A program made the position numbers and the translations under genes. This document shows, piece after piece, positions 1 through 64,000 of a stretch of 64,000 bases of DNA. Every line of letters starts with the position of its first letter. Position 1 is the stretch's first letter. This DNA comes from Cytophagaceae bacterium (lineage in GTDB: Bacteria; Bacteroidota; Bacteroidia; Cytophagales; Spirosomataceae): positions 1 to 64,000 of the forward strand of contig JAIXWL010000010.1 of the NCBI GenBank assembly GCA_027491315.1, given 5' to 3'. The notes under the pieces are model-generated. The model did no database searches. It was not told the origin of the DNA and worked only from the letters and a program-made list of their open reading frames with translations.

Positions 1-70
1 AATAGATGAAATAATGCGGAAAAAAAATCGTTGACCGAAGGATCTTTACTTCGATTTTCCTTCTTCATAC

Positions 71-103
71 AACGCTGGCAAGGTTCGGAACCTTGACAGC
101 GTT
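71..103. repeat. TGTCA-core palindrome, copy 1
   Basis: A 16-base arm (71-86, aacgctggcaaggttc) faces its complement (88-103) around one central base, with a single mismatch (ggca where the other arm predicts gtca). It abuts the lutC stop codon, so it is placed like a 3' hairpin of the rha-lut operon, but no T-run follows on the minus strand. It belongs to the dispersed family also seen at 18969, 58788 and 58948. Confidence 0.75.
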
Positions 104-654
104 TAGCATTCGGTCAACACCACTACCAAACTTCTTGCCCCATGGGCGCCAATCACCAAGGATTGTTCGATATCTGCTGTTTTGGATGGTCCAGATAAAA
201 AGACGCCAAAGCCTGTTTGCTTATCACCTAATCTGATATAGGCTTCTTGTAGGGTAGGTAAAAGATTATTTTTAGAAAGATAAATCACTAAATGCTGACA
301 AATAAAAGGTGCCACTCGGTGAGGTAAAATAGAATCATCGAGCCAAATGGCCCCATTTTCTGCCACGCCAAAATCGCCGTCAATTTCCAAGACGTCTATT
401 TCAGCCAAACTTAAACCATCAGCTAATGGATGTAAACGGACACGTTGCATGTTGGGGAAATACTCATCTAGTTTGACACTGGCATCCTCAGCTTTGGCAA
501 CCTGAATTACGCTGGTACTAACTACCTGCATGGAATGCAAAAAATCTGCTAGAGTATCCTCTCCATGCACCTGAGCACTAAAAGCCCCAGGATAGTCTTT
601 GGTAGGTACTTGCACTTCTTGTAATGCCTTTAATATTTCTTCCCGACTGCTCAT
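103..654 (-). CDS. lutC: Lactate utilization protein C (LUD domain)
   Basis: A 183-residue LutC/YkgG-type protein with an LUD domain across most of its length. Readable family features are the stretch ending GVAENGAIWLDD in the middle and the C-terminal run IGAHGARSLVVVL. With LutA and LutB it forms the three-part iron-sulfur L-lactate oxidising complex that makes pyruvate in the cytoplasm. Its start overlaps the lutB stop by four bases (651-654), which implies translational coupling as the last gene of the rhamnose-lactate operon. Length is slightly below the usual 200-240 residues. The family call is firm; L-lactate as the physiological substrate is inferred from the upstream rhamnose genes. 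Confidence 0.9.
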   Translation of the reverse strand: MSSREEILKALQEVQVPTKDYPGAFSAQVHGEDTLADFLHSMQVVSTSVIQVAKAEDASVKLDEYFPNMQRVRLHPLADGLSLAEIDVLEIDGDFGVAENGAIWLDDSILPHRVAPFICQHLVIYLSKNNLLPTLQEAYIRLGDKQTGFGVFLSGPSKTADIEQSLVIGAHGARSLVVVLTEC

Positions 655-2018
655 GATCGATTCAATTTATACCATTCCTGAAAACTTTGTTTTGGTGGAG
701 CTGGCATTTCTCTTTGTTTATACCATGGATTCAAACCATTATTCACCATAAAAGGGAACCAACTCATTACCTTTCTGCCTATTCCCCCAGCCATTCTAAA
801 TACGGCAGGACTTGACATCAACCAAGCCATCAATTTCATTCCAATAACTTTTCCTGCAGGTGCCAATCCTTCTTTCATTAAATCCTGTCGCCAAAACCAT
901 AATTGCTCATGGATATTAATTTTAACCGGACAAACATTGGAACAGCTACCACACAATGTACTAGCAAAAGGTAAGTCTGCATTCGACTTTTTATCAAAAT
1001 TAGGTGCTAAAATTGAACCGATTGGCCCAGCAACTGGCTGATGATAACTATGTCCACCACTACGGCGATAGACAGGACAGGTATTAAAACAGGCTGCGCA
1101 ACGAATACACTTCAAGGAATTCCTAAATTCATCACGAGCCAATTGTCTTGAGCGTCCATTATCCACCAAAACAATGTGCATTTCTTGTCCTTCCCGGGGT
1201 TTGGCAAAATGACTAGAATACGTAGTAATCAATTGCCCCGTGGCGCTGCGTGCCAATAATCGAAGAAAAACACCCAAATCTTGTCTTTTGGGAATAATTT
1301 TTTCAATTCCCATACAGGCAATATGTACATCAGATAAATGTGCGCCCATGTCGGCATTACCCTCATTGGTACAAACCACAAATTCACCTGTTTCAGCTAC
1401 CGCAAAATTCACACCGGTTATAGCGACCTTAGCTCCCAAGAACTTTTCTCTGAGGTGAATTCTAGCCGCTTCCGTTAAGAACTGAGGATCTTTATTTCCT
1501 TTGGGTGTCCCTAAATGCTGATGAAATGTTTCTCCAACATCCTCTTTTTTCAAGTGAATGGCGGGTAAAACGATATGACTAGGAACCTCATTTCTAAACT
1601 GAACAATCCTTTCTCCTAAATCAGTATCCACTACATCTATTCCCTTTTTTTCTAGAAAGTCATTTAAATGACATTCTTCCGTCAACATCGATTTGCTTTT
1701 GACTAAAGCTTTATCTCCATGTTTTTGAATGATGGAATACACGATTTCATTATGTTCATGGGCATCTTTGGCCCAATGAACCTGAATGCCGTTCGCCTTG
1801 GCATTGGCTTCAAACTCCAATAGATATTGAGGCAAATGACTGAGCATATGCTCTTTAATCTGGGAAGCTTGTTCCCTTAAGGCTTCCCACTCAGGAAGCA
1901 ATTTACTTACCTTATCCCGTTTGGATCTCACAAACCACAAGGTATCGTCATGCCAATCGGTTCTTTCCTGATTGGCAATGAATTTCTCAGAAGCTTCCGC
2001 GTGACTAAGCATGTGCAT
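651..2018 (-). CDS. lutB: Lactate utilization iron-sulfur protein LutB
   Basis: A 455-residue LutB protein. The N-terminal two thirds is an LUD domain (AVAETGEFVVCTNEGNADM region). The C-terminal part is a ferredoxin-like domain with two cysteine clusters, CIRCAACFNTCP near residue 305 and CGSCSNVCPVKI near residue 355, which should bind two 4Fe-4S clusters. It is expected to be the electron-transfer subunit of the LutABC lactate oxidase. It overlaps lutA upstream by 14 bases and lutC downstream by four, so the three are almost certainly co-translated. Length and motif order fit the family; I see nothing abnormal. Confidence 0.95.
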   Translation of the reverse strand: MHMLSHAEASEKFIANQERTDWHDDTLWFVRSKRDKVSKLLPEWEALREQASQIKEHMLSHLPQYLLEFEANAKANGIQVHWAKDAHEHNEIVYSIIQKHGDKALVKSKSMLTEECHLNDFLEKKGIDVVDTDLGERIVQFRNEVPSHIVLPAIHLKKEDVGETFHQHLGTPKGNKDPQFLTEAARIHLREKFLGAKVAITGVNFAVAETGEFVVCTNEGNADMGAHLSDVHIACMGIEKIIPKRQDLGVFLRLLARSATGQLITTYSSHFAKPREGQEMHIVLVDNGRSRQLARDEFRNSLKCIRCAACFNTCPVYRRSGGHSYHQPVAGPIGSILAPNFDKKSNADLPFASTLCGSCSNVCPVKINIHEQLWFWRQDLMKEGLAPAGKVIGMKLMAWLMSSPAVFRMAGGIGRKVMSWFPFMVNNGLNPWYKQREMPAPPKQSFQEWYKLNRS

Positions 2019-2721
2019 TCAATATTTCTACGATGTGTTTTACTCCAACTTTCGATCCGGAACGTTTCAAAATTCCTTCCATGTGCATTAAACAAGAAGT
2101 ATCAGCTCCTACAATGTATTCCACCTCATTTGCTTGATGCTCTTGTATTCTATCTTGCCCCATTTTAACAGAAACTGCTTCCTCTGTCACACAAAATGTG
2201 CCTCCAAAACCACAGCATTCATCCTGGCGCTCCGGATATTTCCACTCACAACCTTTTACCAAATCTAATAAATAGGTCAATTTAGAAAATGGCTTCTCAT
2301 TTAATTCTGTCATGGAAGAAATACGTAAACCTCTTTGTCCATGGCAACTTTGATGTAAACCGACTTTATGAGGAAAATAAGCAGGCAAAGATTTTACTTG
2401 CAAGACATCCACCAAAAATTCACAAATCTCATATACACTAGATCTAATTTTTGGATCTGGATGGTGCTCCTTCAAATGCAATACACAGGAGCCAGAAGGC
2501 CCTACGATGTAATCAAATCCGGAAAAATTATCAGAGAAATTGGTATCACAACCTCCCGTAATATTTGCGAAACCTGAATTAGCCATGGGTTGTCCGCAGC
2601 AAGTTTGATTCACAGGAACAACAACCTCACAACCTAATTTCTCCAATAATTCTAAGCTAGCAATAGCAACTTGTGGATAGAATTGATCAATGTAACAGGG
2701 AACAAATAAGGCTACTCGCAT
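2005..2721 (-). CDS. lutA: Lactate utilization (Fe-S) protein LutA, CCG domains
   Basis: A 238-residue protein of the LutA/GlcF-like CCG-domain family. Two cysteine-rich motifs are visible, CCGQPMANSGF in the N-terminal half and CCGFGGTFCV in the C-terminal half, the usual ligands for an unusual iron-sulfur cluster in LutA, HdrB and GlpC relatives. The start MRVALFVPCYIDQFYP is typical. The gene overlaps the end of the FGGY kinase by 10 bases and the start of lutB by 14, which welds the lactate oxidase genes to the rhamnose genes in one transcript. Confidence 0.93.
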   Translation of the reverse strand: MRVALFVPCYIDQFYPQVAIASLELLEKLGCEVVVPVNQTCCGQPMANSGFANITGGCDTNFSDNFSGFDYIVGPSGSCVLHLKEHHPDPKIRSSVYEICEFLVDVLQVKSLPAYFPHKVGLHQSCHGQRGLRISSMTELNEKPFSKLTYLLDLVKGCEWKYPERQDECCGFGGTFCVTEEAVSVKMGQDRIQEHQANEVEYIVGADTSCLMHMEGILKRSGSKVGVKHIVEILNAHA

Positions 2722-4103
2722 GCTTCATATCTTTTTAGGCTTACCAAATTAATGGGTATTTCTTGATCATTCCACGACGAATGTATCGCTAAGGCTGCCC
2801 CTAATGAACTCGCCTGAGCTACTTCAGCTCCATAAATGGCAACATTAGGAAAGGCAAAGGCCAAAAGCTGCATATAAATTTCATTTTTACTAAATCCACC
2901 GTCTACCAATATACGGTCTACTGGGGAAGAGTCCAATAACAATCGTAAAGAATAGATTTGTTGAACTACCAAATCTACCATAAACTGCTGGTATGCTTGT
3001 TCAAAATTGTCAAAACTTGACAAATCACGCGCATCGAATCCAGAATTAGCTAAAAAAGCAGCATTGGATTCCTGCAAGGAAGGCATATTGTTTTGTATTT
3101 GAGACGTCAATCGAGCATTCAAGTGCGTGGAATATGGAACCTGTAAATGGGCCTTTTTATCTACTCCAAAATGAGCTTGCAATCTTTTCAATTGAATTTC
3201 ATGCTCATTGCCAGCAAATAGGCGTGCAGCTTTTACCGGCTTTCCATTATATTGTAAAAATGATAAGACATCATTTTTAAGCTCGACAGGCGTCAATGGT
3301 TGGGCATTGAAAGGATGCATGGAAATACACCAAGTACCCGTTGAAAGTAATAAAAATGGTTCTTTAAATTGTTTCAAATAGGGAATCAATGCCGATGAAG
3401 AATCATGCAATCCTACCCCGACTGGCAGATTGGATGAACTCATTGGAAAAGTCTGATTGGCTAAAACAGTGGGTGGTAACATATCCACCAAACCTTCTTG
3501 TTCTACCCAGGTATGGTAGCGCTGATGGTCAAAATCCCACAAATGGGTATGGCAACCCACTGAGGTCAATTCAGTGTAAAATTGATGAGTAAATAAACTG
3601 GATAAATAATTGGGCCAATGCAATACCCAACGAATTCCTTTATGTTGATTTTTGGCAGCCTTAGCCATCCAATAGGCCATCATTCCGGAATTTAAACTAC
3701 CTAAAATGGGCGAAGCCGTAGCCCGGGCTACTTCTGACTCTCCTCCGTATTTAGCATAGAATTGATTCGCTAACTCTGCGGGAAATGGCTTTAAATAATT
3801 ATATAATGGCAATACTGAATTGCCTTGATCATCTACAAAAACCACAGAAGCTCCGTATCCAGAAAAATTCAAAGCTAAAATTTCAAAGCGAGAATCTTGC
3901 TGAACTTCAGCAAATGAGGATAATACCCAGGATTGAACCGCGGCTAAATCCTCCCCCATGAAACCATCTTCATCGGGAATTTCTAGAAAATTTTGACTTT
4001 TCTCAAAGACTATTTGGTAGTTTTTATCCCAAAGAAATAGCTTCTTATTGGTTTTGCCAATATCGAAAATTGCAATAACGGGAAGTTTCTCCAGCACTGA
4101 CAT
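2712..4103 (-). CDS. FGGY-family carbohydrate kinase, probable L-rhamnulokinase
   Basis: A 463-residue sugar kinase with the ribonuclease-H-like ATPase fold. The N-terminal phosphate loop is AIFDIGKTNKKLF, a second nucleotide motif is LLLSTGTWCISM near residue 250, and the C-terminal motif ILVDGGFSKNEIYMQ precedes QASSLGAALAIHSS. The FGGY family phosphorylates ketoses and polyols. Between an L-rhamnose isomerase and a rhamnulose-1-phosphate aldolase, the substrate should be L-rhamnulose, which is inference from context. Start and stop nearly touch the neighbouring genes (one base from the isomerase stop, 10-base overlap with lutA). L-fuculose is the main alternative substrate. Confidence 0.85.
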   Translation of the reverse strand: MSVLEKLPVIAIFDIGKTNKKLFLWDKNYQIVFEKSQNFLEIPDEDGFMGEDLAAVQSWVLSSFAEVQQDSRFEILALNFSGYGASVVFVDDQGNSVLPLYNYLKPFPAELANQFYAKYGGESEVARATASPILGSLNSGMMAYWMAKAAKNQHKGIRWVLHWPNYLSSLFTHQFYTELTSVGCHTHLWDFDHQRYHTWVEQEGLVDMLPPTVLANQTFPMSSSNLPVGVGLHDSSSALIPYLKQFKEPFLLLSTGTWCISMHPFNAQPLTPVELKNDVLSFLQYNGKPVKAARLFAGNEHEIQLKRLQAHFGVDKKAHLQVPYSTHLNARLTSQIQNNMPSLQESNAAFLANSGFDARDLSSFDNFEQAYQQFMVDLVVQQIYSLRLLLDSSPVDRILVDGGFSKNEIYMQLLAFAFPNVAIYGAEVAQASSLGAALAIHSSWNDQEIPINLVSLKRYEACE

Positions 4104-4104
4104 C

Positions 4105-5376
4105 TTATAATCCCGTAGCTTGGGTTTTTGCGCCTCTTTTTTGTATCAATTGATTTCTAATACCTAATTCACGGAATAAAGCCAAAGGATCTAAGGCCCC
4201 TCCTAATTCTAATCGAGCTTGTGCTACTAAGGCTCGTACATCCGTACGGAAAGCTGTTTGCAAGATTTCCTGGCATGCCACCACATCGTTTTCATTTCTA
4301 GCTTTTTCTAATGCAGAACGATCTACCAATAATGCTTGTGCATAGGCCATTTGAATGGCTTCCACCGATTGAAGTAAATCCTCCAAAGGATCTTTAACGT
4401 TATGCGATGCGTCAATCATCCATCCTAAATCTTTGGCATGATTCATACCTTTGGCATCCATCCCATCCACTAATTCATTGAAAATCAAGAACAATTGGTA
4501 AGGTTTGATAGAGCCTGCGGTCAAATCATCATCTCCATATTTAGAATCATTGAAGTGAAAACCACCCAATTTACCTTCCATCAACAGTAAAGCAACTATT
4601 TGCTCAATGTTGGCATTGGGTAAATGATGGCCCAAATCCACTAAGGTAAATGCTTTTTCACCCAATTTATTCACCATGGAATAGGATTGTCCCCAATCTC
4701 CCACGGTAGTAGAATAGAAATTAGGCTCATAGGCTTTGTATTCTAAAAACAACTTCCAATCACCTGGTAATGCGGCATAAATTTCTTTTAAACTATCGAC
4801 GGTACGTTCGTATGCTTTTCTAAAGTTCAACTGTCCTGGAAAGCAAGAACCATCAGATAACCACACGGTCAAAGATTTTGATCCTAATTCAATACCTTGT
4901 TGGATCACCTCAATATTATGCTGAACAGCCTGTTTTCTTACCGCTGCATCTACATGTTGCAAAGAGCCATATTTATAACTTAAGGCTTGATTAGCTTGAT
5001 CTTGAAAAGTATTGGAGTTAACTGCATCAAATGCCAAACCATGTTGGGCCGCTAAAGCTTTAACAGCCGCAGGATTCGTGGTACTATCCCATGGAATATG
5101 CAAGGAAATAGCACCTGAGCTTTGGTTTAAAGCATGCAGCAAACCTACATCAGCAATTTTTTCTTCGAGATTACGAGGTTCACCACCCCCTGAAAAACGA
5201 CCAAATCGCGTCCCACCTGTGCCTAAGGCCCAAGATGGAATCGCGATCTGAAAATCTTTCAATTTGGATATCAAATCAGATGGAATAGCTACCTCTGATT
5301 TAATAAATGTATATCTTCTTTCGTGCGCAGCTAAACGAAGCGCATTGTGGTCATGTAATTTTTCTCCAACAAACAT
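4105..5376 (-). CDS. rhaI: L-rhamnose isomerase (RhaI-type TIM barrel)
   Basis: A 423-residue TIM-barrel sugar isomerase of the RhaI type, which differs from E. coli RhaA. Readable family features are IAIPSWALGTGGTRFGRF near residue 47, the probable metal ligands in FLEYKAYEPNFYS and VDLGHHLPNANIEQI, and GGFHFNDSKYGDDDL. It would convert L-rhamnose to L-rhamnulose using divalent metal. It sits 15 bases after the bifunctional aldolase and one base before the kinase, so it is the second cistron of the operon. The call rests on family features and on agreement between all three pathway steps. Confidence 0.88.
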   Translation of the reverse strand: MFVGEKLHDHNALRLAAHERRYTFIKSEVAIPSDLISKLKDFQIAIPSWALGTGGTRFGRFSGGGEPRNLEEKIADVGLLHALNQSSGAISLHIPWDSTTNPAAVKALAAQHGLAFDAVNSNTFQDQANQALSYKYGSLQHVDAAVRKQAVQHNIEVIQQGIELGSKSLTVWLSDGSCFPGQLNFRKAYERTVDSLKEIYAALPGDWKLFLEYKAYEPNFYSTTVGDWGQSYSMVNKLGEKAFTLVDLGHHLPNANIEQIVALLLMEGKLGGFHFNDSKYGDDDLTAGSIKPYQLFLIFNELVDGMDAKGMNHAKDLGWMIDASHNVKDPLEDLLQSVEAIQMAYAQALLVDRSALEKARNENDVVACQEILQTAFRTDVRALVAQARLELGGALDPLALFRELGIRNQLIQKRGAKTQATGL

Positions 5377-5391
5377 CTAATTCTTTCCGAT

Positions 5392-7515
5392 TTAACGTAA
5401 AAATCCTGCAGCTACACCTCCATCAACATTCAATGCATTTCCGGTAGATTTATGCAACAATCCGCCAACAAATGCGTAACAAGCATTGGCAATATCTTCT
5501 GGCAAAATAGATTGATTTAATAAGGTACGCTTCGCATAGAAAGCAGGTAATTCTTCTACCTTAATTCCATAAGCCTTGGCACGTCCTTCTGCCCAACCTC
5601 CGGCCCAAATATTAGAATCCGCAATAACAGCATCTGGATTAACGGTATTCACACGAATACGATCTGGCCCCAATTCCGCTGCCAATAAGCGAGTCATATG
5701 AGCCTGAGCCGCTTTTGCCGAACCATAACCAGCGTTATTTGGTCCAGCAACAAATGCATTTTTAGAAACAATATTAACAATATCCCCTCCTAAATTTTGC
5801 TTACGCATGATGGCTACAGCTGCTTGGCTTACCAAGAACTGCCCTTTCACTAAAATATCAAATAAGCGATCCCAATCTTGTTGAGTATGCTCTAAAATTC
5901 CTTTTGAGATACTGATACCTGCATTATTGACAATCACATCAACCCCACCAAAAGCTAAACAAGCTTCCCCGAAGGCTTTTTCAATGGATTCTTGACTAGT
6001 AACATCTGCCAGGACAGTCGATACAGAATCTTTACCAAATAAAGAAGTGAATTCTTTCTTTGCCTCTTCCATGCGCTCAGCATTAACGTCGTTAATAACC
6101 ACGCATGCTCCTTCTTGAGCCATTTTCTTAGCTATAGCCTTACCAATTCCACCTGCTGAACCTGTCACAAAAGCTACTCGGCCAGACATGCTCTTAGGTT
6201 TTGGCATACGCTGCAATTTAGCTTCTTCCAATAACCAATACTCAATATCAAATGCCTCTTGACGCGGTAAAGAGGTATACTTAGAAATAGCCTCCGCTCC
6301 ACGCATCACATTGATGGCATTGGTGTAGAATTCAGCGGCCACACGAGCAGTTTGCTTATCTTTTGCAAAGGTAAACATACCTACGCCCGGGTATAAAATA
6401 ACCACTGGATTTGGGTCACGCATGGCTGGACTATTCGGACGAGCACATGTGGCATGGTATTCTGCGTACATGGCACGATAAGCTTCAAACAAAGGTTGAA
6501 TTTGTGCCTTAATTCCATCTACATCAGATAAATCTTGATCTGGTTTCAAATTCAAAACCAATGGCGAAATTTTAGTACGCAAGAAGTGATCTGGACAAGA
6601 TGTTCCCAGAGGAGCTAGTACATCCAAATCATTGGAATTAATGAATTGAAGGACGCGCTCATCATCCGAAAAATGTCCAATCATTTGAACATAAGAAGAG
6701 CAGAACCCTCTCAATACTGGCGCAATGGCCTTAGCTTGAGAAATACGCTTTTCTGTATCTAAAGAGGAAATTTTTGGCCCTCCAAAAACAGGTCTGGTCT
6801 TTCCTTCATTTTGCTTAATGTATTCAGCACACTTTTCAATAACGTCCAGTGTATTTAAATAACAATCATATGAGGTATCTGCCCAAGTAAATAATCCGTG
6901 GGATCCTAACATAATTCCACGAAGCTGAATGCCTTTGGCTGCTGCCTCTTGTAAACAAGCACGCAACTGTAAACCTAAATCAAATCCCGGACGCTGCCAG
7001 CCAACCCATCCAATCTGTCCGCCAAATAATTCTTCCGTAATTTTCTTACCATCTTTAGCTGCTGCAATGGCAATTGCCGCATCGGGATGTAAGTGATCTA
7101 TGTGTTTGAATGGTAAGAAACCATGCAAAGGAGTATCAATAGAAGGTGCCTTAGAAGCTAAGTCAAAAATACAATGGTTGAATAACTCCACCATCTCATC
7201 TTCATGCTCTAAGCCACGATATACATTTTCTAAACTCAATAAACGATCTAAATACAAGGCCGCACATCCCGATTTTTTCAGAGTACCGATGTCTCCACCA
7301 GAACCTTTAATCCACATTACCTCCGTCTCTTGTCCAGTTAAAGGATCTTTATCTTTTATTTTAACCGAGGTATTACCACCTCCATAGTTCGTAATTCTTA
7401 AATCTGCCCCAAGTATATTGGACCTATAAATAAATAAATCTACCTCGTTTCCAGATAAAGATGCTGCTTTTGAATCCTCCCATAGGTAGGATACATGCTG
7501 ATAATTTTGGGACAT
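5392..7515 (-). CDS. rhaD: Bifunctional rhamnulose-1-phosphate aldolase/lactaldehyde dehydrogenase
   Basis: A 707-residue two-domain enzyme. Residues 1-440 are a class II aldolase/adducin domain with early NYGGGNTSVKI and the metal-site candidates TPLHGFLPFKHIDHLHPD and GSHGLFTW. Residues 445-707 are a short-chain dehydrogenase with Rossmann motif VTGSAGGIGKAIA, NNAGIS and catalytic YGSAKAA. The aldolase would split L-rhamnulose-1-phosphate into DHAP and L-lactaldehyde; in characterised members of this fusion (RhaEW type) the dehydrogenase domain oxidises lactaldehyde to lactate. It is the first gene of the operon. Its start has a purine-rich aaaaaaaggagat just upstream, an SD-like leader unusual for this phylum. 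Confidence 0.93.
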   Translation of the reverse strand: MSQNYQHVSYLWEDSKAASLSGNEVDLFIYRSNILGADLRITNYGGGNTSVKIKDKDPLTGQETEVMWIKGSGGDIGTLKKSGCAALYLDRLLSLENVYRGLEHEDEMVELFNHCIFDLASKAPSIDTPLHGFLPFKHIDHLHPDAAIAIAAAKDGKKITEELFGGQIGWVGWQRPGFDLGLQLRACLQEAAAKGIQLRGIMLGSHGLFTWADTSYDCYLNTLDVIEKCAEYIKQNEGKTRPVFGGPKISSLDTEKRISQAKAIAPVLRGFCSSYVQMIGHFSDDERVLQFINSNDLDVLAPLGTSCPDHFLRTKISPLVLNLKPDQDLSDVDGIKAQIQPLFEAYRAMYAEYHATCARPNSPAMRDPNPVVILYPGVGMFTFAKDKQTARVAAEFYTNAINVMRGAEAISKYTSLPRQEAFDIEYWLLEEAKLQRMPKPKSMSGRVAFVTGSAGGIGKAIAKKMAQEGACVVINDVNAERMEEAKKEFTSLFGKDSVSTVLADVTSQESIEKAFGEACLAFGGVDVIVNNAGISISKGILEHTQQDWDRLFDILVKGQFLVSQAAVAIMRKQNLGGDIVNIVSKNAFVAGPNNAGYGSAKAAQAHMTRLLAAELGPDRIRVNTVNPDAVIADSNIWAGGWAEGRAKAYGIKVEELPAFYAKRTLLNQSILPEDIANACYAFVGGLLHKSTGNALNVDGGVAAGFLR

Positions 7516-7558
7516 ATCTCCTTTTTTTCAGTAAAATTAAACCTTGTCAAGTTAAAAC

Positions 7559-7585
7559 CGTCCTAGTCTTTATAAGGACAGTCCT
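7559..7585. promoter_or_regulatory. Possible operator or hairpin upstream of the rhamnose operon
   Basis: The 75-base gap between the amidohydrolase stop and the aldolase start contains a perfect 11-base palindrome aggacagtcct (7575-7585). A second gtcct at 7560-7564 could instead pair with aggac at 7575-7579. It may be a regulator site for the rha-lut operon or part of a terminator for the preceding gene. No regulator gene lies nearby, so the role is open. Confidence 0.3.
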
Positions 7586-7590
7586 ATTTT

Positions 7591-8925
7591 TTATTTCTTA
7601 CTCTTTTTAGTGGCAGGCATGGCTTGGTCAAAATAATCGACCACCAAATGGCTCAAAGCCTTTACTCCAAGCTGAAAACCTGACTCATCTATTTGAAAAT
7701 CAGGTGTATGATGACTTGCCACGGGCACATTTAGTTTATCCAAAGGTCTTCCTCCTAAAAAGAAAAAGAATCCAGGTACCTTTTCTTGAAAAAAACTAAA
7801 ATCTTCTGCCCCTGTATGAGCAGGTTTTAATAAGACCTTATCACGACCATTCAAGGCGATGAGTGAAGGAAGCATTTTATCCACCAAGTTTACATCATTT
7901 ATTGTAGCTGGGTATCCCGTTCCGATATGCACATCTGCCTCCGCACCGCCACTCTTGGCAATGTTCGTAGCAATATCCTTAATCCGCTGGTGCACTAATT
8001 TTCTTTGTTCCGTACCAAAAGTCCTAATGGTTCCAATCATACTAGCATTCTCTGGTATAATGTTATACCGAATACCACTATGAATAGCTCCTACCGTGAC
8101 GATGGCCGGGTCCTCCGGCAAATTGACATTCCGACTAACTATCGTCTGCAATCCCATAATAATCTGGGAAGAAATAACAATGGGGTCTATGCCTTGCCAA
8201 GGATAGGCTCCATGTGCTTGCTTTCCTTTTACTTGAATATCCAACTCGTCCACAGCAGCCATCGTGGCTCCTGGACGATACTGAATCGTTCCTGCAGCTG
8301 CTTCTGCCATGATATGTAATCCAAATATGGCATCTACTTTAGGGTTTTCTAAGACACCCTCTTGAACCATCAATTCAGCTCCGGAAACAATTTTCTCTCC
8401 TCTCGCTCCATACACTCCTTCTTCAGCCGGTTGAAAAATAAATTTGACCGTTCCAGCTAAATTAGCCTTTTCCGAGGCTAAAATTTCTGCTACTGACATC
8501 AATATGGCCATATGACTATCATGCCCACAAGCATGCATGATGCCTGTTTTTTGGCCATTATATTCTGTGGTAACCTTCGACTTAAATGCTAAGTCTCCGC
8601 GCTCAGTGACAGGTAAACCATCCATATCTGCACGTAAGGCAACTACCGGTCCAGGTTTTCCTCCTTTGAGTATCCCAACCACACCTGTTTTTGCTACTTT
8701 TTCTAGTACCTCTATCCCCAAGGATTTTAAATGTGCCGCAATAATACCCGCTGTACGAACCTCATTATTTCCCAGTTCAGGATGTTCATGAAAATCCCTT
8801 CTCCAAGCAATGGTTTTAGATTCAATGACTTGAGCTTTCTGGTTAATACTGGGCTTCAGAGAAGCTTGCGCTAGAGCCCATGGACCCATCAGCAATAAGG
8901 CTGGTAAAGTAAATAATGATTTCAT
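7591..8925 (-). CDS. Exported M20-family amidohydrolase
   Basis: A 444-residue metallopeptidase of the M20 amidohydrolase group (hippurate and IAA-amino-acid hydrolase relatives). An N-terminal signal peptide (MKSLFTLPALLLMGPWALAQA) suggests a periplasmic location. Dinuclear zinc-site motifs are ALRADMDGLPV, MHACGHDSHMA, FQPAEEG and, near the end, HTGAEDFSFF. The dimerisation domain lies between about residues 215 and 330. The family removes acyl or aminoacyl groups from amino acids or small peptides; the substrate here cannot be read. It is transcribed in the same direction as the rhamnose operon but is separated by 75 bases and probably independent of it. Confidence 0.88.
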   Translation of the reverse strand: MKSLFTLPALLLMGPWALAQASLKPSINQKAQVIESKTIAWRRDFHEHPELGNNEVRTAGIIAAHLKSLGIEVLEKVAKTGVVGILKGGKPGPVVALRADMDGLPVTERGDLAFKSKVTTEYNGQKTGIMHACGHDSHMAILMSVAEILASEKANLAGTVKFIFQPAEEGVYGARGEKIVSGAELMVQEGVLENPKVDAIFGLHIMAEAAAGTIQYRPGATMAAVDELDIQVKGKQAHGAYPWQGIDPIVISSQIIMGLQTIVSRNVNLPEDPAIVTVGAIHSGIRYNIIPENASMIGTIRTFGTEQRKLVHQRIKDIATNIAKSGGAEADVHIGTGYPATINDVNLVDKMLPSLIALNGRDKVLLKPAHTGAEDFSFFQEKVPGFFFFLGGRPLDKLNVPVASHHTPDFQIDESGFQLGVKALSHLVVDYFDQAMPATKKSKK

Positions 8926-8948
8926 ATACGAGTTTTTATAGCAAACAA

Positions 8949-8973
8949 AAGGAAAGAGCTGGGCTCTTTCCTT
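8949..8973 (-). terminator. Rho-independent terminator after the Tat TIM-barrel gene
   Basis: Perfect 11-bp stem (aaggaaagagc against gctctttcctt) with a three-base loop. On the minus strand it runs into TTTTGTTT. It lies 79 bases past the stop of the gene ending at 9052 and just upstream of the amidohydrolase start, separating the two transcription units. Confidence 0.85.
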
Positions 8974-9051
8974 GATTATTGAGTTGATGCAATTTACAAA
9001 AAAACATCACTAAGCTTCATGATAAAATCACTTAGCTTAATGTTTCTTACT

Positions 9052-9975
9052 TTAGGATGCGTATCCCCACTTCTTCATAATTTCTAAATCTTCTCTAACG
9101 CAATCAATCGGCTTTTTGCCCTGATAAGATTCCTGCTCAATGATGAAATGCTTCGTTCCGCCTTTCTTTTCGCCTAATTTCACCATCTCCAAAACAGAAA
9201 TAATTCCCGTACCCAAAATGGTACTTTCATATTTTTCTCCATGACCAGCTGCAGCGGCTATCTCATCTTTCACGTGCATGGATACGAAACGACCAGGATA
9301 TTTCTTTAAAATGTCAGCAGGAACTCCACCGCCATTGATCATATTACCTATATCCAGCTGCTGGGCTACCAATTTTGAATCGGTATTCTCCATGATTAAA
9401 TCAAACAAAGTCACTCCATCCAATTTCTCAGAAAATTCAAAATCATGGTTGTGGTATCCAAAACGCATGCCTGACTTTTGGCATAACTCACCCGACTTAT
9501 TGAAAACATCCATGTAGGTTTTGAATAAACTCGATGAGGTACGTATCGACTTATCCAAAGATGGGCTGATGACAATCTCTTGGCCGCAAACCGCCGCATC
9601 TTCTACTGTATACTTCCACAAATCCGTAAACTCCTTTTTCGACTCATCCCAGTGTTGCTTACCCATAACAGTATGACCACTCGGCATTTTTAATCCTAAA
9701 CCGTCCAATCGCTTTCTAAATTCTTGTGCAGACCAACCATAAAACTTACGGTTGACGTAATTGGCATGTTCAACATATTTGTAACCCATTTCGGCCAATT
9801 TTGTTAAAGTACCCATTGGGTCTGTTTTCATATCCTCCCGAATGGAGTATAATTGAACACCTACTATTTTCTTTGCTTTGGCATTGGCTAAAGCTTCCCA
9901 TGTCGAAGAAGTGAAGGCTGCTGCTCCTAAAGCAATAGCTCCTTTCTGTAAAAATGATCTACGCGATGAATTCAT
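9052..9975 (-). CDS. Tat-exported sugar phosphate isomerase/epimerase-like TIM barrel
   Basis: A 307-residue AP-endonuclease-2-type TIM barrel. The N-terminus carries a twin-arginine signal (SRRSFLQKGAIALGAAAF), so the folded protein is probably exported. The barrel begins IVGVQLYSIREDM, with probable metal and substrate residues in GYHNHDFEF, AQQLDIGNMI, SMHVKDE and FIIEQESY. Such proteins in Bacteroidota often sit with Gfo/Idh/MocA dehydrogenases in sugar catabolism. Here it stands alone between its own terminator and a divergent rarA, so no substrate can be assigned. Confidence 0.85.
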   Translation of the reverse strand: MNSSRRSFLQKGAIALGAAAFTSSTWEALANAKAKKIVGVQLYSIREDMKTDPMGTLTKLAEMGYKYVEHANYVNRKFYGWSAQEFRKRLDGLGLKMPSGHTVMGKQHWDESKKEFTDLWKYTVEDAAVCGQEIVISPSLDKSIRTSSSLFKTYMDVFNKSGELCQKSGMRFGYHNHDFEFSEKLDGVTLFDLIMENTDSKLVAQQLDIGNMINGGGVPADILKKYPGRFVSMHVKDEIAAAAGHGEKYESTILGTGIISVLEMVKLGEKKGGTKHFIIEQESYQGKKPIDCVREDLEIMKKWGYAS

Positions 9976-10002
9976 AATTATTTAGATTTATTTATCTTTC
10001 AA

Positions 10003-10018
10003 AATTAGAATTCTAATT
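10003..10018. promoter_or_regulatory. Perfect 16-base palindrome between divergent genes
   Basis: aattagaattctaatt is fully self-complementary and lies in the 131-base gap between the TIM-barrel start (9975) and rarA (10107). Placement is right for an operator of the TIM-barrel gene. The sequence is AT-rich, so chance is a real possibility. Confidence 0.25.
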
Positions 10019-10106
10019 GAATTTTTTATCCTTTTCTGATATTATTTATCTGAAGTGACTTAATTGTCATCCACGATTTTATAGAAAAAGCGTAACTTCG
10101 AAGACT

Positions 10107-11363
10107 ATGCAACCGCTCGCCGAACGAATGCGTCCTTCTTTGTTGGAGGATTATATTGGACAAGAACATTTGATGGGACCTCAAGGTCCACTTCGAAGAG
10201 CTATTGATGCAGGACATTTACCCTCCTGTATCCTTTGGGGGCCTCCGGGTGTGGGAAAAACTACCCTAGCTACTCTGTTAGCAACAGCTTTAAAAAGAAC
10301 CATATACACGCTATCGGCGGTTTCTTCCGGAGTGAAAGAGGTCAGGGAAACCTTAGAATTAGCGAAAAAAAATAGGATGTTTGAGGCCAATTCGCCCATC
10401 CTTTTTATTGATGAGATTCACCGTTTTTCTAAATCCCAACAAGACTCTTTATTAGGTGCTGTAGAAAAAGGAATCGTTACTTTAATCGGGGCCACCACAG
10501 AAAATCCCTCTTTTGAAGTTATATCCGCTTTACTTTCCCGTTGCCAAGTATATGTACTTCAACCTCTTTTGGAATCACACATGGTCCAAATGTTGGAAAA
10601 GGCCATCCAGATAGATCCACTATTTAAGGGGAAAAAAATCACCTTGGAAGAGACAGATGCACTCTATCATTTTTCTGGAGGGGATGGCAGAAAGTTGTAT
10701 AATTTGTTTGAATTACTCGTTAGCTCGGCTAATTCCAATGAACTTAACATTACTAATGCCTTAGTTACGGAAAGGTTACAAAAAAACTTAGCGCTTTACG
10801 ACAAAGACGGAGAGCAACATTATGATATTATCTCGGCATTCATCAAGTCGATTCGAGGCTCCGATGCCAATGCAGCTATCTATTGGTTGGCCAGGATGCT
10901 CCAAGGGGGAGAATCTTTGGAATTCATTGGCAGGCGACTGCTAATCCTAGCCTCAGAGGATATTGGATTAGCCAATCCGAATGCCCTATTATTGGCTCAA
11001 GCTTGTTTTGAATCCATTCGGGTCATAGGTAACCCTGAATCCCGTATCATTCTTTCTCAAACCGTGATCTATTTAGCTAATTCGCCCAAAAGTAATTCAG
11101 CTTATTTGGCAATCGATGAGGCTTTGGCCTTTGTGGAAAAAACGGGTAATCTACCTGTTCCCTTGCACTTGAGAAATGCCCCAACCAAACTCATGAAGGA
11201 AATGAATTATGGGGTAGAATATAAATATCCTCACAATTATCCAGGACATTGGGTGGCGCAAAATTACATGCCCGAATTGGATGTTAATCCGGTATTTTAT
11301 CAAGCTGCCCAAAATGCGGCTGAGGAAAAAATGAGGCAAAAAAATTCAAAAAAGGAAGATTAA
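10107..11363 (+). CDS. rarA: Replication-associated recombination protein A (AAA+ ATPase)
   Basis: A 418-residue RarA/MgsA protein. It has Walker A WGPPGVGKTTLA near residue 50, Walker B ILFIDEIHRF near residue 97, the sensor region LIGATTENPSFEV and the C-terminal tetramerisation domain containing SIRGSDANAAIYWLARML and EDIGLANPNALLLA. RarA acts at stalled replication forks with SSB. The start MQPLAERMRPSLLEDYIGQEHL is the classical N-terminus. The stop overlaps the convergent thiamine pyrophosphokinase stop by four bases. Length and motifs are normal. Confidence 0.96.
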   Translation: MQPLAERMRPSLLEDYIGQEHLMGPQGPLRRAIDAGHLPSCILWGPPGVGKTTLATLLATALKRTIYTLSAVSSGVKEVRETLELAKKNRMFEANSPILFIDEIHRFSKSQQDSLLGAVEKGIVTLIGATTENPSFEVISALLSRCQVYVLQPLLESHMVQMLEKAIQIDPLFKGKKITLEETDALYHFSGGDGRKLYNLFELLVSSANSNELNITNALVTERLQKNLALYDKDGEQHYDIISAFIKSIRGSDANAAIYWLARMLQGGESLEFIGRRLLILASEDIGLANPNALLLAQACFESIRVIGNPESRIILSQTVIYLANSPKSNSAYLAIDEALAFVEKTGNLPVPLHLRNAPTKLMKEMNYGVEYKYPHNYPGHWVAQNYMPELDVNPVFYQAAQNAAEEKMRQKNSKKED

Positions 11364-12019
11364 TCGTGACATTCCATCAAGAGTAATTGACCACTCTCAT
11401 AGCTTATTTTCACCATTCCATCTGCTTTGGTCACATTACTTGAGCCCGTTCTAAGGCCGATGCACAAATCCATGCCATCTAATTCATACAATAATCCTGA
11501 ACTAGAGATTTGTTTGGCTTCAGCCATGGGCATCAAGGAAATGGAAGTACCAGCTGGATACCACTTTTCAAATACGGGTGGTAACAAATAACTCACCGAG
11601 TAATTATCTATCATGACAATTTTCAATTTTCGACCATAACTAGCCATTGAGTGAAAATTATTAAGCGTATGATCCATGCGTTTTCCTGTCGCCCAAACTA
11701 CATTGACACCAGGGTATCCCTCTTCCAATAAATAATCAAAAGCTTTCTCTAAATCCGTTTTATTTTGGTCTGGGGTATGGATTTTTTTCAAAGGGTAATC
11801 ATCATAATTTTTCCCTGAAGCGAATGATCGATCAAAATCACCCAACCAAACATCCACTTTTATACCCAGTTCAATCACCCGCTCCAAGGCTCCGTCCAAG
11901 ACAATCACTGTAGGAGACCACTCGAGTAATTGCTCAAGTATTTCTATGGAACATGCCTCTCCATTGGCTATGATTAAAGCAGGTTCTTGCTTATCTCGAA
12001 TGATGTGATGAGATGACAT
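11360..12019 (-). CDS. Thiamine diphosphokinase
   Basis: A protein of about 219 residues of the thiamine pyrophosphokinase family, which transfers pyrophosphate from ATP to thiamine. Family features are ALIIANGEACSI, IVLDGALERVIELGI followed by DVWLGDFDRS, then HTPDQNKTDLEKAFDYLLE and WATGKRMDHTLNN. I start it at MSSHHII (12019), because the longer open frame runs back into moaC. That start lies one base after the moaC stop (TAA, T, ATG), so the two genes are probably translationally coupled although their pathways differ. Confidence in the family is high. Confidence 0.9.
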   Translation of the reverse strand: MSSHHIIRDKQEPALIIANGEACSIEILEQLLEWSPTVIVLDGALERVIELGIKVDVWLGDFDRSFASGKNYDDYPLKKIHTPDQNKTDLEKAFDYLLEEGYPGVNVVWATGKRMDHTLNNFHSMASYGRKLKIVMIDNYSVSYLLPPVFEKWYPAGTSISLMPMAEAKQISSSGLLYELDGMDLCIGLRTGSSNVTKADGMVKISYESGQLLLMECHD

Positions 12020-12020
12020 A

Positions 12021-12494
12021 TTAAGCTTGAAAATCTGATTTGCCGCCAGACTTCGACAATAATTTAGTTTCACGTATCACGAGCCCCTTTGAGACCGATT
12101 TACACATATCATAAATGGTTAATGCGGCTATACTAGCTCCTACCATGGCTTCCATTTCAACTCCTGTTTTGGCATGCAATCGACAAGTACAGGTTATGAT
12201 GATTTCTTCTGATTGAACATCCATCTCAAAACTACAAGCATCAAGTCCTAGCGGATGACAAAGAGGAATTAAATCACCTGTTTTTTTAGCCGCCATAGTA
12301 CCTGCAATGATGGCCGTTTGTAGAATACTTCCTTTTTTATTTTGCCAACCTGCCGCTTCAAAATGCTGAATGATTTCAGCCCCTAAATACACGATGGATT
12401 GAGCTTTGGCTTCTCTAGTAGTACTTATTTTAGCTCCAACATCCACCATACCAGGTTGATTTTGCGAGTCCAAATGTGAAAATTCTGCTGCCAT
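12021..12494 (-). CDS. moaC: Cyclic pyranopterin monophosphate synthase MoaC
   Basis: About 157 residues, the normal size for MoaC, which with MoaA makes cyclic pyranopterin monophosphate in molybdenum cofactor synthesis. Readable landmarks are GMVDVGAKISTTREAKA near the N-terminus, KKTGDLIPLCHPL in the middle and KTGVEMEAMVGASIAALTIYDMCK near the C-terminus. I start at MAAEFSHLDS (12494) rather than seven residues upstream because the upstream residues have no family counterpart. It diverges from moeA at 12583, so moaC-tpk and moeA share an 88-base promoter region. Confidence 0.95.
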   Translation of the reverse strand: MAAEFSHLDSQNQPGMVDVGAKISTTREAKAQSIVYLGAEIIQHFEAAGWQNKKGSILQTAIIAGTMAAKKTGDLIPLCHPLGLDACSFEMDVQSEEIIITCTCRLHAKTGVEMEAMVGASIAALTIYDMCKSVSKGLVIRETKLLSKSGGKSDFQA

Positions 12495-12582
12495 AATGAT
12501 GCTAATTGAAAACAAAAATACATCTATTGAGTCATTTCAGCGATTTTTTTAGAAATTTATAGATTAAGCCACAAGAAAAGAT

Positions 12583-13740
12583 ATGATTAAGCCACAAGAA
12601 GCCTTTCAAATACTCAAAGAAATACCAATCCCTCGCCAAAAAAATCACCGCCCATTAATTCAATGCTTGGGAGGTATTTTAATGGAAGATTTATTGGCAG
12701 ATCGCGACTTCCCTCCTTTTGACCGCGTCATGATGGACGGTATTGCCCTGGGAAATATAAACCGAAGGGAATGGGTATTGGAAGGCACGGCCTATGCAGG
12801 TGAACCCCAGAAAAGTCTGATGCATGCAGATGGTGCCTGGGAAATTATGACAGGTTCCCCGCTACCTAAAAACTGTGTGGCAGTCATTAAAGTAGAGGAT
12901 TTAACATTCTTTGAAAAAGAGGGTCAAAAATGGGTTTCCTGTCAAAATGAAACCATAGAAAAAGGCAGCTTCATTCATCAGCAAGGAAGTGACATCCGAC
13001 AAGGGCAAGTCATATTAAAGAAAGGAACCCGGTTAAAAGCCAATCACATTGCCATTGCGGCAAGTGTCGGATATTCCCATTTGTGGATAGAAAGCCTAGG
13101 AGAAATTAGTGTTTTTTCTTCAGGTGATGAGTTAGTTCCTATTGAATCAAAACCCTTAGAACATCAGATTAGAAGTTCTAATTCCATCATGATGCAGTCG
13201 TCATTACAAAATTTGGGAATAGCATCGGAACATCATCATTTACCAGATGACCCCAATCTGATTAAAAATTCTTTGCTAGCTAGCCTAACAAAAAATGATA
13301 TCATTTTACTTTCTGGAGGAGTTTCGGCAGGTAAAAAAGATTATATACCCGGTATTTTAAAGGAATTGGGGTTTGAAGCTAAATTTCATAAAATTGCTCA
13401 AAAACCAGGTAAGCCGCTTTGGGTAGGAAGTAGAGAAGATGGAAAAGTGATTTTTGCATTTCCAGGAAATCCTATCTCAACCTTGGTGTGTTTTTCTATT
13501 TATTTTTTATCTTGGATACAAGATCAAACTACTCCATTCCCTCAAGTTAAAATAAAAGGTTTACAGCCTCCATTGGCCAATTTAGATCATTGGATTCCGA
13601 TTCAGTGGACCACGGAGGGTGAAGCTGTGGTATTGAAACATAATGGTTCTGGAGATTTGGTGCATTGGCAGCATGCCAATGCTTTGGCTTGGCAAAAAGC
13701 AAACGATCCCAGTGATGAATTAATCTATTTCCCTTTGTAG
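12583..13740 (+). CDS. moeA: Molybdopterin molybdotransferase MoeA
   Basis: 385 residues of the MoeA family, which inserts molybdate into adenylylated molybdopterin. Visible motifs are DRDFPPFDRVMMDGIAL near residue 40, AWEIMTGSPLP near residue 85, the MoCF-domain stretch ISVFSSGDELVP near residue 180, LLSGGVSAGKKDYIP near residue 245, KIAQKPGKPLWVG and FAFPGNPISTLVCF. It heads a plus-strand operon with the dipeptide epimerase two bases downstream. moaC is divergent next door; other moa genes are not in this window. Confidence 0.95.
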   Translation: MIKPQEAFQILKEIPIPRQKNHRPLIQCLGGILMEDLLADRDFPPFDRVMMDGIALGNINRREWVLEGTAYAGEPQKSLMHADGAWEIMTGSPLPKNCVAVIKVEDLTFFEKEGQKWVSCQNETIEKGSFIHQQGSDIRQGQVILKKGTRLKANHIAIAASVGYSHLWIESLGEISVFSSGDELVPIESKPLEHQIRSSNSIMMQSSLQNLGIASEHHHLPDDPNLIKNSLLASLTKNDIILLSGGVSAGKKDYIPGILKELGFEAKFHKIAQKPGKPLWVGSREDGKVIFAFPGNPISTLVCFSIYFLSWIQDQTTPFPQVKIKGLQPPLANLDHWIPIQWTTEGEAVVLKHNGSGDLVHWQHANALAWQKANDPSDELIYFPL

Positions 13741-13742
13741 CT

Positions 13743-14765
13743 ATGGAATTGCATGTACATACTTTCGACTTGCCTTTGAAACATACTTTCACGATTACGC
13801 ATGAATCGAGGGATGTACAACCTACCCTGATTGTAGAATTAAGCTGGCATGGGAAAAGTGGTTTTGGGGAAGCTACGGAAACTCCTTACTATGGGGTGAC
13901 CATGGAAAAAATGAAGCAGCAACTGGAGCTTATTCGATCCTTTTTACCCAGTGATATTCTTCCGCATCCAAATGATTTCTGGAAAATGATGTCCCAATAT
14001 TTGTTGGATGACCACCCCTTTGCTTTATGTGCATTGGACGTAGCATATTGGGATTTATGGGGAAAAACGCATGATAAAGCTTTGTACCAATTATGGGGAC
14101 TAGATATTTCAAAAAATCCAATCACCGATTATACGATAGGCATGGATAGTATCGAAGTAATGGTCTCTAAAATGAAAGAAATGCCATTCCCCCTGTATAA
14201 AATCAAACTTGGTACCAAGCAGGATATTGAAATTATCGAAGCCTTAAGAAAAGAAACCGATGCGGTTTTTCGAGTTGATGCGAATACCGCTTGGACAGTC
14301 GAGCAGACTTTGGAATTTGCCCCGAAATTAAAGGCATTAGGCGTGGAATTTATTGAACAACCACTACCAGCTACTGATTGGGAAGGTATGAAAATATTGA
14401 AAAAAGAATCAGTATTGCCCATTATAGCTGATGAAAGCTGCATCGTTGAAACAGATGTTTCTCGCTGCGCTGACTATTTCCACGGCATCAATATCAAACT
14501 CATGAAATGCGGAGGAATTACCCCCGCTTTGAGGATGATTCAGCAAGGTCGAAAATTAGGTTTAAAAATCATGGTGGGTTGTATGACTGAATCCACGATT
14601 GGCTGTTCGGCCATTGCCCAATTACTACCTATGTTGGATTATGTAGATATGGATGGATGTTTATTAGTGGAAGATACTATTTCCCAAGGCATACGCATTG
14701 ATTATGGTCAAGTTATCTATGCCAAAGGTGGAGGAACTGGGGCAAAATTGATAAAGCATGACTAA
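13743..14765 (+). CDS. Dipeptide epimerase, L-Ala-D/L-Glu epimerase type
   Basis: A 340-residue enolase-superfamily enzyme of the muconate-lactonising subgroup. The catalytic pattern is complete by eye: KIKLG near residue 155 (KxK base), metal ligands in RVDANTAW, EFIEQPL and IADESC, the second lysine in NIKLMKCGGIT, and the substrate-side DMDG that marks dipeptide epimerases. Members epimerise L-Ala-D-Glu from peptidoglycan turnover or other dipeptides. The exact dipeptide is not readable. It begins two bases after moeA and overlaps the following PLP enzyme by eight bases, so coupling to the latter is likely. Confidence 0.9.
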   Translation: MELHVHTFDLPLKHTFTITHESRDVQPTLIVELSWHGKSGFGEATETPYYGVTMEKMKQQLELIRSFLPSDILPHPNDFWKMMSQYLLDDHPFALCALDVAYWDLWGKTHDKALYQLWGLDISKNPITDYTIGMDSIEVMVSKMKEMPFPLYKIKLGTKQDIEIIEALRKETDAVFRVDANTAWTVEQTLEFAPKLKALGVEFIEQPLPATDWEGMKILKKESVLPIIADESCIVETDVSRCADYFHGINIKLMKCGGITPALRMIQQGRKLGLKIMVGCMTESTIGCSAIAQLLPMLDYVDMDGCLLVEDTISQGIRIDYGQVIYAKGGGTGAKLIKHD

Positions 14766-15765
14766 TTTTAGACATTTTGCGCATTCCATTCCTGGACGAA
14801 TCATTGAGGTAGAAGGAAAATCATATCGATGGTTAGGAGGCACAAATTATTTGGGAATTGGGGAACATCCTTTATTTAATGAGAAACTAAAAAAAGGGAT
14901 AGACCTATTCCCTCAAAACTGGGGCAGCTCAAGAAAAAACAATATTCAGTTTTCCGTTTGGAATGATTTAGAAAATACTTTGGCTGAAAAACAAGGTCAT
15001 GAAGCGGCAGCTCTTTGCTCCTCTGGATTTGCAGCTGGTCAAATAGCTCTTCAATTTTTATTGAAACAATACCCAGGTGCCCGTTATTCTTTGGCTCCCT
15101 ATTCCCATCCTGCCATTTCCACATTTCAACATTCCCCATTTGATGGAAGTCGAGCATCATGGATTCAACATGGAATCAAGGAAAAGGTTAAAATTATAGG
15201 CACTGATGGCATCAGGACACCTTTTGTTGAGTTATTTGATTTTAATTGGACCAAGGACCTACATCAAGAGCAATTCCTATTGATCGATGAATCCCACCGC
15301 ATTGGTGTCCAAGATATTCAAATAAATAGTTCAGCTCAATTACTTCAAACAGCCTCTTTATCCAAGGCTTATGGTATACCTGGCGGCATAATTATGGGTT
15401 CCCAATCTTTGATAGATGAAATCAAGAAAGATCCCTTATGGATTGGTAGTTCTCCACCGAATTTGGCCTTTTGTTATGCATGTTTGCACGCCCAGAAAGC
15501 CTATGAAGAACAAAGGGAAATATTGACTGAAAACGTGACACTATTTCAATCTGGTTTATCTGCATCCTCTGTGATTTGGGCGCCAGGCCATCCATCCTTC
15601 TGTACCACGAATGAAAACATCATACAGAAATTAGAAAATCATGGATTTAAAATGAATCAGTTTTCTTATCCACAATGGAATGACCCGGCCATAGGAAGAG
15701 CATCGATTCATGCGACATTAAAAAAAGCTGACATAATGGAATTAAGTCAGCTTCTTCAAGAATAG
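14758..15765 (+). CDS. Short KBL/BioF-like fold-type I PLP enzyme
   Basis: A 335-residue relative of 8-amino-7-oxononanoate synthase and 2-amino-3-ketobutyrate ligase. Landmarks are GGTNYLGIGEHPLF, AALCSSGFAAGQIALQ, LLIDESHRIGVQD (aspartate for the pyridine nitrogen) and the Schiff-base lysine in TASLSKAYGIPGGII. It is about 50 residues shorter than BioF, mainly in the N- and C-terminal small domain. The eight-base overlap with the dipeptide epimerase suggests a shared pathway in D-amino-acid or peptidoglycan-fragment metabolism, which is inference. It ends eight bases from the convergent lgt. Confidence 0.75.
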   Translation: MTNFRHFAHSIPGRIIEVEGKSYRWLGGTNYLGIGEHPLFNEKLKKGIDLFPQNWGSSRKNNIQFSVWNDLENTLAEKQGHEAAALCSSGFAAGQIALQFLLKQYPGARYSLAPYSHPAISTFQHSPFDGSRASWIQHGIKEKVKIIGTDGIRTPFVELFDFNWTKDLHQEQFLLIDESHRIGVQDIQINSSAQLLQTASLSKAYGIPGGIIMGSQSLIDEIKKDPLWIGSSPPNLAFCYACLHAQKAYEEQREILTENVTLFQSGLSASSVIWAPGHPSFCTTNENIIQKLENHGFKMNQFSYPQWNDPAIGRASIHATLKKADIMELSQLLQE

Positions 15766-15773
15766 TCGATAAA

Positions 15774-16634
15774 TTAGTTCAGGCTCGCATTCTTTTTCTT
15801 GGCATAAAGTAAAACGCTTAGACCAAATAACATGGCTGGAATAGATAATATTTGACCCATATTTAAGGTCATGTAATTTTCAAATTCGCTCTGGTTTTCT
15901 TTTAAAAATTCATAAAGGAAACGTAAAGCAAATAAAACGATCATAAACCAACCTGTGATCAGGCCTTCTGGAGTTTTTTCCTTTTTGCGGGACCAAAACC
16001 ACATAATTATAAAGAAAAGTACTAGGCAAGAAAGTGCCTCATAGAGTTGAGAAGGATGCCGTGCAAGTACTTCCGCATTTCCCATGGAATTAAATTCAGT
16101 ATCTCGATAAAATTTAAAACCCCAAGGCAATGAAGTAGGCTTTCCCACAATTTCGGAATTCATTAAGTTTCCCATACGTATAAAGAAACCACCCAAGGCC
16201 ACAGTAGGCACCACACGGTCGGTTACATACAAATAAGACTGACCTGGATATTTTTTGGTATACAAATAAAATGCTGTGAATAATCCAATTCCTGCGCCAT
16301 GGGATGCCAAACCTGAATAGGGAGGAATAATCATTTGAGTAAAAAAGCGAATGGGGTCAGATTGTAATAGGGGAAATTCATAGAAGAAATAATGCCCTAC
16401 CCGTGCACCGATTACCGTAGCTACCATGGCATAAATCAACAAATGATCAGCTTGTTCGACAGGTCTCCCCTCCTTTTTAAAAATATAACTTAATACTTGA
16501 AAGCCCGCTAAAAAAGCCATGGCAAAACAAAGTCCGTACCAACGAACTGGAAATCCGAACAATTCAAAAATAGTTGGATCGGGATTCCAATCAATAAACG
16601 ATAAAATCATGGGGATTGACGTTAAATATAGCAA
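15774..16634 (-). CDS. lgt: Prolipoprotein diacylglyceryl transferase
   Basis: A 286-residue inner-membrane Lgt, which attaches diacylglycerol to the lipobox cysteine of prolipoproteins. Several hydrophobic helices alternate with the family motifs: FGFPVRWYGLCFAMAF at the N-terminus, YSGLASHGAGIGLF, IRMGNLMNSEIVG, and HPSQLYEALSCL. The last short helices and LRFLYEFLKENQ are typical too. Its product serves the lipoproteins in this window (17036, 34545, 39897, 47190 and 53289). The first hydrophobic residues may begin a few codons later than annotated. Confidence 0.95.
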   Translation of the reverse strand: MLYLTSIPMILSFIDWNPDPTIFELFGFPVRWYGLCFAMAFLAGFQVLSYIFKKEGRPVEQADHLLIYAMVATVIGARVGHYFFYEFPLLQSDPIRFFTQMIIPPYSGLASHGAGIGLFTAFYLYTKKYPGQSYLYVTDRVVPTVALGGFFIRMGNLMNSEIVGKPTSLPWGFKFYRDTEFNSMGNAEVLARHPSQLYEALSCLVLFFIIMWFWSRKKEKTPEGLITGWFMIVLFALRFLYEFLKENQSEFENYMTLNMGQILSIPAMLFGLSVLLYAKKKNASLN

Positions 16635-16687
16635 TCCAAATTTAAGATAAAATTTAGGATAATTGCCAAACGTCCTGTAAGCGAAAA

Positions 16688-16831
16688 TTATTTTTGAACC
16701 TTAGGGATAACGAAACTTACTGCCTTCTTTAACACTTTGGCAGGAAATAAACGATGTGGGAAACCTAAAGCAAAAGAATCTGAGGCAAAAAGTACACCTA
16801 GTATTAATAGAACAGCAACTTTCTTTTTCAT
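16688..16831 (-). CDS. Small exported hypothetical protein (47 aa)
   Basis: A short frame starting MKKKVAVLLILGVLFASDSFA, a clear signal peptide, followed by about 25 residues rich in F, P, K and V. No family is recognised. A longer frame exists upstream, but the lysine-rich start is the natural one. It lies between lgt and the divergent PepSY-like lipoprotein. Small size makes it tentative. Confidence 0.45.
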   Translation of the reverse strand: MKKKVAVLLILGVLFASDSFALGFPHRLFPAKVLKKAVSFVIPKVQK

Positions 16832-16975
16832 ATGTTTATTGATTGATAGACAAATGTAGTAAACATATAGTACTTTGCAATACAAGGTACTATAATTATT
16901 TATTTATTTGTGATGATTGGTAGTCAAGATGCGCCCATTGGTCGATTGGTTGCATGAGCGTAACGATACATGCTA

Positions 16976-16983
16976 TATTTTTG
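16976..16983 (+). promoter_or_regulatory. -7 box (TATTTTTG) for the PepSY-like lipoprotein
   Basis: Exact match to the Bacteroidota -7 consensus TAnnTTTG, 53 bases ahead of the start at 17036. No TTG at the expected -33 spacing; the nearest is about four bases too far upstream. Confidence 0.4.
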
Positions 16984-17035
16984 ATACGAAAACAAAAACA
17001 ATAGGCGTTTAACAGTCAAATTAAATTTTATACTT

Positions 17036-18208
17036 ATGAAAAATCAATTGCTTACAATCGCCCTAGTAGCTAGCCTTGGTTTAGCAAGCTGCTCAAAAGA
17101 GGATGCATTAAATCCTAGCTCAGATGCCACTGGCTTTGTTAGCCAGAATGTTATTCCCACTGCTGTTAAAACAACTGTCACCAACACCTATCCCTCTGCT
17201 CAGGTAGATTATTATGTTTTACAAAGTAATTCGCTGTATGGGGCCAACATTGTTGTCAGCAATACTGAATCGCAAGTCGTTTTAAATAAAACGGGTGAAA
17301 TCAAAGAAGCTTTCACCAAAATTACCGAAGCTGAATTACCATCCGCCATTACTACTTACTTGAAACAAAAGTATAGCACCTATACATTCCTACATGCTGG
17401 TAAAAAGACTTCAGGTACTCCTATTACTTACCGAGTAGAAATTAAAGTGGAATCCACGGTTTATTCTATTTTATTTGATGAAACTGGTGCCATGATTTCC
17501 ACCATTGAAGGTAAAAAAGGTGAAAAAGGAGGAAAAGGTATGGGAGCGGCTGTCAGCAAATTAGCGCTAACAGAACTTCCAGCTGCCGTTCAATCAGCCA
17601 TTAGTTCCTTTACATTTAAAAATGCGGTACTTCGTTTGGATGGAAGCGGAGTAGCTACCTACCATATTCATGCTGAAAAAGATGGTAAAGTGTGGGATTT
17701 AAAAATAGATGCCTCAGGAAAAATACTTTCTAGTGAAGAAGAAAGTAAAGATGATGTCAAAATTGGTAAAACTGAATTGACGACACTTCCCCAAGCCATT
17801 GTAGATTATTTAAATAAAAATGCTGCTGGATGGACATTAAAAAATGCCATTTCAGTGCAAAAAGATAATGTAACCATACACTACCATGTAGTTGTTAGTG
17901 TAGCTGGAGTATCTCAGGCGTATATGTTTGACAAAGATTTCAAATATGTAGCAAATGCAGGTAAAGGACCAAAGGATAATCCAAACCCTGCAAATTTCCA
18001 GGTAACGGAAATCACTAAAGACAAAATCCCTTCGGCAGCCATCGCCTACTTAGATAAAACATATGCTGGATGGGTCTTGACAAAAGCTGTTTCTGTTAGT
18101 AAAGATGGTGCAGCCTATGAAATTGAAGTCATTATTAGTTTGGCTGATAAAAAGTATAAAGTTGAATTTGACCTCTCTGGAAATTTCAAGAGTGCACGTA
18201 AACTTTAA
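17036..18208 (+). CDS. Lipoprotein with five PepSY-like (DUF2874-type) repeats
   Basis: 390 residues beginning with a lipoprotein signal (LVASLGLASC, lipobox cysteine about residue 19). The rest is a chain of five units of about 65-80 residues. The last four each begin with a short helix such as ELPSAITTYLKQKY, ELPAAVQSAI, TLPQAIVDYLNKN or KIPSAAIAYLDKTY and end with a strand like YKVEFDLSGNF. The first copy is more diverged. This matches the beta-lactamase-inhibitor-like PepSY-like fold of Bacteroidota surface or periplasmic lipoproteins, whose function is mostly unknown. A glycine/lysine linker (KKGEKGGKGMG) follows the second unit. It has its own terminator downstream. Confidence 0.8.
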   Translation: MKNQLLTIALVASLGLASCSKEDALNPSSDATGFVSQNVIPTAVKTTVTNTYPSAQVDYYVLQSNSLYGANIVVSNTESQVVLNKTGEIKEAFTKITEAELPSAITTYLKQKYSTYTFLHAGKKTSGTPITYRVEIKVESTVYSILFDETGAMISTIEGKKGEKGGKGMGAAVSKLALTELPAAVQSAISSFTFKNAVLRLDGSGVATYHIHAEKDGKVWDLKIDASGKILSSEEESKDDVKIGKTELTTLPQAIVDYLNKNAAGWTLKNAISVQKDNVTIHYHVVVSVAGVSQAYMFDKDFKYVANAGKGPKDNPNPANFQVTEITKDKIPSAAIAYLDKTYAGWVLTKAVSVSKDGAAYEIEVIISLADKKYKVEFDLSGNFKSARKL

Positions 18209-18226
18209 TTATTAGGTTGATTGTTT

Positions 18227-18254
18227 AAAAAGGCTTGCTCTCGCAAGCCTTTTT
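18227..18254 (+). terminator. Rho-independent terminator after the PepSY-like lipoprotein
   Basis: Twelve-base-pair stem (aaaaaggcttgc against gcaagccttttt) with loop tctc and seven Ts, 18 bases after the stop at 18208. It overlaps the upstream part of a longer open frame and so supports the later start at 18272 for the next gene. Confidence 0.92.
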
Positions 18255-18271
18255 TTGTTATTTCGAATGCT

Positions 18272-18844
18272 ATGCAAGAAATAGAACCTTCCTATCAATG
18301 GGAATCGATATACAATGCTTCCCATGACCCTAAGTCGCCATTTTATGGGAGAACATACTCAAGTACAGAATATGTCCATACCATCTACAGCTATTACATA
18401 CATCCTCTTTGGGATGATATAGATTCGGAAACGCTTTATTGTAAAATACTATTTACGGATTACGGATTACAGTATAGTATTATTGAATTAATGGGAGAAT
18501 GGAATGACACCTTGCACAATGACATCATGTTGCTCAAGCGAGGGGTAATCGATCATTTATTGGCCGCTGGAATAAAATATTTTATTTTGGTAGGTGAGAA
18601 TGTCTTTAATTTTCATGGTTCTTGGGAAGATGATTATTATGCAGAATGGTTTGAGGAAATTGAAGATGGTTGGATTGCTGGACTGTGTTTCCCTGAATTC
18701 ATTGAAAAAGAATGGAATAAATATAAAATCGATTATTACATCAATTTTGGAGGAACATTACAAATACCCAATTGGCGAACTGCCAAACCAGAAATGCTTT
18801 TTCTTTTGGTCCATAAAATCCTTTCAAATCGATTAGGTGCCTAA
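18272..18844 (+). CDS. Hypothetical acidic cytoplasmic protein (190 aa)
   Basis: No family recognised. The start MQEIEPSYQWESIYNASHDP is chosen because the upstream extension would run through the terminator of the preceding gene. The protein is rich in aromatic and acidic residues (YYAEWFEEIEDGW, WNKYKIDYYINFGG), has no signal peptide or membrane segment and ends SNRLGA. It lies between two exported-protein genes but with its own upstream terminator, so it is probably transcribed alone. Confidence 0.65.
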   Translation: MQEIEPSYQWESIYNASHDPKSPFYGRTYSSTEYVHTIYSYYIHPLWDDIDSETLYCKILFTDYGLQYSIIELMGEWNDTLHNDIMLLKRGVIDHLLAAGIKYFILVGENVFNFHGSWEDDYYAEWFEEIEDGWIAGLCFPEFIEKEWNKYKIDYYINFGGTLQIPNWRTAKPEMLFLLVHKILSNRLGA

Positions 18845-18902
18845 AAACCAGAACATTGATTAAAATAATCAGAAAGCAGGATAAAAAACTTAATTCAAAT
18901 CA

Positions 18903-18910
18903 TACCTTTG
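18903..18910 (+). promoter_or_regulatory. -7 box (TACCTTTG) upstream of the NIPSNAP gene
   Basis: Exact TAnnTTTG match in the 270-base gap before the NIPSNAP start at 19115. If used, the transcript has a leader of about 200 bases that contains the direct repeats and palindrome listed below. No convincing -33 TTG. Confidence 0.4.
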
Positions 18911-18948
18911 CCTAAAGAATAATCTTTATAAAATTATTTGGGTTTGAT

Positions 18949-19056
18949 TTTGGTTTAGATTTTGGTTTAGATTTGTCAACTCTTCAAGAGTTGACAAATC
19001 TGAGTCGTCTGAGTCGTGAAAAGTTAACAAATCTGAGTCGTGAAAAGTTAACAAAT
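18949..19056. repeat. Direct-repeat cluster in the NIPSNAP leader
   Basis: Two tandem copies of tttggtttagat (18949-18960, 18961-18972), preceded by a degenerate copy. A palindrome follows, then two exact copies of a 24-base unit starting ctgagtcgtgaaaag and ending ttaacaaat (19009-19032, 19033-19056), with a partial ctgagtcgt at 19000. The repeat end gttaacaaat resembles the palindrome arm gttgacaaat, as if the tandem copies grew from it. The open frame here is judged non-coding. Confidence 0.8.
18969..19001. repeat. TGTCA-core palindrome, copy 2
   Basis: Perfect 16-base arms (agatttgtcaactctt and its complement) around one central c. Same layout as the copies at 71, 58788 and 58948: outer arm, TGTCA, inner arm, short centre. 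Lies in the putative 5' leader of the NIPSNAP gene. Confidence 0.85.
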
Positions 19057-19114
19057 CCAAGTACCAAGCCCATACATAAACAAAAACATTATCCATTTTA
19101 CCCCATCATTACCT

Positions 19115-19861
19115 ATGAAAAAATTATTAACCCTCCTCCTATTATTCGTATCCACTCAGATGATTGCCAAAAAACCCGATAGTCGTTATTACGAATTACG
19201 CGTATACTACTGCCACCCAGGTAGATTAGATGCTTTGATCCAACGATTCACCAATCATACGACCAAAATTTTCGAAAAACATGGTATGACCAACGTGGGC
19301 TATTGGATTCCAAATAACAATGAGAAAAATGCACTTTATTACATTTTATCATACCCAAATCAAGTAGAGCGTGATAGTTCATGGAAGCGTTTTGGCCGTG
19401 ATCCAGAGTGGAAAGAAGTAGCAAAAAAATCAGAAGAATCGGGTAAAATCGTAGCTAAAGTTGAAAGTACTTTTATGATGGCTACGGACTTTAGTCCAAA
19501 AATTAAGCCTTCTCACAAAAGTGTAGATCGTGCAATTGAATTAAGAACTTACACGGCGACACCCAACCACATTGAAGACATCTTGGCTCGTTTTAGAAAC
19601 CATACAACTAAATTGTTCAAGAAGCATGGTATGACAAACATTGCTTACTTCAAGACCATTGAAAAAGATCCAAATGTACAACCTCGATTAGTGTACTTGT
19701 TGGCCCATGATAGTGAAGCTGCCGGAAAAGCTTCTTTCGATGAATTCAGAAAAGATCCCAATTGGATTAAAGTACGTGACGAATCAGAAAAGAACGGAAA
19801 AATTGTAGATAAAGTAGAATCTATCTACATGCATCCAACGACTTTTTCAACTATCCGATAA
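19115..19861 (+). CDS. Exported two-domain NIPSNAP-family protein
   Basis: 248 residues: a signal peptide (MKKLLTLLLLFVSTQMIA) then two tandem ferredoxin-fold NIPSNAP domains. Domain 1 runs from YYELRVYYCHPGRLDALIQR to about residue 125, domain 2 from AIELRTYTATPNHIEDILAR to about 245. Both keep the pattern of RFxNHTTKxFxKHGMTN followed by a Y-L strand and a FxxDPxW helix, so they are an internal duplication. Function of the family in bacteria is largely unknown. It follows a repeat-rich leader and ends just before a strong hairpin. Confidence 0.88.
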   Translation: MKKLLTLLLLFVSTQMIAKKPDSRYYELRVYYCHPGRLDALIQRFTNHTTKIFEKHGMTNVGYWIPNNNEKNALYYILSYPNQVERDSSWKRFGRDPEWKEVAKKSEESGKIVAKVESTFMMATDFSPKIKPSHKSVDRAIELRTYTATPNHIEDILARFRNHTTKLFKKHGMTNIAYFKTIEKDPNVQPRLVYLLAHDSEAAGKASFDEFRKDPNWIKVRDESEKNGKIVDKVESIYMHPTTFSTIR

Positions 19862-19871
19862 AGCTTTGTAT

Positions 19872-19903
19872 CTTTGTTGTCCCGAAAATTCGGGACAACA
19901 AAG
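19872..19903. other. 15-bp hairpin immediately before a start codon
   Basis: Perfect inverted repeat ctttgttgtcccgaa / ttcgggacaacaaag with a two-base loop, 10 bases after the NIPSNAP stop and eight before the ATG at 19911. No T-run follows on either strand, so a classical terminator is unlikely; an intercistronic processing or translation-controlling hairpin fits better. Confidence 0.7.
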
Positions 19904-19910
19904 AAATAAT

Positions 19911-20855
19911 ATGCGTTGGAATAAACAAGGACTCATCTTTTGTCCAGACGGGCAATCTGAATGGAATCAAAAAAAATATGCACATGTTGTATGTGCTGAT
20001 ACCAATTACTCGGACCGCATCCGTTTGTATTATTCCGCCCGCGATTCTAAGGGGCGTTGCCAAGCCTCTTTCATTGATCTAGATTCTCAAAATTTATCCA
20101 ATGTACTTTATGTTCATCCCGAGCCTATATTAAGCTTAGGGGCTCCTGGAACTTTTGATGATTGTGGCATCATGCCTACTTGGTTTTTGCAAAATGGGGA
20201 TGAAAAATGGCTATATTACATTGGATGGACCGTCAGAAATACCATTCCCTACCACAATGCCTTAGGCTTAGCATATTCCTCGGATGGTGTTCATTTCCAT
20301 AAAAAATTCGAAGGGCCAATCATAAGTACAACTGCTACTGAACCCTTTTTCAATGGTTCAGCTTGTTTTCTATATGATCAAGGTAAATATAAAGTATGGT
20401 ACTTAAATTGTACCCATTGGCTTCCTGATGGTAATTTAATGGAGCCATGCTACCATATTAAATATGCCGAATCCATTGATGGTATCAACTGGGATAGAAA
20501 AGGTCAAGTGGCCATCGATTACCGAGATGAGGTAGAAGGGGGAATTTCAAGACCTACCGTACTTATTGAAAATGGGGTTTTCAAAATGTGGTTTTCAGCT
20601 CGGGCATGTACCGACTACCGCAGCAATCGTGATCGTTCCTATCGAATATATTATGCGGAATCAAAGGATGGAATCCATTGGGAAAGACAAGAAGGTTTGG
20701 CGGGTATAGATGTCAGTGACAATGAACAAGATTGGGACTATGAAATGATTGAATACCCACTTGTAATTCGTCATCAAGAAAAAACTATTCTATTTTACAA
20801 TGGAAATCATTTCGGTCAAACCGGGGTAGGTTATGCCATTTTAGAGGAAAAATAA
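19911..20855 (+). CDS. Five-bladed beta-propeller, glycosidase-like protein
   Basis: About 314 residues resembling GH32/GH43/GH130-type propellers. Recurring blade ends are visible: RIRLYYSARDSKGR, ALGLAYSSDGVHFHK, IKYAESIDGINWDRKG, IYYAESKDGIHWERQ and ILFYNGNHFGQTGVGYA. An acidic residue in FDDCGIMPTW and GGISRPTVL are candidate active-site positions. No signal peptide, so it is probably cytoplasmic. The start at 19911 is the first ATG after the hairpin; a longer frame passes through the hairpin and was rejected. Its stop overlaps the next start (TAATG), tying it to a glycosyltransferase, which suggests glycan synthesis rather than degradation. Confidence 0.75.
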   Translation: MRWNKQGLIFCPDGQSEWNQKKYAHVVCADTNYSDRIRLYYSARDSKGRCQASFIDLDSQNLSNVLYVHPEPILSLGAPGTFDDCGIMPTWFLQNGDEKWLYYIGWTVRNTIPYHNALGLAYSSDGVHFHKKFEGPIISTTATEPFFNGSACFLYDQGKYKVWYLNCTHWLPDGNLMEPCYHIKYAESIDGINWDRKGQVAIDYRDEVEGGISRPTVLIENGVFKMWFSARACTDYRSNRDRSYRIYYAESKDGIHWERQEGLAGIDVSDNEQDWDYEMIEYPLVIRHQEKTILFYNGNHFGQTGVGYAILEEK

Positions 20856-21892
20856 TGGATTTTAGCTATTTGAACCACCAGCTTTATGGCAAGCCGCAAA
20901 CGCCGAAACATCCCAAAGTTTCTGTTTGCCTAATTACCTACAAGCATGAAGACTTTATCCAAATTTGTTTGGATAATATTCTACAGCAAAAAACCAATTT
21001 TGAATTTGAAATTATCATCGGAGAAGATCATTCCCCTGACCAAACCGCTTCTCTGGTTAAATCCTATGCGGACCGCTTTCCAGATAAAATCAAAGCCTAC
21101 ATTCGCCCAGAAAATGTAGGAGCGAAAGTGAATTTTCTTCATTGTTTTTTTGATTGCCAAGGGGAATATATCGTTCACATTGAAGGTGACGATTATTGGA
21201 CTTCGCCTGATAAACTCCAAAAGCAAGTAGATTTTTTAGATAGTCATCCAGAGGCATCTGCCTGTTTTCACAATGCTCAAATCATCTATGAAGATGGTAG
21301 CGGAAGAAAACCCACATTAATTAATCCGGAAGACCAAGCCCCTTGGATCTACTCCACAGATTTATTGAAAGAAAGAGAGGCTTGGTTTATGGCAACCGCC
21401 AGTGTCATGATGAGGAAAAAATTAGTACAAACACTTCCCGATTGGTTTTTTCACTCTAAAAGTGGTGACATTCCATTATATGTCATTCTTGCGGAGGAAG
21501 GTCCCATCGCCTACCTTCCTCAAACAATGTCCGTATATCGAAAAAACGAAGGGGGAATGAGTTATACAGATAGCAATAAATCAGCTGCATTTATACATAA
21601 CCGTATATTCATGTATTCCAAAATCAATGAATATACCCATGCTAAATACCAACATTTGATTCAGCCAATTTTATTTGAATACCATTTGCTGCTAACTAGA
21701 ATTACGGAAAATGAAAACTCTTTCCTTAAAAGAAGTTACTATTTATGGAAAGCCAGCGCTCATTCACCTAAAAAACTGAGTCTAGATGACTGGAAAAGAC
21801 TTTTTAAAGAACATGTTTTTACGGCTGATTCCTTTTTAGCTTATTTGGCTTTCCGAAAAAAAATTAACCAATTTTTGGGAATTCGTTCATAA
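20855..21892 (+). CDS. Family 2 glycosyltransferase
   Basis: 345 residues with a GT-A fold at the N-terminus: VSVCLITYKHEDFIQICLDN, IIIGEDHSPDQTASLV, NVGAKVNFLHCFF and the metal-binding acidic stretch HIEGDDYWTSPDKLQKQ. The part after about residue 220 is variable and likely sets the acceptor. It would transfer a sugar from a nucleotide-sugar at the cytoplasmic face. It is coupled to the preceding propeller protein by a one-base stop/start overlap. Donor and acceptor cannot be inferred. Confidence 0.9.
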   Translation: MDFSYLNHQLYGKPQTPKHPKVSVCLITYKHEDFIQICLDNILQQKTNFEFEIIIGEDHSPDQTASLVKSYADRFPDKIKAYIRPENVGAKVNFLHCFFDCQGEYIVHIEGDDYWTSPDKLQKQVDFLDSHPEASACFHNAQIIYEDGSGRKPTLINPEDQAPWIYSTDLLKEREAWFMATASVMMRKKLVQTLPDWFFHSKSGDIPLYVILAEEGPIAYLPQTMSVYRKNEGGMSYTDSNKSAAFIHNRIFMYSKINEYTHAKYQHLIQPILFEYHLLLTRITENENSFLKRSYYLWKASAHSPKKLSLDDWKRLFKEHVFTADSFLAYLAFRKKINQFLGIRS

Positions 21893-21967
21893 ATCAGGAT
21901 AAGGCCATTAGGATTTTACAGGGTTTTAATTGAAATTTATGGGTATTCTACGGAAAACCATAAACTC

Positions 21968-24900
21968 ATGAATTGGACATCTTCTAAAAAGCCTATTTTT
22001 TTAACGGCAATTTCCCTTTTTGCCTTATTATTTGCATCCTCTTTTTACAAAAACCAATCGGCCCGCTGGGGACAAACTTTATTAGATTCCTTAACTGAAT
22101 CACAAAAAAGACAGACTGAAAATGCCCTAAAAGGCTTAAAAATACATCCTGAATTAGAGATTACTTTATTTGCCTCTGAACCGATGCTTCAAAATCCCAC
22201 CAATATTGATGTGGATGCACAAGGTCGTGTATGGGTAGTAGAAGCTTATAACTATCGCCCTAATATCAATGGAAACCCTACGAATTCACTCGGAGACCGG
22301 GTATTGATTTTAGAAGATACCAATGGTGATGGGAAAGCAGATTCCAGAAAAATTTTCTACCAATCACCCGAATTAAATGCTCCTTTGGGCATAGCCGTAT
22401 TGGATTCCATGGTCATTGTATCGCAAAGTCCCTACATCTGGAAAATGTTTGATGACAATCGAGATGGAAAAGCGGATCGTAAAGAAGTGATGTTTCAAGG
22501 AATTGGAGGAGAGCAACATGACCATGGAGCTCATGCTTTTACTTTTGGCCCCGACGGAAAACTGTATTTCAACTTTGGAAATGAAGGTGGACAATTATTA
22601 GACGCTCAAGGTAAGGCTGTATTGGATCAGGATGGAGACCCCATTGGACCAAAAAAATACAAACAAGGCATGGTCTTCCGCTGCAATATAGATGGTTCCC
22701 AAGTAGAAGTATTAGGTCACAATTTCAGAAACAATTACGAAGTGGCCGTTGATTCTTATGGAGGACTTTGGCAATCTGATAATGATGATGACGGGAACAA
22801 AGGAGTGCGCATTAATTTTGTGATGGAGCATGGAAACTATGGTTATCGCGATGAAATAAGTGACGCAGGCTGGTCGGCTAATCGAACCAATATTGAACCT
22901 GAAATTCCGAGAAGACATTGGCACTTAAATGACCCAGGTGTGGTTCCCAATTTATTGCAAACAGGCTCAGGCTCGCCAACAGGAATGATTTTATATGAAG
23001 GAAATCTTTTACCCAAAGCATTCCAAAATCAAATGATACATTGTGACGCTGGCCCTAATGTGGTGCGTAGTTATCCTGTCAAGGCCCAAGGTGCTGGTTT
23101 TGAAGCTAGTATCTTACCCCTGGTAGAAGGTGTAAATGACCAATGGTTTAGACCAGCAGATGTGACGGCCGCTCCAGATGGATCTTTGTTTATAGCAGAT
23201 TGGTACGATCCGGGTGTCGGGGGACATCAAGCTGGGGATCAAACGCGCGGTAGAATTTATCGAGTTGCTCCCAAAGGACATGCCTATCAGGTAAAAGCCA
23301 TGAGCCTAAGTTCTCCTGAAAATGCCTTCAAAGCCTTAGAAAACCCCAATTTGGCTCAAAGGTACTTAGCTTTTAAAAAATTAATGAGCTGGGGCAAATC
23401 CGCTGAAGCTGCCTTAGAAAATTCTTATCAAAACAATCCGAATCCACGCATGAAAGCGCGTGCTTTCTGGGCGCTAATGAAAACTAGTCAAGCTCAAAAA
23501 TATTTGACTTTAGCGGCCAAAGATGCCAATTCAGATATTCGAATGATGGCAATTCGTCAGGCCAAAAGGTCAAATTTTAATCAATGGAAAGATTGGGCTT
23601 CCATTTGGGCTAAAGATGAAAATCCACAAGTTCGTAGAGAACTGGCCATTGCCTTACGCCACATCCATGATCCACAAGCAGATGCGATTTGGGCACTCTT
23701 AGCTCAACAGCACCAAGGTCAAGATCGTTGGTATTTAGAAGCTTTAGGCATAGGAGCTGATGGACATTGGAATACCCGATTACAAGCTTATTTGGCCACA
23801 TCTCCTAATGCCAATTCGCTGGCATTCCAAGATGTCATATGGAGGTCAAGAACTGAAATAGCTTTATCCTATATTTTTAATGAATTAAAAAGCAATCAGG
23901 ATTTATCTCAAAAACTTCGCTATTTCAGAGCGCTCGATTTTATTCCAAGCGATAAAAAATCAGGCATGCTGATTGATTTAATTGCTAAAAACTTTCAGGG
24001 ACAAACAGAGGCTCAGCTAGTTGGCTTAAGGCATATCAACCCGTCTTTCATAGCTTCCAACGCTGATGCCAAAAAGGTATTACGTGATTTACTTCCTAAG
24101 ACCTCAGAAAATGAGTACTTGGAATTAGTAGAAAAATATGAGCTGCAGGAAGAGAAAGGAAAAGTCCTTCAAATGATTTTGGCTGGCAAACAAAGCAGAA
24201 AAGCGGGCTCCATCATGTATAAATTAGCAGGTGGTGCTGAGCTAATTACCCAAACATTCCAAAAAGGTAATGAAGACCAACAAAAAGCCATCATTGAATC
24301 CATTCGTTGGATTGGACAACCAAGTACTTTATCGCTATTATTTGATGCCATGAATCAGAAAAACCTGCCTATGAGCATTAGAAAAGAAGCCGCAAGGAGT
24401 TTAGGCAATTCAGCCAATGGGGAGAATTTTGTGCTGGATATCTTAAAAAATAAAAAAGTAAGTGCCGAATTTATTCCATCCGTGGTGGAAAGCGTAAGTA
24501 GAACCTGGAAAAAAGCGGTTCGGATGGAAGCTAATTCTTACCTAGGTGGAAGTAGTACAAATACCAAAACCAAACATCCTGATTTAAATACCTTATTGAG
24601 TCAAAAAGGAAATGCGCAAGCAGGAATTAAGGTATTTGTAAACCAATGCTCGATGTGTCACCAAGTATACCAAGAAGGTATTGATTTTGGCCCTAAACTG
24701 ACTGAGATTGGTTCAAAATTATCTCGCGATGGCATGTATGTTTCGATTTTACATCCAAATGCAGGAATAAACTTTGGCTATGAAACCTATGAAATTTTAA
24801 CCAAATCAGGAGAAAGCTATCAAGGAATAATCAGTTCAAAAAATGAAACAGATATCATTTTAAAATTACCAGGAGGTACCATTCAGAATTTCAAAACCTC

Positions 24901-25021
24901 CGCCTTGAAATCAGTCAAACAATTACCTAATTCCATGATGCCAGAAGGATTAGCTGATGCTATGAGCACCACAGATTTAGTCAACCTTGTCGAATATTTA
25001 ACTACCTTAAAAAAGAAATAA
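21968..25021 (+). CDS. PVC-type haem-binding protein: propeller, HEAT repeats, cytochrome c
   Basis: 1017 residues. An N-terminal hydrophobic segment (FLTAISLFALLFASSF) exports or anchors it. Residues about 55-430 are a membrane-bound-dehydrogenase-type propeller (NPTNIDVDAQGRVWVVEAYNYR, LFIADWYDPGVGGHQ). About 440-860 is a helical HEAT-like repeat region, and the C-terminus is a cytochrome c domain with haem motif CSMCH at about residues 894-898 and a distal Met candidate near NSMMPEG. Such proteins are thought to oxidise sugars or related compounds in the periplasm. The next gene, two bases on, is a Tat TIM-barrel protein, a common pairing. Confidence 0.88.
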   Translation: MNWTSSKKPIFLTAISLFALLFASSFYKNQSARWGQTLLDSLTESQKRQTENALKGLKIHPELEITLFASEPMLQNPTNIDVDAQGRVWVVEAYNYRPNINGNPTNSLGDRVLILEDTNGDGKADSRKIFYQSPELNAPLGIAVLDSMVIVSQSPYIWKMFDDNRDGKADRKEVMFQGIGGEQHDHGAHAFTFGPDGKLYFNFGNEGGQLLDAQGKAVLDQDGDPIGPKKYKQGMVFRCNIDGSQVEVLGHNFRNNYEVAVDSYGGLWQSDNDDDGNKGVRINFVMEHGNYGYRDEISDAGWSANRTNIEPEIPRRHWHLNDPGVVPNLLQTGSGSPTGMILYEGNLLPKAFQNQMIHCDAGPNVVRSYPVKAQGAGFEASILPLVEGVNDQWFRPADVTAAPDGSLFIADWYDPGVGGHQAGDQTRGRIYRVAPKGHAYQVKAMSLSSPENAFKALENPNLAQRYLAFKKLMSWGKSAEAALENSYQNNPNPRMKARAFWALMKTSQAQKYLTLAAKDANSDIRMMAIRQAKRSNFNQWKDWASIWAKDENPQVRRELAIALRHIHDPQADAIWALLAQQHQGQDRWYLEALGIGADGHWNTRLQAYLATSPNANSLAFQDVIWRSRTEIALSYIFNELKSNQDLSQKLRYFRALDFIPSDKKSGMLIDLIAKNFQGQTEAQLVGLRHINPSFIASNADAKKVLRDLLPKTSENEYLELVEKYELQEEKGKVLQMILAGKQSRKAGSIMYKLAGGAELITQTFQKGNEDQQKAIIESIRWIGQPSTLSLLFDAMNQKNLPMSIRKEAARSLGNSANGENFVLDILKNKKVSAEFIPSVVESVSRTWKKAVRMEANSYLGGSSTNTKTKHPDLNTLLSQKGNAQAGIKVFVNQCSMCHQVYQEGIDFGPKLTEIGSKLSRDGMYVSILHPNAGINFGYETYEILTKSGESYQGIISSKNETDIILKLPGGTIQNFKTSALKSVKQLPNSMMPEGLADAMSTTDLVNLVEYLTTLKKK

Positions 25022-25023
25022 AC

Positions 25024-25953
25024 ATGGATCGTCGTTCCTTTGCCCAAATGATGGGCGGAAGCTTATTAGGAGCAGGTATTACAAGTAGCCAGCCTACTTT
25101 AGCTGCTTCATCGAGTCAATTACACAGCCTAGCTGCAGAACCTCCTTTTAGTTTAAAGTATGCCCCCCATTTTGGCATGTTTAAAAATCATGCTGGAAAT
25201 GATGAAATAGACCAATTAAAATTCATGCATGAAATGGGATTTCGTGCCTTGGAAGACAATGATATGATGGCTAAAAGCCCTGAGCTTCAAGCGAAAATCG
25301 GTGATACATTGACTAAACTAGGTATGACCATGGGTGTTTTTGTGGTTAAATTTGATGGCTTTTTTGATACCCAACACATGACCACTGGCAAAAAAGAAGC
25401 TACGGAAATGTTTTTGAAAGCATGTAAAACTGCGGTTGAAACAGCCAAACGCTGTAATGCCAAATGGATGACTGTTGTCCCAGGTAATTTCAGCCGTAAA
25501 CTACCACTAGGTATTCAAACTGGCCATGTGATTGATAACCTAAAACGTGGAGCCGAAATTTTTGAACCCCATAATTTAACAATGGTTTTAGAGCCATTAA
25601 GTGATAATCCCGATTTATTCTTACGCTATTCAGATCAAACGTATATGATTTGCAGAGCTGTAGGCAGTCCTGCTTGTAAGATTTTATTTGACATGTATCA
25701 CATGCAGCGCAATGAAGGAAACATGATTGCAAATATGGATTTATGCTGGGAAGAAATCGCCTACATGCAGATTGGGGATAATCCAGGCAGAAAAGAACCT
25801 ACCACAGGTGAGGTAAACCATGCCAACATTTTTAAGCACCTAAGAAAGAAAGGTTATACTGGTGTATTGGGAATGGAACACGGAAATTTCTATCCTGGTA
25901 AGGACGGTGAAGTAAAATTAATTGAGGCTTATCGAAAGGAAGACAAAGGATAA
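25024..25953 (+). CDS. Tat-exported hydroxypyruvate-isomerase-like TIM barrel
   Basis: 309 residues with a twin-arginine-like leader (MDRRSFAQMMGGSLLGAG) and a xylose-isomerase-like TIM barrel. Probable ligand residues are in MVLEPLSDN, KILFDMYHMQRNEGN, YMQIGDNPGRKEP and LGMEHGNF, the pattern of hydroxypyruvate isomerase relatives. It begins two bases after the large cytochrome c protein, so both are likely co-expressed and act together in the periplasm on a sugar-derived compound. Which one is unknown. Confidence 0.85.
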   Translation: MDRRSFAQMMGGSLLGAGITSSQPTLAASSSQLHSLAAEPPFSLKYAPHFGMFKNHAGNDEIDQLKFMHEMGFRALEDNDMMAKSPELQAKIGDTLTKLGMTMGVFVVKFDGFFDTQHMTTGKKEATEMFLKACKTAVETAKRCNAKWMTVVPGNFSRKLPLGIQTGHVIDNLKRGAEIFEPHNLTMVLEPLSDNPDLFLRYSDQTYMICRAVGSPACKILFDMYHMQRNEGNMIANMDLCWEEIAYMQIGDNPGRKEPTTGEVNHANIFKHLRKKGYTGVLGMEHGNFYPGKDGEVKLIEAYRKEDKG

Positions 25954-26016
25954 TTCCATCGAAAATTTGGAATACTACCTTTATATTTAAATATTTGTTT
26001 AATTATTTAAAATATT

Positions 26017-26304
26017 ATGGATATTGTATTCAAGGCAATCAATGATCCAACTCGAAGAGAAATACTTCGCTTTTTGACCCATGGCCCTCAAAATGCAGGG
26101 ACAATTGCGCAGCAATTCAACATGACGAAGCCTAGTATTTCTCATCATTTGGATTTATTGAAACAAGCTCAGCTTATCGATTTCAGTAAGAATGGACAAT
26201 TCCTTGTCTATACACTTAATAAATCGGGCTTTGAAACCATACATGCTTGGTTTCAGCCATTTACTATGTTTTTCGAATTACCTAAGCCGAAAATCCGACT
26301 TTAA
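26017..26304 (+). CDS. ArsR/SdpR-type winged-helix regulator
   Basis: 95 residues with a complete winged helix: AINDPTRREILRFLTHGPQN, then AGTIAQQFNMTKPSISHHLDLLK as the recognition region and a wing at FSKNGQFLVYTLN. No ArsR metal-binding cysteines are seen, so it resembles the SdpR/autorepressor group that senses something other than metal. Its target is unknown; an autoregulated promoter in the AT-rich gap before it (25954-26016) is plausible. The next gene has its own promoter. Confidence 0.85.
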   Translation: MDIVFKAINDPTRREILRFLTHGPQNAGTIAQQFNMTKPSISHHLDLLKQAQLIDFSKNGQFLVYTLNKSGFETIHAWFQPFTMFFELPKPKIRL

Positions 26305-26310
26305 TTTAGG

Positions 26311-26341
26311 TTTGACAAAAGCCAATCTTTCTTTAATTTCG
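26311..26341 (+). promoter_or_regulatory. Bacteroidota-type promoter (TTTG - 19 bases - TAATTTCG)
   Basis: TTTG at 26311-26314 and TAATTTCG at 26334-26341 match the -33/-7 consensus with correct spacing and one mismatch. Placed 20 bases ahead of the ATG at 26361. Confidence 0.6.
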
Positions 26342-26360
26342 TTTTCAAATTGCCATACCT

Positions 26361-26918
26361 ATGAACCATTCTCTTCCTGCATCTTTATCTTTTCTTCGTT
26401 CAGAACTTCCTTCCCATTGGGTTGGTATAGGAGTGATTCAATTACCTAAGCGTAATTTTTTTCAATCCATTGGTGATTACTTTGCCGAGAAATCAGGAAA
26501 ACAGCGTATTTCATTTGTTGTGGTGAATGAGGGATCACTCAAAACTTTACATTACCAAGGAACTCAATTAGTTTCAACCGAATTGATCGATATACATAAT
26601 TTAGATCATTTTTATTTCTCGGAAGGAAACACATCTGACGGCCTAGTTTCTCTCTTCAATTGCGAAGCGAGTTTGATAGTTTCCAAAAGCAAAAAAGGTG
26701 ATTTAAAATTAAAGGACTATTTTCTCAAAATCATGCCTGCTTTATTGGGCGAAAATGCGGAACCCATTCGTAAAATTGAAGACATTCAATGGGCACAGAA
26801 CAGCAAAAAACAAATTGCAGAAGTATTAAAGCATTGGCCAGAGCAAATCAAAGCTAGAAAAGACCAAGAAGAAGCTGAAGAAAAAGCTAGATTAGCCCAA
26901 GAAGCTCATATAAGCTAA
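26361..26918 (+). CDS. Hypothetical cytoplasmic protein (185 aa)
   Basis: Not recognised. No signal peptide or membrane helix. The middle (QRISFVVVNEGSLKTLHYQG) looks like alternating beta strands and the last 30 residues are a charged helix rich in E, A and K (DQEEAEEKARLAQEAH) that may be coiled coil. A promoter of the phylum's type precedes it. It ends with a four-base overlap with the convergent MFS gene. Confidence 0.65.
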   Translation: MNHSLPASLSFLRSELPSHWVGIGVIQLPKRNFFQSIGDYFAEKSGKQRISFVVVNEGSLKTLHYQGTQLVSTELIDIHNLDHFYFSEGNTSDGLVSLFNCEASLIVSKSKKGDLKLKDYFLKIMPALLGENAEPIRKIEDIQWAQNSKKQIAEVLKHWPEQIKARKDQEEAEEKARLAQEAHIS

Positions 26919-28180
26919 TCCTCAGATTCAATCTTTTTAGCCACTTTCAATTTCAGTAAGTCTTTGGAATTGATGGCCACCAAGCTGACAATTACTAGTG
27001 TAGCTGTAGCACCAAGCAAGACAGAAGGAACTGTACCCAATAATTTAGCCATCAAACCGGATTCAAAAGCACCCAATTCATTGGAAGAGCTTACAAATAT
27101 TCCGTTAACCGAGGAAACTCTTCCCCGCATTTCATCAGGAGTATAAAAGCGTAGCACGGTTTGTCGGATGACGACACTCACCGAATCAAATGCGCCGGTA
27201 AAAAACAAAGCCAAAACAGATAACCAAAAATTGGTGGAAATGCCAAACACAAGGGTGGCCACCCCAAATCCGGCAATAGCTATCAGTAAATTACGCCAAG
27301 CTTTTTCCAGCGGAGGATAATAAATCATAAAAGCCATGGATAATAAGGCACCTATGGAGGGGGCGGCTCTCAAAATACCTAATCCCTCCGCTCCCACTTT
27401 CAAAATATCCTCTGCAAAAATGGGTAATATGGCAATCACTCCTCCAAATAGAACGGAGAACAAATCTAAGGAAATGGCATACAGGATAATCTTTGTTTTA
27501 AATACATAAACGATACCCTCTTTTAAACTTTGCCAAATAGATTCATGCGTTTTTGCCTTGGGAGGAACGGGCCTTTTCTTGATAAAAAACAAACAAGTCA
27601 TTACCCCCAATAAAAATACAATCACTGTTTCCAAAGAACCGGCTAAACCTAAATAAGCATAAAGAAAACCAGCCATACCAGGCCCTAAAATTGCCCCCAA
27701 TTGCCAAAAAGAACTATTCCAGGTTGCCGCGTTAGCAAATACTTCCTTGGGAACCAAAAAGGGATTTAAGGAAGAAGCCGCCGGACTAAAAAAACCTTTT
27801 GAAAGTCCAATCAGAAAAATCACAAAATAAATAGTATAGATATGAACATCAGGACTTTGAGAGTCTAATTGAAGGCTAGAATACAACAAAAGAAATGAGC
27901 CTAAGATGATGACCGATAAGGAAATTTGCATAATCTTTCGCTTATCTCGGTTATCCGCATAATGGCCCCCAAAAAGTGCTAAAGAAATGTAAGGTATCAC
28001 TTCTGCTAGACCTATTAAACCCAGGGCCAAAGGGTTGTGGGTAATCTTGTATATTTCATACGATACAATAACCTCCTGCATTAACAGGGCCATCGTAAAT
28101 AAGGTATTGCCCACAATAAAGGCACGAAACTCAGGAAACTTTAATGCGCTGTAAGCGTCCTTATTTTGAAAAAAACTCAT
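26915..28180 (-). CDS. MFS transporter (EntS-like, MFS_3 type)
   Basis: 421 residues with about twelve hydrophobic helices. The motif GGHYADNRDKRKIM between helices 2 and 3 is the MFS motif A, and FYTPDEMRGRVSSVNGIF in the C-terminal half is typical of the EntS-like exporter group. Such proteins export siderophores, drugs or lipids. It is the third gene of a minus-strand operon with a UbiA-like protein (20-base overlap) and a MOSC protein. The substrate is unknown. Confidence 0.88.
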   Translation of the reverse strand: MSFFQNKDAYSALKFPEFRAFIVGNTLFTMALLMQEVIVSYEIYKITHNPLALGLIGLAEVIPYISLALFGGHYADNRDKRKIMQISLSVIILGSFLLLYSSLQLDSQSPDVHIYTIYFVIFLIGLSKGFFSPAASSLNPFLVPKEVFANAATWNSSFWQLGAILGPGMAGFLYAYLGLAGSLETVIVFLLGVMTCLFFIKKRPVPPKAKTHESIWQSLKEGIVYVFKTKIILYAISLDLFSVLFGGVIAILPIFAEDILKVGAEGLGILRAAPSIGALLSMAFMIYYPPLEKAWRNLLIAIAGFGVATLVFGISTNFWLSVLALFFTGAFDSVSVVIRQTVLRFYTPDEMRGRVSSVNGIFVSSSNELGAFESGLMAKLLGTVPSVLLGATATLVIVSLVAINSKDLLKLKVAKKIESED

Positions 28181-28958
28181 AGGCGAAATACAAAATGGGG
28201 CTACAATAAGCTAGTTCTCCCCACATACGGGAACCTTGCTTGTCTTTTGAAAAATAATGAATCCAAGTTTGTATGGCAAATGTAATGGCAAATGGCAAAA
28301 AAGCGATTTTTTTATCTCCATAAAATAACACAACTAGTAATAGTACTAAAAAAAGCACCTCCACTCCTATTAAAATTCTTTTCCATGAAAATACATAGGC
28401 CAAAGCTTGATTATTTTGGCTAAGTTCCCACATCGTAAACATCGCTAAATTTTGAATAACGAGCAGAAATAAGCCCAGCCCAAGGAAAAGTGCCCACATA
28501 GTGCCTGGTATCCTATAAAACGTACTTGCACCCACTCCCAAGGTATAGAGGAAAGCTGTAGCCAGCTCTTTACTGCCCAAAATCCTATTCCATACCCCAT
28601 AATACCAAAAAAGCCAATAAATCAACATGGCTAAGCACAAACATATTCCAAAATAAATCAACCCAACAGGTAATTCTCGAAGGCTAAAAACACCCAACAG
28701 TCCTAAAAACAACAATATAATTTTAATCATGGGAATATGTTGAGTTTGAAAAACATGCCTTTCATCAGATGAAGCTTCTTTTTTACGATCGATCATTCGA
28801 TCAATGAGGTAAATTCCCCAAACAGAACAAGCCAAAGAAATTTGTTCTGCCCAGGTAGGCATTTCTCCCAATAAAATTTGATGCAAAAGTGCTTGAAAAG
28901 CAAGACTGCCCAAAACAACATCTAAACTTAAAAAGTGAACAAGTTTAATAAGCCGCAT
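28161..28958 (-). CDS. UbiA-like integral membrane protein
   Basis: 265 residues, seven or eight hydrophobic helices. WGIYLIDRMIDRKKE between helices 2 and 3 resembles the aspartate-rich prenyl-diphosphate motif of the UbiA superfamily, but the second aspartate-rich motif is weak, so prenyltransferase activity is uncertain. It overlaps the MOSC gene by 14 bases and the MFS gene by 20. A fully membrane-embedded protein of unassigned substrate. Confidence 0.6.
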   Translation of the reverse strand: MRLIKLVHFLSLDVVLGSLAFQALLHQILLGEMPTWAEQISLACSVWGIYLIDRMIDRKKEASSDERHVFQTQHIPMIKIILLFLGLLGVFSLRELPVGLIYFGICLCLAMLIYWLFWYYGVWNRILGSKELATAFLYTLGVGASTFYRIPGTMWALFLGLGLFLLVIQNLAMFTMWELSQNNQALAYVFSWKRILIGVEVLFLVLLLVVLFYGDKKIAFLPFAITFAIQTWIHYFSKDKQGSRMWGELAYCSPILYFAYEFFSK

Positions 28959-29769
28959 CTTGATAGGTAAGGATTTGAATATGTTCTCCCACTGCGATTT
29001 TCCCTAAACTTTCGGGAACAAATTGTTGACCAAAATATACCTTATTGCCTATTTTTCGAATTTGAGAAAGTGCCCCCATTACCTCTTTTTGAATTGTGCC
29101 CTTTTTCGGATCTACTGTGATCAATTGACATCTTGCACAGGGCTTAGCTCCGAATAATTGAATATCTTGAATGCGTATTTGTCTCCAAGTATCTTCCTCA
29201 AATGCAGCAGCTCCTTTTACAATGATATTCGCTCGAAAACGCAATCGGTCTACAGATTGCCCCATTTTCTTCTCTAATGCCTCAAATGAGGCTTCGGAGC
29301 AAAGTAAAATGGGTAAAGCATCAGCAAATGAACTATCCTTCGCTAAGCTTGTTTGGTATTTCTCCTTCATCAGGCGAGGAGAGTCATGGCTTAAATGAAC
29401 TAAATAGACTTTCTCTTGCAGTAGTTGACTAAACCATTCTGACCAATCTTCCAAAACAATTCTTGCCTCCAATTGGTCCTCCCAAATTTCCACCAACATT
29501 GAATTTCCAAGTTCAACGCTTGGATGCAATAATTTACTTATACCCGTCAGCTTGTCCTCAACTAAAAAACCTTCATCCCGAAGTCTCAACTGAAAGCGAG
29601 TTAAATCCGGACGTGTGCGTTGGGTGATAAACTTTCCATCGGCAGAAACCAACATAAATCGGCGATCTCCTACTAAGCCTTGAATTTCCACTTGGGCCTC
29701 CCATAGGGATATGGCTCCCAAGGATTTAATGGGATAAATATAGATTTGAGATATTTCGAGTGTAGGCAT
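28945..29769 (-). CDS. MOSC-domain protein (YcbX/mARC-like)
   Basis: 274 residues: an N-terminal MOSC beta-barrel (ISQIYIYPIKSLGAISLWEA, GDRRFMLVSADGKFITQR) and a C-terminal MOSC domain with RFRANIIVKGAAAFEEDTW and the molybdenum-ligand region FGAKPCARCQLITVDPKKG. Family members bind sulfurated molybdenum cofactor and reduce N-hydroxylated compounds. It lacks the C-terminal ferredoxin domain of E. coli YcbX, so it needs a separate electron donor. First gene of the operon with the UbiA-like and MFS proteins. moaC and moeA in this window could support its cofactor. Confidence 0.88.
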   Translation of the reverse strand: MPTLEISQIYIYPIKSLGAISLWEAQVEIQGLVGDRRFMLVSADGKFITQRTRPDLTRFQLRLRDEGFLVEDKLTGISKLLHPSVELGNSMLVEIWEDQLEARIVLEDWSEWFSQLLQEKVYLVHLSHDSPRLMKEKYQTSLAKDSSFADALPILLCSEASFEALEKKMGQSVDRLRFRANIIVKGAAAFEEDTWRQIRIQDIQLFGAKPCARCQLITVDPKKGTIQKEVMGALSQIRKIGNKVYFGQQFVPESLGKIAVGEHIQILTYQDAAY

Positions 29770-29850
29770 AAAACAAAAATAGGGAAAAACAGAGCAAAAT
29801 TGCTATGGGTACTTGTGTGGTATAAGTATCGGAAAATGCGTCAAAATCAC

Positions 29851-29858
29851 TATGTTTG
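29851..29858 (+). promoter_or_regulatory. -7 box (TATGTTTG) for the TolC-family gene
   Basis: Exact TAnnTTTG match. A transcript starting about six bases later would leave almost no leader for an ATG at 29869 but a normal one for the ATG at 29887, so it helps decide the start. Confidence 0.45.
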
Positions 29859-29886
29859 TTAATTATATATGCCAAATAGATTACCT

Positions 29887-31206
29887 ATGAAGATATCAGG
29901 CCTAAGCTTTAGCCTCCTTTTTGTACTTTCCGTGAGTATTTTTCCAGCCCAAGCTCAAAAAAACTTGAGTTTGGAAGATGCCATTCAACAAGGATTACAG
30001 AACCACTTTTCGATACAAGTTGCCAAGAAAAGAGAAAAACAAGCTCTTAACGACAATACCCTCGGTAATGCTGGATTTTTACCAACCATAACCGGTAACT
30101 TCAATAAAAACTATACGGTTTCTGGCCTAAATCAGGAATTTTTTGGTGGAATTCGACCTCCTTTGGTTCAATCAGGTGTTAATTCAAATTCATCCAATAC
30201 AGGTCTTGCAATGGTTTGGACCTTATATGATGGAAAAGGCATGTTCATCCTGAGAGATCGATTCAAGGAATTACAAAACTTGGGTGCCAAACAAACTGAG
30301 GCCACTATTGAAAATTTAATCGCCTTAATAAGCTCTTCATATTATGACATCATTCGTCAAGATTTACGAGTAAACAATTTCAAAAAAGGATTAGAAATAT
30401 CGAATGACCGACTTAAACTTGCAAAGGATCGTTTTGAGGTTGGTCAAGGTTCAAAAGTAGATTTTTACTCAGCTCAGGTAGATTTCAATGAAGATAAAGC
30501 TCTTTTATTAGCTCAGGAGCAATCATTCCTAAGTACTAAAATTAATTTCAATACGCTTTTAGTGAGGGATCACCTAGCTGATTTCAATGTTATTCCGGCT
30601 ATAGATTTACTACCTAAATTGAAATTAGAAGAATTGAAAAATCAAGCTCTTCAACAAAACCCTAGTTTGATTTCTGCTTTGCTCAACAAAAAAGTAGCGG
30701 AATTAGACATCAAAAGCCTACAAAGCCAACAACAACCCGTGGTAGATTTATTAGCAGGCTACAACTACAATACGGTTAATAACGGAGCTGGATTTGGGGT
30801 TGCGAAAGGAAGTAGTGATGTCATGAATTACGGTATTCGTGCCACCATCAACATATTTGATGGTAGTAATCAAAAGCGTCGAATTCAAAATGCCAAAATC
30901 AATGCCGAAATCGCAGATTTGCAAATTGCTGATTTAAAAAACAACTTGATTTCGAATATTGAGAGAGCCTATGGGAATTATGAAAATGCTTTGAATTTAA
31001 TTAACCTAGAAACAGAAAATTACAGCATTGCTAAGCAAAACATCGATATTGCCTTTGACCGTTTTAAAGTAGGTATAGCTACTTCCTATGAATTAAGAGA
31101 AGTGCAAAGAAATGCAGTTGCGGCTGAAACCCGATTAATTGAAGCTAAATTTGCTGCAAAAACTGCTGAAATAGAATTAATTCGATTGAGCGGTAACTTG
31201 CTCTAA
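29887..31206 (+). CDS. TolC-family outer membrane efflux protein
   Basis: About 439 residues. I start at MKISGLSFSLLFVLSV because it gives a clean signal peptide (cleavage near AQAQ); an upstream ATG adds six residues. The mature part shows the two OEP repeats, each with long helices and strands: LSLEDAIQQGLQNHFSIQVAKKR to about 205 and LKLEELKNQALQQNPSLISALLNKK to the end, including RFKVGIATSYELREVQRN. It should form the outer-membrane channel of a tripartite exporter. No membrane fusion protein is adjacent. The 3' end overlaps the convergent ABC exporter by 30 bases. Confidence 0.9.
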   Translation: MKISGLSFSLLFVLSVSIFPAQAQKNLSLEDAIQQGLQNHFSIQVAKKREKQALNDNTLGNAGFLPTITGNFNKNYTVSGLNQEFFGGIRPPLVQSGVNSNSSNTGLAMVWTLYDGKGMFILRDRFKELQNLGAKQTEATIENLIALISSSYYDIIRQDLRVNNFKKGLEISNDRLKLAKDRFEVGQGSKVDFYSAQVDFNEDKALLLAQEQSFLSTKINFNTLLVRDHLADFNVIPAIDLLPKLKLEELKNQALQQNPSLISALLNKKVAELDIKSLQSQQQPVVDLLAGYNYNTVNNGAGFGVAKGSSDVMNYGIRATINIFDGSNQKRRIQNAKINAEIADLQIADLKNNLISNIERAYGNYENALNLINLETENYSIAKQNIDIAFDRFKVGIATSYELREVQRNAVAAETRLIEAKFAAKTAEIELIRLSGNLL

Positions 31207-32988
31207 TTCTTGCTTTTTCTGATTTAATTGTTGCTGGTATAATTCGTAATAACTACCCTTCTTCTTCATTAAAGTTGTGTGGGTTCCTTGTTCTACGATT
31301 TGTCCATCATGCAAAACAAAAACCCTTTTCGCTAATTTGGCAGAAGACACCCGGTGTGAAATAATCACGCACGTTTTACCTTCCATGATGTGTTTCAGGT
31401 GATTTAATATTTTATGCTCTGTTTGCGTGTCTACGGCCGATAAGCAATCATCTAGCACCAGCATTCCTGGATTTTTGGCCAAAGCCCTAGCCAAAGATAC
31501 CCGTTGTTTTTGTCCACCCGATAAAGTCACTCCCCTTTCTCCCAAAACCGTTTCAAAACGATCAGGAAATTCCATGATGTTTTCATAGACATCAGCATAT
31601 TTGGCGGCTTGCTCCAATTGATCTTGACTTAAATCCGACTTCCCAAAACGAATATTCTCGGCAATGCTTGTGGAGAACAAAAAGACATCTTGAGGCACAA
31701 AACCTAAGTCAGTTCGAACCCATTCCATATCCCAATCTTTCAAATCGATACCATCCAACAAGATTCGACCCGCCGAAGGATCATAAAACCGAGCCATTAA
31801 TGCGGCTATCGTACTTTTTCCTGATCCAGTGGTACCCAATAAAGCTACCGACTCCCCTGGTTCAATTTCAAGATGAATATCTTTCAAAACAAGTCGATCT
31901 GTACCGGGATACATAAAATCTACATGCTCAAAGGTCCAACGACCTTGAATTTTTTGGCGAATTTGTTTACCTGTTACCAATTCTGATTTAACCTGTAAAA
32001 ATTCATTAATCCGAGCTTGTGAAGCTGCAGCTCGCTGAATTTGAGAACTAGTCCAGCCCAAGGCTGTCACGGGCCAAGTCAGCATGAATACGTACATGAT
32101 AAACTCGGTGATATTCCCCACCGAGATTCTGCCTGCCATCACTTCTTGTGAGCCCACATAAACCACTAACAGCGTGGAAAAACCTACCAATAAAGAGATT
32201 AATGGGGTAAATAATGAATCAACTTGAACTAAGTCCAAAGACTTCTTGCGGTAATTGGCGGATGCCTCAGCAAATGCTAGAACCGACTCCTTTTCTCGAA
32301 CAAATGACTTCAAAACCCGAATCCCCGAAAAAGCCTCCTGGGCAAAGGTTGATATCGTGGACAAGCCTGCTTGAATTTCTTCTGATTTTCTTAAGACCAA
32401 GGAATTGACATAATATATACTCACAGAAAGTATAGGCAGCGGTAATAACACGTACCACATCAAGGTTTGATTGACATGCCACATATAATAAATCACCAAA
32501 ACAAACACACAAATAAGGTTCAAACCATACATCACACTGGGACCTACGTACATACGTACTTTACTGACATCCTCAGAGATACGGGCCATTAAATCTCCTG
32601 TGTTCTGCTTTCTATAAAAGGACAAAGGTAACGTTTGATAATGGGCGTAAATTTCATTCTTCATATCGTATTCGATATGTCGAGACATCACAATGAGTGT
32701 TTGGCGGACCATGAACAAAAAGACACCTTTGATAAAGGCCATTAAGATAATAAGTCCACCATAAAAGAATAAAGTAGCTGCAAAAACCTCATAAAAGGCG
32801 CCTTGAAGGGAGAATTGTTTAAATAGAAAATAAACGTCTATGGTCTCTGTCACTAAATCCAATGCATAGCGAACCAACTGTGCTGGAACTACCCCGAAAA
32901 AATTGGAACAAAAAGTAAACAGGATACCAAGGAATAGCAGCCATTTATACTTCCAAAAATATTGATTGAGGTGACTTAGTGCGCCCAT
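31177..32988 (-). CDS. ABC exporter, fused permease-ATPase (MsbA/LmrA type)
   Basis: 603 residues: a six-helix exporter transmembrane domain (about 1-325) and a nucleotide-binding domain. In the latter are Walker A LLGTTGSGKSTIA, Q-loop FVPQDVFLFSTS, signature LSGGQKQRVSLARAL, Walker B MLVLDDCLSAVD and switch histidine IISHRVSS. It works as a dimer to export lipids, drugs or peptides; the substrate is not readable. The Walker B region has DDCLSAVD, where the catalytic glutamate after LVLDD is cysteine, so it may be a low-activity half or pair with another subunit. Confidence 0.92.
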   Translation of the reverse strand: MGALSHLNQYFWKYKWLLFLGILFTFCSNFFGVVPAQLVRYALDLVTETIDVYFLFKQFSLQGAFYEVFAATLFFYGGLIILMAFIKGVFLFMVRQTLIVMSRHIEYDMKNEIYAHYQTLPLSFYRKQNTGDLMARISEDVSKVRMYVGPSVMYGLNLICVFVLVIYYMWHVNQTLMWYVLLPLPILSVSIYYVNSLVLRKSEEIQAGLSTISTFAQEAFSGIRVLKSFVREKESVLAFAEASANYRKKSLDLVQVDSLFTPLISLLVGFSTLLVVYVGSQEVMAGRISVGNITEFIMYVFMLTWPVTALGWTSSQIQRAAASQARINEFLQVKSELVTGKQIRQKIQGRWTFEHVDFMYPGTDRLVLKDIHLEIEPGESVALLGTTGSGKSTIAALMARFYDPSAGRILLDGIDLKDWDMEWVRTDLGFVPQDVFLFSTSIAENIRFGKSDLSQDQLEQAAKYADVYENIMEFPDRFETVLGERGVTLSGGQKQRVSLARALAKNPGMLVLDDCLSAVDTQTEHKILNHLKHIMEGKTCVIISHRVSSAKLAKRVFVLHDGQIVEQGTHTTLMKKKGSYYELYQQQLNQKKQELEQVTAQSN

Positions 32989-33005
32989 GCTTAATTTACT
33001 TCTAA

Positions 33006-33013
33006 CAAAGATA
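33006..33013 (-). promoter_or_regulatory. -7 box (TATCTTTG on the minus strand) for the ABC exporter
   Basis: Exact TAnnTTTG match 17 bases ahead of the start at 32988. No TTG at the -33 spacing was found. Confidence 0.4.
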
Positions 33014-33036
33014 GAATCTTTATCAATTAAAATCCT

Positions 33037-33044
33037 TAATTTTG
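33037..33044 (+). promoter_or_regulatory. -7 box (TAATTTTG) for the nusB operon
   Basis: Exact TAnnTTTG match 34 bases ahead of nusB. It is back to back with the -7 box of the divergent ABC exporter. Confidence 0.45.
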
Positions 33045-33078
33045 TGTTTCAAACAACAAGAACGCTCTTTATTTTCGG

Positions 33079-34242
33079 ATGGTAAACAGGAGATTACTTC
33101 GGGTGAAAGCATTTCAGCAACTGTATGCTTACAACACGCAAGAACGTGCCCAATATCAATTGGCTTTTGACGAATTAGCTGTCATTTTTCAGCCAGATTT
33201 ATCACTCATGGTCGCAAAGGAAGAACAAGCTCCCCGACTAGAAGGCCTAAAGAAATTGGCTGAGATCCAATTAAACGAGTTTTTCCAAGAAATCCCCAGC
33301 GAAGAAAGCATCCCACCTGAATCCATGGCCGCGGCGAAGTCGGTTTATAAGACCTACCTCAACAATACCAAGAAAATTGCTGAAAAGTTAAAAAAGGACA
33401 TGGTAAAGGAGGTCGAGTCCATCTACAAACAATACTTAAAAATCCTTTTTTATCTCCAACATTTGTCTGACATAGCCGTTTGGGATGAAAACCGACGTTT
33501 ATTAGAGAATCCAATCAAGACCTCACAGTTAAGTAAAAATAAGGTTTTAGCCATCATGCCAAAATGGAAAGCTCTACAACAAGCTTTTGAAGACCAACAT
33601 ATTGGATGGTCCGAAGATGAAGAAAATAGAATCAAGAAATTATTTTTGGATGTCATTTTATTGGATCAAACATTTGTTGACTACCTACCCAATGCCGGTA
33701 AAAGCTTTGATGATGACATCGAAATGATTCGCTATATTTTAAAAACATTTATTCTAAAACACTCGAGTATGACCGAGTATTTTGAAGAAAAAGATTTAAA
33801 TTGGCATCTTAATAAGGATGTAGTTAAAAGCTTATCGACTAAAACTTTCAAAGTGGATGCTTTAGAAGATTTAAGTTTACAGCCCTTAGCTCTTCAGTGG
33901 GAAGATGATAAAATTTTCTTCGAAGAGTTGTTTGAAAGTACAATCCAAAACGACAAAGATTTGGTTCATTGGATTGGGGATCAAACAAAAAATTGGGAGT
34001 CTGATCGTCTTGCCATGGCTGATTTCATTTTATTGAAAATGGCCTTAACTGAGATGATTAAATTTTCCAGCATACCCGTTAAAGTAAGTATTAACGAGTA
34101 CATTGAATTAGCTAAAAATTACTCAACCCCTAAATCAGGTCAATTCATCAATGGTATATTAGATGTAATTTCACTGAGGTTGATCAACGAGAAAATAATT
34201 ACTAAATCAGGTCGAGGATTAATCGACATAGCTAGCAAATAA
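33079..34242 (+). CDS. nusB: Transcription antitermination factor NusB, long Bacteroidota form
   Basis: 387 residues, over twice the usual 140-160. The start MVNRRLLRVKAFQQLYAY and the C-terminal third (WESDRLAMADFILLKMALTEMIKFSSIPVKVSINEYIELAKNYS) are the two ends of the helical NusB domain, separated by a lysine- and glutamate-rich helical insertion. The long form is usual in this phylum. NusB binds boxA RNA with NusE/S10 in rRNA antitermination. First gene of the operon running to the coaE fusion. Confidence 0.92.
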   Translation: MVNRRLLRVKAFQQLYAYNTQERAQYQLAFDELAVIFQPDLSLMVAKEEQAPRLEGLKKLAEIQLNEFFQEIPSEESIPPESMAAAKSVYKTYLNNTKKIAEKLKKDMVKEVESIYKQYLKILFYLQHLSDIAVWDENRRLLENPIKTSQLSKNKVLAIMPKWKALQQAFEDQHIGWSEDEENRIKKLFLDVILLDQTFVDYLPNAGKSFDDDIEMIRYILKTFILKHSSMTEYFEEKDLNWHLNKDVVKSLSTKTFKVDALEDLSLQPLALQWEDDKIFFEELFESTIQNDKDLVHWIGDQTKNWESDRLAMADFILLKMALTEMIKFSSIPVKVSINEYIELAKNYSTPKSGQFINGILDVISLRLINEKIITKSGRGLIDIASK

Positions 34243-34243
34243 T

Positions 34244-34543
34244 ATGAGTAGATCATCAAAATCCTTTTGGGCATTTGTCGTAGGAGCTGCCACAGGTGCT
34301 ATTATCGGAATTTTATATGCCCCTGATAAAGGTGAGAATACAAGAAACAAATTATATTTTCAGCTTAACAAATACAGAGAGCAATTGAGACAATTGATCA
34401 ATGATATTGTGGAAGGGAAAGAAGTTCCTGAAACATTAGCTAAATCTGAAGGCAAAAAGGTTGTTAATGACACCAAAGTAAAAGCCGAAAAATTGTTGGA
34501 GGATGTGGAGAAAATGATGAGTCAGATTAAAGCAAAGCCTTAA
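34244..34543 (+). CDS. YtxH-domain protein
   Basis: 99 residues. The N-terminal hydrophobic segment FWAFVVGAATGAIIGILYAPDKGENTRNKL is the hallmark of the YtxH family: one membrane helix followed by APxKGxxTR. The rest is a charged helix that may be coiled coil. Function unknown, often stress-linked. It begins one base after nusB and ends one base before the DUF1573 gene. Confidence 0.85.
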   Translation: MSRSSKSFWAFVVGAATGAIIGILYAPDKGENTRNKLYFQLNKYREQLRQLINDIVEGKEVPETLAKSEGKKVVNDTKVKAEKLLEDVEKMMSQIKAKP

Positions 34544-34544
34544 G

Positions 34545-34982
34545 ATGAAGTATTTCATTGCCCTGTGCTTATGTAGCCTCCTAGCTTGTACTAATAAGCA
34601 AAAAGAGGCTAGAAATTCAACGGAGGAATCTATTCCAATGGAATTAAGACCATCCATTGAAAAGCACCCTGTTATGAAATTTGACCAGCCTATGGTTTAC
34701 TTAGGAAAAATAACCGAAGGCGATAGTATATCTTATACCTTTCATTTTAAAAATGAGGGGAATATGCCCTTGAAAATTTTGACAGTTAATGCTTCTTGCG
34801 GCTGTACAACACCCAAGTGGAGCAAAGAATTAGTCATGCCGGGCAAAAAAGGATTTATCAAAGTAAGTTTTGATTCCAAAGGGAAGGAAGGTAAAGTTCA
34901 AAAAACGGTGACGGCCTATTGCAACACCATGCCATCTGATAATATGGTGGCATTTAAAGTAGAAATTCAGAGAAAAAAATAA
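34545..34982 (+). CDS. DUF1573 lipoprotein
   Basis: 145 residues with a lipoprotein signal (MKYFIALCLCSLLAC, lipobox LLAC). The remainder is one immunoglobulin-like DUF1573 domain: YLGKITEGDSISYTFHFKNEGNMPLKIL, then VNASCGCTTPKWSKELV, and FIKVSFDSKGKEGKVQK. The conserved SCGCT is the family signature. Such proteins are widespread in Bacteroidota envelopes, of unknown role. Between ytxH-like and yajC in the nusB operon. Confidence 0.9.
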   Translation: MKYFIALCLCSLLACTNKQKEARNSTEESIPMELRPSIEKHPVMKFDQPMVYLGKITEGDSISYTFHFKNEGNMPLKILTVNASCGCTTPKWSKELVMPGKKGFIKVSFDSKGKEGKVQKTVTAYCNTMPSDNMVAFKVEIQRKK

Positions 34983-34999
34983 TTAATAAACTAATAACT

Positions 35000-35290
35000 A
35001 TGGCTAACAATCCTCAAATCATGCAAATCTTCCTTTTTGGTGGAATCTTTGTCGTGTTTTATTTTTTCATGATTCGCCCACAACAAAAAAAGGCGAAAGA
35101 AGCAAAAAAATTCATTGATGAATTAAAAACAGGTGATAAAGTAGTAACCATTGGTGGAGTACATGGAACCGTCGTTTCCATCCGCGAAAAAACTTTGGTA
35201 GTAGAAATTGACTCAAGCAAAGGAGTACGCGTGGTTTTTGAAAAATCAGCTATTTCAAAAGATGCTTCTTCTCGCTTAACAGAAGAATAA
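35000..35290 (+). CDS. yajC: Preprotein translocase subunit YajC
   Basis: 96 residues: one transmembrane helix (IFLFGGIFVVFYFFMIRPQQKKAKEAKKF contains the family RPQQKK motif) and a small cytoplasmic beta domain (LKTGDKVVTIGGVHGTV). YajC associates with SecDF at the Sec translocon. Normal length. The nusB-DUF1573-yajC-coaE order is common in Bacteroidota. Confidence 0.95.
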   Translation: MANNPQIMQIFLFGGIFVVFYFFMIRPQQKKAKEAKKFIDELKTGDKVVTIGGVHGTVVSIREKTLVVEIDSSKGVRVVFEKSAISKDASSRLTEE

Positions 35291-35294
35291 ACTC

Positions 35295-36716
35295 ATGAAT
35301 AAAAGCCTACGACCTTTATTAGGGATCACAGGCGGAATGGGATCCGGCAAATCAATCATTTGTCGGATTTTTTCATGTCTAGGCATTCCCATATTCGAAG
35401 CCGACAAAGTTGCTCATCACTTAATAGAAACAAATCCGGCCATTCAACAAAAAATCATCGGTATTTTTGGCCCAAAAAGTTTTGATCCTCAAGGAAACTA
35501 TAACCGAGACCATATTCGTAGCCAAGTAAAATCAAATAATGATTTATTGGCGGCTTTAAACCATATTATTCACCCCGCCGTTCGTGAAGCATTACAAGTT
35601 TGGGCTCAAGAACCCAGTGCGGCTCCTTTTAAATTATACGAGGCTGCTTTGTTGACGAATAAAAATAAACCTTCCTATATTTCAAAAATAATAGCTGTTG
35701 ATTGCCCTTTAGAAGAGCGCATGGAACGACTACAAAAACGAAACCAATTAACTTTTGAAGACAATATGAAATTAGTAAAAAACCAACCTAGTCAAGAACA
35801 ATACCTTGAAGGAGCCGATTTAATAATCAAAAATGGGAAAAACGACCGTGTATGGCCTCAAGTAGCGTCTATTTTCAAAAAGCTTTCTATTGTGTTAATT
35901 ACTTTGGCACTTTTTAGTCAGAGTAGTTTAGGACAAATCAAAGCCATGACCTTTAATATACGGATGGATACCAAGTCAGATGGCATCAATCAATGGGCTA
36001 ATCGCAAAGATCATTGTGCGGAACTTGTTAGCTATCACCAAGCCGATATTATTGGCATGCAAGAAGCTTTTATTCATCAAATCAAGGATTTTGCCGAAAG
36101 GTTACCGGGTTTTGCTTGGTTTGGCCGTGGGCGTGATGATGGCAAGGAAGAAGGTGAATTTTCTCCTTTATTCTATAATACCAAGAAATTTAAAGTATTA
36201 GAACAAAAGACTTTTTGGTTATCTGATTCCTGCGATAAAGTAGGTTTTGGTTGGGATGCAGCTTGTCGACGGGTGGTTACTTGGGGACATTTTCAGGACT
36301 TAAAAACAAAAAAGAAATTCTACGTTTTTAATACGCATTTTGACCATTTAGGAAAAGTAGCACGCCGAGAAAGTGCCAAATTGGTCTTAGCCAAAATCAA
36401 AGAAATAGCACAGAATAGCCCCGTTATTTTATTGGGAGACTTTAATGCTAAACCCGATGATGAACCTATCCAAATTCTTCTGGATGCGAAGAACCCAGAT
36501 AGATTAACGAATTCGGAAAGTATCAGTAAGCTAGGCCATTATGGGCCTAAGAATACCTTCAATGCTTTCAAAGAGGAAAGAGAGAATAGCCAAATTGATT
36601 ATATTTTTGTAAAGAATGGCGTGACATGCGAGCAACATGCAACGCATTCAGAGACCTGGGCTAACCGTTTTCCAACTGACCATTTCCCGGTAAGTGCTAC
36701 CCTCCGAATCCCTTAA
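35295..36716 (+). CDS. coaE: Dephospho-CoA kinase fused to an endonuclease/exonuclease/phosphatase domain
   Basis: 473 residues in one uninterrupted frame. Residues 1 to about 197 are a full-length dephospho-CoA kinase: P-loop GITGGMGSGKS, the EADKVAHH region, HIIHPAVREAL and DCPLEERMERLQKR. Directly after VWPQVASIFKK comes a hydrophobic stretch (LSIVLITLALFSQSSLGQ, about 198-216) that reads exactly as the signal peptide of a secreted protein. Then follows a complete EEP domain: MTFNIRMDTKSDG, QEAFIHQIKDF, FNTHFDHLGKVARRESAK, ILLGDFNAKPDDEP, IDYIFV and DHFPVSATL. Either the two genes fused when the coaE stop was lost, or the hydrolase starts internally (GTG at 35892 is the only in-frame candidate near). 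Confidence 0.88.
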   Translation: MNKSLRPLLGITGGMGSGKSIICRIFSCLGIPIFEADKVAHHLIETNPAIQQKIIGIFGPKSFDPQGNYNRDHIRSQVKSNNDLLAALNHIIHPAVREALQVWAQEPSAAPFKLYEAALLTNKNKPSYISKIIAVDCPLEERMERLQKRNQLTFEDNMKLVKNQPSQEQYLEGADLIIKNGKNDRVWPQVASIFKKLSIVLITLALFSQSSLGQIKAMTFNIRMDTKSDGINQWANRKDHCAELVSYHQADIIGMQEAFIHQIKDFAERLPGFAWFGRGRDDGKEEGEFSPLFYNTKKFKVLEQKTFWLSDSCDKVGFGWDAACRRVVTWGHFQDLKTKKKFYVFNTHFDHLGKVARRESAKLVLAKIKEIAQNSPVILLGDFNAKPDDEPIQILLDAKNPDRLTNSESISKLGHYGPKNTFNAFKEERENSQIDYIFVKNGVTCEQHATHSETWANRFPTDHFPVSATLRIP

Positions 36717-36756
36717 ATCAATTTGGGTTTTATGACCTCAAATTGTAACTTGCAGT

Positions 36757-38562
36757 ATGGAAAATTTTATTGTTTCTGCGCGAAAATACCGTCCCACCCT
36801 GTTTGATTCAGTGGTTGGTCAGAACCATATTACCACCACATTAAAGAATGCGATAAAGTCTAATCACTTAGCCCAAGCTTTCTTATTTTGTGGCCCAAGG
36901 GGCGTTGGTAAAACTACCTGTGCTCGTATTTTAGCCAAAACAATCAATTGCGAAAATCAAACTCCTGAGGGTGAAGCTTGCGGAACCTGTTCTTCTTGCC
37001 AATCATTTCAGGAAAATACTTCGTTGACCATTCATGAATTAGATGCGGCTTCCAATAACTCGGTAGATGACATACGCAGCTTGATTGATCAAGTACGCTA
37101 TCCTCCTCAAAGTGGCCGGTATAAGGTCTATATCATAGATGAGGTACATATGCTTTCTGCTCAAGCATTTAATGCCTTTCTAAAAACCTTAGAAGAACCT
37201 CCCTCCTATGCTATTTTCATCTTGGCTACGACGGAAAAGCATAAAATCTTGCCAACTATTTTATCGCGTTGTCAAATCTTTGATTTCAACCGCATCAAAT
37301 GGCAAGATATGGCTTTGCACTTAGCATCTATTGCCGAAAAAGAGCAAATCACGGCGGAACCAGCCGCCTTGGAATTGATTTCCATCAAGGCAGATGGAGG
37401 TTTGCGTGACGCCTTGTCCATGTTTGATCTCAATGTCACCTTTTCAACGGACAATACCTTACGTCATAAAGCTGTTTTAGAAAATTTACATATTCTCGAT
37501 AGCGACTATTATTTCAGCCTAACAGATCATTTATTAGAGCAAAATCATACTGCCGTGCTTCTTCTGATAGAAGAGATTATGCGCAAAGGATTTGATGGAT
37601 TACAATTCATTTCAGGACTGATGGAACACTTGCGTTTACTACTTTACGCTAAGGACCCGAAGACTTTGACTTTGATGGAAATGAGTGAGGAAAGTAAGGC
37701 AAAGTTCAAAAAACAAGCCGAATTGACAAGCACCTCATTTTTACTTTCAGCCATGAATATCTGTGCACAATGTGAAGTAAATTACAAAGGGGCCAAGAAT
37801 CCAAGATTGCATTTGGATTTAAGTTTGTTGAAAATCAACTACTTAAATTCCGTATTCAAGCCTAAGCAAACACCTGTGGTGGAGGACAGTGCTGGAAAAA
37901 AGCTTGAGGCTTCGGCCAATCCCCCCATTGAGAATGCCACTAAATTAACCGAGGAGCCCATTTCACAGGAGGAAAATATGGTTCCTGTCAAAGAGGAGCT
38001 TATTCAACAAGAAATACCCCAAAAAACCGCAGAAGTAAGCGAGAGCAGCCATGCAGGACCTTCTACAAATCCATCCCGACTAAGCATACAAGCGACCGGA
38101 TTACGTAGTGCCAAAAAGCTAGTTGAAACAAAGCAAACGGAACAAAAAGAAGCTACCTTATTGACTGCTAGTACCACAGGAGCAGAAAACAAAGCATTTG
38201 AATTAGCTGATATCAGTCGCGAATGGATGCGCATTGCCAAAGCGTATGAGACTAATCAAGATATCAATAAGTTTGTGATGATGAATCGCCCGATTGAATT
38301 GATTGGCACGGTATTGCATCTAAAAGTTGAAAATGAATTACAAATTCAACAGTTTAATGAATCCATCCGCATGGAAGTTCTAAATCAATTACGGACTTCT
38401 TTACAAAACTTTGAAATTGACATTGTCTTAGATATCCTGATTCAAGAAAAAAGTGATAAAAAAGTATTGTACACCCAATCAGACAAATACGAATACCTTT
38501 CTGAGAAACATCCTATATTAGTTGAGATGAAACAAAGAATGGGATTGGATTACGAATTTTAA
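36757..38562 (+). CDS. dnaX: DNA polymerase III subunit gamma/tau
   Basis: 601 residues. The AAA+ clamp-loader part (1 to about 365) has RPTLFDSVVGQNHI, Walker A CGPRGVGKTTCARILA, zinc-site cysteines in NCENQTPEGEACGTCSSC, Walker B VYIIDEVHML and sensor ATTEKHKILPTILSRC. A low-complexity linker rich in E, P and T follows (about 375-485), then a C-terminal domain for polymerase binding. No obvious slippery A-tract for a short gamma form was searched exhaustively. The stop overlaps the convergent antitoxin by four bases. Confidence 0.96.
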   Translation: MENFIVSARKYRPTLFDSVVGQNHITTTLKNAIKSNHLAQAFLFCGPRGVGKTTCARILAKTINCENQTPEGEACGTCSSCQSFQENTSLTIHELDAASNNSVDDIRSLIDQVRYPPQSGRYKVYIIDEVHMLSAQAFNAFLKTLEEPPSYAIFILATTEKHKILPTILSRCQIFDFNRIKWQDMALHLASIAEKEQITAEPAALELISIKADGGLRDALSMFDLNVTFSTDNTLRHKAVLENLHILDSDYYFSLTDHLLEQNHTAVLLLIEEIMRKGFDGLQFISGLMEHLRLLLYAKDPKTLTLMEMSEESKAKFKKQAELTSTSFLLSAMNICAQCEVNYKGAKNPRLHLDLSLLKINYLNSVFKPKQTPVVEDSAGKKLEASANPPIENATKLTEEPISQEENMVPVKEELIQQEIPQKTAEVSESSHAGPSTNPSRLSIQATGLRSAKKLVETKQTEQKEATLLTASTTGAENKAFELADISREWMRIAKAYETNQDINKFVMMNRPIELIGTVLHLKVENELQIQQFNESIRMEVLNQLRTSLQNFEIDIVLDILIQEKSDKKVLYTQSDKYEYLSEKHPILVEMKQRMGLDYEF

Positions 38563-38864
38563 ATGTCAATGGAAATGTGAAGACGGCCTCCTAAGCCTAT
38601 TTCCACAATCTTTTTCAAGGTAGATAACCGTACCTCTTTTACGTCGTTTTCAATTTTTGAAATATAGGATTTTGTTGTACCAACTTTCAGCGCTAATTCT
38701 TCTTGGGTTAAACCTTGTTGCTTTCTAGCCTCATGCAGTAAAAACCCAAGTTTAAAATCCTGATATCCTACCTCAAATTCATCTCTACTAGCCTGACCCG
38801 ACTTTCCATATTCAGTTTCGACCAAGTGATCTAGGCTGATAAATTCACTCTTTTTCGTTTTCAT
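38559..38864 (-). CDS. higA: HigA-type antitoxin, Xre helix-turn-helix
   Basis: 101 residues. The C-terminal half is a Cro/CI-type HTH: LLHEARKQQGLTQEELALKVGTTKSYISKIENDVKEVRLSTLKKI, in pieces all typical of Xre antitoxins. The N-terminal part is acidic and probably binds the toxin. It overlaps the 3' end of the toxin gene by 20 bases, toxin first, the usual higBA order. It is likely to repress its own promoter through the palindrome at 39204. Confidence 0.9.
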   Translation of the reverse strand: MKTKKSEFISLDHLVETEYGKSGQASRDEFEVGYQDFKLGFLLHEARKQQGLTQEELALKVGTTKSYISKIENDVKEVRLSTLKKIVEIGLGGRLHISIDI

Positions 38865-39182
38865 AAATTCCTTTTATTTTAATTGCTTTCATTATTTCCT
38901 TTCGATGAATTTTTTGAGATTTCTTTTGAATGGCATGTGTCACCACAATGAAAAAACCATCTTGAAAACAAAATATTCTAAAAATATCAGAGCCAACTTG
39001 GATCCTGATTTCATAAATCCCATCAGATGAAACTAATTTTTTAAAATACTCAATTGGTATCCACTCCAATTCTTCTTTTAATCTAAAAGTCCATAAAATC
39101 TTTTTTTTTACTTCATCAGATTGATTTTGAAAAAAAATTGAAATTCAATGGAGAATATTTTAACACGCCGATATTTCTTCAT
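38845..39182 (-). pseudogene. higB: HigB/RelE-type toxin, broken by one frameshift
   Basis: From the ATG at 39180-39182 the frame reads MKKYRRVKIFSIEFQFFF, enters a run of eight identical bases (39130-39137, A on the plus strand) and stops after 24 residues. One extra base in that run would restore a protein of about 112 residues continuing QNQSDEVKKKILWTFRLKEE, then GIYEIRIQVGSDIFRIFCF and THAIQKKSQKIHRKEI, a textbook phage Gp49/HigB toxin of normal size. As given, only about 74-88 C-terminal residues are open without a good start. Causes could be inactivation, slippage-based switching, frameshifted translation or a homopolymer error in the assembly. Confidence 0.85.
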
Positions 39183-39192
39183 TGATTCGTCA

Positions 39193-39200
39193 CAAATTTA
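39193..39200 (-). promoter_or_regulatory. -7 box (TAAATTTG on the minus strand) of the higBA promoter
   Basis: Exact TAnnTTTG match 11 bases ahead of the toxin ATG, so the mRNA would have a very short leader. The operator-like palindrome lies immediately upstream, over the -33 region. Confidence 0.55.
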
Positions 39201-39203
39201 GAT

Positions 39204-39231
39204 AAAAAGTTTCACTAAAGTGAAACTTTTT
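39204..39231. promoter_or_regulatory. Operator-like palindrome upstream of higBA
   Basis: Perfect 13-base arms (aaaaagtttcact / agtgaaacttttt) separated by aa. The core gtttcact-agtgaaac resembles operators of Xre-type antitoxins. It sits three bases upstream of the -7 box, where bound HigA would block transcription. A bidirectional terminator is the alternative because the arms end in A- and T-runs. Confidence 0.6.
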
Positions 39232-39277
39232 TGATGTTAAAAATTATTTGAATTCAAAAAAATAAATAAAGGGAGAC

Positions 39278-39300
39278 AAAAACCTGCATGGATAAGCAGG
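39278..39300 (-). terminator. Terminator after the DUF1697 gene
   Basis: Stem cctgc/gcagg (39283-39287 with 39296-39300) around an eight-base loop, followed on the minus strand by TTTTTGT (39276-39282). A second weaker hairpin (attatca/tgataat, 39309-39328) lies just upstream of it on that strand. Confidence 0.6.
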
Positions 39301-39363
39301 AAGGGAATATTATCAAGAAACTGATAATGGCTATATTAATCACAAACCATAAATTAGATCGAG

Positions 39364-39897
39364 TTAAATCATGTTAGCCAAGGCCAACATCGTCTTCCAA
39401 TTCCTTGTTGTGATAGATACTTTCAATTTACTTTCTAAAAAATTATTATTCAATTTGGCTTTACCATAGCCATTAGGAACGTATAAATAAAGGGTTTGAT
39501 CCATAAGCCGATACCTTTCCTCCTGAAAAACAAAGCTGGCGAGTTTTTCAATATTCTCTACCCTTGGTTCAGAGGCTAATAAACTGACATATAACTGGCT
39601 TTCATCCATTTCTTGGCCAATAAATGGATTTTTGGAGACAATTCGTTTCCATGCAGAGGCACTAAATACTTGTACATCCACTTCAAAACCAAAGGTTTCG
39701 AATAGCTTAGATTGAATCTGTTCAACTAATTCTGAAGTTGAATATCGGTCAACTTGAAATACCACATTACCACTTTGGATATACGTCTGAACTGCGTCCA
39801 AGCCCAAGGATTCCAACATCGCCTTCAAATCAAGCATCTTGATCATTTTTTGACCAGAAACATTGATTCCCCTAAATAAAGCGATGTATGAAGGCAT
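39364..39897 (-). CDS. DUF1697 protein
   Basis: 177 residues of the DUF1697 family: start YIALFRGINVSGQKMIKM, then AMLESLGLDAVQTYIQSGNVVFQ and the C-terminal NNNFLESKLKVSITTRNWKTM, all highly characteristic. Function unknown; the fold is small and cytoplasmic. Its ATG overlaps the preceding SnoaL-like gene stop by one base. Followed by a terminator. Confidence 0.9.
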   Translation of the reverse strand: MPSYIALFRGINVSGQKMIKMLDLKAMLESLGLDAVQTYIQSGNVVFQVDRYSTSELVEQIQSKLFETFGFEVDVQVFSASAWKRIVSKNPFIGQEMDESQLYVSLLASEPRVENIEKLASFVFQEERYRLMDQTLYLYVPNGYGKAKLNNNFLESKLKVSITTRNWKTMLALANMI

Positions 39898-40337
39898 TAA
39901 AAATTATCATAATAGGTAAAATCCTCTACGATTTTTCCATTTTCTAGACGAAAAATGACTACTATCTGCAATTCAAATTTCTTTTGATCAGCACCTGTTC
40001 CCGTAGAAATAAACTCAACTACCACATGATGCTCACCCGATGGATAAACATTCACTACCTGATCATGTACATCCGGAAATTGCTCTTGTAAACCTGAATA
40101 TTCCTCGATGAATTGAGCCTTGGATTTCTTGATGACTTTCATCCCTGAAGTAGGGTCTTTAAACTCAGCTGAATCAGCATACATCTCCGACAAGGCCTTC
40201 CAATCATGCTGATTAAATAAGCTGAAATACTTGTTGATCAGTTCCTTATTCGCCTGTTCTACTTGGGATGTTTCACTTTGGCATGATAGAAAAAACAGAC
40301 TAGATATCAATAAAACAAGTAAGGTCTTCACGGACAT
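39897..40337 (-). CDS. SnoaL/NTF2-like lipoprotein
   Basis: About 146 residues from MSVKTLLVLLISSLFFLSC, a lipoprotein signal; the longer open frame upstream adds residues with no function and would reach into proA. The mature part is one NTF2-like cone fold: NKELINKYFSLFNQHDWKALSEMYADSAEFKDP and VVIFRLENGKIVEDFTYYD. Members include polyketide cyclases and many proteins of unknown role. Ligand unknown; probably anchored on the periplasmic side of a membrane. Confidence 0.85.
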   Translation of the reverse strand: MSVKTLLVLLISSLFFLSCQSETSQVEQANKELINKYFSLFNQHDWKALSEMYADSAEFKDPTSGMKVIKKSKAQFIEEYSGLQEQFPDVHDQVVNVYPSGEHHVVVEFISTGTGADQKKFELQIVVIFRLENGKIVEDFTYYDNF

Positions 40338-40378
40338 ATATTTTAGTGAATAGAAATCAAAAAATGACTTGGTCGTGT

Positions 40379-41635
40379 TTACCTCACCTGACCATTTCCC
40401 ACTAATACCCACTTTTCTGTAACTAATTTCTCCAACGCAAACGGGCCACGGGCATGTAATTTTTGAGTAGAAATACCAATCTCAGCTCCCAATTCAAAAA
40501 CTCCACCGTCCGTAAATCGAGTGGATGCATTCCAATAGACAGCTGCGGCATCAATGGCCTGCAAAAAGTAATTGGCCTCTTTCGCATCTTCTGAAATAAT
40601 GGCCTCAGAATGTCGAGATGAAAAAGTAGAAATATGTAAAATGGCCTCCTCCATGCTATCCACCACTTTTATGGAACAGGCAAAATCCAAAAACTCACGA
40701 CCAAAATCCTCATCCGTAGCTTCGAATAAATAAGGATAAGCCTGGGCTTTTAATAAGGCATAGGAACGAGCATCGGCATGAATTTTAACCTGATAGCGAA
40801 TGAAATCATCTTGAATCAAACTTAAAAAACGGGTCAATTTACTCGCATGAATCACAATGGTATCCAAAGAATTACAAACCGAAGGTCTAGTGACTTTGGC
40901 ATTAATGACCACGGGTACAGCCTTCACTAAATCAGCTGATTCGGCTACGTAGGTATGACACACACCAGCCCCGGTTTCAATCGTGGGTACCAAAGATTCT
41001 CTGCGCACCCGCTGAATTAGGGCATCAGAACCTCTTGGGATAATTACATCAATGTATTTAGTGGCCGTTAACAAAGTACTTACATGAGCACGATCTGTTG
41101 GCAATAAGCGAACCAAATCTGTGGAAAAACCATTTTTTTCCAGTGCTTGGTGAATCAAGGAAACTAAAAAGGAATTACTGTGCCAGGCATCTGTTCCTCC
41201 CCTCAACACAGCCGCATTACCCGAGCGAATACACAGAGCGGCCACATCAATTGTAACATTAGGCCTAGATTCATAAATCACCCCCACTACACCTAAAGGC
41301 ACAGCTAACTTACGTAAATGCAAACCGTTTTTTAACTGCTTTTCTAGAATAACCTGACCTGATGGATCAGGCAATAACATGATATCACGTAAGCTATCCG
41401 CCAAGGATTGAATTCGCTCCTCAGTCAATAAAAGACGATCACGCATGGGATTGTTGGCATCATAATTTGCCAAATCCTGCGCATTGGCTTGTATGACACC
41501 CAATTTATTTTCTTCCAATAAAAGAGCTAAATCTGATAAAATAGTATTTTTTTGTTCACTGCTTGACATGGCCAAAGAGATGGCAGCATGACGGGTAGCA
41601 GCTAAGGAAGCCAATAGTTCACTCGAATTTTCCAT
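40379..41635 (-). CDS. proA: Glutamate-5-semialdehyde dehydrogenase
   Basis: 418 residues of ProA, which reduces glutamyl-5-phosphate with NADPH to the semialdehyde in proline synthesis. Landmarks are GVVGVIYESRPNVTIDVAALCIRSGNAAVLRGG, IIPRGSDALIQRV and the catalytic cysteine in KVTRPSVCNSLDTIVIH, then TRFTDGGVFELGAEIGIST and LHARGPFALEKLVTEKW. Normal length. proB is not adjacent, so the first proline step is encoded elsewhere. Confidence 0.96.
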   Translation of the reverse strand: MENSSELLASLAATRHAAISLAMSSSEQKNTILSDLALLLEENKLGVIQANAQDLANYDANNPMRDRLLLTEERIQSLADSLRDIMLLPDPSGQVILEKQLKNGLHLRKLAVPLGVVGVIYESRPNVTIDVAALCIRSGNAAVLRGGTDAWHSNSFLVSLIHQALEKNGFSTDLVRLLPTDRAHVSTLLTATKYIDVIIPRGSDALIQRVRRESLVPTIETGAGVCHTYVAESADLVKAVPVVINAKVTRPSVCNSLDTIVIHASKLTRFLSLIQDDFIRYQVKIHADARSYALLKAQAYPYLFEATDEDFGREFLDFACSIKVVDSMEEAILHISTFSSRHSEAIISEDAKEANYFLQAIDAAAVYWNASTRFTDGGVFELGAEIGISTQKLHARGPFALEKLVTEKWVLVGNGQVR

Positions 41636-41648
41636 GAATTAAGATCTA

Positions 41649-44600
41649 CTAAAAATCGTAACCAAATGATAAATAGGTTACTGGTGCTTTTATTTCTTTA
41701 TTATCCATACCAAAGGCATAATCCAGTTTGATGAAATAGCCTAATAAATAAGCCCTAGCGCCTAATCCATATCCCATCAAGAATGGGTTTCTAAAATCAG
41801 TTACCGTGGCTAAAAACGGATTGGTATTACCTCCATACGTATTGGTATTAAATCCATTTGTTCTGGCAAAAGGATTAGATCCTGTCCAAGCGCTTCCAAT
41901 ATCCGTAAAACCAGCAAATTGGAATGAATTCATAAATCTTGACTTAGAAAAATCAGGACCCATCAAGGATTTCAATGGTACACGCAATTCTAAATTTAAT
42001 AAGATATGGCTTTGGCCAGATAATTTATTGACATTGAAGCCCCTTAATGGACTAGCTACATCACTCATAAACACATCGCGCTCAGCAATCCCGGCAGTAC
42101 CCATAGGGTTCTCTTTGTTTCTTCCTTCCCTTTGAATAAATAACCAATTATCCACCCCCCCCAGCATGGTTTGTGGGGCTGCAGTACCAAGTGCATTGGA
42201 GGCAGAAAGACGGGCAGCTAAAATGAAGCTATTGGTCAACTTCACATAACGACGCATATCCAAACGAATCCGACTAAAATTCTGTGGTAAAGCTAGGCCT
42301 GCTTGGTACTCAGCGGAGAGATTCATCCTAAAACCGGTACGAAGATTTTCATCTAAATGAACCGTATTATCAAAGGTATATTCCAATTTAGCTCCAGCGT
42401 AGGTCGCCAAATTTTCCGGTGTACTTAAGCTGAATTGGTCAATTGCCCGATTGGACGTAAATGATCCAGTAAAGCTTAATTTACTCAATAAATTAAATGG
42501 ATAAACACCTTTTACCTCGATACGATTATAACGTACCTTCTGAGATAAACTTTCATTTTCTTGGTCTAACACCTTTCGATCAAAACGAACAAACCAATCA
42601 ACTTTATTGGCTAAATAACCGTATTCAGCCCATAAATCTGCATTTCTTAAATTTGATGTAACAAAAATCCCGGTTCGAACTAAATGGTTTTCCAACAGAT
42701 CATTCATCTTCACCTCAAATGAATATCCCAATCCCCGAATGGGATCAACCATAAAACTCCCTTCTGATTTGTTAACCACAAAGGAATTTTGATAATTCAC
42801 GGGACCGGTCAACTTACCCGGATCTCTTCTCAAGCGTTGATTTTGTTGACGCAGTTCAATTCTTGCCCGACGCTGGTCTGCCCGACGAAGTAAAGGTTTG
42901 TCTATACTATCTTTAGCCGCCTGATTGGCCGCATCTAGATTGGATATTTCATTTAATTGGGGATACCACCGGCTCTGTCCTGAACTTTGTAAACTACCGA
43001 TCGGATAGCTACTGATCATTTGGGTAAGCATTTCGTTTTGACGAATAATGACCTGCTCTTTCGCCCATTCAGCTGACCTCCATGGGCCAGAACGGGCAGA
43101 ATTTTGATAGAAAGTAGTATCTGCCCAGCGTAAACTAATCAGATTGGTTCCAGAGGTTTCTTCACTGAGGAAATTCCAAACAGAATCTGATACTTGCCTT
43201 AGATTATGAATGTATCCACGATGAGCAAAAATACGGCTCGGATTAGATGGTTCATCAGCCTTCCAATGATACAAGGAATATATCCCATCTTTGGAAGCGC
43301 TTGCCTTCCAAGTGGTATCAACATATTTCTCCGTAATGTAGGCTACATCATTGCCATTATTCCACCAATGAGCCTCAATCTCATCATTGGCATCCTGCGT
43401 TACAGCCGTATATCGATTCCTTCTTAAATCATATATTCCCACATCTACCTGCCCGTTTCGAAGCGCCCTCACCAACATCCGCTGGCCGTTTGCCGCCATC
43501 TCAAAATCCAAGCAATTTAAATCCACCAATTTCTTTTTGGACTCTACTCGCAGATTAAATTTATTAGCAGTTAAAGCTGAAAACGTCTGTAGATATGAAT
43601 TACCTTCCGCACTGTAAAGTATGGATAAACTATTGGCTTTTGACCAAGATAATAATGGTCCACGATCCGTTGAAATTCGCTCTGAATCCTTTAAACCCGT
43701 TTGAAATATATTCTGTGATTTCTGATTACTCAAATTCATCAAAGTCACTTGAAATTTACCTGATTCCCCTACCACATAAGCTAGCCATTTCCCATCCGGA
43801 CTAATTTTAAAATCCCCTAAAGTTTGATCCTTCAACATATCAACAGATGTCAAATTTTTCAAACCATTCAATGCCACCGTATTTACTTCTTCTTGCTTAG
43901 ATTGGTTCAAATAATACTCAAACCACTCCCTCAAAAACTTACTGAATGGCTTTTTGATGGTACTTGAAATACTTGATTGTTCGTTTCGAATGATGCGGGT
44001 CAAGTTTAAAATATTACTTACAGGTTGTTTTCCATAGGTTTTAACCAAATAAGCCCAAATGGAATGACCTAACCAAATGGATTCTTTTCCTTGTGCTAAA
44101 TTGGGTTTACGCACTCGGTTGTTAAGTACCACCTGATACATAAATTGATTCATCTCAGGAGAATCTCCCTCAGCGATATAAGATGCGATCCCCTCTGAAA
44201 ACCATTCTGGAACTGAAAGCAATAGGGAATTTTGCAGCGCATCTTTAATACTTCCACCAAAGAGCATATCATTTACATACACCTTGGTAACTTCTCGAAC
44301 CAATTCCTTTTTGTACTCCGAGGTGTTATTTTGAAAAGCAATCTCAACTTTAAATTTGGCAAAGTTTTCTGCCTTGGCTTCCTCAGCATTATCTAAACTA
44401 ATGCCGGTATTCGATTGAATCCAATCTTGATGAGAAGGATAAACAAAGAGTTTGATTTTATTGAATGGACTGTAGCCTAAAATATCCGTAATCCTTGGGA
44501 ACTCAGATTCCAAAATTTGAATGGTGTTTCGGGCTAATGCTTCATTCTTACCGAAATAGTATACCTCAAAATTTTGACTGGTAAAGTATTTCCAAACAAA

Positions 44601-44711
44601 TTTTTGATATTGAATACGCGTTTTATCGAATTTCTTTTGACTTGGATAGAAGTCTTGCCCTGGCAGCATGAAGGAAAAAAGCAGCAAAATCAATAGCAAT
44701 ATTCTTTTCAT
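41649..44711 (-). CDS. TolB-like propeller with outer-membrane barrel and degenerate peptidase domain
   Basis: 1020 residues with a signal peptide (MKRILLLILLLFSFMLPGQ). Residues about 40-270 resemble a gluzincin peptidase domain, but the HExxH position reads REVTK (139-143), losing both histidines, while PEWFSEGIASYIAEG keeps the downstream glutamate. About 285-560 is a TolB-like propeller (LGDFKISPDGKWLAYVVGESG). The last 370 or so residues are beta-rich (TFDNTVHLDENLRTGFRMNL, GSAWTGSNPF) and end GYDF with a terminal aromatic, as in BamA-like barrels. Likely an outer-membrane protein of unknown role; proteolytic activity is not expected. Confidence 0.8.
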   Translation of the reverse strand: MKRILLLILLLFSFMLPGQDFYPSQKKFDKTRIQYQKFVWKYFTSQNFEVYYFGKNEALARNTIQILESEFPRITDILGYSPFNKIKLFVYPSHQDWIQSNTGISLDNAEEAKAENFAKFKVEIAFQNNTSEYKKELVREVTKVYVNDMLFGGSIKDALQNSLLLSVPEWFSEGIASYIAEGDSPEMNQFMYQVVLNNRVRKPNLAQGKESIWLGHSIWAYLVKTYGKQPVSNILNLTRIIRNEQSSISSTIKKPFSKFLREWFEYYLNQSKQEEVNTVALNGLKNLTSVDMLKDQTLGDFKISPDGKWLAYVVGESGKFQVTLMNLSNQKSQNIFQTGLKDSERISTDRGPLLSWSKANSLSILYSAEGNSYLQTFSALTANKFNLRVESKKKLVDLNCLDFEMAANGQRMLVRALRNGQVDVGIYDLRRNRYTAVTQDANDEIEAHWWNNGNDVAYITEKYVDTTWKASASKDGIYSLYHWKADEPSNPSRIFAHRGYIHNLRQVSDSVWNFLSEETSGTNLISLRWADTTFYQNSARSGPWRSAEWAKEQVIIRQNEMLTQMISSYPIGSLQSSGQSRWYPQLNEISNLDAANQAAKDSIDKPLLRRADQRRARIELRQQNQRLRRDPGKLTGPVNYQNSFVVNKSEGSFMVDPIRGLGYSFEVKMNDLLENHLVRTGIFVTSNLRNADLWAEYGYLANKVDWFVRFDRKVLDQENESLSQKVRYNRIEVKGVYPFNLLSKLSFTGSFTSNRAIDQFSLSTPENLATYAGAKLEYTFDNTVHLDENLRTGFRMNLSAEYQAGLALPQNFSRIRLDMRRYVKLTNSFILAARLSASNALGTAAPQTMLGGVDNWLFIQREGRNKENPMGTAGIAERDVFMSDVASPLRGFNVNKLSGQSHILLNLELRVPLKSLMGPDFSKSRFMNSFQFAGFTDIGSAWTGSNPFARTNGFNTNTYGGNTNPFLATVTDFRNPFLMGYGLGARAYLLGYFIKLDYAFGMDNKEIKAPVTYLSFGYDF

Positions 44712-44759
44712 TCAATTTTAAGATTAATAGGCAAATTCAATAAAACCAAATTTAATGAT

Positions 44760-45800
44760 TTATGTGGAAAATAAATGGTAAAATCTACGAATTGATGCTT
44801 CTGAATTTATCTCTCCCTCTCCTTTCCATTCCCTTAGCCACTCTTGCGAGAAATAAGGACTCAAAGAAACACCTTTGGAACCAAAACCATTGAATATGGC
44901 CAAGGGTAAATGCGGATGAAATCCAACCAATGGCCGACGATCTTGTGTAGCCGGTCTTACACCGGTAGACATATTTAATTCCTCAAAATGTTGAATTCCA
45001 AACGTTTCTAGCTTAGCCCTAAGGTCTATTTGAGCTGAAATACTCGCTTGGTTGGAAAAATCATCCCAACGGTAGGTGGCCCCAACTTTAAATTCTTGAT
45101 TTCCCAAAGGCAGGAGAAAACCATTTTTATTCAAAATGTAATCCTCAGAAGGCTCTGTAGATTTTATTTTCATTAATTCCCCCTTGGCAGGCAAAAAATT
45201 TAAATGACCAAAGTATGGATTATGTTGCTGGGCATGAAAACCCTCGCAAAAAATGACACAAGCAAAGGTTTGACCCTGAAAAAATACTCCCTCGGAGGTA
45301 AATTCCAGATCATTTACCGGATCTAATGTGATTTCTTGAATGACATTTTTAGACTGAAAATATTGCTTAGAACAGATTAATAAACTTTCTACATCTAACC
45401 AACCCGCTTTTTCCACCCAAACACCCGCTTCTTCCCAGCTTAAATACGCATTATGAATTTGCTCTTTTCTATCCAAGAGCCAAGTTTTCATTTCTTTGTT
45501 TGCGAATGGACGAAACAAAGGCATAGGATGAAAAAAAGAAACACCTAGTTTTTTTTCCAATGCCGAATAAAAAGGAAACAGGTAGCTAAAAAGCTCATCT
45601 ACCAACCAAGATTTCTCTAGTTTTCGACCAGTTACAGGATTGAAAATGCCACCTGCAGCATAAGATGAGGTAAAATAAGCTTGGGGCGCATCAATCACCC
45701 AATAATTTACCGAAGCTTGTTCTAGGGTATGAGCTAAAATGGTGCCGGCTAGACCTTGACCAACAATTAAAACAGGAAGATTTTGCTTATTTTCCCGCAT
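44760..45800 (-). CDS. FAD-dependent oxidoreductase, D-amino-acid/glycine-oxidase type
   Basis: About 346 residues from MRENKQNLPVLIVGQGLAG. The dinucleotide fold is LPVLIVGQGLAGTILAHTLEQ and the C-terminal FAD motif is near NGFGSKGVSLSPYFS. TGVRPATQDRRPLVGFHP is the stretch found in MnmC-type and DAO-type enzymes. It may oxidise an amine or amino acid. The start overlaps the cmk stop by 14 bases; the longer frame would extend deeper into cmk and is rejected. Substrate unknown. Confidence 0.82.
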   Translation of the reverse strand: MRENKQNLPVLIVGQGLAGTILAHTLEQASVNYWVIDAPQAYFTSSYAAGGIFNPVTGRKLEKSWLVDELFSYLFPFYSALEKKLGVSFFHPMPLFRPFANKEMKTWLLDRKEQIHNAYLSWEEAGVWVEKAGWLDVESLLICSKQYFQSKNVIQEITLDPVNDLEFTSEGVFFQGQTFACVIFCEGFHAQQHNPYFGHLNFLPAKGELMKIKSTEPSEDYILNKNGFLLPLGNQEFKVGATYRWDDFSNQASISAQIDLRAKLETFGIQHFEELNMSTGVRPATQDRRPLVGFHPHLPLAIFNGFGSKGVSLSPYFSQEWLREWKGEGEINSEASIRRFYHLFST

Positions 45801-46473
45801 GCTGAACACGTCGAACCTGCTCCAAAACAAATGCTACCTGCTCATCCATAGATTTAAAGGAAGTATCTAAATCAATGGCATCATCGGCCCGTTTTAAAGG
45901 ACCCTCACTCCGATTGGAATCGATTTCATCCCGTATTTTCAAGTTTTCGATTATTTGTTCAATGGGTAAATCCTCTCCTTTTTGCATCAATTCCAATTTA
46001 CGTCTTTGTGCCCGAATCTTTGGATCAGCTGTCATAAAAATTTTCACCTCCGCATCAGGAAATACAACGGTACCTACATCCCTGCCATCCATCACTACCC
46101 CTTTTTTCTTCCCCATTTTTTGTTGCTGAGCCACCATGGCATGTCGAACTGCCGGAATGGCACTTACCTGGCTTACAATATCCGAGATGTACATTTTACG
46201 AATCTCATTTTCCACATTTTCCCCATTCAAATAGGTATCTGACGCTTGTCGCTCTGGATTAAATTCAAATGTGATATGCACCTCATCTAAGGCTTTTGCA
46301 ACAGCATTTAAATCCGCACAATCTACTTGATTTCGGTGAAAATAGAGTGCAACTGCTCGATACATAGCACCAGTATCCACAAATGCATAATGCAATTGGG
46401 CAGCTACACGCTTAGCAGTAGTACTTTTTCCACAAGAAGAAAAGCCATCAAGGGCAATGATAATTTTAGACAT
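45787..46473 (-). CDS. cmk: Cytidylate kinase
   Basis: About 228 residues from MSKIIIALDGFSSCGKST. The P-loop is GFSSCGKSTTAKRVA; YAFVDTGAMYRAVALYF, VVMDGRDVGTVVFPDAEVKIFMTAD and RDEIDSNRSEGPLKRADDAI are family motifs for CMP binding. It phosphorylates CMP and dCMP with ATP. The start overlaps the alpha/beta-hydrolase stop by eight bases. I use the second methionine because the first eight residues lie inside the upstream gene. Confidence 0.95.
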   Translation of the reverse strand: MSKIIIALDGFSSCGKSTTAKRVAAQLHYAFVDTGAMYRAVALYFHRNQVDCADLNAVAKALDEVHITFEFNPERQASDTYLNGENVENEIRKMYISDIVSQVSAIPAVRHAMVAQQQKMGKKKGVVMDGRDVGTVVFPDAEVKIFMTADPKIRAQRRKLELMQKGEDLPIEQIIENLKIRDEIDSNRSEGPLKRADDAIDLDTSFKSMDEQVAFVLEQVRRVQHAGK

Positions 46474-47188
46474 GAATGGAGTTAATAAACGATACAATAG
46501 CCAAATGTACTAAATCTGGAGCTTCATAGGCTGCTTGATGCCCAGCATGGGGTATGCGAACTAAATGATGAATGGAAGATAGATTTACGGCTTGCTCCAC
46601 ATCCACCAAAGGAACTAAACCATCCTGGTCACCATGAATGAATAAAAATGGAATCGAGGTAGAAGCCAAGAGGTCCAAACCAGCCTGGCGGTCACGCATG
46701 GCTTCAGAAGCTGACACGAGACCTGAGGTAGGTATATCTTGGTAGCGTGCTATTAAACTTTGAATCAAAAGGGGATTATCCTTGGCAAAATCCGCTGAAA
46801 ATAAATTGGGAACAAAAGGCCCAATGAAGGCTTTTGTTCCCATTCTATTTAAAAAGTCAATGGTTTTATTTCGGTTTATTTTTTTCTCCATGGAATCATT
46901 CATAGCTGTGGAATTAAGCATAACCACAGCTTTTACTTGATTGGGAAATAAATCTGCCAAGGCTAAAGCTATGTAGCCTCCCATGGAATGACCTATTAAA
47001 AACCAAGCATGATCCTTGGGTAATCCTAAGGCGATTTTTTGAGCATAATCGGCCATACTTTGACAATCGCTCCATCCTGAATAAGCGGGTGTTAGCAAAT
47101 CAAATGGCCACGAATAAGAAGGCATGAAATCATCCCAAACACGTTGATCTTCACCAAAACCGTGTAAACAGACGATGATTCCCTTCAT
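46466..47188 (-). CDS. Alpha/beta hydrolase
   Basis: 240 residues with the classical fold: IIVCLHGFGEDQRVWDDFM (oxyanion-hole region), nucleophile elbow WFLIGHSMGGYIALALAD (Ser), acidic residue in FIHGDQDGLVPLVD and histidine in RIPHAGHQAAYE. Complete catalytic triad, so an active esterase, thioesterase or lyase is likely. No signal peptide. One base from the lipoprotein gene upstream and overlapping cmk downstream, so part of the cmk operon. Substrate unknown. Confidence 0.88.
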   Translation of the reverse strand: MKGIIVCLHGFGEDQRVWDDFMPSYSWPFDLLTPAYSGWSDCQSMADYAQKIALGLPKDHAWFLIGHSMGGYIALALADLFPNQVKAVVMLNSTAMNDSMEKKINRNKTIDFLNRMGTKAFIGPFVPNLFSADFAKDNPLLIQSLIARYQDIPTSGLVSASEAMRDRQAGLDLLASTSIPFLFIHGDQDGLVPLVDVEQAVNLSSIHHLVRIPHAGHQAAYEAPDLVHLAIVSFINSIHV

Positions 47189-47189
47189 A

Positions 47190-47714
47190 TTAAAACGTAT
47201 GCAAAAGACCTAACAGGACAAATATCAATCCAATGAAAGCTGAAACAGCCCCAATTGCGCCCAATCCAAAAATGGAAAGTATGATACCTATAATCAATAA
47301 TATAACCCCAATCTTCACTTTGGAATCCCAAGATGATGGACTAGAGGCTTGCTTTTGTTTCTTCGCTTGAGCTTTATACGCTTTAATTTGAGCCTTAAGC
47401 TGCGCTTTGAACGCTTTTTTATGTTGAACCAACTCTTTTTTCTCCATGTGCTTCATGGATTTCACTTCCTGATTCAAAGAATTTAATTCAGTCACTAGCT
47501 TTGCTTCTTCAGAAGTATTTGCTGTAACTGGTACAATTTCTTCTGAAAGTTGATTGGATTGGCTAACCAACAAAGTTGGTTCTTCTGTTTGAACAGGGCT
47601 AACAATGGCCTTATTCGAGGGCTGGACTTGCTGATATACAGCAAAATACGCGCCTTTATGGGAACAAGAGGCAATGAATAAAGTTAAGGTGAGAACGATT
47701 AGACTTCTTTTCAT
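47190..47714 (-). CDS. Small lipoprotein with a C-terminal double membrane segment
   Basis: 174 residues, unrecognised. Lipoprotein signal (LIVLTLTLFIASC) at the N-terminus, a Gln/Glu/Lys-rich middle that is likely helical coiled coil (KKELVQHKKAFKAQLKAQIK), and a C-terminal hydrophobic region (VKIGVILLIIGIILSIFGLG, then AVSAFIGLIFVLLGLLHTF). It lies two bases after clpX and one before the hydrolase. Possibly an envelope linker; function unknown. Confidence 0.7.
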   Translation of the reverse strand: MKRSLIVLTLTLFIASCSHKGAYFAVYQQVQPSNKAIVSPVQTEEPTLLVSQSNQLSEEIVPVTANTSEEAKLVTELNSLNQEVKSMKHMEKKELVQHKKAFKAQLKAQIKAYKAQAKKQKQASSPSSWDSKVKIGVILLIIGIILSIFGLGAIGAVSAFIGLIFVLLGLLHTF

Positions 47715-47716
47715 AA

Positions 47717-48967
47717 TTAGGCTACTACTTTCATTTGATGGAACACCGTTTTTTCGAATTTCAATTTTGCATATGCCAAATCCACTTCAAAACTTGAAAT
47801 GTTTGTTTGAGAAGGAATATCAAACATGGCATCTGTCATGATAGCTTCCATAATGGATCTCAAACCACGCGCACCCAATTTATACTGCATGGCTTGTTCA
47901 ACCATGTATGTCAATGCTTCATCGGTGAATTGTAACTTCACTCCCTCCATATCAAACAATTTTTCATATTGTTTAACTAGGGCATTTTTTGGCTTTGTCA
48001 AAATGGCCAATAAGGCTGTTTGATCCAGTGGGTTAAGGTAAGTAATCACTGGGAGACGACCTAATAGTTCGGGTATTAAGCCAAATGATTTTAAATCTTG
48101 AGCTGTCACATATTTCATGATTTGATCCTTCTCAAAGGAATCATGGAAAGTGTCATCCCCAGAAAAACCGATAGGCCGCGCATTCAAACGCTTGGAGATA
48201 TGTCGACCGATACCATCAAAAGCCCCACCGCAAATGAAAAGAATGTTTTCCGTATTTACGGCAATCATTTTTTGATCTGGGTGTTTTCTCCCTCCTTGAG
48301 GGGGTACATTCACGATGGATCCTTCCAACAATTTCAATAATGCCTGTTGAACCCCTTCCCCTGACACATCTCGTGTGATGGAGGGATTGTCTGATTTACG
48401 GGCAATCTTATCAATTTCATCAATGAATACAATTCCACACTCAGCCTTGGCTACATCGTAATTCGCAGCTTGTAGCAAGCGGGTCAAAATAGTTTCCACG
48501 TCCTCTCCAACATAACCAGCTTCAGTAATAACGGTAGCATCAGCTATACAAAAAGGAACTTGAAGTTTTTGGGCTAAGGTTCGGGCCAAATAGGTTTTAC
48601 CCGTACCGGTTTCACCTACCATCAAAATATTTGACTTTTCGATTTTTACATCTTCCTCATTACTTGGCTGCATTAAACGTTTGTAGTGATTATAAACCGC
48701 TACGGAAAGGTGCTTTTTAGCCTCTTCTTGACCAATCACATAAAGGTCCAAGTGTTCCTTTAAGTCCTTGGGTTTAACCAACTCAAACTGCTGATTAGCT
48801 TTCTTTTTATTAGCAACAGGAGCACCTAATTCCTCTTTAATTACCTCATAGCCTTGTTGCAAACATTGGTCGCATATTTGTCCGTCGATTCCCGACAACA
48901 AAATACCCACCTCCGCTTTATTTCGGCCACAAAATGAACAATTATTATTCTTTTTGGGATTTGCCAT
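47717..48967 (-). CDS. clpX: ATP-dependent Clp protease ATP-binding subunit ClpX
   Basis: 416 residues. N-terminal zinc finger ([15 protein letters not shown] and ICDQCLQQ), Walker [14 protein letters not shown], Walker [16 protein letters not shown], pore loop GYVGEDVE and the sensor region RLNARPIGF, then [12 protein letters not shown]. ClpX unfolds substrates into ClpP. Two bases downstream of clpP. Standard length and motifs. Confidence 0.97.
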
Positions 48968-48969
48968 CC

Positions 48970-49677
48970 TTACACGTTACGAGTTAAAATTTCATCAATC
49001 AAACCATACTCCTTCGCCTCAGCTGCCTTCATCCAATAGTCGCGGTCAGAATCACGCTCAATCTCTTCAAATGATTTACCTGAATGCTTTGCCAAAATAT
49101 CATACAATTCTTGACGGATTTTAACGATTTCACGAGCTGTAATTTCGATATCACGGCTTTGACCTTGTGCTCCACCAGAAGGTTGGTGAATCATGATACG
49201 GGCATGTTCTAAGGCAGAACGTTTTCCTGCTGCTCCACCAGCCAATAAAACAGCTCCCATAGATGCTGCTAAAGAGGTACAAACAGTGGCCACTTCCGGA
49301 CGGATGTAATTCATGGTATCATAGATACCTAAACCTGCATATACCGAGCCGCCTGGACTATTGATGTACATCACTATATCTTTTTTCGCATCGGTCGATT
49401 CCATAAATAATAACTGAGCCACTATGATGTTGGCCATGTAATCATCTACCGGAACACCCATGAAAATAATACGATCCATAATCAAGCGTGAAAACACGTC
49501 GATTTGAGCAAAACGCATCGGGCGCTCCTCAATGATGTATTGGGTCATGTCGTCAATACGATGATTCACTTGGCTTCCCATTTGATTCATGTATTGATCT
49601 ACTGCTAAACCGTTTAAGCCTTTATGGTGTACCGCATATTTGCGAAACTCGTCTCCTGATAATTCCTTGGGATACAT
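48970..49677 (-). CDS. clpP: ATP-dependent Clp protease proteolytic subunit
   Basis: About 235 residues from [20 protein letters not shown]; a longer frame exists upstream but the phylum's N-terminus begins here and the -7 box at 49696 lies inside the extension. Catalytic triad visible: Ser in [15 protein letters not shown], His in [11 protein letters not shown], Asp in the [17 protein letters not shown] region. Tetradecameric serine protease working with ClpX. It is separated from tig by a terminator. Confidence 0.96.
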
Positions 49678-49695
49678 AATTTTTAGTTTAAGATT

Positions 49696-49703
49696 CAAAT
49701 TTA
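49696..49703 (-). promoter_or_regulatory. -7 box (TAAATTTG on the minus strand) for clpP-clpX
   Basis: Exact TAnnTTTG match 18 bases upstream of the ATG at 49677, between the tig terminator and clpP. Supports the shorter clpP start. No TTG at the expected -33 distance. Confidence 0.5.
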
Positions 49704-49770
49704 AAATAAATGTCGGATTAATTGCGAGCAATTAGCTGGTAAACCAAATTTTGGAATGCTTAGTTCACAC

Positions 49771-49793
49771 AAAACCCCGTAAAAACGGGGCTT
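49771..49793 (-). terminator. Terminator after tig
   Basis: Stem ccccgt/acgggg with a four-base loop, followed on the minus strand by TTTTGTG. It lies 25 bases past the tig stop, so clpP has its own promoter. Confidence 0.85.
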
Positions 49794-49818
49794 TATAAAT
49801 TCCAACAAATACGCTTGA

Positions 49819-51159
49819 CTACAAGGCTGCTGCGATTTCTTTAAATTTATCCACATCAATTTTAGAAACTTTATGTGGAATTTTTTCAACAATCACTGCG
49901 GATACCTTATCTGCAAATGCCTGGTTATATAAGTTCATGAAATTATCTGACTTTGATTTATCACTCAAATAACCCATGGCAATTTTCTCAATCATTTCTT
50001 CAATACCCGGTTGATCAGCCGATAAGTAACCACCGAATTGCTGACGTACCATATCTTTTGCTTTTTCAACTACCTCTGCGTATTCTACTTTTACTTCAAA
50101 CTTCTCAGCGATTTCGTTCTTGATTAAGTTCCAACGGATATCCTTTTTCACATTATCAAAATCTTGATCAATTTGTTCTGGAGTAAATTTACCTTCGTTG
50201 ATACGTACTAACCAATTACGTAAAAAAGCCTCAGGTAAATCAATTTTCACTTGGTCTAATAATGCTTTTTCAGCGTCTATACGCAATAAATAATTAGCTT
50301 CACGCTTGTAATTATCTTGAACAATTTCAATCAACTGCTCACGGAAACTAGCTTCATCTGTAGCTTTACCTGCACCTAGAACCTTATCAAAAAATGCTTG
50401 GTCTAAGTTGGCTGGAACCGAACGAGTAATGTCTTCCACTACATAGGAAACCTCACCTGTCAAATCTCCTACTTCCTCTTCTTTCTTACCAGTAGCCAAA
50501 GCCAATGATTTAGCATCATTGAAAACTTTATCTATGGCAAACTTTAAGGTATCACCTACTTTAGCTCCAATGAAAATCTTTTTAGATTTATCATTGATGG
50601 AATGCAAAGGTATAGCTGATTTTTCTACCCAATCTCCTTGAGTAAATGTTCCAAATACTAAATCACGATCTTCCACTGACTCTGGGTGAGTCTGCTCTCC
50701 AAATTGCTTCTTTAAGTTCTCTATCGTTTCTTCGATTTCCTTTTTATCGGCTTTGATTTCATAGGAGTTTACCGTTTTGATTTTTTCTAAATCAACTGAA
50801 AACTCTCCATGGAAACCTAAATCATAATGAAAAGTGAATTCTGTATCTTTTTCCCAGTCGATCGCATCTGCCTCATCAACAGCTGGCATAGGCTCTCCAA
50901 CCAGGTTTAATTTATTTTCTTTGATGTAATCACTCACGGCATGGCCAAGCAAATGATTAATTTCTTCCACTAAAATGGATTGTCCTGCCAATTTTTTAAT
51001 TAATGGCATGGGCACCATACCAGGACGAAAGCCCTTGATACTCGCTTTCTTGCGGTAATCTTTTAATTTAGTCTCTACCTTATCTTGGTAATCAGCAGCT
51101 GAAACGACAACAGTCAAACGACCTTCTAAATCATTTGAATGGTTGAGCGAAATATTCAT
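49819..51159 (-). CDS. tig: Trigger factor
   Basis: About 446 residues from MNISLNHSNDLEGRLTVVV. The N-terminal ribosome-binding domain has IKGFRPGMVPMPLIKKLAG, the middle is an FKBP-like domain (about 155-245), and the rest is the helical chaperone arm. The upstream open frame runs through the tRNA gene and is not coding. It begins 24 bases after a strong terminator that follows tRNA-Leu, which leaves little room for a separate promoter. Peptidyl-prolyl isomerase and chaperone at the ribosome exit. Confidence 0.93.
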   Translation of the reverse strand: MNISLNHSNDLEGRLTVVVSAADYQDKVETKLKDYRKKASIKGFRPGMVPMPLIKKLAGQSILVEEINHLLGHAVSDYIKENKLNLVGEPMPAVDEADAIDWEKDTEFTFHYDLGFHGEFSVDLEKIKTVNSYEIKADKKEIEETIENLKKQFGEQTHPESVEDRDLVFGTFTQGDWVEKSAIPLHSINDKSKKIFIGAKVGDTLKFAIDKVFNDAKSLALATGKKEEEVGDLTGEVSYVVEDITRSVPANLDQAFFDKVLGAGKATDEASFREQLIEIVQDNYKREANYLLRIDAEKALLDQVKIDLPEAFLRNWLVRINEGKFTPEQIDQDFDNVKKDIRWNLIKNEIAEKFEVKVEYAEVVEKAKDMVRQQFGGYLSADQPGIEEMIEKIAMGYLSDKSKSDNFMNLYNQAFADKVSAVIVEKIPHKVSKIDVDKFKEIAAAL

Positions 51160-51183
51160 ATGGAAGTATTTAAATTTTTTAAT

Positions 51184-51220
51184 TAAAAAAAGCCCCCAAT
51201 ACCTTTTGGTCTTGAGGGCT
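51184..51220 (-). terminator. Terminator after tRNA-Leu, just before tig
   Basis: Thirteen-base stem (agccctcaagacc against ggtattgggggct) with one mismatch and one wobble, loop aaaa, then seven Ts. It lies six bases after the encoded CCA of the tRNA. Confidence 0.9.
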
Positions 51221-51226
51221 TGCCGA

Positions 51227-51311
51227 TGGTACGGGCGGAGGGACTCGAACCCCCATGCCTCGCGGCGCCAGATCCTAAGTCTGGTATGTCTACCAATTCC
51301 ACCACGCCCGC
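51227..51311 (-). tRNA. tRNA-Leu (anticodon UAG)
   Basis: 85 bases including the encoded 3' CCA. Acceptor stem gcgggcg pairs with cgcccgt (one G-U pair). The anticodon stem ccaga/tctgg encloses loop cttagga with anticodon TAG, and gttcgagtccc gives the T arm. The long variable arm (ggcgccgcgaggcatg region) marks class II, as expected for Leu. Confidence 0.95.
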
Positions 51312-51494
51312 TTGCATTTGGAGGTGCAAAGGTAATTAGCAAAATTAAGTATTCCAAAACACTTGGAAAATTTATATTTGGTCAAAAATTTCGTCTCAAG
51401 ATTTAAATAGGAAATCGCATATTTTAACAGCTTTTAAGATAAATTGTGAGTATTGTAAGCTTTTCTGTTCTATTTTTAACAATTCAATTCATCC

Positions 51495-51611
51495 ATGAAA
51501 CAAGAAACACATCACCATCCAAGCCATTGGAAAATTTGGTATATATTACTTGGCCTATTCGTGGTTTTTATCATTCTGTTTTTCGAGATTTTTAGCGCCA
51601 TATTCCGATAA
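51495..51611 (+). CDS. 38-residue single-pass membrane protein
   Basis: ATG at 51495, stop at 51609-51611. The sequence starts MKQETHHHPSHWKIWYILLG and continues with one hydrophobic helix rich in F, V and I. The stop is two bases before the ATG of the sodium:solute symporter. It may be a small accessory subunit of the symporter. No family recognised; a frame this short could still be chance, but the hydrophobic helix and spacing argue for coding. Confidence 0.6.
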   Translation: MKQETHHHPSHWKIWYILLGLFVVFIILFFEIFSAIFR

Positions 51612-51613
51612 AT

Positions 51614-53305
51614 ATGCATCAATTAGACTGGATAGTTTTACTATTGACCATTGGCGGAATTGTGCTCTATGGGAGTTGGAAAGGTCGGGAGGCTAAGCAC
51701 TCACTAAAGGGCTTTTTGCTGGCAGATCGTGAACTGCCTTGGTACCATATATTATTGTCTGTGATGGCTACACAAGCTTCTGCTATCACATTTTTATCCG
51801 TACCGGGTCAAGCTTACACAGACGGCATGCGTTTTGTGCAATTTTATTTGGGCTTACCCATTGCCATGATTGTCTTATCTGTCACCTTTATTCCTCAGTA
51901 TTATCAATTAAAAATATTCACTGCTTATCAATTCTTGGAAGAACGCTTTGATTCCAAAACTCGCATATTAACGAGTTTTCTCTTCCTTATCCCGAGAGCA
52001 CTTTCTACCGGTGTCACCATTGCCGCTCCATCCATTATCCTTTCAACCCTGCTTGGCTGGGATTTAACTTGGACCAATTGTATCACAGCGGCAATTGTGA
52101 CTTTTTATTGCATTTTCGGTGGCTCAAAAACCATTTCCTACACGCAATTACTACAAATGGGAGTTGTCCTAGCCGGTATGGTTATTGCTGCCATTTACAT
52201 CATTCAGGCATTACCTCAGGAAATAGGTATGAAAGAATCCTTGCAGCTAGCAGGCAAAATGGGTAAAATCAATCTAATCGATTGGAAATTTGATATCAAT
52301 AATCGCTATACAATCTGGTCGGGAATCATCGGCGGGTTCTTTCTGCAACTTTCTTATTTTGGTACAGATCAAAGCCAGGTTGGACGTTATTTAACGGGGC
52401 ATACTGCCAATGAGAGTAAAAAAGGATTATTACTGAATGGATTTCTGAAAATCCCCATGCAGTTTTTTATTTTATTGGTGGGCATATTGGTATTTGTGTT
52501 CTATCAATTCAACCAAGCTCCTATATTTTTCAATAAAACTACAGAACTGAATTGGAATTCCGCCAAAGGGCATGAAGCTATTGATCAAGAAAACAAGCAG
52601 ATTTTCATCCAAAAAAAGCAAACAGAAAGTGCTTTGATTCAGGCCATTTCTCAAGAAGATGCTGAAAAAATCCCAGTACTGAAATCGCAAATCATGGATT
52701 TGCACGAAAAACAAAAGCAAGTCAAAGAGAAGGCGGTAGAATTACTAAAATCACAAAACCTGAAAGCCGAAAGTCAGGATACCAATTACATTTTCCTTCG
52801 TTTCATTGTAGACCACTTACCCATTGGTTTGGTGGGTTTTCTTATTGCCATGATATTATTAGCCTCCATGGGCTCTATGGCCTCAGCCTTTGGTTCTTTA
52901 ACCTCCACGGTTATGGTGGACATATACCAACGATTCATTAACCAACATGCTAGCAATGAACATTATTGGTGGTCTTCCAAAATAGTTACGTTAGCCTGGG
53001 GAATTTTCTGCCTAGTAGTTGCCCAATTTTCTGTCAATATGGGTAGCTTGATTGAAGTGGTGAATATCCTCGGGTCTTGGTTTTATGGAACCATATTAGG
53101 CGTATTTTTATGTGCCTTTTACTTACCTAAAACCCAAGGTTCTCATGTTTTTTGGGCAGCCATTATTGCTGAGGCCTTTGTAATCTATGCCTGGAAAATC
53201 GACCTCATGGCATTCTTGTGGCTGAATGTGCTTGGATGTGTAATGGTGGTAGCCTTAGCCTTCATTTTTCAAACGCTAGGGCAATGGACTAAGGCAAAAC
53301 CTTGA
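51614..53305 (+). CDS. Sodium:solute symporter (SSS family)
   Basis: 563 residues, about 13-14 hydrophobic helices. SSS landmarks are GFLLADRELPWYHILLSVMATQASAITFLSVPG at the start, FYCIFGGSKTISYTQLLQMGVV in helix 5-6 and FGTDQSQVGRYLTG near residue 255. A hydrophilic, coiled-coil-like insertion of about 85 residues (300-390, rich in E, K and Q) sits between two helices. Substrate unknown (sugars, sialic acid or organic acids are typical). The 38-residue gene just upstream is probably co-transcribed. Its 3' end overlaps the convergent cyclophilin gene by 17 bases. Confidence 0.92.
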   Translation: MHQLDWIVLLLTIGGIVLYGSWKGREAKHSLKGFLLADRELPWYHILLSVMATQASAITFLSVPGQAYTDGMRFVQFYLGLPIAMIVLSVTFIPQYYQLKIFTAYQFLEERFDSKTRILTSFLFLIPRALSTGVTIAAPSIILSTLLGWDLTWTNCITAAIVTFYCIFGGSKTISYTQLLQMGVVLAGMVIAAIYIIQALPQEIGMKESLQLAGKMGKINLIDWKFDINNRYTIWSGIIGGFFLQLSYFGTDQSQVGRYLTGHTANESKKGLLLNGFLKIPMQFFILLVGILVFVFYQFNQAPIFFNKTTELNWNSAKGHEAIDQENKQIFIQKKQTESALIQAISQEDAEKIPVLKSQIMDLHEKQKQVKEKAVELLKSQNLKAESQDTNYIFLRFIVDHLPIGLVGFLIAMILLASMGSMASAFGSLTSTVMVDIYQRFINQHASNEHYWWSSKIVTLAWGIFCLVVAQFSVNMGSLIEVVNILGSWFYGTILGVFLCAFYLPKTQGSHVFWAAIIAEAFVIYAWKIDLMAFLWLNVLGCVMVVALAFIFQTLGQWTKAKP

Positions 53306-53864
53306 TGTCAAATTTGACAGGGATGACAGGTTTTTCATCGTAGGATTTGGCATTGAAGATGGAATCAACCACCGCCATACCTTTGGTTACTTTGCCAAAT
53401 ACCACGTATTTCTTATAAAACCTTGCTGCTTGTTCGGTATCAGTAACGATAAAAAATTCACTTGGTGAAGAGGCTTGCTCAGGATTTCCTTCATCATAGC
53501 GCGCCATGGCTAAACTACCACGAACGGGCTTAAGGTCATCGATGTATTCTGCAGGAACTAAATAATTCAATCGGTCACGATACTCCCCTCCTCCTTGTAT
53601 ACCTGTCACATACACGATACGATAAAAATACCGATCTTCGAAATAGCCCATTTTAACCAAACGAATAAAATTCAAGCGGTGTAAAGGAGTACGGGCATCG
53701 AGCTCCATTTCAAAGTCCCCCAATCGGGTTGAGACTAGTACTTTATTTTCTGTCCATTGGTCAGCCCCTTTTTGTAAAGATTCTTTGACATGAACGGGAT
53801 CCAAATTCCAATTTGATTGGCAGGAAAACAGACCTACAATAAACAATAATAAAAATAGACGCAT
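53289..53864 (-). CDS. Cyclophilin-type peptidyl-prolyl isomerase lipoprotein
   Basis: 191 residues. Lipoprotein signal (MRLFLLLFIVGLFSC), then one cyclophilin domain: VLVSTRLGDFEMEL, HRLNFIRLVKMGYFEDRYFYRIV, GSLAMARYDEGNPEQASSPSEFFIV and VFGKVTKGMAVVDSIFN. Some active-site residues (the usual FHRV) are altered to FYRIV, so activity may be low. Probably periplasmic folding factor. A terminator of the upstream MFS gene precedes it. Confidence 0.88.
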   Translation of the reverse strand: MRLFLLLFIVGLFSCQSNWNLDPVHVKESLQKGADQWTENKVLVSTRLGDFEMELDARTPLHRLNFIRLVKMGYFEDRYFYRIVYVTGIQGGGEYRDRLNYLVPAEYIDDLKPVRGSLAMARYDEGNPEQASSPSEFFIVTDTEQAARFYKKYVVFGKVTKGMAVVDSIFNAKSYDEKPVIPVKFDIKVLP

Positions 53865-53890
53865 AAAAAAAGGGGGCCTTAAAGCCCCCT
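53864..53890 (-). terminator. Terminator after the MFS transporter gene
   Basis: Stem agggggc/gccccct with a six-base loop (53871-53890), followed on the minus strand by seven Ts. It lies 21 bases past the stop at 53912 and directly before the cyclophilin start. Confidence 0.88.
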
Positions 53891-53911
53891 AAATTAATTC
53901 AAATATCTGAT

Positions 53912-55123
53912 TTATGCAGAATGGTTTACTTTCTTTCCAAAGAAGTATAATCCCACAAAAGCTACAATTAAAATAGCTGGGAAGATCAACATATTAGAAA
54001 GAGTCGCTTGACCAGCGGCTAAATCAGCAGCATCACCCGCTAAACCTGTAGCTTCTGCTGCAATTTTATTTTCTTGAATCCACGCTCCGATGATTGGTTG
54101 GAACATAGAAGAAGAGAACATTCCGATACCACCTAAAATGGATAATCCTAGGGCTCCAGTTTGAGGCATAGTTTCACTAACATAGCCTAACATGTTTGGC
54201 CAGAAATAGCAAATACCTAATGCAAAGAATACAGCTGCTACATAAAGCATAGAACCATCCATGGTAGACATCATGTATAAACCAATTACTCCGAAGATGG
54301 CTGAACCTAAAAGTACCCCTACTGTATTTAACTTATGAATGATAGGACCTGCGAAATAACGACCAACAGCCATTAATCCAGTTACAAGTGCTAAAATTAG
54401 CATTGGGCTTGCACCAGCTTTCGCCAAGATTGGACCTACCCATTGCTGAGGACCAAATTCAGAAATAGCAGTTAATGCCATACAAGCAGCCATGAATAAA
54501 TACAATGGATTTAGCATTGCTTTGAAACTATCTAAGGCATTTTCAGCACCAGCACGTGGCTTAGGGAAAGCTTGACCGTAGAATAATATCGCATAAATAG
54601 CTGTAGGTATTAAGATTACCCAGATTTGCGCCTGCCATGACATTGACGCATCTGTCATAAATTTAGAAATCAATGAACCAATCACAATACCACCTGGGAA
54701 CCACATGTGGAAACGGTTCAATTTGCTATTGAAGTCCAATCCAGAATAAGAATCGGCGATCATTGGATTACAAGCGGCTTCTGTACAACCGTTTCCTAAA
54801 CCAATTAAAAGAGTTGAAATTAATAGGGTATTGTAATCAACCGCATAAATAGTTAATAAAATACCAATAGCGTGAGCGATCAAAGCGATTTGCATGATCA
54901 ATTTAGGACCAATGGCTGAATAGAAAACCCCACCAAGAATCATGGATATTGGGAAACCTAAGAACCACATTTGATTGATATGTCCTAATTGGACAGTATC
55001 TAAGTTTAATTCTGCTCCTAACTGAGTTAGAATACCTGCTCTAATGCTAAAAGAGAAGGCCGTTGTGATAAGCGCAAAGCAACTAGCATAGAACAAGCGA
55101 TTTGCATTAATGGTTTGACTCAT
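53912..55123 (-). CDS. MFS transporter of a sugar-catabolic cluster
   Basis: 403 residues with about twelve helices. Motifs include GHINQMWFLGFPISMILGG in helix 2, IADSYSGLDFNSKLNRFHMW (typical of the FucP/nucleoside-like branch of MFS) and PLYLFMAACMALTAISEFGPQQWVG. It diverges from two Gfo/Idh/MocA dehydrogenases and a TIM-barrel isomerase, so it is the probable importer of their substrate, a sugar or polyol. It has its own terminator. Confidence 0.88.
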   Translation of the reverse strand: MSQTINANRLFYASCFALITTAFSFSIRAGILTQLGAELNLDTVQLGHINQMWFLGFPISMILGGVFYSAIGPKLIMQIALIAHAIGILLTIYAVDYNTLLISTLLIGLGNGCTEAACNPMIADSYSGLDFNSKLNRFHMWFPGGIVIGSLISKFMTDASMSWQAQIWVILIPTAIYAILFYGQAFPKPRAGAENALDSFKAMLNPLYLFMAACMALTAISEFGPQQWVGPILAKAGASPMLILALVTGLMAVGRYFAGPIIHKLNTVGVLLGSAIFGVIGLYMMSTMDGSMLYVAAVFFALGICYFWPNMLGYVSETMPQTGALGLSILGGIGMFSSSMFQPIIGAWIQENKIAAEATGLAGDAADLAAGQATLSNMLIFPAILIVAFVGLYFFGKKVNHSA

Positions 55124-55336
55124 AGTTGTTTAGATTTAGTTAAAGGGTGAAACAACGTTTTTTCTTGAAAAATTAAAAATTAACATTAGAAAAATCATGT
55201 CAAAAAAACGAAAAGATTTTCAAAGTTTCCTATTAAATTGAAAATATTTTTAATATTTCATTAATTCTACAGCGCTATTGGCTCAAATTAGTATATTTAG
55301 AGTCAATTTTTTAAAAAAATCTAAATCAATATAAAT

Positions 55337-56533
55337 ATGATTCAGGGAGGTTCTTCTACACAGGCAAAAAACCGTCAAGGCAGAAAAATCCGCATGGGGA
55401 TGATTGGTGGTAGTCTAGAAGCATTTATTGGAGCTGTGCACCGTCGTGGTTCTCAATTAGATGGAGAAATAGAATTGGTTTGTGGAGCATTCAGTTCTAG
55501 TGCTGAAAAGTCCAAAGCCACAGGTGAGGCATTATACTTAGATGCTAGTCGAGTTTATGGGTCATATGAAGAAATGATCCTCAAGGAAAAAACATTACCA
55601 GAAGGTGAACGCATGGATTTTGTATCCATCGTAACGCCCAACCACTTACATTTCCCGGCTGCTAAAATGGCCTTAGAAAATGGATTTCATGTGGTTTGTG
55701 ATAAGCCTGCTACCTTAAACTTGGCAGAAGCTAAGGAGTTAAAGAAAATTATAGATGCTACTGGATTGATTTTTGCATTGACCCATAATTATACGGGATA
55801 TCCGATGATTAAAGAAGCCAAGCACTTAGTCGATTCTGGGGAATTAGGAGAAATCCGCAAAGTGATTGTGGAATATCCACAAGGTTGGTTAATTGATTTG
55901 GTAGAAGCGACGGGGCAAAAACAAGCGGCTTGGAGAACTGATCCGGCTCGTTGTGGAGCTGCCGGAGCAATTGGCGACATTGGTACACATGCCGAAAATT
56001 TAGCTGAATACATTACCGGATTACATATTGAAGAATTATGTGCGGATTTAACCATTTTTGTGGAAGGCAGACAATTAGATGATGATGGAAATATCTTAAT
56101 TCATTACAATAATGGTGCCCGCGGTGTTTTACATTGCAGTCAAATTTGCAATGGTGAAGAAAACGATTTAAACATTCGTGTATATGGCTCCAAAGCTGGT
56201 ATCGTTTGGCATCAAATGGACCCTAATACCTTAATCATTAAGTCTAGAGATGGAGGTAGTAGAACCATAAGGACCAATGTGGGTAGTTTATCTGCACAAG
56301 CCCAAGCACATACCCGTCAGCCAGCAGGACACCCGGAGGGTTACGTAGAAACCTTTGCTAATATTTACCGGAATTTCGCTTTTGCACTTCGTGCTCATTG
56401 GGAAGGTAAAGAACAAGATCCCTTATATGATTTCCCAGGAATTGATGAGGGAATCAAGGGAATGGCATTCATAGAAAATGTAGTTAGATCGTCTAAAGAC
56501 AATACAAATAAGTGGACCAAATTTGAAATTTAA
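55337..56533 (+). CDS. Gfo/Idh/MocA oxidoreductase (398 aa)
   Basis: N-terminal Rossmann fold (MGMIGGSLEAFIGAVHR), NHLHFPAAKMALENGFHVVCDKPATLNLAEA with the catalytic lysine of the KP motif, and the substrate-domain stretch AAGAIGDIGTHAENLAEYITGL. It oxidises or reduces a sugar or polyol with NAD(P). It precedes a second dehydrogenase of the same family by 11 bases. Preceded by 213 bases of AT-rich promoter region facing the MFS gene. Confidence 0.92.
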   Translation: MIQGGSSTQAKNRQGRKIRMGMIGGSLEAFIGAVHRRGSQLDGEIELVCGAFSSSAEKSKATGEALYLDASRVYGSYEEMILKEKTLPEGERMDFVSIVTPNHLHFPAAKMALENGFHVVCDKPATLNLAEAKELKKIIDATGLIFALTHNYTGYPMIKEAKHLVDSGELGEIRKVIVEYPQGWLIDLVEATGQKQAAWRTDPARCGAAGAIGDIGTHAENLAEYITGLHIEELCADLTIFVEGRQLDDDGNILIHYNNGARGVLHCSQICNGEENDLNIRVYGSKAGIVWHQMDPNTLIIKSRDGGSRTIRTNVGSLSAQAQAHTRQPAGHPEGYVETFANIYRNFAFALRAHWEGKEQDPLYDFPGIDEGIKGMAFIENVVRSSKDNTNKWTKFEI

Positions 56534-56544
56534 TATAGAATAAC

Positions 56545-57690
56545 ATGACAAAAATTAAAGTTGGAATCGTAGGAACGGGTTTTATTGGACCTGCTCATAT
56601 TGAGGCATTAAGACGATTACCGAATGTGGAGGTAGCTGCGCTTTGTGAAGTTACCATTGAATTAGCTGAAGCTAAGGCAAAACAATTGGGTATTCCCCGT
56701 TGGTATACATTCGACGAATTAATGAAGCAGGATGACATAGCTTGTGTACACATTTGTACACCAAACTTCTTACACTATTCTCAGTCGAAAGCAGCCTTAT
56801 TAGCTGGAAAACATGTGGTTTGTGAAAAACCTTTGGCAAAAGACCTTCATGAGGCAGAGGAGTTAGTGGAGTTAGCTACCAAGTCAGGTAAGGTGAATGC
56901 TGTTCATTTCAATTTACGTTACTATCCTTTGGTACGTCAAATGAAAACCATGCGTGAAAAAGGTGATCTTGGTGAGGTTTATTCTATCATTGGTTCTTAT
57001 TTACAAGATTGGTTGTTTTATGAAACAGATTACAACTGGCGTTTGGAACCAGATAAATCAGGAGATTCTAGAGCCATTGCCGATATTGGTTCACACCTCA
57101 TGGATATCATTGAGTACATTACAGGTTTGAAGACGGTAGAAGTGATGGCCGATTTTAATACGGTACATACTACACGTAAAAAACCGTTGAAAGCTATTGA
57201 AACATATTCAGGTAAGATGCTTCAGCCAGAAGATTATGCGGATGTGAATATTACTACAGAAGACCATGCCAACGTACTTTTACGTTTTGACAATGGAAAT
57301 CGTGGTTCCATTACGGTTTCTCAGGTTTCGGCTGGACGTAAAAACCAATTGAAATTAGAGATCTCTGGTTCAAAGAAAACCTTTGCTTGGAATTCAGAAG
57401 CGCCCAATGAAGTTTGGTTAGGTAATAGAGACCAAGCAAATCAAGTATTAATGCGAGATCCATCCCTAGCCTATCCAGAAGCATCTGCGATTATGACTTT
57501 CCCTGGAGGACATAATGAAGGATTCCCAGATACTTCTAAGCAATTATTCAAGGAAGTTTATGCGGCTATTGAGCAAGGTAAGCAACCTGAAAAGCCTAGC
57601 TATCCAACTTTTGCGGATGGGTATCGTGAATTATTAATTTGTGAAAAAATTCTTGAAAGTACCCGCAAACAAGCGTGGGTTAAAATTTAA
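56545..57690 (+). CDS. Gfo/Idh/MocA oxidoreductase (381 aa)
   Basis: A second, distinct family member: VGIVGTGFIGPAHIEALRRL, CTPNFLHYSQSKAALLAGKHVVCEKPLAKDL with the catalytic EKP, and RAIADIGSHLMDIIEYITGL. It is only loosely similar to its neighbour, so not a recent duplication. Five bases before the TIM-barrel gene. Two dehydrogenases plus an isomerase suggest oxidation, rearrangement and reduction of one sugar, as in keto-sugar routes; this is inference. Confidence 0.93.
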   Translation: MTKIKVGIVGTGFIGPAHIEALRRLPNVEVAALCEVTIELAEAKAKQLGIPRWYTFDELMKQDDIACVHICTPNFLHYSQSKAALLAGKHVVCEKPLAKDLHEAEELVELATKSGKVNAVHFNLRYYPLVRQMKTMREKGDLGEVYSIIGSYLQDWLFYETDYNWRLEPDKSGDSRAIADIGSHLMDIIEYITGLKTVEVMADFNTVHTTRKKPLKAIETYSGKMLQPEDYADVNITTEDHANVLLRFDNGNRGSITVSQVSAGRKNQLKLEISGSKKTFAWNSEAPNEVWLGNRDQANQVLMRDPSLAYPEASAIMTFPGGHNEGFPDTSKQLFKEVYAAIEQGKQPEKPSYPTFADGYRELLICEKILESTRKQAWVKI

Positions 57691-57695
57691 TAACT

Positions 57696-58748
57696 ATGCA
57701 AACCATTAAAGGACCAGCTATATTTTTAGCCCAATTCATGGGTGACCAGGCTCCATTCAATTCCTTAGACGGAATAAGCACCTGGGCTGCGGGATTAGGA
57801 TATAAAGGAGTTCAAATTCCTTCTTGGGATCCACGCTGTATTGATTTACAGAAAGCAGCTGAATCAAAAACATATTGCGACGAATTGAAAGGCATGTTAG
57901 CCGCCAAGGGCTTGCAAATAACAGAACTTTCGACGCATTTACAGGGACAATTAGTAGCTGTAAATCCGGCTTATGACATCATGTTTGATGGATTTGCTCC
58001 GGATTCTGTCAAAGGTAATCCAAAAGCAAGAACAGAATGGGCCGTTCAACAATTGATGTATGCCGCTAAAGCATCTGAAAATTTAGGTTTACATGCACAT
58101 GCTACTTTCTCTGGCGCATTGATGTGGCATACCGTTTATCCTTGGCCGCAGCGTCCTGCTGGATTAGTAGAGCAAGGATTCGCAGAATTGGCACGTCGCT
58201 GGACACCAATCCTAAATAAATTTGATGAGTGTGGGGTAGATCTTTGTTACGAAATTCATCCTGGCGAAGATTTACATGACGGTGTTTCCTATGAAATGTT
58301 TTTAGAGGCAGTTAAAGGACATAAGCGTGCCAATTTATTGTATGATCCATCTCACTTTGTATTACAAGCCATGGATTATAAACAATACATTGATTTTTAT
58401 CATGAACGTATCAAAATGTTCCATGTAAAGGATGCTGAGTTTAACCCAACAGGTAAACAAGGAGTTTATGGAGGATATCAGTCATGGGTAAACCGTGCAG
58501 GTAGATTCCGTTCATTAGGAGATGGCCAAGTTGATTTCAAAAGCATATTCTCTAAATTAACTCAATACGGATACGAAGGTTGGGCTGTTTTAGAATGGGA
58601 ATGCTGCATCAAAGATCCAGTACAAGGCGCTACAGAAGGTGCTCCATTCATTGCTAACCACATTATCAAAGCTACTGAAAAAGTATTTGATGATTTTGCA
58701 GGTGGTGGTGCTGATGTAGAATTCAACAAGCGTGTATTAGGATTATAA
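57696..58748 (+). CDS. Sugar phosphate isomerase/epimerase-like TIM barrel (350 aa)
   Basis: No Tat signal, unlike the two other TIM barrels in this window, so cytoplasmic. Metal-site candidates are CYEIHPGEDLHDG, LLYDPSHFVLQ, KMFHVKDAEF and AVLEWECC, the E-D-H-E pattern of the superfamily. It is last in the cluster with the two dehydrogenases. Likely to isomerise, epimerise or cleave a sugar intermediate. Substrate not readable. Confidence 0.9.
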   Translation: MQTIKGPAIFLAQFMGDQAPFNSLDGISTWAAGLGYKGVQIPSWDPRCIDLQKAAESKTYCDELKGMLAAKGLQITELSTHLQGQLVAVNPAYDIMFDGFAPDSVKGNPKARTEWAVQQLMYAAKASENLGLHAHATFSGALMWHTVYPWPQRPAGLVEQGFAELARRWTPILNKFDECGVDLCYEIHPGEDLHDGVSYEMFLEAVKGHKRANLLYDPSHFVLQAMDYKQYIDFYHERIKMFHVKDAEFNPTGKQGVYGGYQSWVNRAGRFRSLGDGQVDFKSIFSKLTQYGYEGWAVLEWECCIKDPVQGATEGAPFIANHIIKATEKVFDDFAGGGADVEFNKRVLGL

Positions 58749-58760
58749 GAATAATATCCA

Positions 58761-58833
58761 TTCATGCTTTTACCAGCTTTTTTGCTTAACGCTGTCAAGG
58801 TTCCAAACCTTGACAGCGTTGTAAAAGCATGAA
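58761..58833. repeat. Nested hairpin around TGTCA-core palindrome, copy 3
   Basis: An outer inverted repeat ttcatgcttttac (58761-58773) and gtaaaagcatgaa (58821-58833) encloses the palindrome 58788-58820, which has 15-base arms (aacgctgtcaaggtt and complement) around cca. An unpaired stretch of 14 bases lies on the left side. It lies 12 bases past the TIM-barrel stop. Confidence 0.85.
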
Positions 58834-58947
58834 CGATTTTAAATACAATTAAATTATCTTATTCCAAGAATTACCAACTAACTGATTTTTACAGTTAATT
58901 ATCAATTCCAAGAAGTCTTTTTTGATCTAAATTCCCTAGCTTTCGGC

Positions 58948-58980
58948 AAGGCTGTCAGCGTTTGAAACGCTGACAGCCTT
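58948..58980. repeat. TGTCA-core palindrome, copy 4
   Basis: Perfect 16-base arms (aaggctgtcagcgttt and its complement) around one g. It lies 13 bases past the dnaG stop in the 245-base convergent gap that also holds copy 3. No T-run on either strand. Confidence 0.9.
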
Positions 58981-58993
58981 AAGGGGGAAAAGG

Positions 58994-60958
58994 CTATTTT
59001 TCAATAACCGTTCCCAATTCCTGGGAAATATTTTTTTGTATTTCTTTATAATGTATAAAATCCAGCAATAAGGCATTCATATCTTCAGGGTCCCCTTGAA
59101 ATGATTCCATTTTAGCTAAGGTTTCATGTAAATGCTGATCATTATAAACCTTACGCAAGCGCAATACATTTTTGAAAGCTAAATCTTCCAGCATTTCATC
59201 TTCCGACTTAACCCGAATATCATGTTTGTCTTTCCAAACATCTGATAAACTATGTTTACCCGCACTGATATCGATGGCAAACTTTTGAATATCTTCATTT
59301 TGATGATGTAGGTAAAACTCAGGACCAGGGAATCTATGTTGATTAAACTCACTTTTACAAATTTCAAGTATCTCCTCAAATAAAGGGGTTTGAAAATGCG
59401 TTCCTTCCAACTCTTCTATCAAATACTGCATCAGTGTTACACCCGGTGCCTTGGTTGGACTGATCTCCAAATGACCAAAACTTACCAAGAGGCGAATGCA
59501 CTCTGATTCTTGATAATAGGCTAAATTGGTTTGGGTTTCCGTAGCAACTTGACCTGTTGGCTCTATGATTTCCTGAATCTCTTGCCATTGTTGGTTGGAA
59601 ATCGATTCCGATGATGAAGCTCCGGCTGCCCCCCTTTGTTTCAGATTTTTTAAATGGATTTTATTTAATTCAGCCAACAATACATCCTCATCCAAGCGCA
59701 TCAATGAAGCCGTTTTCTGAACGAATAAACTGCGTTGAATGGCGTCTGGAATCTTAGAAATACTCTGAACCATTTCTTTTATTAATTCCGCACGCTTAAA
59801 TGGATCATCTCCAGCTTCCTTCAAAAACAAATTGGCTTGAAAGGATATAATATCTTTAGATTCTGATTTGATATAATCCAAAAATGCCTCAAAACCCACT
59901 TTTCTCACATAACTATCTGGATCTTGGCCTTCCGGAAAAACCACTAAATTTACTTGCAATCCTTCTTCCAAAATCAAATCCATTCCTCGCAGGGCTGCTT
60001 TTATACCCGCTGCATCTCCGTCATATAAAACGGTTACATGTTGGGTAAATCGACCAATCAGTCGGATTTGTTCCATAGTCAACGAAGTACCAGAAGAAGC
60101 TACCACATTTTTAATCCCGGCTTGATGCAAAGAAATAACATCGGTATATCCTTCAACTAAATAACAAATATCTTTAGCTCGAATTTCATTTTTGGCTTGA
60201 GAAATACCATACAGTGTAGCTGATTTATGGTAAACTTCTGTCTCTGGAGAGTTTAGGTATTTGGCTTGGTTCTTGGTATCGGATTTTAAAATTCGAGCCC
60301 CAAAAGCAATCACTTTTCCGGCCACACTGTGGATGGGGAATATTACTCGATTTCGAAAGCGATCATATACTTTACCCTCGTCATTTTTTTGAGTAACTAA
60401 ACCCGCTTTTTCAATGATTTCTTGACTAAAGCCTTGCTTAATAGCCGTTTTATAAAATATATCCCATGATTCGGGACTATAGCCTAAATCAAATGTTTGT
60501 AAAGTCGAATCGGAAAATCCTCTTTCCTTGAAATAAGGAATAGCAATTGATTTACCTTCAGGCGTTTCGAATAACTGCTTTTTGAAAAACTCTTTGGCAT
60601 ATTCCAAAATAATTAAGAGACTCTCTCGCTCATTTTGACGAAGGATTTGATCATCGGACAATTCTTCTTCCTGAATATCGATACCATATTTTTTGGCCAA
60701 ATGACGTAAGGCTTCGCCATAACCTAAACCCTCAATATCCATGATGAAACGTACCGAATCACCTGCCTTACCACAACCAAAACATTTATAAATTCCTTTG
60801 CTTGGAGAAATAGAAAAAGATGGAGTCTTTTCGCCATGAAATGGACAACAAGCCCAATAATTCGCACCTTTCTTTTTAACTGTCACATAATCTCCCACCA
60901 CGTCCGCAACTGCGGCCGCTTGTTTGATTCGTTCGACGGTTTCCGGATCAATGCGCAT
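58994..60958 (-). CDS. dnaG: DNA primase
   Basis: 654 residues. Zinc-binding domain (CCPFHGEKTPSFSISPSKG then YKCFGCGKAGD), RNA-polymerase core with TOPRIM motif CYLVEGYTDVISLHQAG and the acidic TVLYDGDAAGIKAALRG, and a C-terminal helicase-binding region. Normal size. nupC lies four bases upstream. Confidence 0.96.
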   Translation of the reverse strand: MRIDPETVERIKQAAAVADVVGDYVTVKKKGANYWACCPFHGEKTPSFSISPSKGIYKCFGCGKAGDSVRFIMDIEGLGYGEALRHLAKKYGIDIQEEELSDDQILRQNERESLLIILEYAKEFFKKQLFETPEGKSIAIPYFKERGFSDSTLQTFDLGYSPESWDIFYKTAIKQGFSQEIIEKAGLVTQKNDEGKVYDRFRNRVIFPIHSVAGKVIAFGARILKSDTKNQAKYLNSPETEVYHKSATLYGISQAKNEIRAKDICYLVEGYTDVISLHQAGIKNVVASSGTSLTMEQIRLIGRFTQHVTVLYDGDAAGIKAALRGMDLILEEGLQVNLVVFPEGQDPDSYVRKVGFEAFLDYIKSESKDIISFQANLFLKEAGDDPFKRAELIKEMVQSISKIPDAIQRSLFVQKTASLMRLDEDVLLAELNKIHLKNLKQRGAAGASSSESISNQQWQEIQEIIEPTGQVATETQTNLAYYQESECIRLLVSFGHLEISPTKAPGVTLMQYLIEELEGTHFQTPLFEEILEICKSEFNQHRFPGPEFYLHHQNEDIQKFAIDISAGKHSLSDVWKDKHDIRVKSEDEMLEDLAFKNVLRLRKVYNDQHLHETLAKMESFQGDPEDMNALLLDFIHYKEIQKNISQELGTVIEK

Positions 60959-60962
60959 CTTA

Positions 60963-62201
60963 CTATAATAATAAACCTGCTAGGGTAGCGGACAAATAAC
61001 TAGCTAGGGTTCCGGCAATCAATGCTTTAAAACCTAGTTTTGCTAAATCACTTCTGCGGGATGGAGCCAATTCACCGATTCCACCTATTTGAATAGCGAC
61101 TGAACTAAAATTTGCAAAACCACATAATGCAAAACTGGTAATCGCTATGGTTTTAGGATCCAAGGTATCTTTTACCTTCATCATATCTAAATAGGCCACA
61201 AACTCATTTACCACCATCTTCTTCCCCATTAATGCACCAGCAACTTCGATATCAGCCGAAGGAACTCCCATGGCAAAGGCAAAAACAGAAAATAATTTTC
61301 CAAGCAATAAATTCATCGACAAGGTGGGCATACCAACCCAATTCCCAATATGTCCCAATCCTAAATCCACTAGGGCAATTAATGCAATAAAACCGATTAA
61401 CATGGCTATCACATTCAATCCTACTTTCAATCCTTCACTAGCTCCCGCGGCAATAGCATCCACTAAATTGGCATGAGATTTTTGTTTTTCTAATTTAACC
61501 GCTCCCTCTGTTTCAGATTTTTCTGTTTCTGGGAATATAATTTTAGAAATCACCAAAGCTCCCGGAGCAGCCATTAAACTAGCCGCTAATAAATATGCTG
61601 CAGGAACACCCAAAGAAATATATACTGCCATAACCCCACCAGCAATACAGGCAAAACTACCCGTCATGGAAGCCATAAGCTCACTATTCGTCATATTTTT
61701 CAAATAAGGCTTAATCATAATTTGTGCCTCCACTTGACCTACAAAAGTAGATGCCACGTTCGACAAGGCTTCCGCACCACTAACACCCATCAGCCAATGA
61801 ACAACTTTACCTATGGCGGCTACCACGCGTTGTAAAATTCCTAAATGGTAAAACATATTGACCAACACCGCCACAAAAATGATGGTGGGAACCACTTTAA
61901 AAAAGAAGATATAATCATTTCCTGAACCAAAAGCTTTTGACATCAAATCTCGATTCACCAATGATCCAAAGACAAATTGTGCACCCTTATCTGCTTGACC
62001 TAATAAGGTATTGATGGAATCACCTAACCATTGGAAAATGGCTTGACCAGTATCTGTCTTCAGGATAAAAACCGCTAAAAAAATCTGTAATAGTAAACCT
62101 ACACCCACCGTCCGATAATTAATCGCCTTGCGGTTATTGGACATTAAAAATGAAACTCCTAGAATTAAAACAATCCCCAATAGCCCCGTAAATCTTTCCA
62201 T
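60963..62201 (-). CDS. nupC: NupC-type concentrative nucleoside transporter
   Basis: 412 residues with eight or more helices. Family motifs are the GVSGAEALSNVASTFVGQVEAQIMIKPYL stretch near residue 140-170, LMASMTGSFACIAGGVMAVYI and FALCGFANFSSVAIQIGGIGELAPSRR near the end. Imports nucleosides with sodium or protons. Next to dnaG with four bases between them, so probably co-transcribed. Confidence 0.93.
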   Translation of the reverse strand: MERFTGLLGIVLILGVSFLMSNNRKAINYRTVGVGLLLQIFLAVFILKTDTGQAIFQWLGDSINTLLGQADKGAQFVFGSLVNRDLMSKAFGSGNDYIFFFKVVPTIIFVAVLVNMFYHLGILQRVVAAIGKVVHWLMGVSGAEALSNVASTFVGQVEAQIMIKPYLKNMTNSELMASMTGSFACIAGGVMAVYISLGVPAAYLLAASLMAAPGALVISKIIFPETEKSETEGAVKLEKQKSHANLVDAIAAGASEGLKVGLNVIAMLIGFIALIALVDLGLGHIGNWVGMPTLSMNLLLGKLFSVFAFAMGVPSADIEVAGALMGKKMVVNEFVAYLDMMKVKDTLDPKTIAITSFALCGFANFSSVAIQIGGIGELAPSRRSDLAKLGFKALIAGTLASYLSATLAGLLL

Positions 62202-62227
62202 AATGATATATTGATGTTGATGTATGC

Positions 62228-64000
62228 CTAAATTTTACCTTCCAATGTAACTGTAAATTGATCAAATGGCAATTGGCTCACCAAATCATCTTCTTTTATT
62301 TCATAAAACGCCTGATGGATATTAAATGGATCGTTACTTTCCACTTTCCAATAGGATCCATCTTCCTGCATTTCATAAGAATTAACCGTATCTCTTAAAT
62401 TCCAAAGTAAAATGGTAATAGCCATATTTTTAGCCCTTGGATTAACTAATTCAAATAAAGATTCAATTCGACGATCGAAACTACGAACCATCACATCAGC
62501 CGAACCTCCATATACTTTAGGTTCGCCTGCATTATGAAAATAGTAAATACGAGTATGCTCTAGATAATTACCTACAATGGATTTAATATAAATGTTCTCT
62601 GACAATCCTTTTCTTTGAGGTCTTAAACAACAGATTCCTCGGACAATCAATAATACAGGAACTCCCACCCTGGATGCTTCATAAAGCATTTCCATGGTAT
62701 GCGTATCTTGCAATGAATTGATTTTCAAACAAATACCAGAAGGTAAACCATTTTGATGGTTTTCCATTTCTGTTCGAATCATTTCCAATAAACGATTACG
62801 CATATCACGAGGAGCCGTAATTAAATGCTCGTAATGCGTTGGCATGGAATGTCCTGTAATAACATTGAAAAACTCAGAGATGTCCTGGGTAATCCGACTA
62901 TCCGTAGTTAATAAACCGATATCGGTATAAAGCTTGGCGGTATCTTCATTATAATTTCCTGAGGAAAGGTGTGCATAACTCATCACGTAATTTCCCTCAT
63001 TACGAATTACTTGTAAGAGTTTAGTATGCGTTTTTAACCCAGGAATACCATAGATCACAAAACAACCCGCCTTTTGTAATTTAGTCGCTTCACGAATGTT
63101 ATTTTCCTCATCAAAGCGAGCTTTTACCTCAAATAAAACCGATACGTGTTTCCCTTGCTCAGCCGCGCGTAATAAGGCATGAGAAATTCTAGAATTCTTA
63201 GAAATACGATACAAGGTAATTTTGATGGCCAATACATTGGGATCATCTGCCGCTTGGTCTAGTAATTGAACCACGGGGTCAAAATTATTATACGGGTGAT
63301 GAAGTAAAATATCACCACGCTTCATGGTCTCAAAAATATCATCAATCTTCACCGATTTTAAGCCTAAGGCTGGAACCACTGGAGGATTAGAAGCCATTTT
63401 ACCCTTGAATTCAGGATGTTTGACTATTTGCCAAAATGCGGTAAAATCCAAAATGGATGACTTGATGAATATATCAGATTTCTCAAGGGACCATCGTTTC
63501 AACATTTCTTCAAGAAGATACTCAGAATGCTCTTTCTCTACTTCTACCCTGGTCACACGGCCCAAACGACGATCTTTTATTTTCTTTTTTATCTCATCTA
63601 CAAAATCAATTTCTGCATCTTCATGCTCTACCACATCAAAATCACCATTTCTTGTGATACGGAATAAGGTAGTAGATTCAATTTCAACATTTCGGTAAAG
63701 CACCTGTAAATGATGACGAATTAATTGTTCTATCGGCAAAAAAAGCACTTTGTCATCTCGTTCAATCACATAGAATCTGGCCAAATTCAAAGGAATTTGA
63801 ACGAAAGAAATCTTTTTATCTTTCTCTGACTTATGCTTTCCGAGATTTTTCTTATCGGAATTTCCTATGGTAACTACTCCAAAAATTAAAGTTTTGGCCA
63901 ATAAGCTTGGAAATGTATGCGTATGGTCAAAAACCATGGGAGTGAGCATTGGATAAATGGTCCGATGGAAATAGGTTTCCACCTCTTGCATTTCCTCCGA
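62228..64000 (-). CDS. ppk1: Polyphosphate kinase 1, 5' end cut by the window edge
   Basis: At least 587 residues are visible, and the frame stays open to base 64000; the family is about 690-700 residues, so roughly 100 N-terminal residues lie outside. Visible: the phosphorylated-His region YAHLSSGNYNEDTAKLYTD, the second catalytic part NYLEHTRIYYFHNAGEP followed by YGGSADVMVRSFDRR, and KGKHVSVLFEVKARFDEENN-like text in the middle (AEQGKHVSVLFEVKARFDEE). Makes long-chain polyphosphate from ATP. The GICCLRPQRKGLSENI stretch is a slight variant of the usual GPCRLRP motif area. Confidence 0.93.
   Translation of the reverse strand, partial: SEEMQEVETYFHRTIYPMLTPMVFDHTHTFPSLLAKTLIFGVVTIGNSDKKNLGKHKSEKDKKISFVQIPLNLARFYVIERDDKVLFLPIEQLIRHHLQVLYRNVEIESTTLFRITRNGDFDVVEHEDAEIDFVDEIKKKIKDRRLGRVTRVEVEKEHSEYLLEEMLKRWSLEKSDIFIKSSILDFTAFWQIVKHPEFKGKMASNPPVVPALGLKSVKIDDIFETMKRGDILLHHPYNNFDPVVQLLDQAADDPNVLAIKITLYRISKNSRISHALLRAAEQGKHVSVLFEVKARFDEENNIREATKLQKAGCFVIYGIPGLKTHTKLLQVIRNEGNYVMSYAHLSSGNYNEDTAKLYTDIGLLTTDSRITQDISEFFNVITGHSMPTHYEHLITAPRDMRNRLLEMIRTEMENHQNGLPSGICLKINSLQDTHTMEMLYEASRVGVPVLLIVRGICCLRPQRKGLSENIYIKSIVGNYLEHTRIYYFHNAGEPKVYGGSADVMVRSFDRRIESLFELVNPRAKNMAITILLWNLRDTVNSYEMQEDGSYWKVESNDPFNIHQAFYEIKEDDLVSQLPFDQFTVTLEGKI

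Follow-up and report, generated by a model that had tools for sequence, protein, structure and literature searches.

The cytochrome b/c1 precursor FbcH of Bradyrhizobium is a chain of two proteins that signal peptidase splits at an internal signal sequence; both parts are membrane-bound and belong to one complex. Dephospho-CoA kinase (CoaE; PF01121, TIGR00152), which catalyses the last step of coenzyme A synthesis, normally ends at about 200 aa, and it occurs as a domain of longer chains in the CoaE-UPF0157/GrpB fusion of Actinobacteria, given as NCBIfam PRK03333 (PMC2765170), and in the CoaD-CoaE CoA synthase (human COASY, PDB 2f6r), whose partner domains are cytoplasmic and lack a signal peptide or export. 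Secreted endonuclease/exonuclease/phosphatase (EEP) hydrolases of Bacteroidetes (3g6s, 3mpr and 4c1r, the last being BT3783 and titled mannosyl-6-phosphatase) have a signal peptide ending in [AGS]/Gln, and the free-standing Bacteroidetes relatives that we read have their own start codon. Here we describe a gene whose CoaE leads on, through a signal peptide, to another enzyme, a hydrolase like these in fold, catalytic motifs and [AGS]/Gln signal peptide but with CoaE in front of that peptide in place of a start of its own. Unlike FbcH, it is predicted to place a cytoplasmic anabolic enzyme before an unrelated exported hydrolase. Fusions of CoaE are known and so is splitting at internal signal sequences, as in FbcH; we found no description of a CoaE-EEP pairing in the titles and abstract starts searched.

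The window that we analysed is a 64,000-nucleotide stretch from a Cytophagaceae bacterium, and near-identical named records (Aquirufa nivalisilvae, A. antheringensis, A. ecclesiirivi and A. beregesia) place it in the genus Aquirufa. Positions 35295-36716 of its plus strand form a single open frame of 473 codons, running from ATG to TAA (36714..36716) with no internal stop; as the earlier note had described, CoaE passes uninterrupted through a hydrophobic segment into a full EEP domain, with both domains above their Pfam cut-offs. The CoaE domain (35295..35885, residues 1-197) matches PF01121 over residues 9-181 (131.8 bits; cut-off 27) and TIGR00152 (115.4 bits; cut-off 65.55), it has a relative in PDB 1jjv (E 3.2e-27), and Foldseek pairs the front half of the model with CoaE of Klebsiella aerogenes and E. 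coli. It has the P-loop GITGGMGSGKS, with the pattern GITGG[MI]GSGKS and invariant G13, G14, G16-G18, K19 and S20 among 20 aligned proteins, and by family scores and P-loop the front half is identified as a predicted dephospho-CoA kinase. This domain is the sole CoaE match of the genome.

The rear half matches PF03372 (Exo_endo_phos) over residues 218-463 (66.3 bits; cut-off 24.5), retains the motifs FNIR, MQE, NTHFDH, GDFN, IDYIF and TDH, and has N221, E257, N346, H348, D382, N384, D435, D462 and H463 invariant in 20 aligned proteins; we take the catalytic residues to lie among these. By the match and the motifs it is a predicted metal-dependent hydrolase of the EEP superfamily, with a putative mature form from Gln214 to residue 473 (35934..36713). 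Its PDB relatives are 3g6s (E 2.7e-54), 4c1r (E 1.2e-50), 3mpr and 3l1w, and Foldseek with this half of the model returns 3g6s (E 1.3e-26), 3mpr and 4c1r. A natural guess at its role would be that of a secreted enzyme with phosphomonoesterase or phosphodiesterase activity. The genome has three EEP-family places in all, including that in the fusion. In three other family genomes (L113, L120 and L121) a free-standing EEP lies shortly after a SusD-like gene, recognised by eye from nothing more than the ends of the sequence; a role on glycan phosphates would fit this placement. AlphaFold2 (20 rows) models the fusion protein with a mean pLDDT of 80.9 and a pTM of 0.61, as two confident domains linked by a helix (residues 186-205) and a poorly predicted stretch (204-211).

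The gene follows NusB, YtxH, DUF1573 and YajC genes and precedes a DnaX-type gene. The yajC gene (35000..35290, plus strand; PF02699, 105.9 bits), coding for a Sec translocase accessory subunit, ends 4 bases upstream, and the dnaX-type gene for a DNA polymerase III subunit lies at 36757..38562 (plus strand; PF13177, PF12169). Both are outside the fusion and are retained in the loci of the genus that we read, the dnaX-type gene in fused and EEP-less genomes alike.

Between the two domains lies a putative internal signal peptide (35877..35933; residues 195-213, KK-LS-IVLITLALF-SQSSLG), delimited by alignment of 28 fused proteins and a score matrix, with a positive n-region KK, a 9-residue hydrophobic core and then small residues. 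The proposed signal peptidase I site is Gly213/Gln214 (35931..35936), with Ser208/Gln209 as the alternative. All 28 fused proteins have a short hydrophobic core after at least one nearby Lys or Arg, closing in a small residue and then Gln, a site that is constant although the flanking residues vary; Gln was sought only 3-6 residues before MTFN, and the search was thus partly directed. Position P1 is G in 17, A in 10 and S in one, and P3 is S in 15, A in six, T in three, V in two, and L and M in one each. Much the same ending is seen in free-standing EEPs, where 62 of 77 proteins have a signal peptide closing in [small]-x-[AGS]-Gln and four give a lipobox-like match (the 77 have an ATG and come from the fetched loci, with some duplicates and some other phyla; two lacking an ATG were excluded). 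A signal-peptide score matrix built from 46 of these 62 peaks at the junction in all 28 fused proteins, in agreement with the earlier proposal that the segment is a former signal peptide; without the Gln column, the peak stays there in 24 and shifts into EEP in four.

The strength of the site varies. Top scores range from 3.3 to 25.1 in the 28 fused proteins, compared with 14.2-29.9 in the 46 training peptides, whose scores were not cross-validated. Cuts in the window protein score 10.9 before Gln209 and 9.2 before Gln214, both under the training minimum, and some relatives score lower than the window protein, down to 3.3 in L029; the G at P1 of most fused proteins is less favourable than A. 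Strong sites are found in a clade of seven fused relatives (L014, L015, L017 and L021-L024), and cleavage may therefore differ between clades; four proteins (L015, L017, L022 and L023) have two consecutive small-Gln sites.

These properties suggest a substrate of signal peptidase I under the Q-rule of Bacteroidetes, with charge, short core, small residues at P3 and P1, and Gln at P1'. According to PMC5837995, 71% of the signal peptidase I substrates predicted in Bacteroidetes have, on average, Gln after the cut, pyroGlu N-termini were observed in five species, including seven proteins of Cytophaga hutchinsonii, and inner-membrane proteins are said to remain untested for the rule. The genome has one signal peptidase I gene. 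A search for glutaminyl cyclase gave a single match to PF05096, a weak one of 24.0 bits against a cut-off of 22.3, within an 835-aa frame, which is not proof of the enzyme, and a crude scan of the other genes in the window, in which an internal ATG of one enzyme was misflagged, yielded too few clean signal peptides for the Q-rule to be counted.

The earlier note had the signal peptide turned into a permanent membrane anchor, leaving an uncut protein with CoaE inside and the hydrolase outside. The single frame, the positive residues on the cytoplasmic side, the predicted helix 186-205 and the middling score of the window's cleavage site all fit such a protein. However, a permanently anchored bitopic protein should span the membrane with a segment of normal length and lack a cleavage site, and the junction appears to do neither: the core is no longer than in cleavable signal peptides, the longest hydrophobic run having a median of 12 residues in the 28 fused proteins (7 by a strict letter set) and 12.5 in the 46 free-standing EEPs, and the [GAS]/Gln site is kept throughout the fused proteins though an anchor would not need it. 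Given the short core and the conserved site, signal peptidase I more probably cuts the chain than leaves the two enzymes tethered for good, and we consider the mere anchor possible but rather unlikely. That the EEP is never exported, the protein being a bifunctional enzyme of the cytoplasm whose linker is hydrophobic, seems very improbable; both domains act on phosphate groups and nothing else beyond the fusion itself speaks for it, whereas every fused protein has the signal-peptide features with the Q site, and 66 of the 77 free-standing relatives have either a Q-site signal peptide or a lipobox-like match.

A junction made as two products by internal initiation, with full-length CoaE-EEP accompanied by a separately started EEP having its own signal peptide, would depend on a start codon near the junction. 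Over the 45 codons that lead up to the EEP fold, the window gene has only two in-frame start-like codons, GTG at 35892 (codon 200) and TTG at codon 204, and the nearest in-frame ATG is M218, inside the fold; the view that this gene lacks a junction ATG and any good internal start thus holds. Among 29 fused genes, M218 is the only start-like column near the junction common to all, and it belongs to the MTFN strand, which free-standing EEPs also carry within the mature part; the next best column is filled in 12 of the 29, four times by ATG. Several relatives (L008, L010 and L012, for example) have an in-frame ATG-AAA at the junction, and in nine (L008, L010, L012, L014, L015, L017 and L022-L024) an in-frame ATG lies 23-32 codons before MTFN from which a fair signal peptide would result, so that a second, shorter product is possible in some clades. 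As a general explanation this seems to us quite improbable, for the start is not conserved: an in-frame ATG is missing between residues 178 and 217 in 10 of the 29 genes, three of the six in the window's clade among them, and the fused gene of a sister genus (G174) has no ATG, GTG or TTG across the 45 codons before MTFN. Nor does internal initiation explain why CoaE never regained a stop while EEP remained. Programmed frameshifting was rejected, slippery-type heptamers occurring in 12 of the 29 junction regions at differing places with no conserved slippery site.

The fusion is widespread in Aquirufa. A whole-protein search of 38 Aquirufa genomes gave matches in 35 and none in three, and a full-length, stop-free fusion is present in 28 of the 38, the window's own included, at 58-100% identity (in one, L021, a contig ends at the gene start). 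Two genomes have contig-cut pieces: G035 has one of CoaE, and G036 has a fused piece (residues 115-473) and a second piece of CoaE (residues 1-188; L030 and L126), whose overlap in CoaE points to a strain mix or two alleles. In five genomes (G008, G009, G011, G020 and G025) the gene codes for CoaE alone, at about 200 aa. Among the matches listed for 222 family genomes, 38 of them Aquirufa, the only full-length fusion outside the genus is that of G174, with 61% identity and an open frame; across 390 genomes of the order, the full-length matches listed are in seven Aquirufa genomes and G174 only. In a sample of 139 genomes from across the class, CoaE was matched in 137, and apart from that of the window each best match lies in a frame of at most 245 aa. 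Plasmid records match in 74 of 72,556 cases, none over more than 80% of the query.

The same open frame in 28 Aquirufa genomes and a sister genus, in separate assemblies and several from named isolates, answers the earlier suggestion to compare the coaE and EEP genes of relatives, and it refutes the loss of a stop codon through an error of assembly or of a single base, to which we give practically no credence. A stop at the junction in close relatives had been named as evidence against the fusion. Such a stop does occur in the five CoaE-only genomes, but it does not refute the fusion because the whole hydrolase is gone there and the DNA shows later deletions.

An independent fusion in Flavobacterium was rejected; L084 and L098, from two genomes, matched residues 8-472, and these matches (L084:2911-4416 and L098:2911-4422) are an ABC-type ATPase gene lying 0-3 bases before a free-standing EEP gene with a signal peptide. 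In another genome of the same class (G576), a 380-aa frame (L150:925-2067, minus strand) has a cytidylyltransferase (9-129) followed by CoaE (161-344), a bacterial CoaD-CoaE-like fusion, and a normal CoaE gene is also present.

The neighbourhood of the gene appears older than the fusion. In 14 CoaE loci of other family genomes CoaE stands alone, some adjoining YajC and DUF1573, with no EEP within 1.5 kb on either side, and the yajC-coaE arrangement in such non-fused genomes (L136, for example) indicates that it predates the fusion; nine free-standing EEP loci of other genera have no CoaE in the 5-8 kb read. In the five CoaE-only Aquirufa genomes the order YajC-CoaE-DnaX is unchanged minus EEP. 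In G008, G011 and G020, CoaE ends where the signal-peptide core starts and is followed by the last bases of EEP and the downstream spacer of the fused sisters, and in G009 and G025 CoaE draws its new final codons and its stop from spacer that lies after the EEP stop in fused relatives. Two Aquirufa sub-lineages have deleted the hydrolase later, by different deletions that each left a DNA scar, and the kinase stayed. A whole-protein search found no EEP elsewhere in these five genomes, which are 79-94% complete. A tree of the neighbouring proteins YajC, DUF1573 and DnaX (39 rows, several only one third filled and some on long branches) nests the EEP-less genomes inside the fused ones, with a minimum of four changes (one gain and about three losses), some forks being weakly supported. 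Around the hydrolase, a search for direct repeats found two weak families only.

Pooled within six clades, CoaE has a pN/pS of 0.166 and the junction (residues 186-216) one of 0.207, with 0.283 in the junction core, and EEP has 0.057, ratios that are rough because pS is high (about 0.53-0.62). These values suggest that the junction evolves as coding sequence and that EEP is the most constrained part. On sequence comparison, we conclude that the frame of CoaE, signal peptide and EEP is ancestral to Aquirufa and its sister genus and is under purifying selection. EEP and the signal-peptide core have been dropped twice without harm to CoaE, suggesting that the two enzymes do not need each other and that CoaE does not need the membrane; this dispensability speaks against a metabolic partnership.

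We favour, as a fairly probable explanation, a two-enzyme precursor whose CoaE is cytoplasmic and whose EEP is exported through the internal signal peptide and cut off by signal peptidase I, export and cleavage being what we infer from the sequence. With no stop at the end of CoaE, each completed CoaE chain runs into EEP unless cut, and the sequence thus leaves little room for anything but translation as one chain. The ribosome would make one chain and CoaE would fold in the cytoplasm; the internal signal peptide, with its n-region KK inside, would take the hydrolase through the Sec translocon, and signal peptidase I would cut directly before Gln214 (or Gln209). The hydrolase would then be freed to the periplasm with a Gln N-terminus, likely as pyroGlu, and CoaE would be left with a short hydrophobic C-terminus in the membrane, a tail that may persist or be trimmed away. 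The fusion most likely began with the arrival of an EEP gene downstream of coaE, with loss of the coaE stop and of the EEP start. The joint gene would work as two because CoaE tolerates a tail and a signal peptide is all that EEP requires.

We speculate that, with the essential enzyme CoaE made only as the front of a Sec precursor, both the membrane and secretion have a hold on CoA synthesis and CoaE is delivered to the inner membrane beside the translocon. Although unlikely, this would mean that export or signal peptidase capacity could set the release, turnover or activity of CoaE, and the fusion allows a direct test of CoaE working at the membrane; as it is found in cultured, harmless freshwater bacteria, it is open to experiment. 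Signal-peptide predictors read N-termini, and gene prediction must also seek signal peptides inside proteins. The gene would be a natural case of one gene feeding two compartments via a buried signal peptide with a retained cleavage site, in which a large folded cytoplasmic domain before a signal peptide would have been tolerable to the Sec pathway for the age of the genus.
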